51,525 nt of DNA from Methylosinus sp. Sm6 (lineage in GTDB: Bacteria > Pseudomonadota > Alphaproteobacteria > Rhizobiales > Beijerinckiaceae), in assembly GCF_019802345.1 (NCBI RefSeq), contig NZ_JAINDZ010000033.1, positions 1-51,525 on the forward strand, given 5' to 3'. The notes below the pieces were generated by a model. That model did not search any database. It worked only from the letters and a program-made list of their open reading frames with translations, and was not told the DNA's origin. This document shows positions 1 through 51,525 of the stretch, in pieces (positions within the stretch are counted from its first letter, which is position 1; each line of letters opens with the position of its first letter). Position numbers and translations under genes: made by a program.

Positions 1-40
1 GATTAGAATCAATGTCATGCGCTTGTACAACCAATTTTTG

Positions 41-75
41 TGCCGGACAGCCGTGGGACAAGCCCGGCCATGACG
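41..75 (-). repeat. dispersed intergenic repeat, family C, copy 1
   Basis: Read on the minus strand this stretch runs CGTCATGGCCGGGCTTGTCC, then CACGGCTGTCCGG. Closely similar copies lie near 13487-13520 and at 51456-51490 (plus strand). Such GTCATG-G-CCGGGCTTGTC units are frequent between genes in Hyphomicrobiales. There is no coding potential. Confidence 0.6.
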
Positions 76-102
76 GCCTCCTGGAAATGTGTGACTCCCT
101 TA

Positions 103-149
103 GCCCTAGAGGGGGGAGGGTCGAACCGCGCAGCGATTCGGGGTGGGGT
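103..149. repeat. dispersed intergenic repeat, family E, copy 1
   Basis: A GGGGGGAGGGTCGAACCGCG block is followed by CAGCGATTCGGGGTGGGG. It resembles 22804-22841, which has the same GGGAGGGG-C-GGAGCGCGCAGCGATCCGGGGCGGG layout. The two copies lie downstream of a gene end and in a leader region. No function can be read from the sequence. Confidence 0.45.
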
Positions 150-202
150 TTCACGGCAAAGACTCGGGGAGCCCCCTTCCAGGGCGCCGGCCTCGCCTCG
201 GA

Positions 203-1108
203 TCAGGAAATATAGCTGAGATAGGGCTTGTAATAGGGCAGCACATGCCGCATCGGCGCGCCCCCCCACAGCCCGAGCGCAATGAGCAGATTATAATAGA
301 CATTCTTGGCTGGCATGCCGCGCAGGACGGCGGCGACGCCCCTGGCGACGCTGCTCCGCGTGTGCCAGTCGACATTGAAGGAGAGCGAGCAGTCGAGGCT
401 TCTCACATGGTGCAGCACGCCCGGCGGCATATAGAGAAGGTCGCCCGCCTCGACGACGACCTCGGCGCGCCGCGCGTCGCGGAAGAGCGGGAAGCGATCG
501 AAGTCCGGGCGTTCCGCATCGACGCCGCACCAGCGCCAGTCGCGCGGATAGCATTTGGCCAGATCCTCGTGCGGAACCAGAATGAAGCGCTTGCGGCCCC
601 ACACCTGGAAGAACAGATTGTGCGTGAGCAGGCAGTCGAAGTGCAGAGGCGTGAGGCTGGCGGTCGGGCCGAGAAACATCTGGGCGAAGCTGGTCCAATG
701 CGCGCCGTACCAGCGCGGGAAGAAGGCGCTCGGAAAAGGGGCGAGATCGAGCGCGGCGCCCGGCAGCATGCTGGTCAGGGGAATATCGTGAAGATAGGCG
801 GGCGTCGCGGCCTCGCCGCCCGCGGCGACGAGACGCTCATGAGCTTCGAGGCCATCGATATAGGCGTCGAGCCGCGATCGCGTCACCCGAATGCCCGTCG
901 CGCTCCACTCTTTCAGAACGACCGGCCTGCCGCCGGCTTTTTCGCGCAGGCCGGAGAGAGTCCAATGCGCGAGCGCATCGCATCGAGACAAGGCGCGGCG
1001 CAGGACGACCGGGCGTCGCCGCGCCACATGGCTGCGCATGAACTCCTCCGGCGAGAGCTCGTCGCGCTCCTCGACCGCATAGCCGTTCGAGCTGGTCACC
1101 TTTCGCAT
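203..1108 (-). CDS. cupin-like (JmjC/Cupin_8 family) Fe(II)/2-oxoglutarate oxygenase-like protein
   Basis: A 301-aa protein of the JmjC/Cupin_8 fold, a family of Fe(II)- and 2-oxoglutarate-dependent hydroxylases. The HxD metal-binding motif is visible in TPLHFD, and the distal histidine lies in PPGVLHHV about 110 residues later. The surrounding PVVLRR and GRKRFILVP segments fit the double-stranded beta-helix core. The reading frame can be extended to a GTG at 1243, but the first ATG is at 1108, only 4-10 residues before the conserved core. A GGAGG sits immediately against this ATG, which is closer than usual, so the start is not certain. The gene is divergent from lysK. The substrate is unknown; family members hydroxylate proteins or small molecules. 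Confidence 0.8.
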   Translation of the reverse strand: MRKVTSSNGYAVEERDELSPEEFMRSHVARRRPVVLRRALSRCDALAHWTLSGLREKAGGRPVVLKEWSATGIRVTRSRLDAYIDGLEAHERLVAAGGEAATPAYLHDIPLTSMLPGAALDLAPFPSAFFPRWYGAHWTSFAQMFLGPTASLTPLHFDCLLTHNLFFQVWGRKRFILVPHEDLAKCYPRDWRWCGVDAERPDFDRFPLFRDARRAEVVVEAGDLLYMPPGVLHHVRSLDCSLSFNVDWHTRSSVARGVAAVLRGMPAKNVYYNLLIALGLWGGAPMRHVLPYYKPYLSYIS

Positions 1109-1287
1109 CCTCCAAACCGGGCGGCTCGGCGCGCCCAAAGTCGCGCCGCCCTCCTCGGAAGACGACGCGCCGTTCCCGAGGATGACGCCAGTACGCCGAT
1201 TTTTTTCGCTTCGCCGCGCCGCGTTGACGCGCGTGGCGCGCACCCATAGTGTGCGCGCCTTCTTCGCAACCGCAGCAAAGCGACGCC

Positions 1288-2976
1288 ATGCCCACGCCCG
1301 ACTCTCTGCCCGCCGATCTTCTCGAAGCCGCCCGCGTCTCGCCGGCCTGGCCGTTCGAAGAGGCGCGCAAGCTCGTCAAACGCGTGCAGGAGACCGGGCA
1401 GACCAGCGTGCTGTTCGAAACCGGCTACGGCCCCTCGGGCCTGCCGCATATCGGCACGTTCGGCGAGGTGGCGCGCACCAGCATGGTGCGCCACGCTTTC
1501 GAGATTCTGACCGAGGGCGAGATCGCGACGCGCCTCCTCGCCTTCTCCGACGATATGGACGGGCTGCGCAAGGTTCCGGACAATATTCCCAACAAGCAGC
1601 TGGTCGCCGCCCATCTCGGCAAGCCGCTCACGAAGGTGCCGGACCCGTTCGGCACGCACGCCAGCTTCGGCGCGCATAATAATGCGCGGCTGCGCGCCTT
1701 TCTCGACGCCTTCGGCTTCACCTACGAATTCGCCTCCTCGACGGAATATTACGCCTCCGGCCGCTTCGACGTCGCGCTGCTGCACATGCTGGCGCGCTAC
1801 GACGAAGTGATGAAGATCATGCTGCCGACCTTCCGCCAGGAGCGCGCGGCGACCTATTCGCCGTTTCTGCCGATCCATCCTGAGACCGGGATCGTGATGC
1901 AGGTTCCGCTCGACGCGATCGACGCCGCCGCCGGGACGATCTCCTGGCGCGATCCGCAGACGGGCGACGCCTTCGTCACCCCGGTCACCGGTGGCAAGTG
2001 CAAGCTGCAATGGAAGCCCGACTGGGCCATGCGCTGGTATGCGCTCTCGGTCGACTACGAAATGGCGGGCAAGGACCTCATCGATTCGGTGAAGCTGTCC
2101 TCGGCCATCGTGCGCGCGCTCGGCGGACGCCCGCCCGAAGGCTTCAATTACGAGCTCTTCCTCGACGAGAAGGGCCAGAAGATTTCAAAATCCAAGGGCA
2201 ATGGGCTGACGATCGAGGACTGGCTGACCTACGCCAGCCCCGAGAGCCTCGCCCAATTCATGTATCAGAAGCCGACCGCGGCCAAGAAGCTCTACTTCGA
2301 CGTGATCCCGCGCAATGTCGACGACTATCTCTCCTTCCTCGAGGCCTATCAGCGGCAGGCGTGGAAGGAGCGGCTCGGCAACCCCGTGTGGCACGTGCAT
2401 TTCGGCGCGCCGCCGGAGCCGGAGACGCTCGCCCATGCCGGCGAGGCCAAGGGGACGACGATCTCCTTCTCCATGCTGCTCAACCTCGCGACCGTCGCCA
2501 ATGCCGAGGACCCTTCGGTTCTCTGGGGCTTCCTGCGCCGCTATGCGCCGCAGGCGTCGCCGCAAGATCATCCGCGGCTCGACAAGCTCGTCGGCTATGC
2601 GGTGGCTTATTTCCGCGACTTCGTCCGGCCGGCCAAGCGCTATCGCGCCGCCGACGAGGTCGAGCGCGGCGTGCTGACGGCTCTGTCCGAGACGCTCGCG
2701 GCTCTGCCGAGGGACGCGAGCGCCGAAGAGATTCAGACGGCGCTCTATGATGTGGCGCGCGCCGTCCCGCGCTATCAGGACTTCAAGGCCAAGGGCGCGA
2801 CGGTGGAGCGGCCGGGCGTGTCGAATGATTTCTTCAACATGCTCTATGAGGTTCTGCTCGGCGAGAGCCGCGGCCCGCGATTTGGCTCCTTCGTCGCCCT
2901 CTTCGGTATCGAGGAGACGCGCGGTCTCATCGCCGAGGCGCTCGCGGGAAAGCTGGCGACGCCGGCCGCGCAATAG
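1288..2976 (+). CDS. lysK: lysyl-tRNA synthetase, class I
   Basis: Class I LysRS (562 aa), the archaeal-type enzyme that alphaproteobacteria use instead of the class II LysS. It charges tRNA-Lys with lysine in the cytosol. The HIGH-type signature is seen as PHIGTF near residue 50 and the KMSKS-type loop as KISKSKGNG near residue 297. Both belong to the Rossmann catalytic domain, followed by the helical anticodon-binding cage. Length matches the family (about 530-560 aa). The ATG at 1288 was chosen over an upstream in-frame ATG at 1249 because the extra 13 residues look like leader. The gene stands alone, divergent from the cupin-like gene and convergent with the MipA gene. Confidence 0.96.
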
Positions 2977-2992
2977 TGCGCGGCCGCAAGGC

Positions 2993-3814
2993 TCACCAGG
3001 CGAAGCCGCGGATCTCGAAGGACTTCGCGATCGAGAGGCCGGCGGTGAACTGATTGCGCGAGCCGAGATCGGAGGGGATCGGGCTCGCGCCGACGCTGCC
3101 GGTCAGCCGCTGCAGGCCGCCATAAATGGTCGCGTTCAGGTCCTTGGTGAAATCGTAGCGGAAGGTGGCGAGCCCGCCCGCCGAGGTGAAGCCGCCGGTC
3201 GCCTCATAGGGCGCGAGCCGGCCGTTGAGAGCCGACTCGGCGGGTGTCACCGAAAAATAGGCGTTCGCATAGCGATTGTCGCCGAGGCTGATGCGCGGCC
3301 CGATCGACACGGTGGCGCGGCCGTCTCCGCCGAAAATATCGGCGCCGAGAGCGGCGACAAACCCCTCATGGCCGTCGATTCCCTGCCTCAGCTCGGCGCG
3401 GGTGCGAAAATGGTCGCCGGCGCGATATTCGATGAAGCCGCCGATCTCATGGGTGAGCGAGACGGAGTGCACGCCGGTCAAGCCGTCGCGCTGGCCGCGC
3501 TTGAACACGAAATTGGCGACCGGCCCGAAGCGCAATCCATGCGTGTCGACGAGCGCGAAGCCGAAGCCGTCGTCCGGCGTCGAGAACAGCTCCGGCTCGC
3601 CGATGCGGCGAATGTCGATGGCGGGGAAAGGATAGGGCCGCAGCCTCGCCGAGCCCGGGAAGCTCGGCGCCAGCGCGCCGATGCCGCGCAAGGTCACGAT
3701 CCAGCCGCCCGGAACCGCGGCCATCGGCGAATCACCCGCGTGGCCGGCGCTAGCCCCGGCGAGAAGCGCGAAGCCGAGCGCGGTTCGAATGGCATGCGAG
3801 CGCGTGAGCGGCAA
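2993..3814 (-). CDS. MipA/OmpV family outer-membrane protein
   Basis: A 273-aa MipA/OmpV-type beta-barrel. An N-terminal signal peptide (about residues 1-26, ending GHA-GDSP) precedes a mature protein rich in alternating aromatic and glycine beta strands (GGWIVTLRGIG, FRYDFTKDLNATIYGGLQRL). It ends in an aromatic residue (FAW), as outer-membrane barrels do. MipA proteins were described as scaffolds for murein synthases; other members take part in outer-membrane stress or drug responses. The start is a TTG at 3814 with a strong Shine-Dalgarno (GGGAGGA, 6 nt spacing), so translation begins at a non-ATG codon. It is convergent with lysK and separated from it by 16 nt. The exact role is unknown. 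Confidence 0.85.
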   Translation of the reverse strand: MPLTRSHAIRTALGFALLAGASAGHAGDSPMAAVPGGWIVTLRGIGALAPSFPGSARLRPYPFPAIDIRRIGEPELFSTPDDGFGFALVDTHGLRFGPVANFVFKRGQRDGLTGVHSVSLTHEIGGFIEYRAGDHFRTRAELRQGIDGHEGFVAALGADIFGGDGRATVSIGPRISLGDNRYANAYFSVTPAESALNGRLAPYEATGGFTSAGGLATFRYDFTKDLNATIYGGLQRLTGSVGASPIPSDLGSRNQFTAGLSIAKSFEIRGFAW

Positions 3815-4068
3815 GATCGGTCCTCCCTCGGGCGACGTAACCCAATGTTCACATTTTATCAGCCCGCGGCCCGAGGCGCCACAACCCGTCCCGGCCTCGG
3901 TTCAGCCAGCCAGTCTACACGCAGTTGCGGCAGCTTCGTGGTGTGGCCCGCGCAGGCGCGGGCCGCAGCATCCGGCGGCGCAACGACAAGGTGCAGAACG
4001 AGCGGCGTCGCCCCTGCGGCGGCGCCCTTGCGTTGACGGCCGTTCTCGCCGAGGCTAAGTTCGCCTCC

Positions 4069-5064
4069 ATGCCGCACGCCGAAAACCAAAGCTCGAGCCC
4101 GTCTCTTTCGACGCCCGCCGCCGCGGACTCTCTCGACACGCCTGCTGCGGCGTCGACGCCTGTCGGCGCGAGCGCTCCCGCCGCTGCGGCCACGCCGAAG
4201 CCCGCGGCGCCCGCCGCCGCCAGGCCGACGCCCGCTGCAAAGCCCGCGGAGCCGCCGTCGGCAAAGCCGCCCGCCGCGCCCGCCGCCGCAGCCGCTCCCA
4301 GACCCGCCGCAAAACCCGCGCCGAAGCCCGGCGAGAGGCCGGCCCGTCCACCGGGCGCAGGCGCGCCGAAGCCGGCTGCGCCGCCAGCGGCGAAGCCGAA
4401 CCCTGCCGCCGAAGCTCAGAACGCCGCCGCGCCGGCGCCTGCCGCTGCCGCTCCCAAGCCCGCGGCGGCCCCTAGGCCTGCCCCTGCCCCTGCCCCTGCC
4501 CCGGCGGCGGCCTCTGCTGCTGCCGCCCCTGCTTCGGCCAAGCCTGCCGCCGAGACCGACCTCGCGGCTCGGATCGCGGCGCTCACGGCAGAAAAGGACA
4601 AGATCGCCGCGGATGCGCGAGCCGCCGCCGAAGCGGCGAAGAAGGAACTGAACGCCGCGCGCGCGCAGATCGCCTCGCTCACCGCAGAGAAGGCGCAAGC
4701 GCAGACTCAGCTCGAATCGGCGCGCGACGACCTGCGCAAGCTGACGGACCCCGCGGCAACCGGCGACGCGGCTCGGGCGCAAGAGCAGATTCGGCTGCTC
4801 ACCGAGGAGCGGAACCGGCTCTCGGCCGATTTCGCGCGCGTGTCGGCCGCGGCCGAAGCCGTCGCCCTCGAGCTCGCCGCCGCTCGCGAGCACATCGCCG
4901 GACTGAGCGAACTTCGGGATCGCGCCGGCGCCGAATCCGCCGAGATCCGGGCCTGGGCCGAGAATGTGCTGGCCCATGCCAATCGTCTGCACGAGCGGCT
5001 GCAATTGCTCGATGGAGAGAGCCTGACGGCCTTCATTCGGCGCCGCTACTTCCGCCGGGGCTGA
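4069..5064 (+). CDS. Ala/Pro-rich protein with C-terminal coiled coil
   Basis: A 331-aa protein of unknown function. Residues 1 to about 165 are a low-complexity Ala/Pro/Lys linker of AAAPKPA-type repeats. From about residue 165 a long heptad-bearing coiled coil follows (LAARIAALTAEKDKI, LTAEKAQAQTQLESARDDL, LTEERNRLSADFARV), then a short basic end (FIRRRYFRRG). No signal peptide or membrane segment is evident. The frame opens upstream at a TTG (3925), but that segment is Arg-rich and resembles non-coding sequence, so the ATG at 4069 is preferred. Such proteins often act as structural or cell-envelope linkers, but nothing here shows which. The complementary strand also has a long open frame, a consequence of the GC skew. 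Confidence 0.7.
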   Translation: MPHAENQSSSPSLSTPAAADSLDTPAAASTPVGASAPAAAATPKPAAPAAARPTPAAKPAEPPSAKPPAAPAAAAAPRPAAKPAPKPGERPARPPGAGAPKPAAPPAAKPNPAAEAQNAAAPAPAAAAPKPAAAPRPAPAPAPAPAAASAAAAPASAKPAAETDLAARIAALTAEKDKIAADARAAAEAAKKELNAARAQIASLTAEKAQAQTQLESARDDLRKLTDPAATGDAARAQEQIRLLTEERNRLSADFARVSAAAEAVALELAAAREHIAGLSELRDRAGAESAEIRAWAENVLAHANRLHERLQLLDGESLTAFIRRRYFRRG

Positions 5065-5068
5065 GACC

Positions 5069-5117
5069 GAGCCGCCGCGAGCGCCAGGGCTGTTCGCTCG
5101 CGAGGACGTGGCGGCTC
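5069..5117. terminator. bidirectional hairpin between convergent genes
   Basis: GAGCCGCC at 5069-5076 pairs with GGCGGCTC at 5110-5117, and inside it GCGAGCG (5077-5083) pairs with CGCTCGC (5095-5101). The structure lies just after the coiled-coil gene and touches the stop codon of the convergent cyclo-ligase gene. There is no T tract, so factor-independent termination is only likely, not shown. Confidence 0.45.
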
Positions 5118-5694
5118 ACACGGCGATCAGCTCCCGCTCGGTCAGCAGGAAATCGAGCCGTTGGTCGTGCGGCTCCGTCGGCACGGCGTCCGCCTCCTGA
5201 CAGGCGTAGGCGACGCCGATTGCGATGACACGCTTCTTCGCGCGCAGCTCGGTCAGGGTCGCATCATAAATGCCGCCGCCATAGCCGAGACGACTCCCCT
5301 TGCGGTCGAAGGCGGAAAGCGGCGCGAACAGGATGTCGGGCTCGAGCGCCGGCTTGTCCTCCGATGGCTCGGAAAGGCCAAAAGGACCTTTGACCAGTTC
5401 GTCGCCCGGCGTGAAGGCGCGGAAAATCAGCGGACGGCGCACCGACGTCATCACCGGCAGAACCGTCGCGATCCCGGCCGCGGCGAGCGCCTCGATGAAG
5501 GGGCGCGTATTGAGCTCGCTGCGAATCGGCCAATAGACGGAGACGACATCCTCGGCGCGCAGGGCCAGCTCGCGCGTCAACGCCAGCGCGCGCTCGGCGA
5601 CGCGCAGAGACGCCTCATGAGCTTCGTGCTGGGAAACGAGATCGCGGCGAGCGAGCGAGCGCCGGCGCAGGTCGGTCTTGACGTCGGCGGACAT
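5116..5694 (-). CDS. fau: 5-formyltetrahydrofolate cyclo-ligase
   Basis: MTHFS/YgfA family (192 aa): ATP-dependent conversion of 5-formyl-THF to 5,10-methenyl-THF, part of cytosolic one-carbon metabolism. The family signature is clear near the C-terminus as DRKGSRLGYGGGIYD, with the nucleotide and folate loop. The SVYWPIRSELNTRPFI segment matches the N-terminal core. The frame extends to an ATG at 5742, but that codon lies in the 3' end of the 6S RNA gene, so the start at 5694 (MSADVK) or 5703 is preferred; no strong ribosome site separates them. A 6S RNA directly upstream of this gene is a conserved arrangement in proteobacteria (ssrS-ygfA), which supports both calls. Confidence 0.93.
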   Translation of the reverse strand: MSADVKTDLRRRSLARRDLVSQHEAHEASLRVAERALALTRELALRAEDVVSVYWPIRSELNTRPFIEALAAAGIATVLPVMTSVRRPLIFRAFTPGDELVKGPFGLSEPSEDKPALEPDILFAPLSAFDRKGSRLGYGGGIYDATLTELRAKKRVIAIGVAYACQEADAVPTEPHDQRLDFLLTERELIAV

Positions 5695-5741
5695 GAAACC
5701 CATTCGTCGAGAGAAGCGCGGGCCGCGTGAGCCGTGGGACA

Positions 5742-5882
5742 TCGATCCCGGGAACCTACAACGTAGGTGGGCGCCGTAGTGACCGAGCCCACGGGCAAGG
5801 CCAGGGACAGCTCCCTTGGAGATCGATAAGGCCCCGGGGAATTAAAGTCCGACACGCACCCCGCAGCGCCGCTAATACAATG
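5742..5882 (-). ncRNA. ssrS: 6S RNA
   Basis: Read on the minus strand, the region contains hallmark segments of alphaproteobacterial 6S RNA in order: ATTCCCCGGGGCCTTATCG, then CAAGGGAGCTGTCCCTGG (a hairpin), CCTTGCCCGTGGGCTCGGT, CACTACGGCGCCCACCTACG and TTGTAGGTTCCCGGGATC. CCTAC-GTT-GTAGG forms the 3' hairpin. 6S RNA binds the sigma-70 RNA polymerase holoenzyme and mimics an open promoter in stationary phase. It sits upstream of and co-oriented with fau, as in E. coli. Ends are approximate: the 5' end lies somewhere between 5865 and 5890. A short open frame over it (5756-5944, minus) is not a gene. Confidence 0.85.
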
Positions 5883-5962
5883 TAGTCCGACGAGGAAGCG
5901 AGCGCCAGAGGCATTCGATCGCGGAGGCATTCGATCGCGGACATGGGCCGCCCCCTCGGCGG

Positions 5963-6730
5963 CTACGAAGAATTCGACACGACCATCGACGCGAGGCCGC
6001 CGACGAGATGCGCGGAGCCATGCGCGAGGACGGCCGATTCCAAGCCGAAGCGCCAGTAGAGCCAACCGAATGCGAGGCCCGGCGCCAAATTGGCGATCAC
6101 GACCGCGCCGACCAGCCATGCGGGGGGCTGGCCCACCACGCCGTAGAGGACTGGCAAATGCCCTAAGCCGAAGAGAATTGCCGCGACGACGATCGCGGAC
6201 CAGAGGACCCACGGGGCCGGCGCGGCGGGCGCGCCGCTCAGCCGCCAGAGCAGCCAGGCGACGAATGTCATCAGGCCCCATCGGCAGATGATCTCCTCGC
6301 TCAGCCCGCCGTAGAGAATTTTCGTGATCATCGGGGGCGTCACGGCGAGCATGCGCTCCACCTCCGGGCCGTCCAATGAGAGGAAATAGGGCTCGGTGAC
6401 CGCTGCATACCCGGCGAGCAGCAATCCGACGATCGCCGCCACGACGATCGCCGGCCCCGATTGCCGCTGCAGAATCCCCAGCGCCGCCGAGGCGTCGCCT
6501 TGGGCCGCCGCGCGGAGCGCCGGCGCGTCGAGCGAGACGCGCTGCGCGAGCGCGGAGCCGATGAACACCGCCACGATGACGAGAACGCCCGGCTGGATCA
6601 AAGACAATCCGCGGATCGCCATGGGCGGCAGGTTCACATCGGTGGGAGCCAATGTCTCCACAGGCGTCAGCATCAAGGATAGGACGCCGAGAAGTCCGAG
6701 AATCGAGAGAAGAAGAGAAAAAAGCATCAT
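5963..6730 (-). CDS. CPBP family intramembrane metalloprotease
   Basis: A 255-aa multi-pass membrane protein of the CPBP (CAAX protease and bacteriocin-processing, Abi) family. The motifs lie in transmembrane helices: EExxxR as SEEIICRWG (motif 1), FGLGHLP (motif 2) and a downstream HGSAHLV. These Glu and His residues form the glutamate/histidine protease site of the Rce1-like fold. About six to seven hydrophobic segments are seen, starting with MMLFSLLLSILGLLGVLSLM. Bacterial members cleave or protect against peptides or prenylated substrates, but the target here is unknown. It is downstream of the PH-domain gene on the same strand (88-nt gap), so the two may be co-transcribed. Confidence 0.85.
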   Translation of the reverse strand: MMLFSLLLSILGLLGVLSLMLTPVETLAPTDVNLPPMAIRGLSLIQPGVLVIVAVFIGSALAQRVSLDAPALRAAAQGDASAALGILQRQSGPAIVVAAIVGLLLAGYAAVTEPYFLSLDGPEVERMLAVTPPMITKILYGGLSEEIICRWGLMTFVAWLLWRLSGAPAAPAPWVLWSAIVVAAILFGLGHLPVLYGVVGQPPAWLVGAVVIANLAPGLAFGWLYWRFGLESAVLAHGSAHLVGGLASMVVSNSS

Positions 6731-6818
6731 CGCAGCTTTCTGACGGTTTCGCGCGAGCTGAACGCGCCACGATCGCTCGAACGGCCACGGCGGCCGAGGC
6801 GCTTTCGAAGTTGTTCAT

Positions 6819-7340
6819 TCACTCTTCGGAGGCGGCGGAAAGCCGTGCGCGAAGCGCCGTCTCGAAGCTCGCCGGATCGTCGGGGCTAATGAGCAGCTCC
6901 CGGCTGGTCCGCGGCTTGATCAAGACGAGGTTCGACAGATTCGTGGCGTAATAGTCTATAGAATTCTTGAAGGCCGAGGAGCTGTAGACGCCGTAATAGC
7001 CGCCGAACCCGCCCGAGCCGAACACCCGCATCTGCGAGCCCATGTCGCTCGAGGACACGCGTTTCGCAAATTCGATGTCGTGCAGCGCGAGGCGCCGCGG
7101 GCCGATGGCTCGATCGATAACGAGCTCGTCCTCGGTGATGGCGTAGCCGGTCGTCCTGAACAGCCAGCCGACCACGAACAATCCGAAGACGAGGCAGGCC
7201 ACGGTCCATGACCATACGCCGAGGCGGTCTCTGTTGGCATACAAGGTATTCAGCGCGAAAAGGATGCCGAGCGCCGTAACGGTGCTGATGATTCGCGCGA
7301 GATTGTCCAGAGACGCCGGGAAACGCAGGATATCTCCCAT
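6819..7340 (-). CDS. bacterial PH-domain membrane protein
   Basis: A 173-aa protein. Two adjacent hydrophobic helices (about residues 15-34 and 43-62: TVTALGILFALNTLY, WTVACLVFGLFVVGWLF) precede a beta-rich segment (TTGYAITEDELVIDRAIGPRRLALHDI ... LVLIKPRTSRELLISPDDPASFETAL) typical of bacterial pleckstrin-homology-like domains (YIFTHDxLxI and the closing LISPxDPxxF are recognisable). Members are membrane-attached and of mostly unknown role. An AGAGGAAAG ribosome site directly precedes the ATG at 7340. The CPBP protease gene follows on the same strand. Confidence 0.75.
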   Translation of the reverse strand: MGDILRFPASLDNLARIISTVTALGILFALNTLYANRDRLGVWSWTVACLVFGLFVVGWLFRTTGYAITEDELVIDRAIGPRRLALHDIEFAKRVSSSDMGSQMRVFGSGGFGGYYGVYSSSAFKNSIDYYATNLSNLVLIKPRTSRELLISPDDPASFETALRARLSAASEE

Positions 7341-7388
7341 CTTTCCTCTCTATAGACGCCGCGACGCTCCGGCCGCCACATGCTTTCA

Positions 7389-8615
7389 TTACGATCGATT
7401 TTCGCGCCGCCGGCGACTAAAGTTTTCCATTGAATTATCGCCGACCAGCGCCGGTGCGGCGTCGATCATATCATCGTTCTCGATAGGCTCTAAGCTCTCG
7501 AGCAGCGGCGAGGATATGCTGGGCAGCAGCTCGTCGTCAAGGAATCGCGCAAGCAAAAGGTCCGGCACCAGCTCTTGAAAATGCTCCGCTACGACCTTGC
7601 GAACCTTTGGATCGAGATAGGCGCGCAGACAAGCTTGACACTTATGTGCATACGCGTTTTCCCACGCGATGGTCTCGTCCTTCGTAGCCGCCCATTGCAG
7701 TAGCTTCACAGGCCCCATAAATTTCATCCAGATCTTGACATAGTCGTCTTCGGCGACGGCGGTCGCCTCCCGCAGGAAGTCGTCTCCTCGAGCCATGCCG
7801 ACGTTGAGTTCTGCAATCGCCCGTTGACCAAGGCCGCAGCATCCAGCGATAATTCCATCGGGATATAATGTGTAATGACTGAGGACGCTCTCGCAACCCA
7901 TCGAGGCTCCAACGTTGCTCGCATTCAGCGCGCGAGCGGGGTCCATCCCTTCGGATTCGTAGGGGTCGAGAGACATCCAGGGATTTTCTGTGATATTGTC
8001 GGCACGAATGCAATCGGCGCGTATAATTTCAGGGTGCTGAAGCAGTGTCTCTTTGCTGATGAGCTTCTCGGCTCGGGTCTCGACCATGATGTGGACCGTC
8101 AGATTCCGAGCCCTCGAAGCAATAATACCCGCGACGACTCGCTCGATTGGAACATATTTGGCGTGTTCGTCGCCAGTGCTAAAATTGATTTCCGTCAATC
8201 CCGCCCCGACAAGCTGGTCGAGCATTCGGCCCGTCGTTGCTTCCACTGCCCAATGCCCATTGGTGACAAGGCGCGTTGGCATGCCTAGCGACGCCGCATG
8301 GGAAATGGCGCGCAAAAGATTGTCCCAGAGCAGGGTGGCCTCGCCACCCGTGAATACGACGATCTGGAAATTCAGCACCTTCGCTTGGTCGATCGCGTTC
8401 AGCATGACGGAAAGCGGAAGATTGGAAATCTTGCATCGGCCGACGAATGTTCCGCAGTCATTGCAGCGGGCCGTGCAGGCGCTTGTCGGCATGATGGTGA
8501 GAGAGCGGGGATGCGCGTGCTGGACGGAACCGCGCGACTGACCCGCACCCTCGGCCGCAGGAGGCAGGTCTTCGACAAAGTTATCCAGGTCTTCGACAAA
8601 GTTATCTGAGCACAT
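7389..8615 (-). CDS. radical SAM protein, probable peptide/protein-modifying type
   Basis: A 408-aa radical SAM enzyme. Residues 47-54 read CTARCNDC, the CxxxCxxC ligand set of the [4Fe-4S]-SAM cluster, preceded by LTIMPTS (first beta strand). TGGEA at residues 89-93 is the SAM amino-group contact. Extra cysteines at 241, 259, 260, 326 and 329 (GCES, AGCCGLG, HKCQACL) sit where SPASM/twitch proteins bind auxiliary clusters. This suggests an auxiliary Fe-S site, although spacing does not match SPASM exactly. The last 80 residues are acidic and lack known motifs. Residues 4-10 and 11-17 (DNFVEDL twice) come from a 21-bp tandem duplication. It lies 170 nt downstream of the LSNP-motif protein gene on the same strand, in AT-richer DNA. 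Substrate unknown. Confidence 0.85.
   Translation of the reverse strand: MCSDNFVEDLDNFVEDLPPAAEGAGQSRGSVQHAHPRSLTIMPTSACTARCNDCGTFVGRCKISNLPLSVMLNAIDQAKVLNFQIVVFTGGEATLLWDNLLRAISHAASLGMPTRLVTNGHWAVEATTGRMLDQLVGAGLTEINFSTGDEHAKYVPIERVVAGIIASRARNLTVHIMVETRAEKLISKETLLQHPEIIRADCIRADNITENPWMSLDPYESEGMDPARALNASNVGASMGCESVLSHYTLYPDGIIAGCCGLGQRAIAELNVGMARGDDFLREATAVAEDDYVKIWMKFMGPVKLLQWAATKDETIAWENAYAHKCQACLRAYLDPKVRKVVAEHFQELVPDLLLARFLDDELLPSISSPLLESLEPIENDDMIDAAPALVGDNSMENFSRRRRENRS
8566..8607. repeat. 21-bp tandem duplication in the radical SAM gene
   Basis: The 21-bp unit AGGTCTTCGACAAAGTTATC plus one base occurs twice head to tail (8566-8586 and 8587-8607), differing only in the last base. It encodes DNFVEDL twice at the extreme N-terminus of the radical SAM protein, before the catalytic fold. 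Confidence 0.9.
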
Positions 8616-8785
8616 GGTGGTCTTCTTTCAATTCGAATTTCGGATATGAACGTCTGATCGCGCGGCATCTACTCGACGGTACGGAGCGCGGATCGAGTCT
8701 CGACCTCGATCACGGCGCTCCGCGCCGGCACTTTTCGCAGCATCGCGGGAGCCGGCGCGCGACTGCCTCGATGTCGAGCGATGGC

Positions 8786-9664
8786 TTACTGATCGGAAAA
8801 AGTGGCGTGGGGATCAAACAGTTTACCCGACGCCGCGTATTCGCGCGCGTGATGAATGATCTGGTCGGCGATGCCCCGGAAATTCGCCCCGCTGACGCCG
8901 GGCGCGCCAGCGCTGTAGCCGCCGATGTAAGAGTGAGCGTAGAGCCAGGATATCGAAAATATAGCGATGATGGAGTAAGCCAACACAGCTGCGATCGCGA
9001 AGACAGGAAGAACTATGCCGGCAGGCTGGACCCTCGCCGCCCCATCAGGAAGCGCACCTCGGACGTTTTCGGCATAGAAGAGTGCGGCGGCTTCTTCTTT
9101 AGTAAGGTTTGACATCATGCCGCGCGCGAGATCACTGGTGATCGCCGCGCGATCGATGCGGTTTAAAGATAGCGCTCCAGACTTGATCTGCTCATCGATT
9201 TTTTTCGAATATGCTCTGATCCAGTTCACGAACTTCGGATTGCTCAGCAGTGTGAAGGTGAGACGATTCGATTCCGAGATGGCCAGCGATCGAAACGGCG
9301 TCGTCGCCCCCGGCGCGACCGCCGTCATCAGAACCCCGACGGGATTCGAGAGGAACGCGATCCGTAAGGAGTCGTTCGTGCTCATTCGCCTGCCGAGGTC
9401 ACGAAAATGCAGCAAGAGTTCTTCATGTTGCTTCGAAGAAATAGAGACGATCATCGGATGACTCTGATCCGGGGACGGCGCCGACCCGCCCGCCAGCGCT
9501 TTCTCGGAATTCGTCACCAGCGGAAACGCCGCCATTGCCGCGACAGAAGATGTAAGAATAGCTCTGCGTGTTGGTTTCTCTGTGCGTGGACTAGTCTCGC
9601 CGAAGCTCAATCCGTCATTATTAGGACCAACGCTGCTCTTAGCATTGTCACTATCGTCGCTCAT
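8786..9664 (-). CDS. uncharacterised exported/anchored protein with paired LSNP motifs
   Basis: A 292-aa protein not matched to a family by eye. Residues 1-30 are polar; KPTRRAILTSSVAAMAAFPL follows, a Tat-like signal ending near KALAGG. Residues 70-170 hold two similar motifs about 37 residues apart, RIAFLSNPVGVLM and TFTLLSNPKFVNWI, in a helical domain. A hydrophobic segment of about 25 residues (AGIVLPVFAIAAVLAYSIIA) is followed by a Gly/Tyr-rich stretch (SYIGGYSAGAPGVSG) and a polar C-terminus. The start at 9664 has a good GGAGA site (6 nt spacing). The frame extends to 9772 but that part overlaps the upstream gene. It lies one nucleotide after the small putative membrane-protein gene and 170 nt before the radical SAM gene. 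FLSNPVGVL resembles the FLxDPxxVL element of some RiPP leader regions, so it could be the substrate; this is inference. Confidence 0.7.
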   Translation of the reverse strand: MSDDSDNAKSSVGPNNDGLSFGETSPRTEKPTRRAILTSSVAAMAAFPLVTNSEKALAGGSAPSPDQSHPMIVSISSKQHEELLLHFRDLGRRMSTNDSLRIAFLSNPVGVLMTAVAPGATTPFRSLAISESNRLTFTLLSNPKFVNWIRAYSKKIDEQIKSGALSLNRIDRAAITSDLARGMMSNLTKEEAAALFYAENVRGALPDGAARVQPAGIVLPVFAIAAVLAYSIIAIFSISWLYAHSYIGGYSAGAPGVSGANFRGIADQIIHHAREYAASGKLFDPHATFSDQ

Positions 9665-9665
9665 C

Positions 9666-10037
9666 TCATTTCTCCAAAAAATAAATATGCATCCTGCCTT
9701 CCAACGTTTCGGCCAGGTCAGGCAAAGTGGTTTCGGATAGCCAGAAAACGAATCCAGAAATATTCCACGCAACAGCTGTTATGCCAGAAAATACTTCTGT
9801 CGCCGTAGGTTCCGAAGCCGTCCATCGACGTAAAACTAATAGCACTAGGTATAAAATACGGCAACATCTACGAGCTGTAAAAAAGTAATACACAACTATT
9901 GGCTGCGATCGGCTGGCCTCGCATTTGCTTACGTAACTATCCCATTTTTGGTCTTGTGGAAATTCATCGAGTCGCCGGACGATGGTCGTAACTCGCTCGC
10001 GCTTCAGCAACAGGAGAAACGACCAAACCTGTGGCAT
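9666..10037 (-). CDS. hypothetical small membrane protein
   Basis: A 123-aa reading frame in AT-rich DNA, where long frames are not favoured by base composition. Two hydrophobic segments are visible: IVVYYFFTARRCCRILYLVL (about residues 47-66) and a weaker TEVFSGITAVAWNISGFVFW (about residues 80-99). Its TGA stop is followed after one base by the ATG of the LSNP-motif gene, and its last codons carry that gene's ribosome site, which suggests translational coupling. No Shine-Dalgarno is seen before the chosen start at 10037, and no family is recognised. Confidence 0.4.
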   Translation of the reverse strand: MPQVWSFLLLLKRERVTTIVRRLDEFPQDQKWDSYVSKCEASRSQPIVVYYFFTARRCCRILYLVLLVLRRWTASEPTATEVFSGITAVAWNISGFVFWLSETTLPDLAETLEGRMHIYFLEK

Positions 10038-10115
10038 TCAGTCGCATAAAGACGGCCCCTGTCCGGGGAAGGTCGCGACCGCCCCGAAGACGCGGCCAGC
10101 TGCCGCGCTCGGCCC

Positions 10116-10850
10116 TCAAGCGTGTGCGATCGGCCGAACATCGCCGTCGACGGGACGGCGGGCGCCGTCGCCGGAACTCGCCAGGCGCTCGACTCGCGTC
10201 AGGGTGAACAGACCCATCGGCGGCAGCACGCGCCGATCGATGAGCCGCATGTCCGGCCGCGCGTCGATCCAATCGCCGATAATCGACCAGGGAAAATGCA
10301 CGCGCCAGCCGAGCAGCGAGGCGACGCGCTCGCCGATGAAGGATTCGAGCGTCGACAAGGGCCAGTCCGGCGAGCTCACATGGTTGACGAGCACGATCTC
10401 TCCGCCCGGGCGGACGACGCGGGCGAATTCGTCGAGCGTGTCCTCGGGACTCGGCGCGACGGTGAGCAGATAGGGCGCGACGACACAAGCGAAGCTGGCG
10501 TCGGGAAAAGCGAGGCGGCTCGCGTCCATCCGGGCGAGGCCGAGGACCTGCGCGAGGCGCTGCCGGCCGATGCGGACGGCGGCGCGCTTCAGCATCGGCT
10601 CGGAGAGGTCGACGGCGACGACCCGCGCCCCGGGCCGGAACATCGGCAGCTCCAGCCCGGTGCCGACCCCGACGTCGAGGATGCGCCCGTCGGCGCGCGA
10701 GGCGATCGCCGCCACCGCGATGCGCCCCGGTCCGAGAAGATTGGAGAAGATCAGATCATAGACCGGCGCCCAGCGCGCATAGGCCGCTTCTATCGCCGTG
10801 CGGTCGAGCGCGTGAGCGAAGATGCGAAAGCCCGGGCGCGCGTCGGTCAT
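10116..10850 (-). CDS. pmtA: phosphatidylethanolamine N-methyltransferase (Rhodobacter type)
   Basis: A 244-aa class I SAM-dependent methyltransferase. [15 protein letters not shown] is motif I and [14 protein letters not shown] motif [22 protein letters not shown] and [15 protein letters not shown] complete the Rossmann fold. The opening [20 protein letters not shown] is characteristic of Rhodobacter-type PmtA, which makes phosphatidylcholine by three methylations of phosphatidylethanolamine at the cytoplasmic membrane. The ATG at 10850 has a strong GGGGAGG site and overlaps the mnmA stop by four bases (ATGA), so the two genes are translationally coupled. The frame continues further upstream only inside mnmA. 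A related demethylmenaquinone-type methyltransferase is the main alternative. Confidence 0.85.
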
Positions 10851-12097
10851 GTCGCCTCCCCTCCCGCCGCGAGAATCGGCTCCGGCCGATCCGCGGCCTC
10901 CGCCGCGGCGATGAACCCGCCGCCGAGCACCCGCGCGCGGGCGCCGTCGCGGTCGTAGAACACGCAGGCCTGGCCCGGCGAGACGCCGAACTCGCCCGTC
11001 TCGAACAGCACCTGCGCGCCGCCGCCGGCGAGCGGCAGCAGCCGCGCCGGAACCGGCGGGCGCGTCGAGCGCACGCGCGCCTCGATCGGGAGACCACCCG
11101 CGGGCAGATCGGACAACTCGCCCTCGCCGATCCAATTGACGTCGCGCAATCTGACGCTGCGCGTCTCCAGCGCCTCGCGCGGGCCGACGATGACGCGCGC
11201 CCGGGCGGCGTCGAGCCTCACCACATACAGCGGCTCGCTCGCGCGGCCGGCGACCGCGGCCCCGAGGCCGAGGCCGCGCCGCTGGCCGATCGTGTAATGG
11301 ATGACGCCGGCGTGACGGCCGAGCACGCGGCCGTCGATATGGACGATCTCGCCCGGGGCCGCGGCGCCCGGCGACAGGCGCTCGACGATATCGGTGTAAT
11401 GGCCGCTCGGGACGAAGCAGATGTCCTGGCTGTCCGGCTTCTCGGCGACGTCGAGGTCGAAGCGGCGCGCGAGCTCGCGCACCTGCGGCTTGGCGTATTC
11501 GCCGAGCGGAAAGCGCAGCATGTCGAGTTGCGCGCGGGTCGTGGCGAACAGGAAATAGCTCTGGTCGCGAGCGGCGTCCATCGCGCGGAAGAGGCCGCGG
11601 CCGCCGCGCGTCGCCCGCGAGGAGATGTAATGGCCCGTCGCCAGGGCGTCGGCGCCGAGGTCCTTCGCCGTCTCGAACAGATCGACGAATTTCACGAACT
11701 GATTGCAGGCGACGCAGGGCACGGGCGTCTCGCCGCTGGCGTAGCTCTGGGCGAAGGTATCGATCACGGTCTCGCGGAAGCGGGTCTCGAAATCGAGCAC
11801 GTAATGCGGGATGCCGAGCCGGGCCGCGACGCGGCGGGCGTCGTGAATGTCCTGCCCGGCGCAGCAGGAGCCCTTGCGATGCGCGGCGGCGCCGTGATCG
11901 TAGAGCTGCAGCGTGACGCCGACGACGTCATAGCCCTCCTCGGCGAGCAGAGCGGCGACGACGCTCGAGTCGACCCCGCCGGACATGGCCACGACGACGC
12001 GGGTGTCATGCGCGGGCTTGGGCAGGCCCAAGCTGTTGGAGGCCCTGTTCGAGGCCGAAGCCCGGCTGTCGGGGATGGGTGCGCCTTCCGTCGTCAT
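10847..12097 (-). CDS. mnmA: tRNA-specific 2-thiouridylase MnmA
   Basis: A 416-aa MnmA, which adds sulfur to C2 of wobble U34 in tRNA-Lys, -Glu and -Gln in the cytosol. The PP-loop SGGVDSS lies at residues 39-45. The catalytic cysteines are seen in [12 protein letters not shown] and [11 protein letters not shown], and TGHYISS and [18 protein letters not shown] are also family signatures. An N-terminal extension of about 30 residues precedes the PP-loop strand, so a later start is possible. It is the first gene of a two-gene unit with pmtA. Confidence 0.96.
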
Positions 12098-12182
12098 GTC
12101 GAAGAACCGTCCAAAGCGCGTTTCAGCGACGACCGCCCGCGGCAGGAAAATTCCGCCCGGACGGCTGCCGCTCGGTTTTCTC

Positions 12183-12245
12183 AGAGCGCTTTCCGATCGA
12201 ACGGAATTTTTGTTCGATCGATCAGAGTTCGCTCCAAATCAAGAA
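12183..12245. repeat. dispersed repeat, family D, with internal hairpin
   Basis: AGAGCGCTTTCCGATCGAAC is followed by a T-rich loop. CGATCGAAC (12194-12202) pairs with GTTCGATCG (12212-12220). The opening motif recurs at 29870-29889 (AGAGCGCTGTCCGATCGAA). It lies between the divergent or trailing ends of mnmA and the GNAT gene and could also affect transcript ends. This repeat type is widespread in alphaproteobacteria. Confidence 0.55.
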
Positions 12246-12295
12246 AGCATCATCCCGGTCGAGTGGCAATCGCCCGGCCCGCGGCCGCCGACGCC

Positions 12296-13009
12296 TCAAT
12301 CCCTATCTGCCGTTCCCGGACGGTCGTTCAAGGCCGAAAGCGATGTTTTCTGGCGTCCTTCGGCGTCGAAGTTCGACGGCGCGAGAAAGGCCTCGAAGGC
12401 GGCTTTGCGCGCCGGCCACTCGCGGTCGAGCATGGAGAACCAGGCCGTGTCGCGGCTGCGTCCCTTGACGATCATGTGCTGCCGGAACAGTCCCTCCGGA
12501 ACGAAGCCGAGGCGGAGCGCGGCGGCTTTGGATTTTTGATTGGCGTCGTCGCATTTCCAGACATAGCGGCGGCAGCCGAGCGTCTCGAAGGCATGAGCGG
12601 CGAAGAGATATTGCGCCTCCGTCGCCGCCGTGCTGCGCTGGAGCGCCGGGGCATAGACGACCCAGCCGACCTCGATCGCGCGATGCGCCGGCTGGACGTC
12701 GAGATAGGCCTGAAATCCGACGGCGCGGCCGTTTCGCTTGTCGATCACGGCGAAGAACAGCGGCTCCTCGCTTCGCGCCTTCTCCTCGACGTCGGCGCGG
12801 AAGGCCGCAGCGTCGGCGAAAGGCCCGTTGAACATATAGCGCCACAAATCCTCGCGCTCGGCCCCATGCGTCGCCGCATAGAGATCGTCGGCGTGAGCGG
12901 CGGCGAGCGGGACGAGCGTCGCGCGCGCCCCCTCGAGGCGGACGCGGGCCGGCGAGCGGAAGCCGGCGGTGGGGGGTGTCGGGGGAGCGGGCGGCGCTAA
13001 TTGTGACAT
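12296..13009 (-). CDS. GNAT family N-acetyltransferase (RimJ/RimL type)
   Basis: A 237-aa GNAT acyltransferase using acetyl-CoA. ARVRLEGARATLVPLAAAH opens the fold, and FFAVIDKRNGRAVGFQAYLD and the strand-helix AIEVGWVVYAPALQRSTAATEA carry the CoA-binding motif A. YVWKCDDANQKSKAAALRLGF is the typical motif B (N-x-x-S-x-x-x-x-x-x-x-G-F). It most resembles the broad RimJ/RimL subgroup acting on proteins or small amines; the substrate is unknown. The start at 13009 (MSQLAPP) is preferred over 13075; a Pro-rich stretch of about 15 residues precedes the domain. Confidence 0.85.
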   Translation of the reverse strand: MSQLAPPAPPTPPTAGFRSPARVRLEGARATLVPLAAAHADDLYAATHGAEREDLWRYMFNGPFADAAAFRADVEEKARSEEPLFFAVIDKRNGRAVGFQAYLDVQPAHRAIEVGWVVYAPALQRSTAATEAQYLFAAHAFETLGCRRYVWKCDDANQKSKAAALRLGFVPEGLFRQHMIVKGRSRDTAWFSMLDREWPARKAAFEAFLAPSNFDAEGRQKTSLSALNDRPGTADRD

Positions 13010-13153
13010 TATTGTCCCAGTGTTCGAGCGAAAGCGTTCCGAGGCGTCATAACGCATCGATTTGGCATGGAACATGCCGTAGCTTGTCGACCGGCCTCGA
13101 CGCCGGCGCCGGGAGGATGCGGACCCGCGGAGTCTTCATGAGGAGATCTGTCG

Positions 13154-13366
13154 ATGACGCCCTATTCGATCATGATCCTGATCTGCTCCCTTTCTGTGGC
13201 GCCGAGCGACTGCCGGCCCGAAACGGCCATCGACGTGGTGCAGGGCCCGAAGGTTTCGAACATCCAGCAATGCGGGCTGATGGGCCAGTCGACGATCGCC
13301 GGCGTGGCGATCGCGCCGCGCGACGGAGAGGAATATATGAAGATCGTGTGCCGGCGTCCGGCGTAG
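13154..13366 (+). CDS. small conserved protein, cysteine-containing
   Basis: A 70-aa protein with an AGGAG ribosome site 9 nt before the ATG. It opens with a short hydrophobic stretch (MTPYSIMILICSLSVAPSDC) and has cysteines at residues 11, 20, 40 and 66. AIDVVQGPKVSN and QCGLMGQSTIAG recall a family of short uncharacterised proteins common in Rhizobiales. Role unknown; it could be periplasmic if the N-terminus acts as a signal. Confidence 0.65.
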   Translation: MTPYSIMILICSLSVAPSDCRPETAIDVVQGPKVSNIQQCGLMGQSTIAGVAIAPRDGEEYMKIVCRRPA

Positions 13367-13401
13367 TCTAACGGCTTGCGTCGACGAATTCGAAGGCTCG
13401 A

Positions 13402-13465
13402 GAGCGAGCCTCTAAGGCTCGCGATCCAGGGCAGCGCTAGGACCGCGAGCCTTAGAGGCTCGCTC
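13402..13465. repeat. palindromic repeat, family B, long inverted copy
   Basis: Two 22-bp arms (13402-13423 and 13444-13465), perfect reverse complements around a 20-nt loop. Each arm contains GCGAGCCTCTAAGGCTCGC, itself nearly palindromic. Related short copies lie at 34650-34671 and 51348-51366. It sits downstream of the 70-aa gene and could end its transcript. Confidence 0.85.
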
Positions 13466-13486
13466 AAACGGTCGAGAGCCGCGTCA

Positions 13487-13520
13487 TGCCCGCGCTTGTC
13501 GCGGACGAGCCCGGCCCTGA
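13487..13520 (+). repeat. dispersed intergenic repeat, family C, copy 2
   Basis: CGTCATGCCCGCGCTTGTCG, then CGGACGAGCCCGG, matches the copies at 41-75 and 51456-51490. It lies in the 277-nt gene-free interval before prs, together with the family B palindrome. The rest of that interval holds only the prs leader. Confidence 0.5.
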
Positions 13521-13643
13521 CGGCGGAACCCCCGGGAATCATCGACCCGACTTCGGAGCCCCCTGTCACATTACCGCCGTATTGTCCGCGCCGTCCATCG
13601 CTGCTAAGAGGCCGGCTTGGTCTTCGAGTAAGGATCCCAGTCT

Positions 13644-14585
13644 ATGGCGGCGATGAAAATTCTCGCTGGCAACTCCAATCGCGCTCTCGCCGAAAATATC
13701 GCCGCTTATCTCGGCGTTCCGCTGTGCCGCGCGCAGGTGCGGCGCTTCGCCGACATGGAGGTGTTCGTCGAAATTCAGGAGAATGTGCGCGGGCAGGATA
13801 CATTCATCGTGCAGTCGACGTCTGCGCCGGCGAATGATCACCTGATGGAGCTGCTCATCATGATCGACGCGCTGAGGCGGGCCTCGGCGCGGCGCATCAC
13901 CGCGGTGCTGCCCTATTTCGGCTATGCCCGGCAGGACCGCAAGCAGGGGCCGCGCACGCCGATCTCCGCCAAGCTCGTCGCCAATCTCATCACTCGCGCC
14001 GGCGCCGACCGTGTGCTGACCGTCGATCTGCACGCCGGGCAGATCCAGGGCTTCTTCGACATTCCGACCGATAATCTGTTCGCCGCGCCGGTGATGGTCG
14101 CCGACATCAAGCAGCGCCAGAACTTGCGCGACGTGATGGTGGTCTCGCCGGACGTCGGCGGCGTGGTGCGCGCGCGCGCGCTCGCCAAGCGCATCGACGC
14201 GCCGCTCGCCATCGTCGACAAGCGGCGCGAGCGCGCGGGCGAATCGGAGGTCATGAACATCATCGGCGACGTGACCGGCCGCAATTGCATCCTGATCGAC
14301 GACATCGTCGATTCCGGCGGCACTTTGTGCAACGCCGCCGAAGCGCTGCTGGCCAAGGGCGCGAATTCGGTCTCGGCCTATATTACCCATGGCGTGCTGT
14401 CGGGCTCGGCGACCGCGCGCATCGCCGGCTCCAAGCTGAAGGAGCTGGTGCTGACCGACACGATCGCGCCGACCACTGCGGTGCAGGAAGCGCACAACAT
14501 CCGCGTCATCCCGATCGGCCCGCTGATCGGCGAGGCGATCGCGCGCACGGCGCGCGAGGAGAGCGTGTCGAGCCTGTTCGATTGA
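13644..14585 (+). CDS. prs: ribose-phosphate pyrophosphokinase
   Basis: PRPP synthetase (313 aa), making PRPP from ribose 5-phosphate and ATP for purine, pyrimidine, His, Trp and NAD synthesis. Motifs in order: [20 protein letters not shown] (N-terminal), [10 protein letters not shown] (ATP-binding flexible loop), [37 protein letters not shown] and the PRPP signature [14 protein letters not shown]. Length is standard. An AAGGAT site precedes the ATG at 13644; an in-frame ATG at 13653 is the alternative. Transcribed alone, convergent with the helicase gene. Confidence 0.97.
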
Positions 14586-14590
14586 TAAGG

Positions 14591-14619
14591 CGCTCCTTCT
14601 CCCGCATGGAGAAGGAGCG
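14591..14619. terminator. hairpin terminator between prs and the helicase gene
   Basis: CGCTCCTTCTC (14591-14601) pairs perfectly with GAGAAGGAGCG (14609-14619) around a 7-nt loop. It lies five bases after prs and just past the stop of the convergent helicase gene, so it can serve both strands. No T tract follows. Confidence 0.6.
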
Positions 14620-14622
14620 TTG

Positions 14623-15834
14623 CTACATCACGACCGTCAGCCGCTGCGCCGCTCGCGTGACGCCGGTGTAGAGCCAGCGGGCGCGGTGCTCGCGGAAGGC
14701 GTGGGATTCGTCGAACAAGGCGACAGTATCCCATTGCGAGCCCTGCGCCTTGTGCACGGTCAGCGCATAGCCATAGTCGAACTCGTCCGAATCCTTGCGC
14801 TGCGCGTAAGGAATTTCGGCGTCGCCGCCGTCGAAGAATTGCGGCAGCACGCCGACCCGCTGCAGCTTGCCCGCCGCCTCCTCCGATTCGACGAGCAGGC
14901 GCACCTTGCCGCGCCGCACCGCGCCCGCGCTCTTCACCGCGAACAAAGCGCCGTTGAGCAGGCCCTTCTTGCGGTTGTTGCGCAGGCAGACGAGCTTTTC
15001 GCCGGTCTGCGGCAGCGCGCCGGAAAAGCCGCGCAGCTGCCGCAGCCGGGCGTTATAGGCGCGCCGCGTGCGATTGAGGCCGACCAGCACCTGATCGGCG
15101 CCGGTGACGAGCGCCGGATCGAGCCCGTCGCGCCGCACCACCTGCGTCTCGCCATAGACGCCATAGTCGAGCCGCCCGCCCTCGCGAATGATCATCGACA
15201 GGCGCACGATCGGATTATCGGCGGCCTGCCGATGCACCTCGGTCAGCATCACATCGGGCTCGGCCTCGGTGAAGAAGCCGCCGCCCTTGACCGGCGGCAA
15301 TTGCGCCGGATCGCCGAGCACCAGCACTTTTTTACCGAAGGAGAGCAGATCGCGGCCCAGCTCCTCGTCGACCATGGAGCATTCGTCGATGATGATCAGC
15401 GTCGCCTTGGCCGCCTCGCTGTCCTCGTTGAGCTCGAAGCTCGGCTCCTCGGTCTCCGACTCGGTCGCGCGATAGATGAGGCTGTGAATGGTGCGCGCAT
15501 CCTTGCAGCCCTTGGAGCGCATGACCAGCGCCGCCTTGCCGGTGAAGGCGCCGAACACGACCTCGCCGTCGACGCTCTCGGCGATATGGCGCGCGAGCGT
15601 CGACTTGCCGGTCCCGGCGTAGCCGAAGAGACGGAAGAGTTGCGCGCGCGGTTCCTCGAGCCAAGCGGCGACGGCGGAGAGGGCGCGCTCCTGTTCGGGG
15701 GACCAGACGGGCATGGGAAGGGAATCTCGAGTGGAGGCACCGTGGAAGATGGCGGAAGCTGCGTCCTTCGGCAAGGCTGCCGTCGGCGTGGCGCTGCGTT
15801 CGGGATGTTGCCGTCGAGACTGCCGCGGCGTCAT
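14623..15834 (-). CDS. RecD-like ATP-dependent DNA helicase (SF1)
   Basis: A 403-aa superfamily 1 helicase, shorter than RecD and like the single-subunit RecD-like proteins of alphaproteobacteria. FGYAGTGKST is Walker A, IIIDECSMVDEE motif II (DE box), LGDPAQLPPV motif III, and YALTVHKAQGSQWDTV with LYTGVTRAAQRL motifs V-VI of the UvrD_C_2 type. It probably unwinds DNA 5'-3' in repair, but no RecB/RecC genes lie nearby. The start at 15834 has an AGGAG site 4 nt upstream. The conserved core begins at MPVWSPEQERAL (ATG at 15714), leaving about 40 extra residues that may be unstructured. Confidence 0.85.
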   Translation of the reverse strand: MTPRQSRRQHPERSATPTAALPKDAASAIFHGASTRDSLPMPVWSPEQERALSAVAAWLEEPRAQLFRLFGYAGTGKSTLARHIAESVDGEVVFGAFTGKAALVMRSKGCKDARTIHSLIYRATESETEEPSFELNEDSEAAKATLIIIDECSMVDEELGRDLLSFGKKVLVLGDPAQLPPVKGGGFFTEAEPDVMLTEVHRQAADNPIVRLSMIIREGGRLDYGVYGETQVVRRDGLDPALVTGADQVLVGLNRTRRAYNARLRQLRGFSGALPQTGEKLVCLRNNRKKGLLNGALFAVKSAGAVRRGKVRLLVESEEAAGKLQRVGVLPQFFDGGDAEIPYAQRKDSDEFDYGYALTVHKAQGSQWDTVALFDESHAFREHRARWLYTGVTRAAQRLTVVM

Positions 15835-15930
15835 GTGACTCCTGTTCTGCGCCGAGGGCGGACTCGCCACGAAAACCGATTGTTAGATTCATCGTGTTGT
15901 TTTTATTCGCGCTGAGCGGCATGTGGATTG

Positions 15931-17112
15931 ATGGATCAAAACATGGAACTTGCCCTATCCAACCACGAGGAATTGCGGCTTTTCGAAAACGAGATCGTCT
16001 CTCGAATCCGAAACTTGGAGTTCTCGCTCGCGGAACGGCGCGTCGAGGACGCGATCGATCGGGCGGCGTCCGCTTCGTTGAAGGCTGCGAGCGGCATTCC
16101 GGCTGGATCCGTGCGGATCGATGGATGGCGCCACCTGTGCTCCGATCTCGTGAAGGCCGACGCCGCCTTGCGGGAGGAGGCCTGCGCCGGAGCGGTGTTT
16201 GCGGATTTGGTTCTCGACAACCGCACTTCCTCTCCAGGCCTCTGTCTGGATCGAAGTTTTTACGGTGGTTTCGAACAGCGCGAAAACGGCTTTGCAAGGG
16301 GAGTGGGCGATTTTCCGCGCATCGGCGCCGGGCGGCCGGTTTGTGTAATCGGGCTGGAACCGCTGATGGCGCTTCAGCGTGCGCCGCGGACGGGCAACCC
16401 CGATCATTTTCGGGCGCGCGTCGACCGCCTGCTCGCCGGTCTGATGCTGATCATCAAGGTTCATAAAGCTTTGTACACTCACCTGACGGCCGATGGGCTG
16501 CCACTGCCGGTCAGCATCTTTCTGGAAACGGATCGAAGCAGGCCGGAAAGCGACGATCTTGGACCACATAGTTGGAGCTTTATCGAAGGGTCGGCGATCA
16601 AAATACTATCGCCACGTGAAGCCGACGACGTTCTCGCCGAACGGCGAGCGCAAGACGACAGCGATCATCAGCTCGACATCAATAGGCGCATCGCCGAGTT
16701 GCGTGAACTCCACCGGCTGATGCGTCTGTATCCATTCTACCGCATCATCGGCCGCCGCCGGCTGGGTGACGTGGTGACCAATCTATTGCAGCTTTGGTGC
16801 AAGAGCTTGCGGATACCGGAAGTGGGCGTCGATTGGCGGACAAGCCGCGCCGAGTTCGAACGAGCGCTCCAGACAATCGCCGGAGCAACGGATGTTTCTT
16901 CCGTCGAAGATGCGCTCGACTTTCGCCACGTCGACGCATTGCACAGGAATTGGCTGAAAATCGCCAAGGAACATGGCTATGCCATTCCGCAGCCCCAGCG
17001 CACTCTTTTTGAGATCGCGCTGGCGCACTCGCTCGAATTCGGCGGCCCGATCGTGCGATGTCGGTGGGAGCTCGCCGAAGATTACTCCGTAATCTCAGGC
17101 CGCGAGACATAG
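15931..17112 (+). CDS. orphan hypothetical protein
   Basis: A 393-aa soluble-looking protein that I do not recognise. No signal peptide or membrane segment. Most of it looks alpha-helical, with Arg-rich amphipathic stretches (ELRLFENEIVSRIRNLEFSL, HRLMRLYPFYRIIGRRRLGD) and a central hydrophobic helix (LLAGLMLIIKVHKALYTHL). Base composition is less GC-biased than in its neighbours and codon choice looks less extreme, suggesting recent acquisition. A TTG at 15928 directly precedes the ATG at 15931. It is divergent from the helicase gene across an AT-rich 96-bp spacer that should hold its promoter. No operon partner. Confidence 0.65.
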   Translation: MDQNMELALSNHEELRLFENEIVSRIRNLEFSLAERRVEDAIDRAASASLKAASGIPAGSVRIDGWRHLCSDLVKADAALREEACAGAVFADLVLDNRTSSPGLCLDRSFYGGFEQRENGFARGVGDFPRIGAGRPVCVIGLEPLMALQRAPRTGNPDHFRARVDRLLAGLMLIIKVHKALYTHLTADGLPLPVSIFLETDRSRPESDDLGPHSWSFIEGSAIKILSPREADDVLAERRAQDDSDHQLDINRRIAELRELHRLMRLYPFYRIIGRRRLGDVVTNLLQLWCKSLRIPEVGVDWRTSRAEFERALQTIAGATDVSSVEDALDFRHVDALHRNWLKIAKEHGYAIPQPQRTLFEIALAHSLEFGGPIVRCRWELAEDYSVISGRET

Positions 17113-17245
17113 CGCTCGATTGCCGGCTTCAAACGGCCTTTCCGCAAGAGACCGCGTTCTTGAAAGCGGCAAACGGTCAGCCAAAGCCCGCCGTCGACAA
17201 GCTGCCAAAAATGATTTTCAGACGATCCGCAGCGTTGCGCCGCCC

Positions 17246-18478
17246 TCACGCCCCATTCCCCGTAAAACTCCGCGGCGCCGGCGCCAGCACTCTCGCCGCG
17301 CCGCCGGAAATCTCCAGCACCGACAGGCCGCGGTCATTGGAGCCGTCCGCCTTGAAGCGGAACACGCCGTCGGCGCCATTGAAGCCGGACGGATTGGTGA
17401 GCACGCTCTCCGAATAGCGCTGCGAGCCCTGGCTGCGCGACAGCGCGATGGCGAGCGACACCGCGTCATAGGCGAGCGTCGCGATGCGGGCCGGATCGGA
17501 ATTGAACTTGGCGCGATAGCGCTGGGCGAGCGCATTGAAGCCCGTGTTCTCCGGCGCGACGAACCAGGCGCCTTGCAGCGCCGGCAGCTTCAACACGCGC
17601 GCGTCGTTCCAGAGGCCCGTGCCGAGAATTTGGATGCGCTTCAGATCGAGCCCCGCCGCCAGCAATTCGCGCGAGACGGCGGCCATGGCCTCGGCCTGCT
17701 CGGGGACGAACAGAGCGTCGATCTGCTCGCTCGCCGCGGCGATGCGCTGCACCGAGGGCTGCAAGGCGCCGGGCTTGTACCGCTCGATAGTGAGGACGCG
17801 CAGGCCATGCTCGGCGGCGCTCTGCTGAAACTGGGCCAGCGCGACATTGCCATAATCGCCCTCGGGCGCCAGCACGGCGACGGATTTCTTGCCGCGCTCG
17901 GCCGCATAGGCGACGATGCGGTCGACATAGGATTCGACCTGAAAGGACAAGAGATAGACGCCATGGCCGGCGACCGAGGAATCGGTCGAGAAGGCGATGA
18001 CCGGCTTGCTCGCGCTGCGCGCGACGCGCGCGGCCTCGCGCACCGAGCCGGCGAACACCGGGCCGATGACGATCTCGGCGCCCTCGCTCAGCGCCGCCTG
18101 CGTCGCCTGCGCCGCGCCGGCGGGCGTCGAATGATCGTCCTTCACCAGGATCGTCACGTCGTTGGTGCCGCTCTCGGCATAGGCGAGCTTGGCGGCGTTG
18201 CGCAGCGAGGCGCCGACCTGACTCGGCCCGGAGGCCTGGCTCAGCGGCACGATCAGCGCGATGCGCGTCGCGCCATTGCCGATCAGCTCGCCGCTGTCGG
18301 CGAGCGGCCCGACCTCGACCTGGCCGACGGGGGCGGCGAGCTTCAGATCGCGCGCGCCCGGCACACCGGGACCCGAGAGCGGGTTGCAGGCGAAAAGCGA
18401 CAGCGACGCGCCGGTAACGAGCAGCGCGCGCGCCAGCCCCGCAAAGCTGCGACGTGTAAATTCGCCGACATGACCCAT
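17246..18478 (-). CDS. LpoA-like penicillin-binding protein activator lipoprotein
   Basis: A 410-aa lipoprotein with a type I periplasmic-binding fold. The N-terminal signal ends in a lipobox-like LSLFAC (acylated Cys about 32 residues in). ATRIALIVPLSQASGPSQVG opens the Leu/Ile/Val-binding-like domain, followed by ILVKDDHST, IVIGPVFAGSVREAA and VAVLAPEGDYGN. In E. coli the corresponding gene (lpoA/yraM) lies between rsmI (yraL) and yraN, and its product activates PBP1A from the outer membrane. Here it is divergent from rsmI-yraN, so the neighbourhood is kept although the orientation differs. An amino-acid ABC transporter binding protein is the alternative, but no transporter genes are near. 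A TTG at 18490 is a possible earlier start. Confidence 0.8.
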   Translation of the reverse strand: MGHVGEFTRRSFAGLARALLVTGASLSLFACNPLSGPGVPGARDLKLAAPVGQVEVGPLADSGELIGNGATRIALIVPLSQASGPSQVGASLRNAAKLAYAESGTNDVTILVKDDHSTPAGAAQATQAALSEGAEIVIGPVFAGSVREAARVARSASKPVIAFSTDSSVAGHGVYLLSFQVESYVDRIVAYAAERGKKSVAVLAPEGDYGNVALAQFQQSAAEHGLRVLTIERYKPGALQPSVQRIAAASEQIDALFVPEQAEAMAAVSRELLAAGLDLKRIQILGTGLWNDARVLKLPALQGAWFVAPENTGFNALAQRYRAKFNSDPARIATLAYDAVSLAIALSRSQGSQRYSESVLTNPSGFNGADGVFRFKADGSNDRGLSVLEISGGAARVLAPAPRSFTGNGA

Positions 18479-18682
18479 GATTCGAACCAAGCCTCCCGCT
18501 CGAACGGCGCGACGCGATCACCGTTCTATACGCGATCGCGGAAAGCAAACGGCAACCCCTAAAATTTACCAGATGTGATTTTTGCGGGGAAATTGCGGCC
18601 TTGAAGGCCGCGCCGCCGTTCTATAAAACGAACGAGCGGCCGATTATCAGAACAGAAGCCGCGCAGGCGCAGGAGAATTTCG

Positions 18683-19600
18683 ATGTCCGCGAGCAGAGAG
18701 GATGCGCCTCGGGCGCCGGGATACGCCGCTTTCGGCCTGCGCGCCGAGGCGGAGAAGATCGAGCCGGGACTGCATCTCGTCGCAACGCCGATCGGCAATC
18801 TGAAGGATATTTCCTTCCGCGCGCTCTCCACTCTCGCCGCGGCCGACGCCGTGGTCGCCGAGGACACCCGCGTCACCAAGACGCTGCTGGCCCATTATGG
18901 GATTGCGACGCCGCTCGTCGCCTATCACGAGCACAATGCGCAGGTGATGCGGCCGCATCTGATCGCGCGGCTCGAGGCCGGCGCGGCGCTGGCGCTCGTC
19001 TCCGACGCCGGCACGCCGCTCATTTCCGATCCCGGCTACAAGCTGGTGGCGGAGGCGCTGGAGCGCCGAATCAAGGTCACCTCGGTGCCGGGACCTTCGG
19101 CGGTTCTGGCGGCTCTCGTCATCGCCGGCCTGCCGACCGACCGCTTCTTTTTCGAGGGGTTCCTGCCGCATAAGAGCGGCGCGCGGCGCGCGCGCCTCGC
19201 CGAACTCGCGCGCATTCCCGGCACTCTCGTGTTCTTCGAATCGCCGCGGCGCGTCGCCGAGACGCTGGAAGATTGCGCCGCCGTGCTCGGCCCCCGCGAG
19301 GCGGCGATCGCGCGGGAGCTGACCAAGCTCTACGAATCGGTGCGCCGCGGCCGGCTGGATACGCTCGCCGCCGCGCTGCGCGACGAGGAGCCGCCGAAGG
19401 GCGAGATCGTGCTGCTGATCGCGCCGCCGGAGGCAGGGGCGGAGGAAACGAGCGAAGCCGATCTCGACGCGAAGCTCGAGGCGGCGCTCGCCGATCATTC
19501 GGTGAAAGACGCCGCGAGCGTGGTCTCGGCCTCGACCGGCCGGCCGCGCCGCGAAGTCTATGCGCGGGCGATCAAGCTCGCGGCGGGGCGTCCCTCGTGA
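18683..19600 (+). CDS. rsmI: 16S rRNA (cytidine(1402)-2'-O)-methyltransferase
   Basis: RsmI (305 aa), a tetrapyrrole-methylase-fold enzyme that methylates the ribose of C1402 in the 16S rRNA decoding centre. Signatures: LHLVATPIGNLKDISFRAL near the N-terminus, VVAEDTRVTKTLL, LVSDAGTPLISDPGYKL and VTSVPGPSAVLAAL. The C-terminal tail DAASVVSASTGRPRREVYA is the usual RsmI end. Its stop overlaps the GTG start of yraN by four bases (GTGA). Confidence 0.95.
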   Translation: MSASREDAPRAPGYAAFGLRAEAEKIEPGLHLVATPIGNLKDISFRALSTLAAADAVVAEDTRVTKTLLAHYGIATPLVAYHEHNAQVMRPHLIARLEAGAALALVSDAGTPLISDPGYKLVAEALERRIKVTSVPGPSAVLAALVIAGLPTDRFFFEGFLPHKSGARRARLAELARIPGTLVFFESPRRVAETLEDCAAVLGPREAAIARELTKLYESVRRGRLDTLAAALRDEEPPKGEIVLLIAPPEAGAEETSEADLDAKLEAALADHSVKDAASVVSASTGRPRREVYARAIKLAAGRPS

Positions 19601-19974
19601 GCGCGGACAGCGACGCGCGGCGCGCGCGCCATCTCGGCGGGCTGCGCGCCGAGACGATCGCGACTCTCTGGCTGCGCTGCAAATTCTATACGATCCTCGC
19701 GCGGCGCTACCGCCTGCGCGGCGCCGAGATCGACATCATCGCGCAGCGCGGCTGCACGATCGCCTTCGTCGAGGTGAAGGCGCGCGCGACTCTGCAAGAG
19801 GCGATGACGTCGATCACCGAGGAGAAGCGCCGTCGCATCTCCCGCGCGGCGGCGCGCTGGCTCGCCGCCAACCCTTGGGCCGCGGATCACGTGCTGCGCG
19901 CCGACGCGGTGTTCATCGCGCCGCGCCGCCTGCCGGTTCATGTGGAGCAGGCGATGGATCTCGATTTGTGGTGA
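19597..19974 (+). CDS. yraN: YraN (UPF0102) family endonuclease-like protein
   Basis: A 125-aa UPF0102 protein with a restriction-endonuclease-like fold. The GxxAExxAxxxL opening is seen as LGGLRAETIATLWLRCKFY, the catalytic-type D-ExK as LRGAEIDIIAQ and IAFVEVKAR, and the end as MDLDLW. The GTG start overlaps the rsmI stop, so the genes are coupled. The biological role is not settled; a DNA-processing role is inferred from the fold. Longer open frames that begin inside rsmI are ignored. Confidence 0.9.
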   Translation: MSADSDARRARHLGGLRAETIATLWLRCKFYTILARRYRLRGAEIDIIAQRGCTIAFVEVKARATLQEAMTSITEEKRRRISRAAARWLAANPWAADHVLRADAVFIAPRRLPVHVEQAMDLDLW

Positions 19975-20047
19975 TCTCCTCGCCTCCCGCTCGCGCGAGA
20001 AAGAAGCGCCGTTCCCAGCGAATAGCGAATAGAATTCTATTCGCAAT

Positions 20048-20130
20048 GGCAATCGGGTGAAGGATAAAATCCCCGAGCCTCGTCCTGAGGAGCCGCGGGA
20101 GGCGGCGTCTCGAAGGACGAGGGTGATGGG
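20048..20130 (+). repeat. MITE-like repeat, family A, half copy
   Basis: Begins with GGCAATCGGGTGAAGGATAA and continues with the stem CTCGTCCTGAGGAGCCGCG / CGGCGTCTCGAAGGACGAG. It corresponds to the left half of the complete element at 38378-38568; the right half is absent. It lies downstream of yraN, convergent with the TM-protein gene, and fills most of the 175-nt gap. Confidence 0.75.
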
Positions 20131-20149
20131 AGGTATCCCTGCCCGCCCC

Positions 20150-21331
20150 CTACTTCTGCGCCCAGGCGTCCAGCGCGTCGAGAAAGACGCGCTCGCCGGC
20201 GGGGCCCTTCTCCAGCGCGATCGTCGCGGCGCGGCCGTTCTCGAGCTGCATCGGCAGGTCGATGATCAACGGCGCGCGCAGCAGCGTCAGATTGCGCGCC
20301 TCGGGATTGCCGGGCAAAAGGCCGATGAGGAAGTTGTTCGCGGTGATCGGCACCAGAACGCCCGCCACCTGCTCGCCCGACTGCGCCTCGGGGCGGCGCA
20401 TCTGCAGCGCCGCGATCGTCTTCACCCCTTTGAACTCGCCGCCCGGCGCGAATTGGAACGACACATTGATCGTGTGCGAGGCGGAGAGGGCGGGATCGAG
20501 ATTCTTCTGAATGACGAGGGCGGCTTTCAGCTGCGCGCCGGGAATATCGATGTCGCCGCGGATCGCGGGGGTCAGCGCTTGTCCGGCGCCGGTCGGCACG
20601 CTCTCCAAACGCCAGATCACCGTGCCCGAAAAGGTCTTGACCTTGCTCGCCTCCTCCGGCGCGGCCACCCATAGCTCGGCCTTTTGCGCCACGGCGACAG
20701 GCTGCGCCTTCTGGGTCTGGTCGGTCGGCTTGCTGGACTCGACCGGCGCCGCCGGCTCGCCGCCGCCGACGCGGTCGGCCAGCTTGCCGCCTTCCGCCGG
20801 CTCCTCGCCGGTCTGCGGCCCCAGCGTCAGCCTGGCGAGATCCTCGGGGCGCTCCCGAAATTGCAGCGCCAGCAACGCCACCAGCGCGACCACGGCGGCC
20901 AGCACGCCGGCGATCACCAGAACGCGCCGGGTATTGCTCGTCGGCTCCGGCAGAGAGGGAAGCGGCGCGGCCGGACGCTGCGGCGTCGCCGGGGCGCTCC
21001 CCTCCTCGCGCGCGGGCTCGGCTTCTCGCAGCGGCTGCTCGACAGCCGGCGTCGGCTCGGAGGTCGGCGTCGGCGCGGGCGCGACAGCCGGCTCCTTGCG
21101 CTCGGCGCCGGCCGCAGCGGCGCGAACCGCCTCCAGCTCCACCCTTGCAATGGCTTCGTCGAGCGCGCGGCCCTCGGAGTCGATGTCTTCCTCGGCGACC
21201 GGCGGCTGAATGCCGCGCAGCTGCTTGAACAACGCCTTGCGGGCGCGCTCATAGACAGCCTGCCGCGACTCGGGCGCAGATTGCGGCAGAGCGGCGACTG
21301 CGCGAGAGAGCAGCGAGTAGTAGTCAGCCAT
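20150..21331 (-). CDS. conserved single-pass membrane protein downstream of purA
   Basis: A 393-aa protein. Residues 1-75 are a helical cytosolic part (MADYYSLLSRAVAALPQSAP, YERARKALFKQLR). A Pro/Glu/Ala-rich linker follows, then a transmembrane helix at about 137-158 (RVLVIAGVLAAVVALVALLA), a second low-complexity stretch, and an external beta-rich domain (SGTVIWRLESVPTG ... RGDIDIPGAQLKAALVIQKN ... LPMQLENGRAATIALEKGPAG). Similar proteins beside purA are known from Rhizobiales genomes as uncharacterised. It starts 31 nt after the purA stop and is probably co-transcribed with it. Function unknown. Confidence 0.7.
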   Translation of the reverse strand: MADYYSLLSRAVAALPQSAPESRQAVYERARKALFKQLRGIQPPVAEEDIDSEGRALDEAIARVELEAVRAAAAGAERKEPAVAPAPTPTSEPTPAVEQPLREAEPAREEGSAPATPQRPAAPLPSLPEPTSNTRRVLVIAGVLAAVVALVALLALQFRERPEDLARLTLGPQTGEEPAEGGKLADRVGGGEPAAPVESSKPTDQTQKAQPVAVAQKAELWVAAPEEASKVKTFSGTVIWRLESVPTGAGQALTPAIRGDIDIPGAQLKAALVIQKNLDPALSASHTINVSFQFAPGGEFKGVKTIAALQMRRPEAQSGEQVAGVLVPITANNFLIGLLPGNPEARNLTLLRAPLIIDLPMQLENGRAATIALEKGPAGERVFLDALDAWAQK

Positions 21332-21362
21332 GCGACTTCAAGAGCATTTCGCGCGATTCGCG

Positions 21363-22658
21363 TCAATCCTCGAACGGATTCTGCACGAGAATCGTGTCGT
21401 CTCGTTCAGGGCTCGTCGACAAGAGCGCGACCGGCGCGCCGATCAGCTCCTCGATCCGCCGCACATATTTGATCGCCTGAGCCGGAAGGTCCGCCCAGGA
21501 GCGCGCGCCCCCGGTCGTCCCCTTCCACCCCTCGATCGTCTCATAGACCGGAACCACGCGCGCCTGCGCCGCTTGCGAGGCGGGCAGGCGATCGATGCGC
21601 GCGCCATCGAGAAGATAATGTGTGCAGACGTTGATTTCGTCGAGGCCGTCGAGAATATCGAGCTTGGTCAGAGCGATCCCGTCTATGCCCGCGGTCTTGA
21701 CCACTTGCCGCGTCAGCACGGCGTCGAACCAGCCGCAGCGGCGACGGCGCCCGGTATTGGTGCCGAACTCGCGGCCACGGTCGCCGATCAGCTCGCCGAT
21801 GGCGTCGGTGAGCTCGGTCGGGAACGGCCCGCCGCCGACGCGCGTCGTATAGGCCTTGGCGATGCCGAGCACATAGCCGATCGCGCCCGGCCCGAGGCCC
21901 GAGCCGCTCGCCGCCGCGGCCGAGACCGTGTTGGAGGAGGTCACGTAAGGATAGGTGCCGTGGTCGACGTCCAGCAACACGCCCTGCGCGCCCTCGAACA
22001 GGATGCGCCGGCCGGCGCGGCGCTCTTCGGCGAGCAGCTCCCACACCGCGTCCATGAAGGGCAGAATTTTTGGCGCGACGCTGAGCAGCTCCTCGCGAAT
22101 GGCCTCCAGCTCGATGTCCGGCAGGCCGAGGCCGCGGCGCAGCGGATTGTGATGGGCGAGCAGGCGCGTGATCTTGTCGTCGAGCGTGTCGGGCTCGGCG
22201 AGATCCATCACGCGAATGGAGCGGCGGCCGACCTTGTCCTCGTAAGCGGGGCCGATGCCGCGCTTGGTGGTGCCGATCTTGACGCCATTGCCGGCCGCTT
22301 CCTCGCGATGCGCGTCGAGCTCGCGGTGCAGCGAGAGAATGAGCGGCGCATTCTCGGCGATCTTTAAATTCTGAGGACTTATCGCGACGCCCTGCGCGCG
22401 CAGCCGCTCGATCTCGCCGACGAGAAAGTGCGGATCGACGACGACGCCATTGCCGATGACGGAGAGCTTTCCCGGCCGGACGATGCCGGACGGCAGCAGG
22501 GCCAGCTTATAGGTCTCGCCGTTGATGACGAGCGTATGCCCGGCGTTGTGGCCGCCCTGGAAGCGCACCACGACATCGGCCTCTAGCGAGAGCCAGTCGA
22601 CGATCTTGCCTTTGCCCTCGTCGCCCCATTGGGCGCCGACCACGACCACATTCGCCAT
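21363..22658 (-). CDS. purA: adenylosuccinate synthetase
   Basis: PurA (431 aa) converts IMP, Asp and GTP to adenylosuccinate in AMP synthesis. [20 protein letters not shown] is the N-terminal GTP-binding signature; [46 protein letters not shown] and [13 protein letters not shown] follow in order. The ATG at 22658 has a GGAG site 4 nt upstream. The frame stays open far upstream only because of base composition. Length is typical. Confidence 0.97.
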
Positions 22659-22691
22659 GGGCTCCGCCTCGAATCCCTTTAGAACGCGCGA

Positions 22692-22718
22692 GAGCCCCGG
22701 CGCGTAACGCCGGGGCTC
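22692..22718. promoter_or_regulatory. perfect 11-bp hairpin in the purA leader region
   Basis: GAGCCCCGGCG (22692-22702) pairs with CGCCGGGGCTC (22708-22718) around a CGTAA loop, 34-60 nt upstream of the purA ATG. It could be an attenuator-like leader structure, a transcript boundary, or a stray repeat. No T tract and no known riboswitch motif are visible. Confidence 0.4.
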
Positions 22719-22803
22719 GTTACCACGGTGATTTAGCGCATCGAGGGGCGTGAGGTCAAAGGCGATCGGGCGAACGCCGAAAACGGCGCTTTCCCCGCTC
22801 ATG

Positions 22804-22841
22804 CGCGGGAGGGGCCGGAGCGCGCAGCGATCCGGGGCGGG
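22804..22841. repeat. dispersed intergenic repeat, family E, copy 2
   Basis: GCGGGAGGGGCCGGAGCGCG followed by CAGCGATCCGGGGCGGGA matches the copy near 103-149. It lies in the 437-nt gap between purA and the globin kinase gene. Apart from this and the purA hairpin I see nothing definite in the gap. Confidence 0.45.
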
Positions 22842-23095
22842 ATTGCGTCGCCAGGACCAAGGCGGATTGCTCCCCGGGCGGCTCCGGCGCCGTTTCTCGC
22901 TCGCCCGGCCGCCCCGACCTCCGATCCGGAGCCATGTCCGATCCGGCGCCATTGACGCGACCGGAGCGCGTAAATACAACCTTGACCATTGGACGTCATT
23001 GATACTGGGAGGCGCCACGCGGACGTCGGCGAGCGCCGCTCTCTCGACGCCGATTCGAGCAAGCTCGCGATATCGTTCGAATAGGTTGGGACACC

Positions 23096-26000
23096 ATGTC
23101 GACCAGCGAGACGACGGCGAATTTCCTCGTTCATCACGCCTCGCTCGAAGCGTCGCATGGTCTCGACGAGTCGACATTCGACGACGTCCGCTTCGTCGGC
23201 GTGGTCCTGGTCGCGCGCATTCCCGAGCTGATCGACGATTTCTATGTGTGGCTGAAGGCGTTTCCGGAATTCGAGCGTTTTCTCTCCGACCCGAAGCTCC
23301 TGCAGCGGCTGAAGGGGCAGCAGCACGACTATTGGAAAGACTTTCTCTGCGCCGATATCGACGACGCCTATGTCGAGCGTCGACGCGTGATCGGTCAGGT
23401 TCATGCGCGCATCGAGCTCGGGCTGCTCATCTATCTGCTGGCGATGGAGTTCGTCTCCGCCTGGATGCTGCGCGCCATAGCAGCCGACGAGCGCCTCGCC
23501 GCGCGCGCCTCCGCCGCTCTGTCCGTTCGACGGCTGATCGCCTTCGATTCGGCGATCGTCGTCGACACTTATGGCGCGCGCACCGCGCAGAGCCTCGAGG
23601 CGCATCGCGCGCGCCTGCAGCACATCGCCGGCGTGATGCAGGCGGTGACCGGAGGCGACCTCGACCATCGCATCGCCCCGACGGGCTCCGACGATCTGCT
23701 CGGCACGACGCTGAACGACATGGTGCGCAGCCTGCGCAACATTGCCCATGAGATGGAGCTCATCGCCGAGGGCGACTATTCGGCAGATCCGGCGCCGAGA
23801 AGCGAGAAGGATCGGCTCGGACTATCGCTGCAGTCGATGACCCGCGCGCTGCGCGAGGCGGCGGCGCGCAACGAGCGTCAGGTCTGGATCGCCGAGACGC
23901 AAACGGCGCTCGGCCGGGCGATGAGCGGAAACCCGAGCCTCAGAGAACTCTCGCAGCGCGTGCTCTCGCTCCTCTGCCGTTCGCTCGATGCGCAGGTGGC
24001 CGTGCAATATGTGCTCGAGGAGGGCAGCCACGTCCTCCGCCTGACCGGCTCCTATGCGACCAGCTCCGGCGTTCCCGCGACGATCGAGCTCGGCCAGGGA
24101 CTCGTCGGCCAAGCGGCCCTCGAGGCGCGGCGCATCATCGTGACCGACGTGCCCGAGGACAGCATCCGCATCCAATGGGGCGCCGGCGCTGCGGTTCCCC
24201 GCAATCTCGTCATTTTCCCGCTCGTCCACGACGGCGTGACGCGCGGCGCTGTCGAGCTCGGCTCCTTCTCGGCGTTCTCGCCGCGCCAGCTCGAGCTGCT
24301 CGACATCATCGCGGCGAGCCTCGCCCAGGCGATCGACGCCGCCGAGTCGCGCGCAAAAATTCAGGCGCTCTTGGAAGAGTCCCGCGCGCAGGGCGAGGAG
24401 CTGACCGCGCAGCAGGAAGAGCTGCGGCAAGTGAACGACACGCTGGAAGAGCGCACGCATGCGCTGGAGCTGCAGCGGGAGAGCCTGCTGGCGACCGAGG
24501 TCGCGCTGCGGCTGAAGGCGACCGAGCTCGAGCGGGCGAGCCGCTACAAATCCGAATTTCTCGCCAATATGTCGCACGAGCTGCGCACGCCGCTGAACAG
24601 CACGCTCATTCTCGCCAAGCTGCTCGCCGACAACAGAAGCGGAAATCTGACGCCCGAGCAGGTCAAATATGCGCAGAGCATCACGTCGGCCGGCAATGAT
24701 CTGCTCGCGCTCATCAACGATATTCTCGATCTCTCCAAGATCGAAGCCGGCAAGATCGATCTCGACATCGAAGCGACGCCGATCATTCCTCTCGTGAGCG
24801 CGCTCGAGCGGCGCTTCGAGCCGCTCGCCGCGGAGCGCAAGCTCGATTTCCGCGTCGCCGTCGAGCCGGGCTGTCCCGAGTCGATCGAAACCGACGGCCA
24901 GCGCGTCCATCAGATCCTGTCGAATCTTCTGTCCAACGCCCTGAAATTCACCGAAGCGGGAGAAGTGCGCCTCACCGTGGCGCGCGACGGCGACAAGCGT
25001 CTCGCCTTCACGGTGAAGGACACCGGCATCGGCATAGCGGCGGATCAGCACGAGATCATCTTCCATGCCTTTCAGCAGGCCAATGGCGGAAGCAATCGCC
25101 AATTCGGCGGCACGGGCCTCGGTCTTTCGATCTCGCAGGAATTCGCTGCGCTGCTCGGAGGCGAGCTCAGCGTGCGCAGCGCGCTCGGCGAAGGAAGCGC
25201 CTTCACGCTGCGTCTCCCGCTGCGCACATTGTTCGCCTCGACCGTCAGAGCGCCGGCCGCCGCGACGGAGCCGCCGCCGCCCGTCGGCGTGGCGCCTCCC
25301 GCGATCGCGGACGATCGCGCTTCGATCGACGACTCCCGCAAGATCGTCCTCATCGTCGAGGACGACCCTCATTTCGCCGAGATCCTTCGCGACCTCGCCC
25401 GCGAGCTCGGCTTCAAATGCATCGTCGCCGGAACGGCGGACGACGCGATTCAGCTCGCTCGCGCCTTTCGGCCGGAGGCCGTCGTGCTCGACATCGGGCT
25501 TCCCGATCAATCGGGCCTCGCCGTGCTGGAGCTGGTCAAGCGCGACCCCGCGATCCGCCATGCGCCGATTCACGTCGTCTCCGTCCATGATTATCAGCAG
25601 GTCGCGCTGGAAATGGGGGCGGTCGGCTATATCTTGAAACCGGCCAAACGCGAGCAGCTCGTGTCCGCCTTCCAGATATTGGAGGAAAGGCTGTCGCGCG
25701 AGGCCAAATCCATTCTCGTCGTCGAGGATGAAGGCGTGCAACGCGACGCGCTGATCGAGCTGCTCGCGGCCGATGGAATCGACATTGTCGCGGTCGACGC
25801 GGCGGAGGCCGCGCTGGCGGCGATCCGCGACCAGAGATTCGATTGTATCGTTCTGGATCTGATGCTGCCCGGCGTCAGCGGATTTGATCTGCTGCGCGAG
25901 ATGAGCAAGGGCGGCGGCCGCAGCCTGCCGCCGGTCATCGTCTATACGGCGCGTTCGCTGACGATCGACGAGGAGCAGGAGCTTCGGCGCCTGTCGAAGT

Positions 26001-26509
26001 CGATCATCATCAAAGGCGCGCGCTCGCCCGAGCGCCTCATCGAGGAGGTGACGCTGTTTCTGCATCAGGCGGAATCGAAGCTGTCGCCCGAGCAGCAGCA
26101 TATGCTGGAGGTGGCGCGCAGCCGCGAATCCGCGCTCGACGGCCGCCGCGTCCTGCTCGTCGAGGACGATGTGCGCAACATCTTCTCGCTGACGGCGATG
26201 CTGGAGCGCGAAGGCGCCAAGGCTCACATCGCGCGCAACGGCGTCGAGGCGCTCGAATGGCTCGGTCGCGAGCCGTCGATCGATTTCGTGCTGATGGATA
26301 TCATGATGCCGGAAATGGACGGGCTGGAGGCGATCCGCGAAATTCGCAAGAGGAAAGAGCTCGCCTTCCTGCCGATCATCGCTTTGACCGCGAAGGCCAT
26401 GGCCGACGACCGCCAGCAATGCCTCGACGCCGGCGCCAATGACTATGTCGCCAAGCCGATCGACGTCGAAAAGCTGCTCTCCCTGATCCGCGTATGGATG
26501 CCCAAGTAA
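23096..26509 (+). CDS. globin-coupled hybrid histidine kinase with three receiver domains
   Basis: A 1137-aa cytosolic sensor. Residues about 20-170 form a protoglobin/globin-coupled-sensor domain: the segment [19 protein letters not shown] places the proximal haem ligand at His103. A HAMP-like linker spans about 170-255 ([20 protein letters not shown]). A GAF domain spans about 270-415, then a coiled coil (420-485). HisKA has phospho-acceptor His494 in [10 protein letters not shown], and the ATPase has N-box [18 protein letters not shown] and GGTGLGLSI. Three receivers follow with Asp799, Asp921 and Asp1068. No membrane segment. The haem suggests sensing of O2, NO or CO; this is inferred from the family. 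It overlaps the following CheR gene by one base, so the three genes form one operon. Confidence 0.93.
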
Positions 26510-27336
26510 TGGCTTCTCGATCGCAGCAAACGGCGGAGATCGAGCTCGACCTGCTGCTCGAAGCCATTTATCGCGTCCATCAATATGATTTCCGCGGCTA
26601 TGCGCGTTCGTCGATTCGGCGCAACGTCGCACGCGCGAGCGCCGCGCTCGGCTGCGCGACGACCACCGAGCTGCTCGATCGCATCGTTCACGATACGAAC
26701 GCTTTCGCCGAATCGCTTCGCCATCTGACCATCCAGGTCAGCGACCTGTTCCGCGACCCGAGCTATTTTCGCCTCCTCCGCGAGACGGTCGCGCCTCATC
26801 TCGCCACCTATCCGTCTCTGCGGATCTGGATCGCCGGATGCGGCACGGGCGAAGAAGCCTATTCGATCGCGATTATCCTGCACGAGGAAAGACTGCTCGA
26901 GCGCACGCTCATCTATGCGACCGATATCGACATGGAAAGCATGGCGATCGCGCGCGCCGGCGCCTATGAGGCCTCGCGCATGGGACAATTCGAGGAGAAC
27001 TACCGATCCTCCGGCGGCCGCGCGCGGCTCTCGGACTATTTCGTCGTTTCGGGATCGCGCGCCGTGGTCGATCCGCTGCTGCGGAGGCGCGTCTTTTTTT
27101 ACGACCACAGTCTCTCGACCGACGCCTCCTTCATGGAGGCGCAGTTGATTTCGTGCCGGAACGTATTGATCTATTTCGACCGGCAGCTTCAAGAGCGCAG
27201 CATCGCGCTGTTTCGCGATTCGCTGTGTCCGCGCGGCTTCCTGGGGCTCGGCCATGGCGAGACGCTGGCGTTCTCCCGCCATGCGAGCTGTCTGGAGCTG
27301 GTTTCGGGCGATGAACAAATCTATCGGGTGAAATGA
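26509..27336 (+). CDS. CheR-type protein-glutamate O-methyltransferase
   Basis: A 275-aa CheR-like SAM methyltransferase. The N-terminal helical part contains YDFRGYARSSIRRNVARA, followed by VSDLFRDPSYF, the SAM site IWIAGCGTGEEAYSIAI, ATDIDMESMAIAR and LISCRNVLIYFDRQLQ. The ATG at 26509 overlaps the preceding TAA (TAATG); an in-frame ATG at 26494 is the alternative. CheR normally methylates chemoreceptor glutamates. In operons with hybrid kinases and no CheB or receptor, as here, CheR-like proteins usually serve other signalling. No CheB is present in the window. Confidence 0.9.
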   Translation: MASRSQQTAEIELDLLLEAIYRVHQYDFRGYARSSIRRNVARASAALGCATTTELLDRIVHDTNAFAESLRHLTIQVSDLFRDPSYFRLLRETVAPHLATYPSLRIWIAGCGTGEEAYSIAIILHEERLLERTLIYATDIDMESMAIARAGAYEASRMGQFEENYRSSGGRARLSDYFVVSGSRAVVDPLLRRRVFFYDHSLSTDASFMEAQLISCRNVLIYFDRQLQERSIALFRDSLCPRGFLGLGHGETLAFSRHASCLELVSGDEQIYRVK

Positions 27337-28961
27337 TGAAGGCCGTCGCAAACTCGCCGTCTGGGAGATCGAGCCGCCTGCCGCCGCATGTCGCCGACGG
27401 CGACGAGACCGCGTCGGGCGACCGACCGATGGTTCTCCTCGTCGACGACTGCGCGGATAATCTCCTCGCGCTGGAGGCGATGCTGCGATGCGACGATTTC
27501 GTGATCGCGACCGCGCTCTCGGGCCGAGCCGCGCTCGACATTCTTCTTGCCCACAATGTCGCCGTCGCCATCATCGATGTGCAGATGCCGGAGATGGACG
27601 GCTTCGAGCTCGCGAAGCTGATGCGCGGCGTCGAGAAGACGCGCGACGTGCCGATCGTCTTCGTCACCGCCGGAACGCGCGAGACGTCGCGCATGTTCAA
27701 AGGATATGAGATCGGAGCGGTCGATTACCTCTGGAAGCCGATCGACGAGCAGATCCTGCGCAGCAAGGTGGATGTCTTCGTGCGTCTCGAGCGGCAGCGG
27801 CAGCTGCTGCTGCAGGCCGAGCGCATGCGCGAGATCTTCGTCGCCATTCTCGGTCACGACCTGCGCAATCCGCTGCAGGGAATCGTGACGGCGACCGAGC
27901 GCGGCTTGCGCCTCGCCAAGGACGAGGAGGCGCGACGAACGCTCGAGACCATCCGCCGGAGCGGCGATCGCATGGCGCGCATGATCGCGCAAATTCTGGA
28001 CGTCACCCGCATAAGGGCCGACGCCGGATTGGCCATTCGCCGCGCGCCCGCCGAGCTGCGCCGCGTCGTGGAGCAGATCGTCGACGAATTTTCCGCGCAT
28101 GAAAGCCTGTTTCGCGTCGAATATGTCGGCGACACGCGCGGCAGCTGGGACGCCGACAGGCTCTTGCAGCTCGTCTCCAATCTCGTCGGCAACGCCGTCG
28201 AGCATGGGCCGGCGGGCGGCTATGTGCATATTCGCGTCGATGGACGCGCGCCGTCCTGGGTGAAGGTCGAAGTGCGCAACGGCGGCTGCGGCCTGCCGAG
28301 GAGCCTGCGCGAGGTTCTGTTCGAACCGTTTCGCAGCGGCGACCGCACGCGCGGCCTCGGCCTCGGACTGTTCATATGCAAGCAGATCGCCGACGCGCAC
28401 GGCGGCGTCATCGACGTCGAATCGAGCGACGAATCGGGGACCTGCTTTCGCATATCGCTCCCCCGCCACGGCGCGGCCGAAGCGCCGTTCGCAGATTCGT
28501 TCTCCGCTCAGACGGTTCTCGGGCCTCGACGGGACGGCGCGAGGAGCGCGGCGGGCAATCCCTGCGCGACGCTCGCAGAGACGAGACGCGTGATCCTGCT
28601 CGTCGACGATGATGCGGGCGTGCGCGAATCGCTCGAGCTCGCCCTGGTCCTGGAAGGCTTCACCGTGGCGACCGCGGCCGATGGCGAGGAGGCGGCGGCG
28701 CGTGTCGTGGACGAGCGCGTGCTGCCGGACATCATCGTGAGCGATTACTATCTACGCAAGGGCGCGACGGGCTCACAGATCGTGATGCGGCTGCGCGAAA
28801 TGCTCAATCGCGACGTGCCGGCCATCATTCTGACCGGCGGCGGATCGCTCCTCCCGGCGAGTCGAACCGCGCTTCAGAACAGCGTGCGGCTGAGCAAGCC
28901 CACCGAGCTCGAGCAATTGACGAAGACGATTCACGAGCTGATCGCGCGATCGACGAAATGA
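27333..28961 (+). CDS. REC-HisKA-ATPase-REC hybrid histidine kinase
   Basis: A 542-aa protein without membrane segments. Receiver 1 lies at about 33-150 (VLLVDDCADN, phospho-acceptor Asp82 in IIDVQMPEMDGFE, Lys135 in WKPID). The HisKA box AILGHDLRNPLQG has His175. The ATPase has NLVGNAVEHGP (N box), VRNGGCGLP and RGLGLGLFICKQIADAHGG. A second receiver is at about 419-540 (ILLVDDDAGV, Asp471 in VSDYYL, Lys522). The start overlaps the cheR stop (ATGATGA). It probably takes phosphate from the globin kinase and relays it. No DNA-binding output domain is present. Confidence 0.9.
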   Translation: MMKAVANSPSGRSSRLPPHVADGDETASGDRPMVLLVDDCADNLLALEAMLRCDDFVIATALSGRAALDILLAHNVAVAIIDVQMPEMDGFELAKLMRGVEKTRDVPIVFVTAGTRETSRMFKGYEIGAVDYLWKPIDEQILRSKVDVFVRLERQRQLLLQAERMREIFVAILGHDLRNPLQGIVTATERGLRLAKDEEARRTLETIRRSGDRMARMIAQILDVTRIRADAGLAIRRAPAELRRVVEQIVDEFSAHESLFRVEYVGDTRGSWDADRLLQLVSNLVGNAVEHGPAGGYVHIRVDGRAPSWVKVEVRNGGCGLPRSLREVLFEPFRSGDRTRGLGLGLFICKQIADAHGGVIDVESSDESGTCFRISLPRHGAAEAPFADSFSAQTVLGPRRDGARSAAGNPCATLAETRRVILLVDDDAGVRESLELALVLEGFTVATAADGEEAAARVVDERVLPDIIVSDYYLRKGATGSQIVMRLREMLNRDVPAIILTGGGSLLPASRTALQNSVRLSKPTELEQLTKTIHELIARSTK

Positions 28962-29307
28962 AGTGGATCAGGGGCGCATGAAGCGGCGGTAGGCCTTACC
29001 GACAGGCCTTGCGGGGGCGCGAATCTTCCTTGTCCGGACGGCGCGGCTTCCGGCCAGCGCCGCAGGCTGCGGCGAATGGAGCAATTCTGGTCGATCGCCT
29101 GTCGCGAAGGCGGCTTGCGGACGCGCATCATTTCCGGCGTGCAATCCGCGAAGCCATCAGATACGCTCGTTTCGTTCACCTTACGCCAGCCCGCTCGCCC
29201 TTCTTTCGCCGAAGGAGCCGCTACAGAACGCCTGCCGCACCGAATATCCAAGGTCCGGGTTCCTCGACGTGTCTCGGGAACTCCCGAGACGAGCGAGACG
29301 GGAAGAA
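28962..29307. other. gene-free interval after the signalling operon
   Basis: About 345 nt without a convincing gene, tRNA or known RNA. Short open frames here have no ribosome site or recognisable product. An interrupted TAGGCCT/AGGCCTT inverted pair near 28992 is too weak to call a terminator. The right end should carry the cytochrome b561 promoter. Confidence 0.4.
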
Positions 29308-29871
29308 ATGATGACGCATTCGGACGAGCATCGACGGCGCTACGGCATGACGGCGCAGGCCCTGCATTGGCTTTCGGCGCCGGCGGTTGTTGCCGCCTGG
29401 GGACTTGGCCTGCTCGGCGAAGAATTTCCGAAGGGCGCGCCCCGTGAGACCGCCGAATTTGCGCATATTATCGTCGGCGAGGCCGTCGTCGCACTGCTCG
29501 TGTTGCGAGTCGCCTGGCGCTTCATCGATCCTCCTCCGCCAGCGGAGCCGAGCGCCATGGGACGCACAGCCGATGTCTTGGCGAAGGTCGGTCATCTGGC
29601 GCTCTATGCGCTGCTGTTGGCGGCGCCGGCCCTCGGTGTCGCAACGCTCTTCGCCGGCGGCGAGCCGCTATCGATTTTTGGCGTCGCCGACATCCCCTCC
29701 CCTTGGGTCGAGGATCGAGCCTTCAAGCATTCTCTCGAAGAAATTCACGAGCTTCTCGCGCATGGTCTCATCGCGCTGGTCGGAGTTCATTCGATCGCGG
29801 CGATCGTCCATCATTGCGTGTATCGGGACGATACGCTCAAACGCATGCTGCCGCGCGGACTTCTCCGCTAG
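29308..29871 (+). CDS. cytochrome b561 family protein
   Basis: A 187-aa four-helix membrane dihaem cytochrome (PF01292-like). HRRRYGMTAQALHWLSAPAVV gives the first haem histidine near the start of helix 1. FAHIIVGEAVVALLVLRVAWR carries the helix 2 histidine, VGHLALYALLLAAPALGV the third, and EIHELLAHGLIALVGVHSIAAIVHH the last pair. Such proteins pass electrons from quinol to periplasmic acceptors or superoxide. A GGGAAGAA site precedes two adjacent ATGs (29308 and 29311). An open frame from 29269 adds an unlikely Arg-rich leader. Confidence 0.9.
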   Translation: MMTHSDEHRRRYGMTAQALHWLSAPAVVAAWGLGLLGEEFPKGAPRETAEFAHIIVGEAVVALLVLRVAWRFIDPPPPAEPSAMGRTADVLAKVGHLALYALLLAAPALGVATLFAGGEPLSIFGVADIPSPWVEDRAFKHSLEEIHELLAHGLIALVGVHSIAAIVHHCVYRDDTLKRMLPRGLLR

Positions 29872-29889
29872 AGCGCTGTCCGATCGAAG
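29870..29889. repeat. dispersed repeat, family D, short copy
   Basis: AGAGCGCTGTCCGATCGAA follows the cytochrome b561 stop codon and matches the opening of the repeat at 12183. The remaining 115 nt up to the tRNA shows nothing else. Confidence 0.5.
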
Positions 29890-30003
29890 AGGATCGTCAG
29901 AGGAGAGGGCGCGAAGCGCCGGTCGACCACAGTCCGTCGAGATGCGCGCCGGTCGACGCCTCGTCTCGCCCGGGATTATGACGTTCAACGGCTTACGAGC
30001 CAT

Positions 30004-30088
30004 TGGTGCCCAGGAGAGGACTCGAACCTCCACGGCTTTCACCACTGGTACCTGAAACCAGCGCGTCTACCAATTCCGCCACCTGGGC
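30004..30088 (-). tRNA. tRNA-Leu (CAG)
   Basis: On the minus strand the acceptor stem GCCCAGG pairs with CCTGGGC before ACCA. A D-arm GGCGGAATTGGTAGACGCG, anticodon arm CTGGT-TTCAGGT-ACCAG (anticodon CAG), a long variable arm and T-arm GGAGG-TTCGAGT-CCTCT all fit. The long variable arm marks a class II tRNA and the anticodon decodes CUG. The 3' CCA is encoded. Length is 85 nt including CCA. Confidence 0.97.
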
Positions 30089-30293
30089 CCGCCGCTCTCA
30101 TACGGTTGCCGGATGCGCCTTGTCAATGGCCGGAGCGAATCTGTGCAGCGCGCGAGGACGCGCTGCGGGCGCAGCCTGCGCCGGCTCGGGCAACATCCCA
30201 AATTTGTTGGCGTTTTTCTTTGGGATCGACGCCGGGCGCGGAACTTTCGGTCGCGGCGCGGGTTGGCGGGTCGGGGCGCTCGGGAGAACGAAC

Positions 30294-30635
30294 ATGCAGA
30301 AAGGCCAGGCTCGGGAGCCGTCCGGGCGCGAGGCCGCCAAGCGCGGCTTCGCCGCCATGGACGAGGCCAAGCAGCGCGAGATCGCCCGCAAAGGCGGCGA
30401 AAGCGTTCCCGCGGAGAAACGCAGCTTCTCGAAAGATCACGAACTCGCCGCTCAGGCCGGACGCAAGGGCGGGCAGAGCGTTCCGGCGCAGGAGCGCAGC
30501 TTCTCGAAGGACCGCAATCTCGCCGCCGAAGCGGGACGCGAGGGCGGCAAGAAATCGGGAGGTCCGCACGCCAAGCCCGCCGAAAAGGAAGGCGCGACCG
30601 CAGCGAGAGCCGGCCGCAAGGGCGGCGACAGCTGA
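30294..30635 (+). CDS. KGG-repeat general stress protein
   Basis: A 113-aa very hydrophilic protein with repeated KGG units: ARKGGESVPAEKRSFSKDHE, AGRKGGQSVPAQERSFSKDR, AGREGGKKSGG and a final AGRKGGDS. This is the stress-induced KGG/ConA-like family (as in E. coli YciG and Bacillus GsiB), linked to stationary-phase, desiccation or osmotic stress. A GGGAGAA site lies 5 nt before the ATG. In alphaproteobacteria such genes are often under general stress (EcfG) control, but I did not find a certain promoter. Intrinsically disordered; acts in the cytosol. Confidence 0.88.
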   Translation: MQKGQAREPSGREAAKRGFAAMDEAKQREIARKGGESVPAEKRSFSKDHELAAQAGRKGGQSVPAQERSFSKDRNLAAEAGREGGKKSGGPHAKPAEKEGATAARAGRKGGDS

Positions 30636-30642
30636 CGCTCGC

Positions 30643-30738
30643 TCAGTCCGGCGTCTGTCGGAATCGCGGAAAGGCGAGGCCCATCGACACCAGCGTGAAG
30701 AGGCCGAGCGCGATCGTGTCGGCATAAAGATCGGCGAA
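30643..30738 (-). pseudogene. possible C-terminal remnant of a membrane protein
   Basis: In one minus-strand frame the segment translates as FADLYADTIALGLFTLVSMG followed by LAFPRFRQTPD and a stop. This looks like the last transmembrane helix and tail of a membrane protein. Upstream it runs into repeat-like DNA (GGGAGAAGGGAGCG) and no start or longer domain is found. It may be a decayed gene end or chance. The rest of the 480-nt gap before the ETF-QO gene shows only short hairpin-like repeats. Confidence 0.3.
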
Positions 30739-31114
30739 GTCGGAGGGGCGCTCCCTTCTCCCGCTCGTAGCGGAATGCGGTCCCGCGAAGCGGGGGCAGA
30801 TGAGAATTCCAGCCGTCACGATGGCCTGCCTTCGACCGCTTCCGACCGATCTCGTATCTCAGCAACCATCATCCGGCCCTCGCGTCAGCGAGGGCCGCCT
30901 TCTCCTGCGACGCAGGAGAACAGCCGAACGTCGAAAGTCTTGCGCTTCCGGCCAGCCGCCAAATCTCTGCCGCGGCTCAATCAAGGCCCGGTCCACGTGG
31001 CCGGTCCACGCGGCCAGGAGCAAAAAACGAGCGGCGAATCATCACCCGAGGGGTTTTCTCTTTCGCTAAAACGTGAAATCGCTCTCGCTCGCAATTTCGC
31101 TCCAGGGACAAACG

Positions 31115-32791
31115 ATGGCCGAAACAGAAGAACTCCCCCCGCGCGAAGCCATGGATTACGACGTCGTGATCGTCGGCGCCGGCCCGGCGGGCCTCGCCGC
31201 GGCGATCCGGCTGAAGCAGATCGCGCCGGACCTCTCCGTCGTGGTCATCGAGAAGGGCTCGGAGCCCGGCGCGCATATACTCTCCGGCGCCGTGATCGAC
31301 CCGATCGGCCTCGACCGCCTGCTGCCGGACTGGCGCGAGGACCCGGAGCGGCCGTTGAAGACCGAGGTCCATGACGACCAATTCCATCTGCTCGGGGCGA
31401 AGGGCGGCGTCCGCATTCCCAATGTGTTGATGCCCAAGCTCATGAGCAACCACGGGAACTTCGTCGGCTCGCTGGGCAATGTGGTGCGCTGGCTCGCCGC
31501 CCGCGCGGAAGGTCTCGGCGTCGAGATCTATCCGGGCTTCGCCGGCGCCGAGCTGCTCTATGACGACAATGGCGCGGTGCTGGGCGTCGCGACGGGCGAC
31601 ATGGGAATCGGCCGCGACGGCAAGCCGAAGGACAGCTTTACCCGCGGCATGGAGCTGAGGGGCAAATATACGCTGATCGCCGAGGGCGCGCGCGGTTCGC
31701 TCGCCAAGCAGCTCATCGCCAGATTCGGGCTTTCGGACGGGCGCGAGCCGCAAAAATTCGGCATCGGGCTCAAAGAGCTGTGGCGCATCGACAAGGCCAG
31801 ACACAAGCCCGGGCTCGTGCAGCATTCGTTCGGCTGGCCGCTCTCTTCCGACACCGGCGGCGGCTCCTTCCTCTATCATTTCGAAGAAGAGTATGTGTCG
31901 ATCGGCTTCGTCGTGCATTTGAACTATTCGAATCCGACGCTGTCGCCCTTCGACGAGTTCCAGCGCTTCAAGACGCATCCGCTGATCGCCCCGACGCTCG
32001 AGGGCGGCCAGCGCATCTCTTATGGAGCGCGCGCGCTGACCGAAGGCGGCTGGCAGAGCGTGCCCAAGCTCTCTTTCCCCGGCGGCGCGCTCATCGGCTG
32101 CGCGGCCGGCTTCATGAACGTCCCGCGCATCAAAGGATCGCACAACGCCGTGCTGTCGGGAATGCTCGCCGCCGAGCATGCGGCGAAGGCGCTGGCTGCG
32201 GGCCGCGCCCATGACGAGCTGGCGAGCTATGAGGCGGCCTGGCGCGGCTCGGACATCGGTCGCGATCTGAAGCCGGTCCGCAACGTCAAGCCGCTCTGGT
32301 CGAAATTCGGCACCTATCTCGGCGCGCCGCTGTTCGGCTTCGACATGTGGACCAACGAGCTGTTCGGAGCCTCGCTGTTCGGCACGCTGAAGCACGGCAA
32401 GCCGGACCATGCGACCCTGAAGCCGCTGAACGAGGTCGCGCCGCTCTCCTATCCCAAGCTCGCGAGCAAGGTCGCCTTCGACAAGCTCTCCTCCGTGTTC
32501 GTCTCCAACACCAATCACGAGGAGGACCAGCCGGTCCATCTGAAGCTCGCCGATCCGTCGATCCCGATCGGGACGAATCTGCCGCTCTATGGCGAGCCGG
32601 CCCGGCTCTACTGTCCGGCCGGCGTCTATGAGGTGGTCTATGCCGAGGAAGCGACGAAGAGCGATCCGCGCTTCGTCATCAACGCGCAGAATTGCGTGCA
32701 CTGCAAGACCTGCGACATCAAGGACCCGGCGCAGAACATCGACTGGGTTCCGCCGGAGGGCGGCGGCGGCCCCAATTACCCGAATATGTGA
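31115..32791 (+). CDS. electron transfer flavoprotein-ubiquinone oxidoreductase
   Basis: ETF-QO (558 aa), which passes electrons from ETF to the ubiquinone pool at the inner membrane. The FAD Rossmann motif is VVIVGAGPAGLAAAI at residues 17-31. EKGSEPGAHILSGAVIDP and GCAAGFMNVPRIKGSHNAVL are ETF-QO signatures. The C-terminal 4Fe-4S module is seen as LYCPAGVYEV and NAQNCVHCKTCDIKDPAQNI, ending GGGGPNYPNM. The ATG at 31115 with an AGGGAC site is preferred to 31073. It stands alone without ETF subunit genes nearby. Confidence 0.96.
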   Translation: MAETEELPPREAMDYDVVIVGAGPAGLAAAIRLKQIAPDLSVVVIEKGSEPGAHILSGAVIDPIGLDRLLPDWREDPERPLKTEVHDDQFHLLGAKGGVRIPNVLMPKLMSNHGNFVGSLGNVVRWLAARAEGLGVEIYPGFAGAELLYDDNGAVLGVATGDMGIGRDGKPKDSFTRGMELRGKYTLIAEGARGSLAKQLIARFGLSDGREPQKFGIGLKELWRIDKARHKPGLVQHSFGWPLSSDTGGGSFLYHFEEEYVSIGFVVHLNYSNPTLSPFDEFQRFKTHPLIAPTLEGGQRISYGARALTEGGWQSVPKLSFPGGALIGCAAGFMNVPRIKGSHNAVLSGMLAAEHAAKALAAGRAHDELASYEAAWRGSDIGRDLKPVRNVKPLWSKFGTYLGAPLFGFDMWTNELFGASLFGTLKHGKPDHATLKPLNEVAPLSYPKLASKVAFDKLSSVFVSNTNHEEDQPVHLKLADPSIPIGTNLPLYGEPARLYCPAGVYEVVYAEEATKSDPRFVINAQNCVHCKTCDIKDPAQNIDWVPPEGGGGPNYPNM

Positions 32792-32799
32792 CGCGCGTT

Positions 32800-32823
32800 G
32801 CGGCGGGGCCGGCGCCCCGCCGC
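32800..32823. terminator. GC-rich hairpin between convergent genes
   Basis: GCGGCGGGGC (32800-32809) pairs perfectly with GCCCCGCCGC (32814-32823) around a CGGC loop. It lies nine bases past the ETF-QO stop and before the stop of the convergent small gene. No T tract. Confidence 0.5.
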
Positions 32824-32833
32824 GCCTTCGCGG

Positions 32834-33136
32834 TCAGTAGTAATAACGGCGGCGGCGCCAGGGGCGCGGCCCCCAGAAGCGGCGGCGCCAACAGCGGCGG
32901 CGCCAATAGCGGCGGCGCGGACGCCAATAGTAGCGCCGATAGCCCCACTGACTCTTTTCGACCTTCGCCTGCTCGAGGTCGGCCGGCGTGGCCACCGCGG
33001 CTTCGGGGTTCGGCGCGGCAGGCGTCGTCGGCGCGGGCGCCGGCAGCGAGGTCAGAGCCAGAGCCTCTGTGGAAACGCCGACGGCCGAGGCTGCCGCTCC
33101 GGCGATCATGAATTTCAAGAATGCGCGTCTTTTCAT
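32834..33136 (-). CDS. small Tat-exported protein with Tyr/Arg/Trp-rich tail
   Basis: A 100-aa protein. MKRRAFLKF is a near-consensus twin-arginine motif, followed by MIAGAAASAVGVSTEALA, a signal peptide hydrophobic core with an AxA-type end. The next 35 residues are Pro/Ala-rich. Residues 64-100 are built almost only of Tyr, Arg and Trp (YRRYYWRPRRRYWRRR; ends RRRRYYY). Proteins of this kind recur uncharacterised in Methylocystaceae and related groups. Export through Tat would imply folding or a cofactor before export. AGAGGA lies 8 nt before the ATG. The tail could bind anionic polymer, nucleic acid or metal; that is inference. Confidence 0.7.
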   Translation of the reverse strand: MKRRAFLKFMIAGAAASAVGVSTEALALTSLPAPAPTTPAAPNPEAAVATPADLEQAKVEKSQWGYRRYYWRPRRRYWRRRCWRRRFWGPRPWRRRRYYY

Positions 33137-33506
33137 GAATGCATCCTCTTGCGAACAGGCCTTCGGGACGCCGCGGAGCGTCCCTCGACGAGGCGACGAT
33201 CTGATAACGGCGCCGCCAAAGTTTGGTTCTCCGCCAGGAAACTTTTTTTTCGCTGATGCGTTTAGCCTCTGCCCGGAATGGGGCGGGCCGATCGCCGAGG
33301 ATGAGGGAGAGGCGTTTTTCCGGCGGCTTATCGCCACGCTTACGCCGTTCGCGCCCTGTAGTCGAGCTCTAGGTGGGACGGCGAGGTGGTCCGGCTCTTG
33401 CGTAAAGCGCGAGGCCGACACGCCAACCACAGAGAATTGCGGGATTTCCTTCATGCGCTGGCATGTTCGGTCGCCGCGGGTTCGTTCGGGATTCGGAGAG
33501 AAGGCC
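33137..33506. other. divergent intergenic region
   Basis: The 370 nt between two divergent genes should hold both promoters. A run of eight T at 33244-33251 stands out. No clear sigma-70 boxes, operator dyad or RNA gene can be assigned. A longer open frame reading from 32988 into the next gene lacks a plausible start. Confidence 0.35.
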
Positions 33507-33890
33507 ATGCTCGTCACCGATCTGATCCATTCATGTTCGAACGACAAGGTCGCGCAGGCCGCGACCTGCTGCATCGGCGGCGCCTTCGCGGAAAGAGTGC
33601 GCGCCGCCGCGCGGGAAAATGGCGTCAGCGAGGGTCGGTTCGTGTCGGTGATCATGCGTGATTTTGCCCTGCGCGCGGGTGACGAGGCCCGCGCCGAGCT
33701 CGCGCGGCTGATCGCCGGTTGTGACCAGCCGATTCTGCATGGCTTGCGACGCGTGGTCGAAGCCGCGCTCGAGGACGGCGCGCTGTTTTCGGACCAGGGC
33801 GAGGAAATGGGCGCGCCTCTCTTCCGTCGCGGCGGCCTCTCCTGCACCGCGATGGCGCGTCTCGAACGGGCGCGGCTCCAAGCGTTCTGA
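33507..33890 (+). CDS. hypothetical protein, possible regulator-like helical protein
   Basis: A 127-aa protein without signal or membrane segment. FAERVRAAARENGVSEGRFVSVIMRDF is a helix-turn-helix-like or ribbon-helix-helix-like stretch near residue 26, followed by a helical AGDEARAELARLIAGCDQ segment. Three cysteines are near the N-terminus (HSC, TCC). Its start at 33507 has GGAGAG/AAGG ribosome-site sequence. The DedA gene follows 73 nt later on the same strand. Not recognised; a DNA-binding role is only suggested. Confidence 0.6.
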   Translation: MLVTDLIHSCSNDKVAQAATCCIGGAFAERVRAAARENGVSEGRFVSVIMRDFALRAGDEARAELARLIAGCDQPILHGLRRVVEAALEDGALFSDQGEEMGAPLFRRGGLSCTAMARLERARLQAF

Positions 33891-33963
33891 TCGGCGTTCT
33901 GATCGGCCCCCTTGCCCGGATGCGGGCTCGCGCGCGATGCTGGCGCTGGTCGCGTCGAGGCGG

Positions 33964-34617
33964 ATGATGGCAGGACTGATCGACGAAGCGCAGATTGTCG
34001 CAATTCTGACGACCTACGGCTATTGGGCCGTATTCGTCGTCGTGGCGCTGGAGAGCGCCGGGATTCCCTTGCCCGGCGAGACGATGCTGGTCGGCGCGGC
34101 GATTTACGCCGGCCATTCCGGCAATGTGCGGATCGAGCTCATCATAGCGGCGGCGGCGGCCGGCGCCATCATCGGCGACAATATCGGCTTCTGGATCGGC
34201 CGCGAGTTCGGCGTGAGCCTGCTCATGCGCTATGGCGGCCATGTGGGCGTCGGCCCGCCGCAATTGCGGCTCGGCCAATATCTGTTCATGCGCTGGGGCG
34301 GGGCGATCGTCTTCTTCGGCCGCTTCGTCGCCCTGCTACGCATTCTCGCCGCGGTGCTCGCCGGCGCCAATCGCTTCGACCCCTTGAAATTCCTGTTCTA
34401 CAACGCCGCCGGCGGCATCTGCTGGTCGTTCCTGTTCGGGATCGGCGGCTATGTGTTCGGCATTGCGATCACGCGGATCGCCGGGCCGATCGGCTGGATC
34501 GGCCTTGCCGGCGCCGTTTTCGGCGTCGTCGCGCTATGGCGTTATTGGAAGATCAACGAGGAGCGGCTGATGAAGGAGGCCGAGGCGCATTTCGCGCGGC
34601 CGGAACGTCGCCGCTAG
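33964..34617 (+). CDS. DedA family membrane protein
   Basis: A 217-aa DedA-family (VTT domain) integral membrane protein. The amphipathic re-entrant segment has VALESAGIPLPGETMLVGAA (E and P/LPGE motif), and AGAIIGDNIGFWIGREFG and the R-containing FFGRFVALLRILAAVLAG are the other conserved elements. Members flip or scavenge polyprenyl phosphate or phospholipids and affect envelope stability and proton-motive force. ATGATG at 33964/33967 offers two starts. Preceded by the 127-aa gene on the same strand. Confidence 0.9.
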   Translation: MMAGLIDEAQIVAILTTYGYWAVFVVVALESAGIPLPGETMLVGAAIYAGHSGNVRIELIIAAAAAGAIIGDNIGFWIGREFGVSLLMRYGGHVGVGPPQLRLGQYLFMRWGGAIVFFGRFVALLRILAAVLAGANRFDPLKFLFYNAAGGICWSFLFGIGGYVFGIAITRIAGPIGWIGLAGAVFGVVALWRYWKINEERLMKEAEAHFARPERRR

Positions 34618-34626
34618 TGGCCTGCT

Positions 34627-35274
34627 TCATCGAATTTGATGGGCTTCGAGAGCGAGCCTGAAGGCTCGCTCTTTACCATTCGAGTCGCTCCGCTCGAAGG
34701 CGAGCATCGCCTGCTTGCGGGGAAGGCCCCAATGATAGCCGGTGAGCGCGCCTCCCGCGCCGATCACCCGATGGCAGGGCACGACGAAGGCGATCGGATT
34801 TCGCCCAACCGCGCCGCCGACGGCGCGCGCCGCAGACGGGCGGCCGAGGCTGCGCGCGATCTCGCCATAGGTCGTGGTCGCGCCGGGCGCGACATCGAGC
34901 AGCCGCCGCCATACATCGAGGTCGAAGCGCGATCCGACCGGCGCGAGGAGCAGCGGACGGTCCGCCCGCCATTCGGCCGGATCGAAGACGCGCCGCGCGA
35001 AAGCCGCGGTCGCGGCCGCGTCGGCGGCGAGGCGCGCCTTCGGCCAGCGACGGCGAAAATCGTCGAGCGCCGCCTCCCGATCGCCATCGACGAAGCCGAG
35101 CCCGGCGAGCCCGCGCCCTTCGGCGAGCAGCAGCGCCTCGCCGAAGGGCGAGCGATGAAAGCCGAAGACGAGCTCGAGCCCTGCGCCGCCGGCTCGCGCG
35201 AGGGACGCCTCCAGAACGGCGGCGGGCGCGCGCCGATCGGCGGCTGTCTCCCGATGGTCCGAGGCCATGGTCAT
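34627..35274 (-). CDS. ogt: methylated-DNA--protein-cysteine methyltransferase
   Basis: O6-alkylguanine DNA alkyltransferase (215 aa), a suicide repair enzyme. PCHRVIGAGGALTGYHWGLPRKQAML carries the acceptor Cys in PCHRV. VGSRFDLDVWRRLLDVAPGA and TTYGEIARSLGRPSAARAVGGAVG form the DNA-binding helix-turn-helix and Asn hinge (GRNP). The N-terminal domain includes GFHRSPFGEALLLAEGRGL. After the normal end (LAFERSD) about 18 extra residues (GKERAFRLALEAHQIR) are encoded by a family B palindrome. Start 35274 (MTMASDH) or 35268; GGGG-rich site upstream. It is convergent with dedA and divergent from hss. Confidence 0.93.
   Translation of the reverse strand: MTMASDHRETAADRRAPAAVLEASLARAGGAGLELVFGFHRSPFGEALLLAEGRGLAGLGFVDGDREAALDDFRRRWPKARLAADAAATAAFARRVFDPAEWRADRPLLLAPVGSRFDLDVWRRLLDVAPGATTTYGEIARSLGRPSAARAVGGAVGRNPIAFVVPCHRVIGAGGALTGYHWGLPRKQAMLAFERSDSNGKERAFRLALEAHQIR
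34650..34671. repeat. palindromic repeat, family B, inside the ogt 3' end
   Basis: A near-perfect 22-bp palindrome with core GCGAGCCTGAAGGCTCGC overlaps the last codons of ogt and encodes ERAFRLAL. The same type of palindrome occurs at 13402-13465 and 51348-51366 outside genes. Confidence 0.75.
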
Positions 35275-35391
35275 GATTTTGATCCCCCCTTCCCCGACGA
35301 TCTCCTCCGGTGAAGCTTTCCGGGCTTGATTATGTCCGCTGCTCTTGCTGTAACGCGCCGCACAATTTCTCGAACTCCGGAGAGTAACGAA

Positions 35392-36825
35392 ATGACAGAA
35401 TGGCCCGTCCACGCCAAGATCACCGGCCCGATCGTGCTGATCGGCTTCGGCTCCATCGGACGGGGCATCTTGCCGCTCATCGAGCGCCATTTCGACTATG
35501 ACAAGAGCCGCTTCACCGTCGTCGATCCGGTCGACACGCATCGCGAGATGCTGGACATCCGCGGCATCGCCTTCCAGAAGGTCGGACTGACCAAGGACAA
35601 TTACCGCGAGGTGCTGACGCCCCTGCTGACCAAAGGCGAGGGCCAGGGCTTCGTCGTCAATCTCTCGGTCGACACCTCCTCGCTCGACATCATGAAGCTC
35701 GCGCGCGAGCTGAACTGCCTCTATGTCGACACGGTCGTCGAGCCCTGGACGGGCTTTTATTTCGATTCGAAGCTCGGCAATGAGGCGCGCACGAATTATG
35801 CGCTGCGCGAGACCGTGCTGGAGGAGCGCCGCCGCAATCCGGGCGGGCCGACCGCGGTGTCCTGCTGCGGCGCCAATCCGGGCATGGTGTCCTGGTTCGT
35901 GAAGCAGGCGCTGCTGAACATCGCCGCCGACGTCGGCCTCGCGGTCGAGGAGCCGAAGACGCGCGCCGACTGGGGCCATCTGGCGGCCAAGCTCGGCGTC
36001 AAGGGCATTCACATCGCCGAGCGCGACACGCAGCGCGCCAAGGACCCCAAGCCGCTCGACGTCTTCGTGAACACCTGGTCGGTCGAGGGCTTCGTCTCCG
36101 AGGGGCAGCAGCCCGCCGAGCTCGGCTGGGGCACGCATGAGAAATGGCTCCCCGAAATCGCAGGCACACATGCTTCGGGCTGCGGAGCCGCGATCTATCT
36201 GAAGTCGCCGGGCGCCAACACGCGCGTGCGCTCCTGGACGCCGACGCCGGGGCCGCAATATGGCTTCCTCGTCACCCACAACGAGTCGATCTCGATCGCC
36301 GACTTTCTCACCGTGCGCGATCCTTCGGGCGCGGTGGTTTATCGGCCGACCTGTCACTACGCTTATCACCCGGCCAATGACGCCGTGCTGTCGCTGCACG
36401 AGATGTTCGGCGCCGCCGGCAAGATGCAGCCGAGCTGGAAAATCCTCGACGAGAACGAGATCGTCGACGGCATCGACGAGCTCGGCGTGCTTCTCTACGG
36501 CCACGCCAAGAACGCCTATTGGTACGGCTCGCGCCTTTCCATCGAGGAGACGCGCGAGCTCGCGCCCTATCAGAACGCCACGGGCCTGCAGGTCAGCTCG
36601 GCGGCGCTCGCCGGCATGGTGTGGGCGCTCGAGAATCCGACCGCCGGCATTGTCGAGGCCGACGAGGTGGACTTCCGCCGCTGCCTCGAGGTGCAGACGC
36701 CCTATCTCGGCCCGGTGGAAGGATTCTACACGGATTGGACTCCGCTCGAGGGTCGTCCGGGCCTCTTCGCCGAGGACATCGATCTCGAGGACCCGTGGCA
36801 GTTCAAGAATATTCTGGTGCGGTAA
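35392..36825 (+). CDS. hss: homospermidine synthase
   Basis: A 477-aa NAD-dependent homospermidine synthase making sym-homospermidine from two putrescines (or putrescine and spermidine). The N-terminal Rossmann motif is VLIGFGSIGRGILPLIERHF. Family segments GMVSWFVKQALL, YLYVDTVVEPW-like CLYVDTVVEPWTG, CHYAYHPANDAVLSLHE and WYGSRLSIEETRELAP follow. Length equals that of the characterised alphaproteobacterial enzymes. GGAGAG precedes the ATG at 35392 with 7 nt spacing. Homospermidine is a typical polyamine of Rhizobiales. Transcribed alone, with a hairpin downstream. Confidence 0.96.
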   Translation: MTEWPVHAKITGPIVLIGFGSIGRGILPLIERHFDYDKSRFTVVDPVDTHREMLDIRGIAFQKVGLTKDNYREVLTPLLTKGEGQGFVVNLSVDTSSLDIMKLARELNCLYVDTVVEPWTGFYFDSKLGNEARTNYALRETVLEERRRNPGGPTAVSCCGANPGMVSWFVKQALLNIAADVGLAVEEPKTRADWGHLAAKLGVKGIHIAERDTQRAKDPKPLDVFVNTWSVEGFVSEGQQPAELGWGTHEKWLPEIAGTHASGCGAAIYLKSPGANTRVRSWTPTPGPQYGFLVTHNESISIADFLTVRDPSGAVVYRPTCHYAYHPANDAVLSLHEMFGAAGKMQPSWKILDENEIVDGIDELGVLLYGHAKNAYWYGSRLSIEETRELAPYQNATGLQVSSAALAGMVWALENPTAGIVEADEVDFRRCLEVQTPYLGPVEGFYTDWTPLEGRPGLFAEDIDLEDPWQFKNILVR

Positions 36826-36846
36826 ACGGCGCCTCGACGCTGCGCC

Positions 36847-36880
36847 CCTTCTCCCGCGCGCGACGCTTCGCGGGAGAAGG
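36847..36880. terminator. hairpin terminator between hss and the glycosyltransferase gene
   Basis: CCTTCTCCCGCG (36847-36858) pairs with CGCGGGAGAAGG (36869-36880) around a 10-nt loop. It follows hss by 21 nt and serves the convergent pair. A second small CCCC/GGGG hairpin follows at about 36885-36899. Confidence 0.6.
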
Positions 36881-36900
36881 ATCGCCCCTCGAATCGGGGG

Positions 36901-38259
36901 CTACTCCGCTTCGATCAGCGCCGGCGGCAGGCCCGCCGACCGCCGGCTCCACATGGACTGGAACAGACCTTCGAGATCGCGCGTGTAGGTCGCGACATCG
37001 AACAGAGCGGCCCCGGCACGGTTGCGGGCGAGCTTCGCCCGCAGTTCCGCGAGGCTGGCGGGCTCGGCGGCGAGCCGCAGGGCGAGCGCGAAATAATCAT
37101 CGAGATCGGCCGCGATCAGCTCCGTCAGTCCGACGGCGCGCAGCAGGCTTCCCGCGACTCGCGACGGAAAGGTCGAGCCGCTGCAGGTAACGACGGGCGT
37201 CCCGGCCCATAGAGCGTCGCTCGCCGTCGTATGGGCATTGTAGGGCGCCGTGTCGAGGACGAGATCGGCGAGCTGCAGCCGCGCGAGATGATCGCCTTGC
37301 GTCATGTCCGGCGCGAAGACGAGTCGATTGCCGTTCACACCCCGCTTCCACGCCTCATTGCGCAGATTGCCTTCGGCGGTCGGCGCGGCGAGCAGCCAGA
37401 GGACGCTGCCGGGCGCAGCGTCGAGCAGCCGGCACCAGACATCGAAGATTTCGGGCGTGAACTTATAGGCCTGATTGAAGCAGCAGAACACGACGCCCTG
37501 CTCCGGCAGGCCCATGGCGGCGCGCGTCGGCCTGTCGCCGATCGGTCCGGCGCGGCCGCGCGGCTGATAGCTGTGCGGCATGTAGGCGAAAGATTCCGAA
37601 TAATCGGCGGCGGTCTCGCGCGGCGTCACATAGTCGTCGGTGATGATGTAGTCGCACAGCTCCGCGCCGAGCGTGCCGGGATAGCCGAGATAGTTCACCT
37701 GCACGGGCGCCGGGCGCAGCATCGGAATGCCGCTGCGCGCATTGAAGGTGAAGCCCTTGAGGTCGATCAGAATGTCCACCTCGTCGCGATGGATCGTCCG
37801 CGCCGCGTCGCCGTCGGAGAGCGCGCTCACATCGGTGAAGCTGTCGAATGTGTCGACCAGCCGACGGCGCATCGCCTTGCCGTCGTCCGCCCCATAGGAG
37901 TAGGCGTTCACGGAAAAGCGGCCGCGATCATGCGCCTCCAGCGTCTCGATCAGCAGCAGCGCGGTCGCGTGATCGTGGAAATCATTGGAGAGATAGCCGA
38001 GCTTGATCTTCCGCCCATCGGCGGCGCGGAAGCGGAAGTCGAGGGCCTTTCGCTCCGTGGCGGCGGCGGCGCGGCGATCGCGGGTCCACAGCTCGGAGCA
38101 GCGGCGCTGGTCCTTGGCGTCGACGCCCGGCTGCGAAAGCAGCAGAAAGGGCGACAAGGCGCCGGAGCTGTCTGCGTCGAGCAGACGCTCGAGCGCCTTC
38201 CCATCCTCGGCGAACTCGCCCCATTCGCACATGCTGCGGCTGCGTCCGGGCGATCGCAT
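36901..38259 (-). CDS. SPINDLY/O-GlcNAc transferase-like glycosyltransferase without TPRs
   Basis: A 452-aa glycosyltransferase family 41 catalytic domain. KIKLGYLSNDFHDHATALLL (N-lobe with conserved H-D-H), DILIDLKGFTFNARSGIPMLRPAPVQVNYLGYPGT, FNQAYKFTPEIFDVWCRLL, DTAPYNAHTTASDALWAG and PVVTCSGSTFPSRVAGSLL (nucleotide-sugar-binding) are all intact. Usual bacterial members carry several TPRs in front. Here the frame opens just before the short linker domain (MCEWGEFAEDGKALERLL ... RCSELW). A GGAGG site five bases before the ATG at 38259 supports this short form. It may glycosylate proteins or S-layer/flagellar components, with partner specificity supplied elsewhere. Confidence 0.85.
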   Translation of the reverse strand: MRSPGRSRSMCEWGEFAEDGKALERLLDADSSGALSPFLLLSQPGVDAKDQRRCSELWTRDRRAAAATERKALDFRFRAADGRKIKLGYLSNDFHDHATALLLIETLEAHDRGRFSVNAYSYGADDGKAMRRRLVDTFDSFTDVSALSDGDAARTIHRDEVDILIDLKGFTFNARSGIPMLRPAPVQVNYLGYPGTLGAELCDYIITDDYVTPRETAADYSESFAYMPHSYQPRGRAGPIGDRPTRAAMGLPEQGVVFCCFNQAYKFTPEIFDVWCRLLDAAPGSVLWLLAAPTAEGNLRNEAWKRGVNGNRLVFAPDMTQGDHLARLQLADLVLDTAPYNAHTTASDALWAGTPVVTCSGSTFPSRVAGSLLRAVGLTELIAADLDDYFALALRLAAEPASLAELRAKLARNRAGAALFDVATYTRDLEGLFQSMWSRRSAGLPPALIEAE

Positions 38260-38377
38260 CGTCGCCTCCCAGGTCTGAGCTCAACTCGCCTGGGCATGAA
38301 GGCGCGTGTCGCCTTCCGGATCAGACACAGAAGACATGCAATCCATGCGCCAAAAGGCGAGAACTCGCCGCCGCGCC

Positions 38378-38568
38378 CAGGGCAATCGGGTGAAGGACCA
38401 TAGCCCCATCACCCTCGTCCTGAGGAGCCCGCGAAGCGGGCGTCTCGAAGGACGAGGGTGATGGGGAGAACCCTTTGATTTCGCCCTGCGGCCGTCCTTC
38501 GAGACGCCGCCTACGGCGGCTCCTCAGGACGAGGGTCAGGGATTTTTATCCTTCACCCGATTGCCCTG
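38378..38568. mobile_element. MITE-like element, family A, complete copy
   Basis: A 191-bp element with perfect 20-bp terminal inverted repeats: CAGGGCAATCGGGTGAAGGA at 38378-38397 and its exact reverse complement at 38549-38568. Inside lie two large hairpins, CTCGTCCTGAGGAGCCCGC/GCGGGCGTCTCGAAGGACGAG and CGTCCTTCGAGACGCCGCC/GGCGGCTCCTCAGGACG. There is no coding capacity. Related copies are at 20048-20130 (half), 48457-48635 (diverged) and 51403-51425 (end fragment). No certain target-site duplication is seen. Confidence 0.8.
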
Positions 38569-38570
38569 CC

Positions 38571-38606
38571 GCCGTCGCTTCTCCCGCGCGCGGGAGAAGC
38601 GACGGC
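38571..38606. terminator. 36-bp perfect palindrome after cysA
   Basis: GCCGTCGCTTCTCCCGCG followed directly by its reverse complement, ending 16 nt past the cysA stop. It probably marks the end of the sulfate-transport operon transcript. The arm shares TTCTCCCGCG with the hairpin after hss. Confidence 0.6.
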
Positions 38607-38621
38607 GCGGAATGACTCCGC

Positions 38622-39842
38622 CTATATCCCCGCGCCGTCTCCGAGCGTCTCCTCGGTCGAGAAAATGCGCACATTGGTGAGCGACAACGGCACGCTGCTG
38701 CCGAGCTTGGCTCCGTCGCGATCATCCGTGTCGACCTCGACCGTCTGGTCGTAGCCGGGAATGGAGATGGAGGCGCGCAGGCCGGCCGCCGTGCGCCGCA
38801 CCGCCTCGACGCGCCCCTCGAGCGCTCCGAGAGCGCCGCCGTGCAGGGCGATGTCGGCCGGGCGGAAATAGACGCGCGCCGGGCCGTTGCGCAGATTCTC
38901 CGAGGAAACGTGCAGCTCCTTGCCCTGGAAGATCACCTTGCCGTCCGCGACCTGCACCGGCAGCGCCAACGCCTCGCCGACGAAGGACAGCACGAAGGGC
39001 GAGGCCGGGCGGTCATAAAGCTCGTCCGGCGTGCCGATCTGCTCGATGCGGCCCTTGTCCAGCACCACGACGCGGTCGGCGAGCTCCATCGCCTCGTCCT
39101 GGTCATGCGTTACGAAGACGGTGGTGAGGCCGGTCTGGCGATGCACGTCGCGCAGCCAGCGGCGCAGATCCTTGCGCACGCGCGCGTCGAGCGCGCCGAA
39201 CGGCTCGTCCAGCAGCAGCACGCGCGGTTCGATGGCGAGCGCGCGGGCGAGCGCCACACGCTGCCGCTGGCCGCCGGACAGCTGCGCGGGAAAACGTCCG
39301 CCGAGACCGTCGAGCTGCACGAATTCGAGCAGCTTTTGCGCGCGCTCGGCAATCTCCGCGCGCGAGGGGCGCGAGCGGCGCGGACGCACCTTCAGCCCAT
39401 AGGCGATGTTGTCGGCGACGGAGAAATGCTTGAACAGCGCATAGTTCTGAAACACGAAGCCGACGCGCCGTTCCTGCACCGACAGCGTCGTCGCGTCCTC
39501 GCCGTCGAACAAGATGCGCCCGCGCTCGGGCGAGGAGAGCCCGGCGATGGCGCGCAGCAGCGTCGTCTTGCCGGAGCCCGACGGCCCGAGCAGCGCGACC
39601 AGCTCGCCGCGCGCGATCGTCAGATTGACGTCGCGCAGCGCGGGATAGTCGCCGAAATCCTTCTCGACGCCCTCGATGTGGATCTCGACGCCATGCGGAC
39701 GCGGCGCCTCCTCAGTGGCGGCGCCGGCCGGCGATTTGATCGGCGTAGCGCCATTCGAGAAGCGTCTTGAGTCCCAGAGTGACGAGAGCCAGCCCAGCCA
39801 GGAGGGAGGCGAGAGCGAAGGCCGAGACGATGTTATACTCAT
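38622..39842 (-). CDS. cysA: sulfate/thiosulfate ABC transporter ATP-binding protein
   Basis: CysA (about 355 aa from the conserved start; 406 aa if read from 39842). [17 protein letters not shown] is Walker [21 protein letters not shown] the Q-loop, [16 protein letters not shown] the signature, [19 protein letters not shown] Walker B with D-loop, and [12 protein letters not shown] the H-loop; a TOBE-like end follows. It powers sulfate import with CysTW and Sbp. Oddity: between the codon at 39842 (inside cysW) and the conserved [11 protein letters not shown] there is no in-frame ATG, GTG or TTG. An ATG at 39694 with GAGGAGG upstream is one base out of frame, so either the long overlap is real, a rare start is used, or one base is missing near 39691. 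Confidence 0.93.
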
Positions 39843-40590
39843 TGTAGAGGATCTCCACCTGCAGCGGGATCGTATTGGTCAGTCCGCGAATATGTCCGGA
39901 CACCACCGACACCGCGCCGAACTCGCCCATGGCGCGGGCGTTGGCGAGGAGCACGCCATAGAGCAGGCCCCATTTGATGTTGGGCAAAGTCACGGTGAGA
40001 AAAGTGCCAAAGCCGCTCGCCCCGAGCGTCAGCGCCGCCTCCTCCTCCACCGTGCCCTGCTCCTGCATCAGCGGGATCAGCTCGCGCGCGACGAAGGGAA
40101 AGGTGACGAAGATCGTCGCCAGCACGATGCCGGGAATGGCGAAAACCACCTGTATCCCATGCGCCGAGAGGAACGGCCCGAGCAGGCCCTGCGCGCCGAA
40201 CACCAGCACATAGACGAGGCCCGAGACGACCGGCGAGACGGAGAAGGGCAGATCGATCAGCGTGATCAGCACGCTTTTGCCGGGAAAGGAAAATTTGGCG
40301 ATCGACCAGGCCGCGCAGAGGCCGAAGGCGGCGTTGAGCGGAACGACGATCGCCGCGACGATCAGGGTCAGCCAGATCGCCGCGCGCGCGTCCGGCTCGT
40401 CGAAGCTCGCGAAAAATGCTCCGGCGCCCTTGGCGAACGCCTCGGTGAAGACGACAGCCAGCGGCAGCAGCAGGAACAGGCCGAGGAAGCCCACTGCAAC
40501 GCCGATCAGCAGCCAGCGCGTCAGCGGCGCCTCCTGCGTCACGCTGCGTGGAGCGGGAACGCCGATCGACGGCGCAACAGCCTCAGACAT
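39712..40590 (-). CDS. cysW: sulfate ABC transporter permease CysW
   Basis: A 292-aa inner-membrane permease with six predicted helices. [21 protein letters not shown], the EAA loop [22 protein letters not shown] and [25 protein letters not shown] are the CysW signatures. It forms the channel with CysT. Its start overlaps the cysT end by 8 nt, and its TGA lies inside the open cysA frame. Confidence 0.94.
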
Positions 40591-41449
40591 GGCCGAACCT
40601 CTTCTGGCTCCAGGCCTGGATCAGATTGATGGCGAGCAGGACGGAGAAGGAGATGGCCAGCATGATCGTGGCGATCCCGGTCGCGCCGGCATAGTCGAAC
40701 TGCTCGAGCTTCACGATAATCAGCAAGGGCGCGATTTCCGAGACATAGGCGAGGTTGCCGGCGATGAAGATCACCGAGCCATATTCGCCCACGCTGCGCG
40801 CGAAGGCCAGAGCGAAACCCGTCAGCAGCGCCGGAGCGAGCGGCGGGATCAGCACGCGCCACACGGTCTGCGCGCGGCTCGCGCCGAGCGTCGCCGACGC
40901 CTCCTCGAGCTCCGCGTCGATCTCGGCGATCAGCGGCTGCACCGTGCGCACCACGAAAGGCAGGCCGACGAACACCAGCGCGACGAGAATGCCCCAGCGG
41001 GTGAAGGCGATTTTGATGTCGTAATCGGCGAGCGGCTCGCCGATCCAGCCATTGGGCGAATAGAGCGCGGCGAGCGAGATGCCGGCGACCGCCGTCGGCA
41101 GAGCAAAGGGCAGATCGACGATCGCGTCGAGGAAGCGCCGGCCGGGGAATTCATAGCGCGACAGCACCCAGGCGGCGACGAGGCCGAAGACGACGTCGAT
41201 CGCCGCCGCGGCGAAGGAGATGAAGAAGCTGGTGCGCAGAGCCGCGGCGACGCGCGGCTCGGTCGCGACGGCAAAAAGCCCCGAAAGCCCGAGCTCGGAG
41301 GCGCGAAGGACCAGCATCGAGAGCGGAAACAGGACGACGAGGCTCAGGTAGAAGATGGTGAAGCCGAACGTCGGCCCGAACCCGGGGATCACGCTCGGAG
41401 CCGTGAAGCTCCGAGCCTTTTTCTTCGCAGGGGCGACTGAGGCGCTCAT
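40583..41449 (-). CDS. cysT: sulfate ABC transporter permease CysT
   Basis: A 288-aa permease (CysT/CysU). [23 protein letters not shown] opens helix 1. [26 protein letters not shown], the EAA loop [23 protein letters not shown] and [19 protein letters not shown] mark the family. The ATG at 41449 comes one base after the sbp stop. Cytoplasmic membrane; partner of CysW. Confidence 0.94.
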
Positions 41450-41450
41450 C

Positions 41451-42494
41451 TTATTTTGTGGCCGCATCTTGCTTCTGGATCTCGTCGAAGACGCCGCCGT
41501 CGGCGAAATGCGTCTTCTGCGCCTTGGCCCAGCCGCCGAAAACCTTGTCCACGGTGAACAGCTCGAGCTTCGGCAGCCGCTTCAGATCCTCCTTCGCCGC
41601 GAACTCCGGATGCGCGGGACGGTAATAATTCTTGGCGATGATCGCCTGTGCGGTGGGCGTGTAGAGGAAATTCAGATAGGCTTCGGCGACCGCGCGCGTG
41701 CCCTTGGCGTCGACATTGCCGTCGACCACGGCGACCGGCGGCTCGGCGAGGATCGAGGCGGGCGGAACCACGATCTCGAACTTGTTTTTCCCGAACTCCT
41801 CCGACGCCAGAAACGCCTCGTTCTCCCAGGTGATGAGCACGTCGCCGAGGCCGCGCTGGGCGAAGGTGATGGTGGAGCCGCGGGCGCCGGTGTCGAGCAC
41901 GGGCGCGTTTTTGTAGATCGCCTTGACGAACTCCTTCGTCTTCTCCTCGTCGCCTTTGAACTTCTCGAGGCCGTAGCCCCAGGCCGCGAGATAGTTCCAG
42001 CGCGCGCCGCCCGAGGTCTTAGGATTGGGCGTGACGACCGCGATCCCCGCCTTGGCGAGGTCGTCCCAATTCTTGATCTTCTTCGGATTGCCCTTGCGGA
42101 CGAGGAAGACGATCGTCGACGTGTAGGGCGCGGCGTTGTTGGGCAGCTTCTTCTGCCAGTCGGGCGTGATCTTGCCCGATTTGTTGACGATGGCGTCGAT
42201 GTCGGCGGCGAGCGCCAGCGTCACGACATCGGCGGAAAGGCCGTCGATGACCGCGCGCGCCTGCGCGCCCGAGCCCGCATGCGAGGCCTGAATCTCGATC
42301 GTCTCGCCGGTCTTCGCCTTCCAATCGGCGATGAAGGCCGGATTAATGGCCCTGTACAGCTCTCGCGTCGGATCATAGGAGACATTGAGCAGCGCCGTCG
42401 CCGCCTGCGCCGCCTCGGCGAGCAAGATCGACGCGCCCGCCAGCACGGCGAGCGCTTTTGCGAGACCCTTACGTGACAATCCGGCGCGCAGCAT
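41451..42494 (-). CDS. sbp: periplasmic sulfate-binding protein
   Basis: A 347-aa sulfate-binding protein. The signal peptide covers residues 1-31 ([22 protein letters not shown]). The mature protein begins [51 protein letters not shown] and [18 protein letters not shown] are Sbp/CysP signatures; the second holds the sulfate loop. AAGGAG lies 8 nt before the ATG at 42494, preferred to the open-frame start at 42581. First gene of sbp-cysT-cysW-cysA. Confidence 0.95.
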
Positions 42495-42531
42495 GTTTTC
42501 GTCTCCTTGGTCTATAAATTCACTCATGTAA

Positions 42532-42543
42532 TGGACTAATCTA
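42532..42543. promoter_or_regulatory. possible operator upstream of sbp
   Basis: TGGACTAATCTA is an imperfect dyad (8 of 12 positions symmetrical) in an AT-rich patch 38-49 nt before the sbp start. Sulfur operons in this group are often controlled by Rrf2-type or LysR-type regulators. Which one acts here cannot be told from the sequence. Confidence 0.3.
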
Positions 42544-42606
42544 TTCCGCGCCGCCTGTAAACCGGCCAGCAGCCTCGCCACCGCGGCTTTTTTCGGCCAC
42601 GCGCCG

Positions 42607-43194
42607 TCAGCGGCGCCCGCGCGCGCCGCGCTTCGTCGCTGCCGCCCCGCGCCGGCTGGTCACGAAAAGAGCGGCCGCCAGCAGACCGGCCGCGCCGATG
42701 AGGAGATAAGGCGTGAGCTCGTAATGGCTCTTGCCCACCGAGAATGGAAAGCGGGCCGTCCAATGCTCGCCCGCCGGCCCGTCGACCGTGAGCAGCCCGA
42801 CATAGTCGCCGGACTCGGCGAACACATGCTCGAAGGAGAAGGTCCCCTTCGGATAGACCTGCGGCGGCAGAAACGCCGCGGTCGCCGCGTCGAGCGCGGC
42901 GGCGTCCTCGGTCTCCCCCGCATCTCGCAGAATGCGAAAGGCGACCTTCATCTCGCGCAGTTCCGGCTCGGCGTAATCGAACACGAAAATGGTCTCACCG
43001 GTCGCCGGCGCGTCCTCGCAGAACTTGCGATGCGAGGACACGGGCTGATAGCCCGCGAAATAGATGAGTTCCGGGCCGACCTTCAGGACGCAGGCGTCGT
43101 GATCGAGGCCGAGATCGCCGCGCGCGACGAGGCGCGCCGGAAGCAAGGCGAAGCCGATCGTCATCGCGACGAACAGAATGGCGCGAGCCGACAT
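42607..43194 (-). CDS. exported, C-terminally anchored protein of unknown function
   Basis: A 195-aa protein. The N-terminus [20 protein letters not shown] is a signal peptide. The mature part looks like a beta-sandwich ([56 protein letters not shown]) and has cysteines in [10 protein letters not shown] and [10 protein letters not shown]-terminal helix [18 protein letters not shown] with the basic tail [17 protein letters not shown] anchors it. So the main domain faces the periplasm. It follows the same strand as sbp, which starts 112 nt downstream of its stop. Not recognised; it could bind a ligand or metal. Confidence 0.7.
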
Positions 43195-43520
43195 GCGCGG
43201 TCCTCCGAGTGTCTTCGGCGGCGCTTCCGCCGTTTTCCGCCTTTAGGCCCGGAACGTCTCCGAGGCAAGCGCTCGACGGGCGCGCAACGTGAATGGATTC
43301 TTAAGCCGTTCTGCGCAAAATTGTCACATGACGGATCGAAGCGCGCGTGGGCGGCCGCGCCTTCGAAGACATGACGTCGCGCCGTCGTGCCGGTTTCGAC
43401 CCGGCTGTCCCGAGGGGCTTCGGCGGCTGCTCGCCCGACCGGCCCCGGTTCGTCCCATTCTCATTTCCCGCCAGCGGAAGCCTCCTCGGCTTTCCGCGCG
43501 CTGCGCCCGGAGTCCGCGCA
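43195..43520. other. divergent intergenic region before the chemoreceptor gene
   Basis: The 326 nt between the divergent exported-protein and chemoreceptor genes. Open frames that extend the chemoreceptor upstream to 43347 are Arg/Pro-rich and unlike a signal anchor. No defined promoter or RNA can be assigned. Confidence 0.35.
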
Positions 43521-45434
43521 ATGACGTTCTCGATATCCCGCGTCGTCACGACGCTCGCCGTTTCGACGCTTTTGCTCTTTCTCCTATTCGCAGCGGCAAA
43601 TCGTTTCGTCCTCGAGGAGCTGCGCATCGGCGGCGTCCCCTACCAGAAGATCGTCGCGGGGAGGGAATTCGTCGCCGATCTGCAGCCGCCGCCGCTCTAT
43701 CTCGTCGAAGCGGCTCTCGAGATCGAGCACGCCGCCGCCGGGACCATTCCGCCGCAGGAGGCGGAGTCCCGTCTCGCTCGGCTGCGCGGCAAATATGAGG
43801 AGCGCAAGGCGTTCTGGACGCGCTCGGAGCTGTTGCCGGCGGAGCTGATCGCGAAGCTGCGCGGGCCGGCCGAAGGGGCCGAGATTTTCTGGCGCGAGGC
43901 TCTCGATTCCTATCTTCCGGCGCTGCGTCGCGGCGACGCCGTCGCCGCGGGCGCCGCTCTGCAGCGGGTCCAAGCGAGCTTCACTGCGCATCGCGAGCAG
44001 GTCGAGCGCCTGTTCGAGGCGAGCGCCGCCTTCTCCGGCGCGATGGAGCGGGATGCGACCGCCCTGCGCTGGCGGCTCGACGCCGCAAGTCTCGCCGGCA
44101 TCCTCGTGATCGCCGCCTGCGTCGCCGGCGGCTGCGTCTTCCTTCGGCGCCGCTTCGTCACGCCGATCGTGGCGCTCGCCGATCATGTGACGCGCCTCGC
44201 GCGGGGCGAGCACGACGAGCCTCCGCCTTACGCCGGGCGACGCGACGAGATCGGGCTCATCAACGGCGCCGTCGCCGTCTTCCGCGAATGGATGGAGAAG
44301 ACCCGCCTCGCCGAGGCCCGCGCGGCGGAAATGAGCGCCGAAGCGGCCGCCCGCCAGAAGGATAAGGAGGCGGGGGCCAAATGGTATATCGAGAACCGCG
44401 ACTTCTTCTTCTCCGAATACACCATCGGCATGGATCGCCTCGCCGCCGGCGATCTGGAGGCGCGTCTCGACAAGGAGTTCATCAAGGACTACGAGGCGCT
44501 GCGCGCCCGCTTCAACTCCGCGGCCGAGCGCATGCAGCAGGCGATGCGCAGCATCGCCGTGCGGAGCGGGGCGATCGGCGAGAGCACGCGGGAGATCGCT
44601 CGCGCGGCCGAGGACCTTTCGCAGCGCAACGAGCAACAGGCCGCGACTCTGGCGCAGACGGCCTCGGCTGTCCACAGCATCACCGACACGGTGAAGAAGA
44701 CCGCCGACAGCGCAGTCGAAGCGCGCGAAATCGTCGGCGCGGCGAAGACGGGCGCCGTCAAGAGCGAGAAGATCGTCGGCGACGCGATCGAGGCCATGAG
44801 CGGGATCGAGAAATCTTCCTCGCAGATCGGCCAGATCATCGGCGTCATCGACGAGATCGCCTTTCAGACCAATCTCCTCGCGCTCAACGCCGGCGTCGAG
44901 GCGGCGCGCGCGGGCGACGCCGGCAAGGGCTTCGCCGTGGTGGCGACGGAGGTGCGCGCGCTCGCCCAGCGCTCGGCCGAAGCGGCCAAGGAGATCAAGG
45001 AGCTGATCGCCGCCTCCGACGCCAAGGTGCAGGACGGCGTCGCGCTGGTCGCCCAGACCGGCTCGTCGCTGCGGCTCATCGTCGACCAGGTGAACAAGAT
45101 CGACGCCGTGGTGACGGACATCGCCGCCAGCGCCGAGGCGCAGTCCCGCGGCCTGCGCGAGATCAACACCGCCGTGCAGGAGATCGACCAGGTCACGCAG
45201 AAGAACGCCGCAATGTCGGAGGAGACCCATGCCGCGAGCCGCTCGCTCGCCGAGGACAGCGTGGAGTTGATGACGCTCGTCTCGCGCTTCAAGATCGGCG
45301 AGATCGAGCCCCCACGCCGTCACGTCGCGCCGGCGCCGCGGCCGGCGCCGATTCGCGCGGCTGTCGGACGAGGCGCCGCGGCGGTCGCGGTCCGCAAGCC
45401 GGAAGCAAATGCGGACGAATGGGCGGAGTTCTGA
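43521..45434 (+). CDS. methyl-accepting chemotaxis protein
   Basis: A 637-aa transmembrane chemoreceptor. TM1 is at about 8-26 ([20 protein letters not shown]), a helical periplasmic sensor at 30-188 containing [18 protein letters not shown]2 at 189-208 and HAMP at about 210-262. A second HAMP-like stretch lies at 300-350. The signalling hairpin tip is at 440-475 ([38 protein letters not shown]). The last residues EWAEF fit the xWxxF-type pentapeptide that tethers CheR/CheB. CGGAG precedes the ATG at 43521 by 8 nt. No che genes except the distant CheR-like one are in the window. Confidence 0.95.
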
Positions 45435-45472
45435 CCGGAGCCATCGTCGACGCGCCACTGAGGCGTTGCGCC

Positions 45473-45520
45473 GCCGGGACGATAGCGATCGTCCCGGCCT
45501 CGCCCGCTATGGACAGCGGG
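45473..45520. terminator. twin hairpins between the chemoreceptor gene and mutM
   Basis: GCCGGGACGA (45473-45482) pairs with TCGTCCCGGC (45489-45498); CCCGCT (45503-45508) pairs with AGCGGG (45515-45520). They lie between convergent stop codons. Confidence 0.55.
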
Positions 45521-45529
45521 CCCGGCGCG

Positions 45530-46402
45530 TCATTTCTGGCATTCGCGGCAGAAGAAGGTCGATCGCCCGCTCTGCGCGACCCGTGAGACCTGCCCCCTGC
45601 AGCCGGGCGTCGGACACGGCGCGTCTTCCCGGTCATAGACGCGGAAGGAATGCTGGAAATAGCCGAGCGAGCCGTCCGTCTGGCGATGGTCGCGCAGGCT
45701 CGACCCGCCCGCCTCGATCGCCTCGCGCAGCACCTCGCGAATAGCGCCGACGAGATCGATGAGGCCGCGCTTCGGCCGCCCCTTCGCGTCGATCAGCGCG
45801 CCCGCGGCGCGCAAGGGCGAAAGATGCGCGCGATGCAGCGCCTCGCAGACGTAAATATTGCCGAGGCCGGCGATGATCCGCTGATCGAGCAGCGCCGCCT
45901 TCAAAGGCGCCTTGCGGCCGGCGAGCGCCGCCGCCAGCCGCTCGGGCGTCAGCTCCGGCCCCAAGGGCTCGACGCCGAGGCCGGCGAACAGAGGATGCGC
46001 CGGCAGCTCGGCGAACGGAACCAGCAGCATGAAGCCGAAGCGGCGCGGATCATTGTAAGTGACGCGCGCCCCGCTCGCGAAATCGAACACGACATGGTCG
46101 TGCGCCGCCTTCGTGTCGCGCGCGCGATGAAAGACGCCTTCCGGATCGAAGGCGTCGATGCGGAAGGAGCCGCTCATGCCGAGATGCATGACGAGAGCGG
46201 TCTCGTCGTCGAGCGCGCCGACGAGATATTTGGCCCGCCGTCCGAGCGCCGCGACGCGCCGGCCTTCGAGCCGCGCCGCAAAGCTCTGCGGAAAGGGAAA
46301 GCGCAGATCGCCCCGTCGCAGCTCGACGCGCTCGATCGGCGATCCTGTGAAGACGGGCTCGAGACCGCGCCGGACCGTCTCGACCTCGGGCAGCTCGGGC
46401 AT
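45530..46402 (-). CDS. mutM: formamidopyrimidine-DNA glycosylase
   Basis: MutM/Fpg (290 aa), removing 8-oxoguanine and formamidopyrimidines with AP-lyase activity. [15 protein letters not shown] gives catalytic Pro and Glu at the N-terminus. [10 protein letters not shown] holds the catalytic Lys, [19 protein letters not shown] the helix-two-turn-helix, and [26 protein letters not shown] the zinc finger with four Cys. The start is fixed at 46402 because the proline must follow the initiator Met. In many alphaproteobacteria mutM is adjacent to ubiE-ubiB; here two genes (acyltransferase, thyX) lie between. Confidence 0.97.
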
Positions 46403-46518
46403 GAGAGGGCTCGACAGCTCCACCGAGCGCCGGCGAGTTCCGAAAGCTCTGTCGGCGCGAGGCGTCTCAATCGGGCAGGCGGCACGGATTGTCAATCTTA
46501 TGGCGGTATTCGGCCAGC

Positions 46519-47673
46519 ATGTCTCGGCCGGAACGCTCTTTTATCACGCTCGACGGGCTGCGCGCCGTCGCCGCATTTTTCGTGATCACGATCCACGCGC
46601 CCGCGTTCTTCACGCCCGGCGCCGCAGCGACAGGCGTCGACCCGTCCGCAGCGACCGCGCGCTTGTTCTTCGAGAGCTATCTCGCGGTGGATTTCTTCTT
46701 CGTGCTGAGCGGGTTCGTGCTGTGTCACGCTTATGCGCGGCGCATCGGGTGCGACCTCTCGCGACTGGACTTCATCAAAACGCGAGTCATCCGCCTCTAT
46801 CCGCTCTATGCGCTGTCTTTCGTCTTCTCCTTGATCGTTCTCCATGAACGAGTCGCCACTGGCGAGACCGGCGCGTCCAGCGCCGTCAAGAACGTCTTGT
46901 TCGGCGTCGCCTTTCTTCCCGCGCCGTCATTGTCGAGCAGCACATTTCTGTTTCCGCTCAACGGGCCCGCATGGTCCTTGTTCGCCGAGCTCGTCGCCAA
47001 TGTCGCGTTCTGCTTCGTCGCCGAGGCCGGGACCGTCACGCTCGTCGCGATGGCGGCGGCGGCCGGATGCGCGCTCTCGGCGGCCGTGCTGCTCGGGGCG
47101 CTCGGCTTCGGCGACGCCGACGCCGGCGCCTTGAACCACGGATTCCGCTGGAGCGCGGTCGGAGCGAGCCTTCTGCGCGTCGCCTTTTCGTTTTTCGCGG
47201 GGGTCCTCACTTATCGCATGTGGAGCCGCCGGCGCTCATCGATCGCTCTGCCGCCGTGGCTGGCGGTCGCCGCTCTCGCCGCCGCGCTCGCGGCGACGCC
47301 TCCGCCCGCGCTGCAGACGGCGTATGATCTGGCCGTCACCCTGTTCGTGTTCCCCGTCCTCGTCTGGGCGGCGGCGAGCTCCACTCCGTCCGGCGCGACA
47401 GCCCGGCTGTTCGCGGCTCTGGGCGCGGCGTCTTACGGCGTCTATGTGCTGCAAGCGCCGCTCTATGATTTGACCATCGCCGTCTTCGGAAAATGGCGGG
47501 CGGAGATTGCGAGCTTTCCCTTTGCATGGGGCCTCGTCTTCATCGCCTTTGTGCTCGGCGTCGCCACTGTCGCCGACAAATGGCTGGATCGGCCGATCCG
47601 AGCGGCGCTCTCGGCGCGCTTCGTCGCGCGCGGGCGGGCCGCCGCGACCGACGAGATTGCGCTCGGCTCGTGA
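46519..47673 (+). CDS. acyltransferase 3 family membrane protein
   Basis: A 384-aa multi-pass acyltransferase (AT3/OafA-like). [20 protein letters not shown] has the D-G-x-R and conserved His motif, and [20 protein letters not shown] and [19 protein letters not shown] continue the signature. [18 protein letters not shown] is the typical W-S-L-x-x-E motif. About ten hydrophobic segments. Members acetylate exported sugars, O-antigen or exopolysaccharide. The ATG at 46519 replaces an earlier in-frame TTG at 46489. It sits between mutM and thyX without clear partner genes. Confidence 0.9.
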
Positions 47674-47727
47674 CGCCCCCAACCCTCCCCGCGCTGCGCC
47701 GGCGAGGGAGAGTGAGGGGGGCGGCGG

Positions 47728-48408
47728 TTAAATCCGCGATTTCTTCCACGCCGCGAGGGCGACCGGGACGATGGGCCGGATCAGCGCCTCCATCGCCTCG
47801 GCGTAGACGCGAATCTCATATTGCGCGTGGGCGTCGGCGCGCAGCGACAGGAAGCGGAACAGGTTGAGAAGATTGGTCTTGGCGAACATGTGGCTGTAGG
47901 TCGAGAGCGGCAGGACCGTGCGGGCGAGCTCGCGCGGCCAGCCGGCGGCGAGCAGCTCTCGATAGGTCGCAAAAGACGCCTCGCAGGCGGCGCGCAGCTT
48001 CTCGGCCTCGGCCCGGCGCGCCTCGATCTCGCCGCCCGGCTGGCGGCCCTGCTTATTGGCCACCGCCTGCTCGCCGATCATGTCCGGATCGGGGACGTAA
48101 TAGAGTTCGGGCAGCTCGCGATAGCGGCCGGAAAGCTCGTTGTACGTCCAGGTGCGGTGGCGGTGCCATTGGCGGATGACGAAGATCGGCGCCATCACCT
48201 CGAACTGCAGCTCGACCGCCTCGAAGGGCGTCGTGTGCTTGTTCCGCCACAGATAGTCGATGAGGCGCGCGTCCGAGCCCTCGTTCTCGCCCGCCCGCCA
48301 GGCCGCGTCATAGGAGACGCGCGCGGCGCGCGCGATCGAGAGGTCCGAGCCCATATGCTCGACGAGGCGGACGAAGCCGTGATCCAGGACGTTGATACAA
48401 TTTGTCAT
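47728..48408 (-). CDS. thyX: FAD-dependent thymidylate synthase
   Basis: ThyX (226 aa), which makes dTMP with NADPH/FAD and methylene-THF. The signature RQWHRHRTWTYNELSGRY fits RHRxxxxNExSxRY, and LPLSTYSHMFAKTNLLNLFR and the opening HGFVRLVEHMGSDLSIARAARVSY also match. The start at 48408 (MTNCINVL) is chosen; the frame beyond it enters the family A repeat. No thyA is in the window. Confidence 0.96.
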   Translation of the reverse strand: MTNCINVLDHGFVRLVEHMGSDLSIARAARVSYDAAWRAGENEGSDARLIDYLWRNKHTTPFEAVELQFEVMAPIFVIRQWHRHRTWTYNELSGRYRELPELYYVPDPDMIGEQAVANKQGRQPGGEIEARRAEAEKLRAACEASFATYRELLAAGWPRELARTVLPLSTYSHMFAKTNLLNLFRFLSLRADAHAQYEIRVYAEAMEALIRPIVPVALAAWKKSRI

Positions 48409-48456
48409 TCTCGATCTCGCCGCGCCGCTCACGCGGCCCTTCCCTCGCCTCGCCGA

Positions 48457-48635
48457 GGCAATGCGGTGAAGGAACAAAGCCCGACCCCTCGTCCTGAGGA
48501 GCCCGCGAAGCGGGCGTCTCGAAGGACGGCCCAGGGAGGAATCCAGCGGACTCGCCCTGCCGCCATCCTTCGAGACGCCGCCTGCGGCGGCTCCTCAGGA
48601 TGAGGATCGCGGATTCTGTCCCTCACCGGATCGCC
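48457..48635. mobile_element. MITE-like element, family A, diverged copy
   Basis: The left end GGCAATGCGGTGAAGGAAC and right end TCCCTCACCGGATCGCC are degenerate versions of the 38378-38568 termini. Both inner hairpins (CTCGTCCTGAGGAGCCCGCG and CATCCTTCGAGACGCCGCC with partners) are kept. It fills most of the 314-nt gap between divergent thyX and ubiE, and makes false N-terminal extensions of both frames. Confidence 0.75.
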
Positions 48636-48722
48636 CCCGCCCATTTCCGCCCCGGCCATAGCCATGGGCGAAAAGGCGCGTTATATCGCCCGGAACGCCA
48701 TCTGACGCGAGCAATTTCGGAC

Positions 48723-49481
48723 ATGACCTCAGACCATGAGACCTCGACCCATTTCGGCTACTCCGAGGTGGGGCTCGACGAAAAGCAAGGCCTCGTGGAC
48801 GACGTCTTCCACAAGGTGGCGCGCCGCTACGACATCATGAACGACCTCATGTCGGCGGGCATGCACCGGCTGTGGAAGGACGAATTCGCCGCCAAGGTGC
48901 GGGCGCGGCGCGAGGGCTTTCGCCATCTCGACGTCGCCGGCGGCACCGGCGACGTCGCCTTCCGCATCGCCAAGGCCTCCCCGGCCGACGCGAAGATCGT
49001 CGTGCTCGACATCAATGGCGACATGCTGGACGTCGGCCGCGACCGCGCCAATGAGCGCGGCCTCGCGGACAAGCTGGAGTTCGTCCAGGCCAACGCCGAA
49101 TCCCTGCCGTTCCCGGACGCGCATTTCGACGCCTATACGATCGCCTTCGGCATCCGCAACGTGCCGCGCATAGAGGTCGCGCTCGCCGAGGCGCACCGCG
49201 TGCTGAAGCCGGGCGGGCGGTTCCTCTGCCTCGAATTCTCGCAGGTCTCGGTTCCCGGCCTCGACAAGATCTACGAGGCCTATTCGTTCAACGTCATTCC
49301 GGCGATCGGCAAGCTCGTCGCCGGCGATTCCGAGCCCTATCGCTATCTGGTCGAATCCATCCGCCGCTTCCCGCGTGCGGAAGAGTTCGAGCGGATGATT
49401 CGCCGCGCGGGCTTTCGCCGCACCGGCTTCGAGCGGCTGACGGGCGGCGTCGTCGCCATTCATTCCGGCTGGAAGCTCTGA
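48723..49481 (+). CDS. ubiE: ubiquinone/menaquinone biosynthesis C-methyltransferase UbiE
   Basis: UbiE (252 aa), a SAM-dependent C-methyltransferase of ubiquinone synthesis. [59 protein letters not shown] (motif I) and [20 protein letters not shown] are family signatures. The ATG at 48723 is preferred because upstream sequence belongs to the repeat. The ubiB gene follows after 26 nt. Confidence 0.97.
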
Positions 49482-49507
49482 TCCTCGAGGACGAACGGCG
49501 GCTTCTC

Positions 49508-51070
49508 GTGATCATCGGCCTCGGACATTTCTTCCGACTGGCGCGCGCCGGGCTCATCCTGACGCGCGAAGGCGTGTTCAAGGGCGTCGATCCGGCGCTT
49601 CTGCCGGTGGCGCTGCAATTTCCGCTGCGCGTCGGCAATCTCCTCGCCAAGCGCGACAGCGGCGGCGCGCCGCAGGCGCTGGTGCGCGCCTTCGCCCAGA
49701 TCGGCCCCTCTTATGTGAAGCTCGGCCAGTTCCTGGCCACGCGCCCCGATGTCGTCGGCGGCGAGATCGCCGACGCGCTGACCGCGCTGCAGGACCGTAT
49801 GGAGCCCTTCGGCCGCGCCGCCGCGGTCGCGATCATCGAAAGCGCCTTCGGCAAGAAGATCGACGAGATTTTCCTCTCCTTCGGCGAGCCGGTCGCCGCC
49901 GCCTCCATCGCCCAGGTGCATCAGGCCCGCGTCGCCTATCCCGACGGCGAGCGCAAGGTCGCGGTGAAAGTGCTGCGGCCCGACGTCGAACGGCAGTTCC
50001 GGCGCGACTTCGCCGATATGTATATTCTCGCGCGCGCCGCCGAGCGCTTCTCCGCGGAGGGACGGCGGCTGCGGCTCATCCAGGTGGTCGACACGCTGGC
50101 CCGCTCGGTGAAGCTAGAGACCGATTTCCGCCTCGAGGCGGCGGCCGCTTCCGAGTTCCACGAGAATATCGTCGATGATCCCGATATTCGCGCGCCTTCG
50201 GTCGATTGGGACCGCACGACGCGCGAGGTGCTGACGCTCGAATGGATCGACGGCGCGCCTTTGTCGGACCTCGCGCGCGTCGCGGCGCAAGGCCATGATC
50301 TCGAGGACCTCGGCCGCAAGGTGCTGCAGTCCTTTTTGCGCACGGCGATGCGCGACGGCTTCTTTCACGCCGACATGCATCAGGGCAATCTATTCGTCGA
50401 CCGCAAGGGGCGCCTCGTCGCCATCGATTTCGGCATCATGGGCCGGCTCGGCTTCAAGGAACGGAGGTTTCTGGCTGAAATCCTGTTCGGCTTCATCACC
50501 CGCGACTACAAGCGGGTGGCGGAGGTGCATTTCGAGGCCGGCTATGTGCCGCCGGTGCATTCGGTGGAGGAATTCTCGCAGGCGCTGCGCGCCATCGGCG
50601 AGCCGCTGCATACGATCAACGCGCAGGATATTTCCATGGCGCGGCTGCTCACCCTGCTGTTCGAGGTGACGGCGCTGTTCGACATGCGCACGCGCACCGA
50701 GCTGGTGCTGCTGCAGAAGACCATGGTGGTGGCCGAAGGCGTCGCCCGCTCGCTCGATCCGACGCTGAACATCTGGAAGACGTCCGACCCTGTGGTGCGC
50801 GGCTGGATCGAGGACAATCTCGGGCCGCAGGCCAAGCTCGAGGACGCCGGCAAGGCGGCGCTGGAAGTCGCCAAATATGCGACGCGCCTGCCCAAGCTGC
50901 TCGCCGACGCCGAAGCGGCGGTGGAGACGCTGGCGGCCGCCGGCTCGCGCGGCGTGCGCCTCTCCGCAGAATCGGTGGAAGGCCTCGCCCGCGCGCGCCG
51001 CTCGGCGGACCGCTGGTTCCTGCTGGCGCTGGCGGTGGTCGTGCTGTTCGCCTGGCGACTGCTGCGCTGA
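49508..51070 (+). CDS. ubiB: ubiquinone biosynthesis regulatory protein kinase UbiB
   Basis: UbiB (520 aa), an atypical ABC1/ADCK kinase-like ATPase needed for ubiquinone synthesis. LGPSYVKLGQFLATRPD-like GPSYVKLGQFLATRPDVVGG is the KxGQ motif. EPVAAASIAQVHQARVAYPD is the Ala-rich loop, VAVKVLRP the Lys strand, HADMHQGNLFVDRKG the catalytic loop and VAIDFGIMGRL the DFG-like motif. Two C-terminal hydrophobic stretches (RWFLLALAVVVLFAWRLLR) anchor it. The start is a GTG at 49508, the earliest possible after ubiE. Co-transcribed with ubiE. Confidence 0.96.
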   Translation: MIIGLGHFFRLARAGLILTREGVFKGVDPALLPVALQFPLRVGNLLAKRDSGGAPQALVRAFAQIGPSYVKLGQFLATRPDVVGGEIADALTALQDRMEPFGRAAAVAIIESAFGKKIDEIFLSFGEPVAAASIAQVHQARVAYPDGERKVAVKVLRPDVERQFRRDFADMYILARAAERFSAEGRRLRLIQVVDTLARSVKLETDFRLEAAAASEFHENIVDDPDIRAPSVDWDRTTREVLTLEWIDGAPLSDLARVAAQGHDLEDLGRKVLQSFLRTAMRDGFFHADMHQGNLFVDRKGRLVAIDFGIMGRLGFKERRFLAEILFGFITRDYKRVAEVHFEAGYVPPVHSVEEFSQALRAIGEPLHTINAQDISMARLLTLLFEVTALFDMRTRTELVLLQKTMVVAEGVARSLDPTLNIWKTSDPVVRGWIEDNLGPQAKLEDAGKAALEVAKYATRLPKLLADAEAAVETLAAAGSRGVRLSAESVEGLARARRSADRWFLLALAVVVLFAWRLLR

Positions 51071-51110
51071 CCGCGCGGCTCGTCACCACCGCGCGATCAG
51101 CCGCCACATC

Positions 51111-51245
51111 TCACTTGCCGCCGCGATGAAGCGACGGAAACACGGCCGCGTCGGCCGGTCCTCCCATGGTCGCCGCCACGCCGGCGGTCACGGAGATGAG
51201 GGCGACGGCGACCAGCAGTCGGCGGAGAATGGCGGAATTGATCAA
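51111..51245 (-). CDS. tiny exported peptide
   Basis: A 44-aa product: LRRLLVAVALISVTAGVAAT is a signal-peptide-like stretch, with a mature part AVFPSLHRGGK after GPADA. The TTG at 51245 has a GGGAG site at 8 nt. In-frame ATG at 51338 and GTG at 51377 exist, but the latter extension runs through a family B palindrome. Unknown function; it could be a spurious frame. Confidence 0.4.
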   Translation of the reverse strand: MINSAILRRLLVAVALISVTAGVAATMGGPADAAVFPSLHRGGK

Positions 51246-51347
51246 GGCGGCGGCTCCCGAGCTTGCTTGCCGCGACACGGCGGCGTTGGGAGCATCAATC
51301 ACGCAAAAGCCGGCCTCAGACTGTGCGGTGGCGCACATCGTCAAAAT

Positions 51348-51366
51348 GCGAGCCTCAGAGGCTCGC
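51348..51366. repeat. palindromic repeat, family B, short copy
   Basis: GCGAGCCTCAGAGGCTCGC, a palindrome with one central base. Same family as 13402-13465 and 34650-34671. Confidence 0.75.
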
Positions 51367-51402
51367 AATCCCCCCACGTCAATTCATCCGGCGTGAGCGG
51401 CC

Positions 51403-51425
51403 CCAGGTCGATCGGGTGAAGGATG
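51403..51425 (+). repeat. family A end fragment
   Basis: CAGGTCGATCGGGTGAAGGA resembles the left terminus of the MITE-like element at 38378. The rest of the element is missing here. Confidence 0.5.
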
Positions 51426-51455
51426 AATTCGGGTTAACGAGCAGAGAATTTTCAG

Positions 51456-51490
51456 CGTCATGGCCGCGCTTGTCGCACGGCTGTCCGGTT
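51456..51490 (+). repeat. dispersed intergenic repeat, family C, copy 3
   Basis: CGTCATGGCCGCGCTTGTCG followed by CACGGCTGTCCGG; a near match, inverted, to 41-75 at the other end of the window. Nothing else is visible in the last 35 nt. Confidence 0.6.
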
Positions 51491-51525
51491 CAAGATAGGC
51501 ATAGTATTATCTCGTATTGGCGTGG

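What the first reader, a model, noticed from the sequence alone, without database searches (positions are those of the whole stretch)
7389..10037. Radical SAM enzyme with a linked LSNP-motif exported protein and a small membrane protein
Three minus-strand genes lie in AT-richer DNA between housekeeping genes. The 123-aa gene ends one base before the 292-aa gene, whose product has a Tat-like signal, a TM segment and two RIAFLSNP/TFTLLSNP motifs. The radical SAM protein has CTARCNDC, TGGEA and extra C-terminal cysteines like SPASM/twitch enzymes. A plausible reading is an enzyme that modifies the exported protein, perhaps at its Gly/Tyr-rich end (SYIGGYSAGAP). FLSNPVGVL is similar in form to FLxDPxxVL leader elements of some ribosomal peptides. 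The pairing, leader likeness and function are inference; no known RiPP class fits by eye.
Basis: partly seen in the sequence, partly recalled or inferred. Interest (0 to 1): 0.75.

Follow-up and report, generated by a model that had tools for sequence, protein, structure and literature searches.

The report
Mobile epimerase and exported precursor cassette
A small gene cassette in a methane-oxidising bacterium pairs an enzyme of the kind that flips amino acids to their mirror-image form with an exported-looking protein that is probably its target, most likely to make a bacteria-killing peptide, and related cassettes turn up in several bacterial phyla and in virus-derived sequences.

Summary
The radical SAM gene (7389-8615) and the 292-aa gene (8786-9664) are real and belong together; the 123-aa "small membrane protein" is not a gene. 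The enzyme is of the EpeE/YydG peptide-epimerase type: EpeE chains take the first nine structural ranks, and its eight cysteines, including the one aligned with EpeE's H-donor Cys223 (here C260), are kept in 52-53 of 53 rows. The 292-aa protein matches no Pfam or NCBIfam family, but homologues lie directly upstream of the enzyme in 17 of 17 sampled members of its clade. It has a Tat-like signal, a conserved helical leader, a variable core (here V/A/I-rich, without cysteine) and a C-terminal helix. PH-domain and CPBP-protease genes follow; close relatives lack the cassette. In sister clades such enzymes often sit beside V/A/I-cored, signal-bearing precursors and PH-domain or SdpI/DUF1648 genes; three of those precursors weakly match the SdpC toxin family. 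Best reading: a mobile cassette that epimerises a protein-sized, exported pro-bacteriocin. Chemistry, export and killing are inferred. Only 2 of 17 clade members show a Tat motif, and 9 of 17 lack a V/A/I-rich core. The literature searches made listed no description.

The parts
5743..10115 (.). Interval between the 5-formyltetrahydrofolate cyclo-ligase and methyltransferase genes that holds the cassette
   Evidence: The matches to the two flanking genes are about 0.3-1.6 kb apart in 7 of 9 other genomes of the genus (far apart in the other 2) and about 4.4 kb apart here; phmmer with the cassette proteins finds nothing in those 7 intervals.
8786..9664 (-). 292-aa precursor protein gene (P0002)
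   Evidence: No Pfam, NCBIfam, PHROGs or PADLOC family. phmmer hits 13 genes, each directly upstream of a related enzyme, E 2e-10 to 5e-3. No cysteine.
9485..9664 (-). Precursor residues 1-60: Tat-like signal (TRRAIL, hydrophobic stretch, ALA-G)
   Evidence: Read from the sequence and by a regular expression only. TatC is present in the genome.
9170..9463 (-). Precursor residues about 68-165: conserved helical leader domain
   Evidence: 17-row alignment A4; helices at 77-162 in the AlphaFold model, pLDDT 54-86 per ten-residue block from residue 81 to 160.
9329..9355 (-). FLSNPVGVL (residues 104-112), leader element F..[DN]P..VL
   Evidence: F and P nearly invariant over 17 rows.
9239..9268 (-). 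NRLTFTLLSN (residues 133-142), second leader element
   Evidence: N133 and L140 nearly invariant over 17 rows.
8930..9022 (-). Precursor residues about 215-245: V/A/I-rich core, proposed target of epimerisation
   Evidence: Most hydrophobic 25-mer at 217-241, 14 of 25 V/A/I; lies between leader and C-terminal helix, where relatives have unrelated sequence. Its being the target is inference.
8789..8899 (-). Precursor residues 256-292: C-terminal follower helix
   Evidence: Helix 260-278 in the model, pLDDT 70-85 per block over 261-280; similar C-terminal stretches in most relatives, judged by eye.
7389..8615 (-). EpeE-type radical SAM enzyme gene (P0001)
   Evidence: Pfam Radical_SAM; best NCBIfam model TIGR04078 YydG but below cut-off; profile hit to 8ai1 at E 2e-23; Foldseek ranks 1-9 are EpeE.
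8454..8477 (-). CTARCNDC, radical SAM cluster cysteines C47, C51, C54
   Evidence: Present in 52 of 53 rows, one gap.
7836..7841 (-). C259-C260; C260 aligns with the proposed H-atom donor Cys223 of EpeE
   Evidence: 53 of 53 rows; alignment to 8ai1, numbering by my count; proposed role of Cys223 from PMC8326336.
7629..7640 (-). C326 and C329, which with C241 and C259 are the likely ligands of the second cluster (inference)
   Evidence: 52 of 53 rows for C326 and C329, one gap; C241 53 of 53.
6819..7340 (-). Membrane protein with bacterial PH domain (bPH_5), proposed immunity protein
   Evidence: Pfam PF10882, 51.5 bits, cut-off 22.5; no match in 9 of 9 other genomes of the genus.
5963..6730 (-). 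Rce1-like/CPBP intramembrane protease, proposed processing or immunity protein
   Evidence: Pfam PF02517, 41.4 bits, cut-off 22.4; no match in 9 of 9 other genomes of the genus.
9666..10037 (-). 123-aa ORF, judged not a gene
   Evidence: Flat codon-position GC; no homologue among ORFs of 51 loci.

Best explanation
This is a horizontally moved cassette that makes an epimerised, exported peptide toxin. The ribosome makes a 292-aa precursor. In the cytoplasm the EpeE-type enzyme P0001 uses the precursor's folded N-terminal leader and C-terminal helix as handles. It abstracts alpha-hydrogens in the V/A/I-rich core (about 215-245) and re-donates hydrogen from C260 on the other face, leaving D-residues. 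The Tat pathway then carries the modified protein across the inner membrane, proteolysis (possibly by the CPBP protease) frees the core, and the core acts on membranes of competing bacteria. The PH-domain membrane protein, and perhaps the CPBP protein, protect the producer. Shown here by computation: the enzyme type, the enzyme-precursor pairing, the precursor architecture and the absence of the cassette from close relatives. Inferred: epimerisation of P0002, which residues, the handles, Tat export, processing, killing and immunity.
For: Enzyme: EpeE chains rank 1-9 against the PDB (E 7e-15 to 3e-13, TM about 0.75 by target; next BlsE 0.50); eight cysteines shared with EpeE in 52-53 of 53 rows; all 22 enzymes scanned, the window's included, match TIGR04078 at E 1e-10 or better. 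Pairing: 17 of 17 sampled clade members with a homologous precursor upstream; Mantel r 0.617; in 398 genomes of the phylum, leader and enzyme profiles meet in G000 and G343. No cysteine in P0002, against thioether chemistry. V/A/I-cored neighbours at 24 of 53 related loci (54 examined) against 5 of 35 control radical SAM loci (38 examined), Fisher p 0.002. Export: TRRAIL here, TRRKFL in Thermus, and KRR..[IL] signals in the ten proteobacterial sister-clade loci where a precursor was read (L012, L027-L029, L031-L034, L038, L128); TatC present. Toxin/immunity: bPH genes in 15 of 53 related loci by my profile plus the window by Pfam, and 0 of 38 control loci, and in 7 of 7 viral-contig loci; SdpI/DUF1648 over cut-off in L011, L016 and L042; weak SdpC-toxin matches in L026, L027 and L040. 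[quoted passage not shown]
Against: No chemistry was observed. P0001 scores 43 bits against the 300-bit TIGR04078 cut-off, so it is not an EpeE equivalog. Only 2 of 17 clade members (window, Thermus) show a Tat-like motif; the other 15 show no such motif by my pattern, and their export is unexplained. Nine of 17 have no V/A/I-rich core but hydrophilic or low-complexity cores (DTGT repeats, Ser-rich and others), so Val/Ile epimerisation cannot be read off as common to all. AlphaFold makes the window's core an ordinary helix, at low confidence, which could be a plain membrane anchor. The window's own precursor does not match SdpC. In its clade a bPH gene was seen only in the window and L025, there on the opposite strand, and a CPBP gene beside the enzyme only in the window and L118 (narrow profiles, some short contigs); 9 of 11 family genomes with a P0005 relative have it away from such an enzyme. 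The bPH and CPBP genes have host-like third-position GC, unlike precursor and enzyme, so the four may not have arrived together. In deeper branches (L036, L039, L043-L050, L052, L054, L119, L120) the V/A/I-core test was negative or found no enzyme ORF; there I did not search systematically for other precursors. The Tat signal was judged by eye and by a regular expression only.
Confidence: 0.55

Rival explanations
1. The enzyme modifies P0002, but the product is a surface-anchored structural or adhesive protein: the hydrophobic segment is a membrane anchor and the low-complexity stretches of relatives are stalks or repeats altered by radical chemistry.
For: DTGT repeats in Duganella, DPGPGP repeats with two 2OG-Fe(II) oxygenases in L025, Pro/Cys repeats in L118, the last two after a V/A/I-rich segment; core predicted as a helix; no transporter among the same-strand cassette genes.
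Against: The core sequence is unrelated between members while the leader is kept, as in peptide natural products; PH-domain, SdpI and CPBP genes are immunity- or processing-type neighbours; compact three-gene cassettes occur in viral contigs.
Confidence: 0.2
2. The enzyme is EpeE-like in fold but does different chemistry on P0002, for example a carbon-carbon or carbon-oxygen cross-link or a desaturation.
For: Fold alone does not fix the reaction; P0001 is far below the EpeE equivalog cut-off.
Against: The cysteine pair that includes the aligned H-donor is kept in 53 of 53 rows; P0002 has no cysteine for a thioether; I saw no conserved aromatic motif in the cores, by eye.
Confidence: 0.15
3. 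The genes are ordinary neighbours with no functional link.
For: A 170-bp gap separates precursor and enzyme here, and codon composition differs between the two gene pairs of the cassette.
Against: 17 of 17 co-occurrence across several phyla and correlated divergence.
Confidence: 0.02

Closest known systems
Epipeptide EPE system (epeXEPAB, formerly yydFGHIJ) of Bacillus subtilis
   Same: Radical SAM epimerase of the same fold with the same eight cysteines including the proposed H-donor; EPE is an antimicrobial that stresses and permeabilises membranes (passages).
   Different: EPE has a short pre-pro-peptide with a 32-residue leader (PMC8326336), a transmembrane peptidase EpeP and an ABC transporter EpeAB for immunity (PMC13343845). 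Here the precursor is 292 aa with a folded leader, an internal core, a follower and a Tat-like signal, and the other same-strand genes are bPH and CPBP.
SDP toxin system (sdpABC-sdpIR)
   Same: In related loci, three precursors weakly match TIGR04032 toxin_SdpC and three loci have SdpI or DUF1648 proteins.
   Different: P0002 itself does not match SdpC, and the sdpABC-sdpIR locus as described in PMC13343845 (passage) has no radical SAM enzyme.
Proteusins (polytheonamide, landornamide) with PoyD-type epimerases
   Same: Long leader and, in many members, a V/A-rich core proposed for epimerisation; the Thermus relative has an alternating xNxN core and loci with what looks by eye like a B12-type radical SAM neighbour exist. 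The likeness to polytheonamide's core and cluster is recalled.
   Different: [quoted passage not shown] P0002 matches no such leader model and its core is internal.
Leaderless bacteriocins (EntDD14, aureocin A53, lacticin Q)
   Same: Membrane PH-domain proteins in gene clusters, with a stated role in immunity and transport (passages of PMC11580447 and PMC7332713).
   Different: Those peptides are active straight after translation and have no leader; the PH domain there is bPH2 where the passages specify it, here bPH_5.

Membership tests
EpeE/YydG radical SAM peptide epimerases | Fold of EpeE with cysteines for two Fe-S clusters | tested here: met
   Foldseek ranks 1-9 EpeE, TM about 0.75 by target; eight cysteines kept. 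Clusters themselves not shown.
EpeE/YydG radical SAM peptide epimerases | H-donor cysteine (Cys223) | tested here: met
   C260 aligns with it in the profile alignment and in the 53-row alignment.
EpeE/YydG radical SAM peptide epimerases | Score over the curated TIGR04078 equivalog cut-off | tested here: not met
   43.4 bits against 300.
EpeE/YydG radical SAM peptide epimerases | L-to-D epimerisation of the substrate | not testable with these tools
   Needs mass spectrometry.
Epipeptide (EPE) system | Short EpeX-like precursor | tested here: not met
   Precursor is 292 aa.
Epipeptide (EPE) system | EpeP peptidase and EpeAB ABC transporter in the operon | tested here: not met
   The other same-strand cassette genes are bPH and CPBP proteins.
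SDP toxin family | Precursor matches TIGR04032 over cut-off | tested here: not met
   P0002 no match; relatives L026, L027 and L040 match at 25.8, 17.3 and 15.6 bits against 99.2.
Proteusins | Nitrile-hydratase-like leader | tested here: not met
   No such family for P0002; two weak leader-model matches among 33 precursors.
Sactipeptides/ranthipeptides | Cysteine donor in the precursor | tested here: not met
   P0002 has no cysteine; 11 of 33 precursors have none.
Tat substrates | Twin-arginine signal with hydrophobic stretch and cleavage site | tested here: inconclusive
   TRRAIL and ALA-G seen, TatC present; no signal predictor or experiment; 15 of 17 clade members lack the motif.
RiPPs in general | Modified core released from a ribosomal precursor | not testable with these tools
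   Architecture fits; the product is unknown.

The most novel reading that the evidence does not exclude
The window is one member of an undescribed, cross-phylum class of protein-sized ribosomal toxins. An EpeE-type enzyme installs many D-residues in an internal core held between a folded leader and a follower helix. Members with Tat-like signals, including the window's, are exported as folded proteins through Tat rather than by a dedicated transporter and are guarded by PH-domain or SdpI-type proteins. V/A/I/N-rich cores with alternating D/L residues may form polytheonamide-like membrane channels, and the cassette travels as a self-contained unit, also on viral contigs.
Probability: 0.33. Interest if true: 0.87.

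Novelty: new variant of a known kind. Interest (0 to 1): 0.7.

Why it matters
If right, EpeE-type epimerases are not confined to small epipeptide precursors. They are the core of a widespread family whose precursors, in the 33 scanned, gave no relevant Pfam or NCBIfam match beyond weak or low-complexity ones, so genome mining that looks for short precursors would miss them. It would join two B. subtilis cannibalism systems, EPE (the enzyme) and SDP (toxin-like precursors and SdpI-type neighbours), in one logic. It would be the first case I know of in which a radical-SAM-modified precursor leaves the cell through Tat. The leader and enzyme profiles make it directly searchable, and a two-gene co-expression makes it testable.

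Tried and rejected
Plasmid search with P0002: none. PHROGs: none; PADLOC gave only weak viperin matches over the radical SAM stretch. The fold search of the P0002 model gave no match at E 0.001 or better. The 123-aa ORF was tested and rejected as a gene. CPBP as a fixed part of the system was considered and downgraded: of 11 family genomes with a P0005 relative, 2 have it beside the enzyme. The ORF L046 1211-3850 entered the precursor profile, probably through low complexity, and is not counted. The leader hit in G209 (E 6e-4, no enzyme at E 1e-30) is treated as likely chance in a search of 398 genomes. L128's N-terminus was shortened in alignment A5, and some precursor starts (L017, L018, L116, L118) were set by me near the leader rather than at a start codon. 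The bPH profile was seeded from loci it was then counted in, so its count is partly circular; P0004 alone by phmmer finds 5 loci, and L027's gene, found by my profile, has no Pfam match. L040 and L041 carry identical enzymes, and several viral and Photorhabdus loci are near copies, so counts are not independent events. L030 ends too soon to show a precursor. The control loci L056-L093 are more distant radical SAM relatives, several on short contigs. The Fisher tests ignore relatedness.
Full report
What is there. On the minus strand between a methyltransferase gene and a 5-formyltetrahydrofolate cyclo-ligase gene (flank names by eye) lie four genes: a 292-aa precursor (8786-9664), a radical SAM enzyme (7389-8615), a membrane protein with a bacterial PH domain (6819-7340) and an Rce1-like/CPBP protease (5963-6730). 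Gaps are 170, 48 and 88 bp. The 123-aa ORF named in the finding shows flat codon-position GC and no homologue in 51 loci and is not counted as a gene. The genome is probably that of a methane oxidiser, by its AMO/pmoA-family gene (inference), and has TatC.

An acquired interval. Matches to the two flanking genes lie about 0.3-1.6 kb apart in 7 of 9 other genomes of the genus, far apart in the other two, and about 4.4 kb apart here. The PH-domain and CPBP genes gave no match in 9 of 9, the enzyme none in the 8 same-genus genomes, and phmmer finds none of the cassette proteins in the 7 fetched intervals. Precursor and enzyme have low third-position GC (0.63, 0.65) against 0.82-0.91 in three flanking genes; the PH-domain and CPBP genes are host-like (0.81, 0.84), so the four may not share one origin.

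The enzyme. Pfam calls it Radical_SAM; its best NCBIfam model is the YydG/EpeE epimerase TIGR04078, at 43 bits far under the 300-bit cut-off. A profile of eight enzymes, the window's included, finds only EpeE sequences (3) in the PDB at E 1e-5 or better. The AlphaFold model (mean pLDDT 82.1) matches EpeE in ranks 1-9, TM about 0.75 by target length, with the next enzyme at 0.50. Eight cysteines (C47, C51, C54, C241, C259, C260, C326, C329) are shared with EpeE in 52-53 of 53 rows, the misses being gaps. C260 aligns with Cys223, proposed as the H-atom donor of EpeE (passage of PMC8326336). All 22 enzymes scanned match TIGR04078 at E 1e-10 or better.

The precursor. P0002 matches nothing in Pfam, NCBIfam, PHROGs or PADLOC. 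By phmmer it matches 13 genes in 51 loci at E 0.01 or better, each just upstream of a related enzyme; an iterated profile adds three more in that clade (L011, L018, L116) and one low-complexity ORF that I do not count. In the enzyme tree the clade with the window has 17 rows, from Cyanobacteriota, Bacteroidota, Bacillota, Actinomycetota, Pseudomonadota and a Thermus plasmid. All 17 carry the precursor. Enzyme and leader distances correlate (Mantel r 0.617, 0 of 10,000). In a separate scan of 398 genomes of the phylum, the leader profile (E 0.001) hit 3 genomes and the enzyme profile (E 1e-30) 3. Both hit G000 and G343, with the leader 0.75 kb before the enzyme in G343. G209 had a weak leader hit only, and G285 an enzyme with a different, Tat-signalled precursor and a PH-domain gene.

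Architecture. An optional signal, then an about 85-residue leader with F..[DN]P..VL and NRLLFSLL[SA]N, a variable core, and a C-terminal helix. A Tat-like motif was found in 2 of 17 clade members, window and Thermus. A V/A/I-rich segment is present in 8 of 17 (window, L010, L016, L021, L023, L024, L025, L118), followed in L025 by DPGPGP repeats with two 2OG-Fe(II) oxygenase genes nearby and in L118 by Pro/Cys repeats. The other 9 have xNxN (Thermus), DTGT-type (Duganella, L117), Ser-rich (L018) or other cores. P0002 has no cysteine, as have 11 of 33 precursors in all, which argues against thioether chemistry here.

Sister clades. Enzymes from Xanthomonas, Luteimonas, Photorhabdus, Eleftheria, Prevotella, Dysgonomonadaceae, Elusimicrobia and lactic acid bacteria lie beside precursors with V/A/I-rich cores. 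The proteobacterial ones read (ten loci) carry KRR..[IL] Tat-like signals; those of L026, L040 and L042 look by eye like Sec or lipoprotein signals. In lactic acid bacteria, ABC transporter genes are annotated nearby on the opposite strand in L013 and L014, and L037 has one by eye. PH-domain genes occur in 15 of 53 related loci by my profile, plus the window, and in 0 of 38 control loci (seeded from the same loci). Pfam puts bPH_5 over cut-off in the window, L025, L026, L038, L040 and L055, below cut-off in L031 and L032, and finds nothing for L027; SdpI or DUF1648 is over cut-off in L011, L016 and L042 and below it in L014. Three precursors weakly match SdpC toxin, the best being L026 at E 8e-6. 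In viral contigs 7 of 7 loci have the PH-domain gene; 6 of 7 showed a precursor ORF by my filter, 5 of these Tat-like, several of them near copies. L148 sits beside what I recognise (recalled, not tested) as P2-like phage tail genes.

How it most likely works. See Best explanation. What is shown: enzyme type, pairing, architecture, absence from relatives. What is inferred: D-residues in the core, Tat export, release, membrane action and immunity. [quoted passage not shown] PMC13343845 (passages) gives the EPE and SDP gene roles.

Against. No biochemistry; below the EpeE cut-off; no Tat motif in 15 of 17 and no V/A/I-rich core in 9 of 17 clade members; a CPBP gene beside the enzyme in 2 loci only; a bPH gene in the window's own clade only here and in L025; V/A/I-core enrichment modest (24 of 53 against 5 of 35) and negative in most deeper branches; counts include near copies.

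Novelty. Ten literature searches in open-licence PMC papers listed no paper whose title or shown abstract describes this family; one search found no paper holding all of radical SAM, Tat signal, RiPP and precursor protein. Listings were capped, I saw passages of five papers only, and subscription papers and preprints were not searched. I rate it a new variant of a known kind (radical SAM epimerised peptides), with a new precursor family and a proposed new export route.

Noticed in passing
window 8565-8606: Perfect 21-bp tandem duplication at the start of the enzyme gene gives DNFVEDLDNFVEDL; the first 31 residues have pLDDT under 50 in the model.
   Followed up: partly
L148 2977-5580 and L149-L154: Viral contigs carry enzyme, signal-bearing precursor and PH-domain gene in a row (precursor ORF seen in 6 of 7, PH-domain gene in 7 of 7), in L148 beside phage tail-like genes by eye.
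   Followed up: partly
L028 6034-9068, L034 6040-9190: Photorhabdus loci with two tandem copies of the Tat-signalled precursor before the PH-domain gene; L027 and L033 have one.
   Followed up: partly
L025 3064-7495: Precursor with DPGPGP repeats next to two 2OG-Fe(II) oxygenase genes, possibly further tailoring of the core.
   Followed up: partly
L118 7131-8216: Relative whose precursor is Pro/Cys-rich with 16 cysteines, unlike the cysteine-free window precursor.
   Followed up: no
L051 3160-4767: Three tandem precursor-like genes before an EpeE-like enzyme and, by eye, ABC transporter genes in Thermogemmatispora.
   Followed up: no
L127 4959-7007, L120 6478-8697: Downstream of EpeE-like enzyme genes, ORFs that look by eye like a B12-type radical SAM enzyme, as in polytheonamide clusters (recalled).
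   Followed up: no
window 30387-30548: 75-bp period repeat, 2.2 copies, 78% matches, inside a 422-aa ORF near a tRNA-Leu.
   Followed up: no
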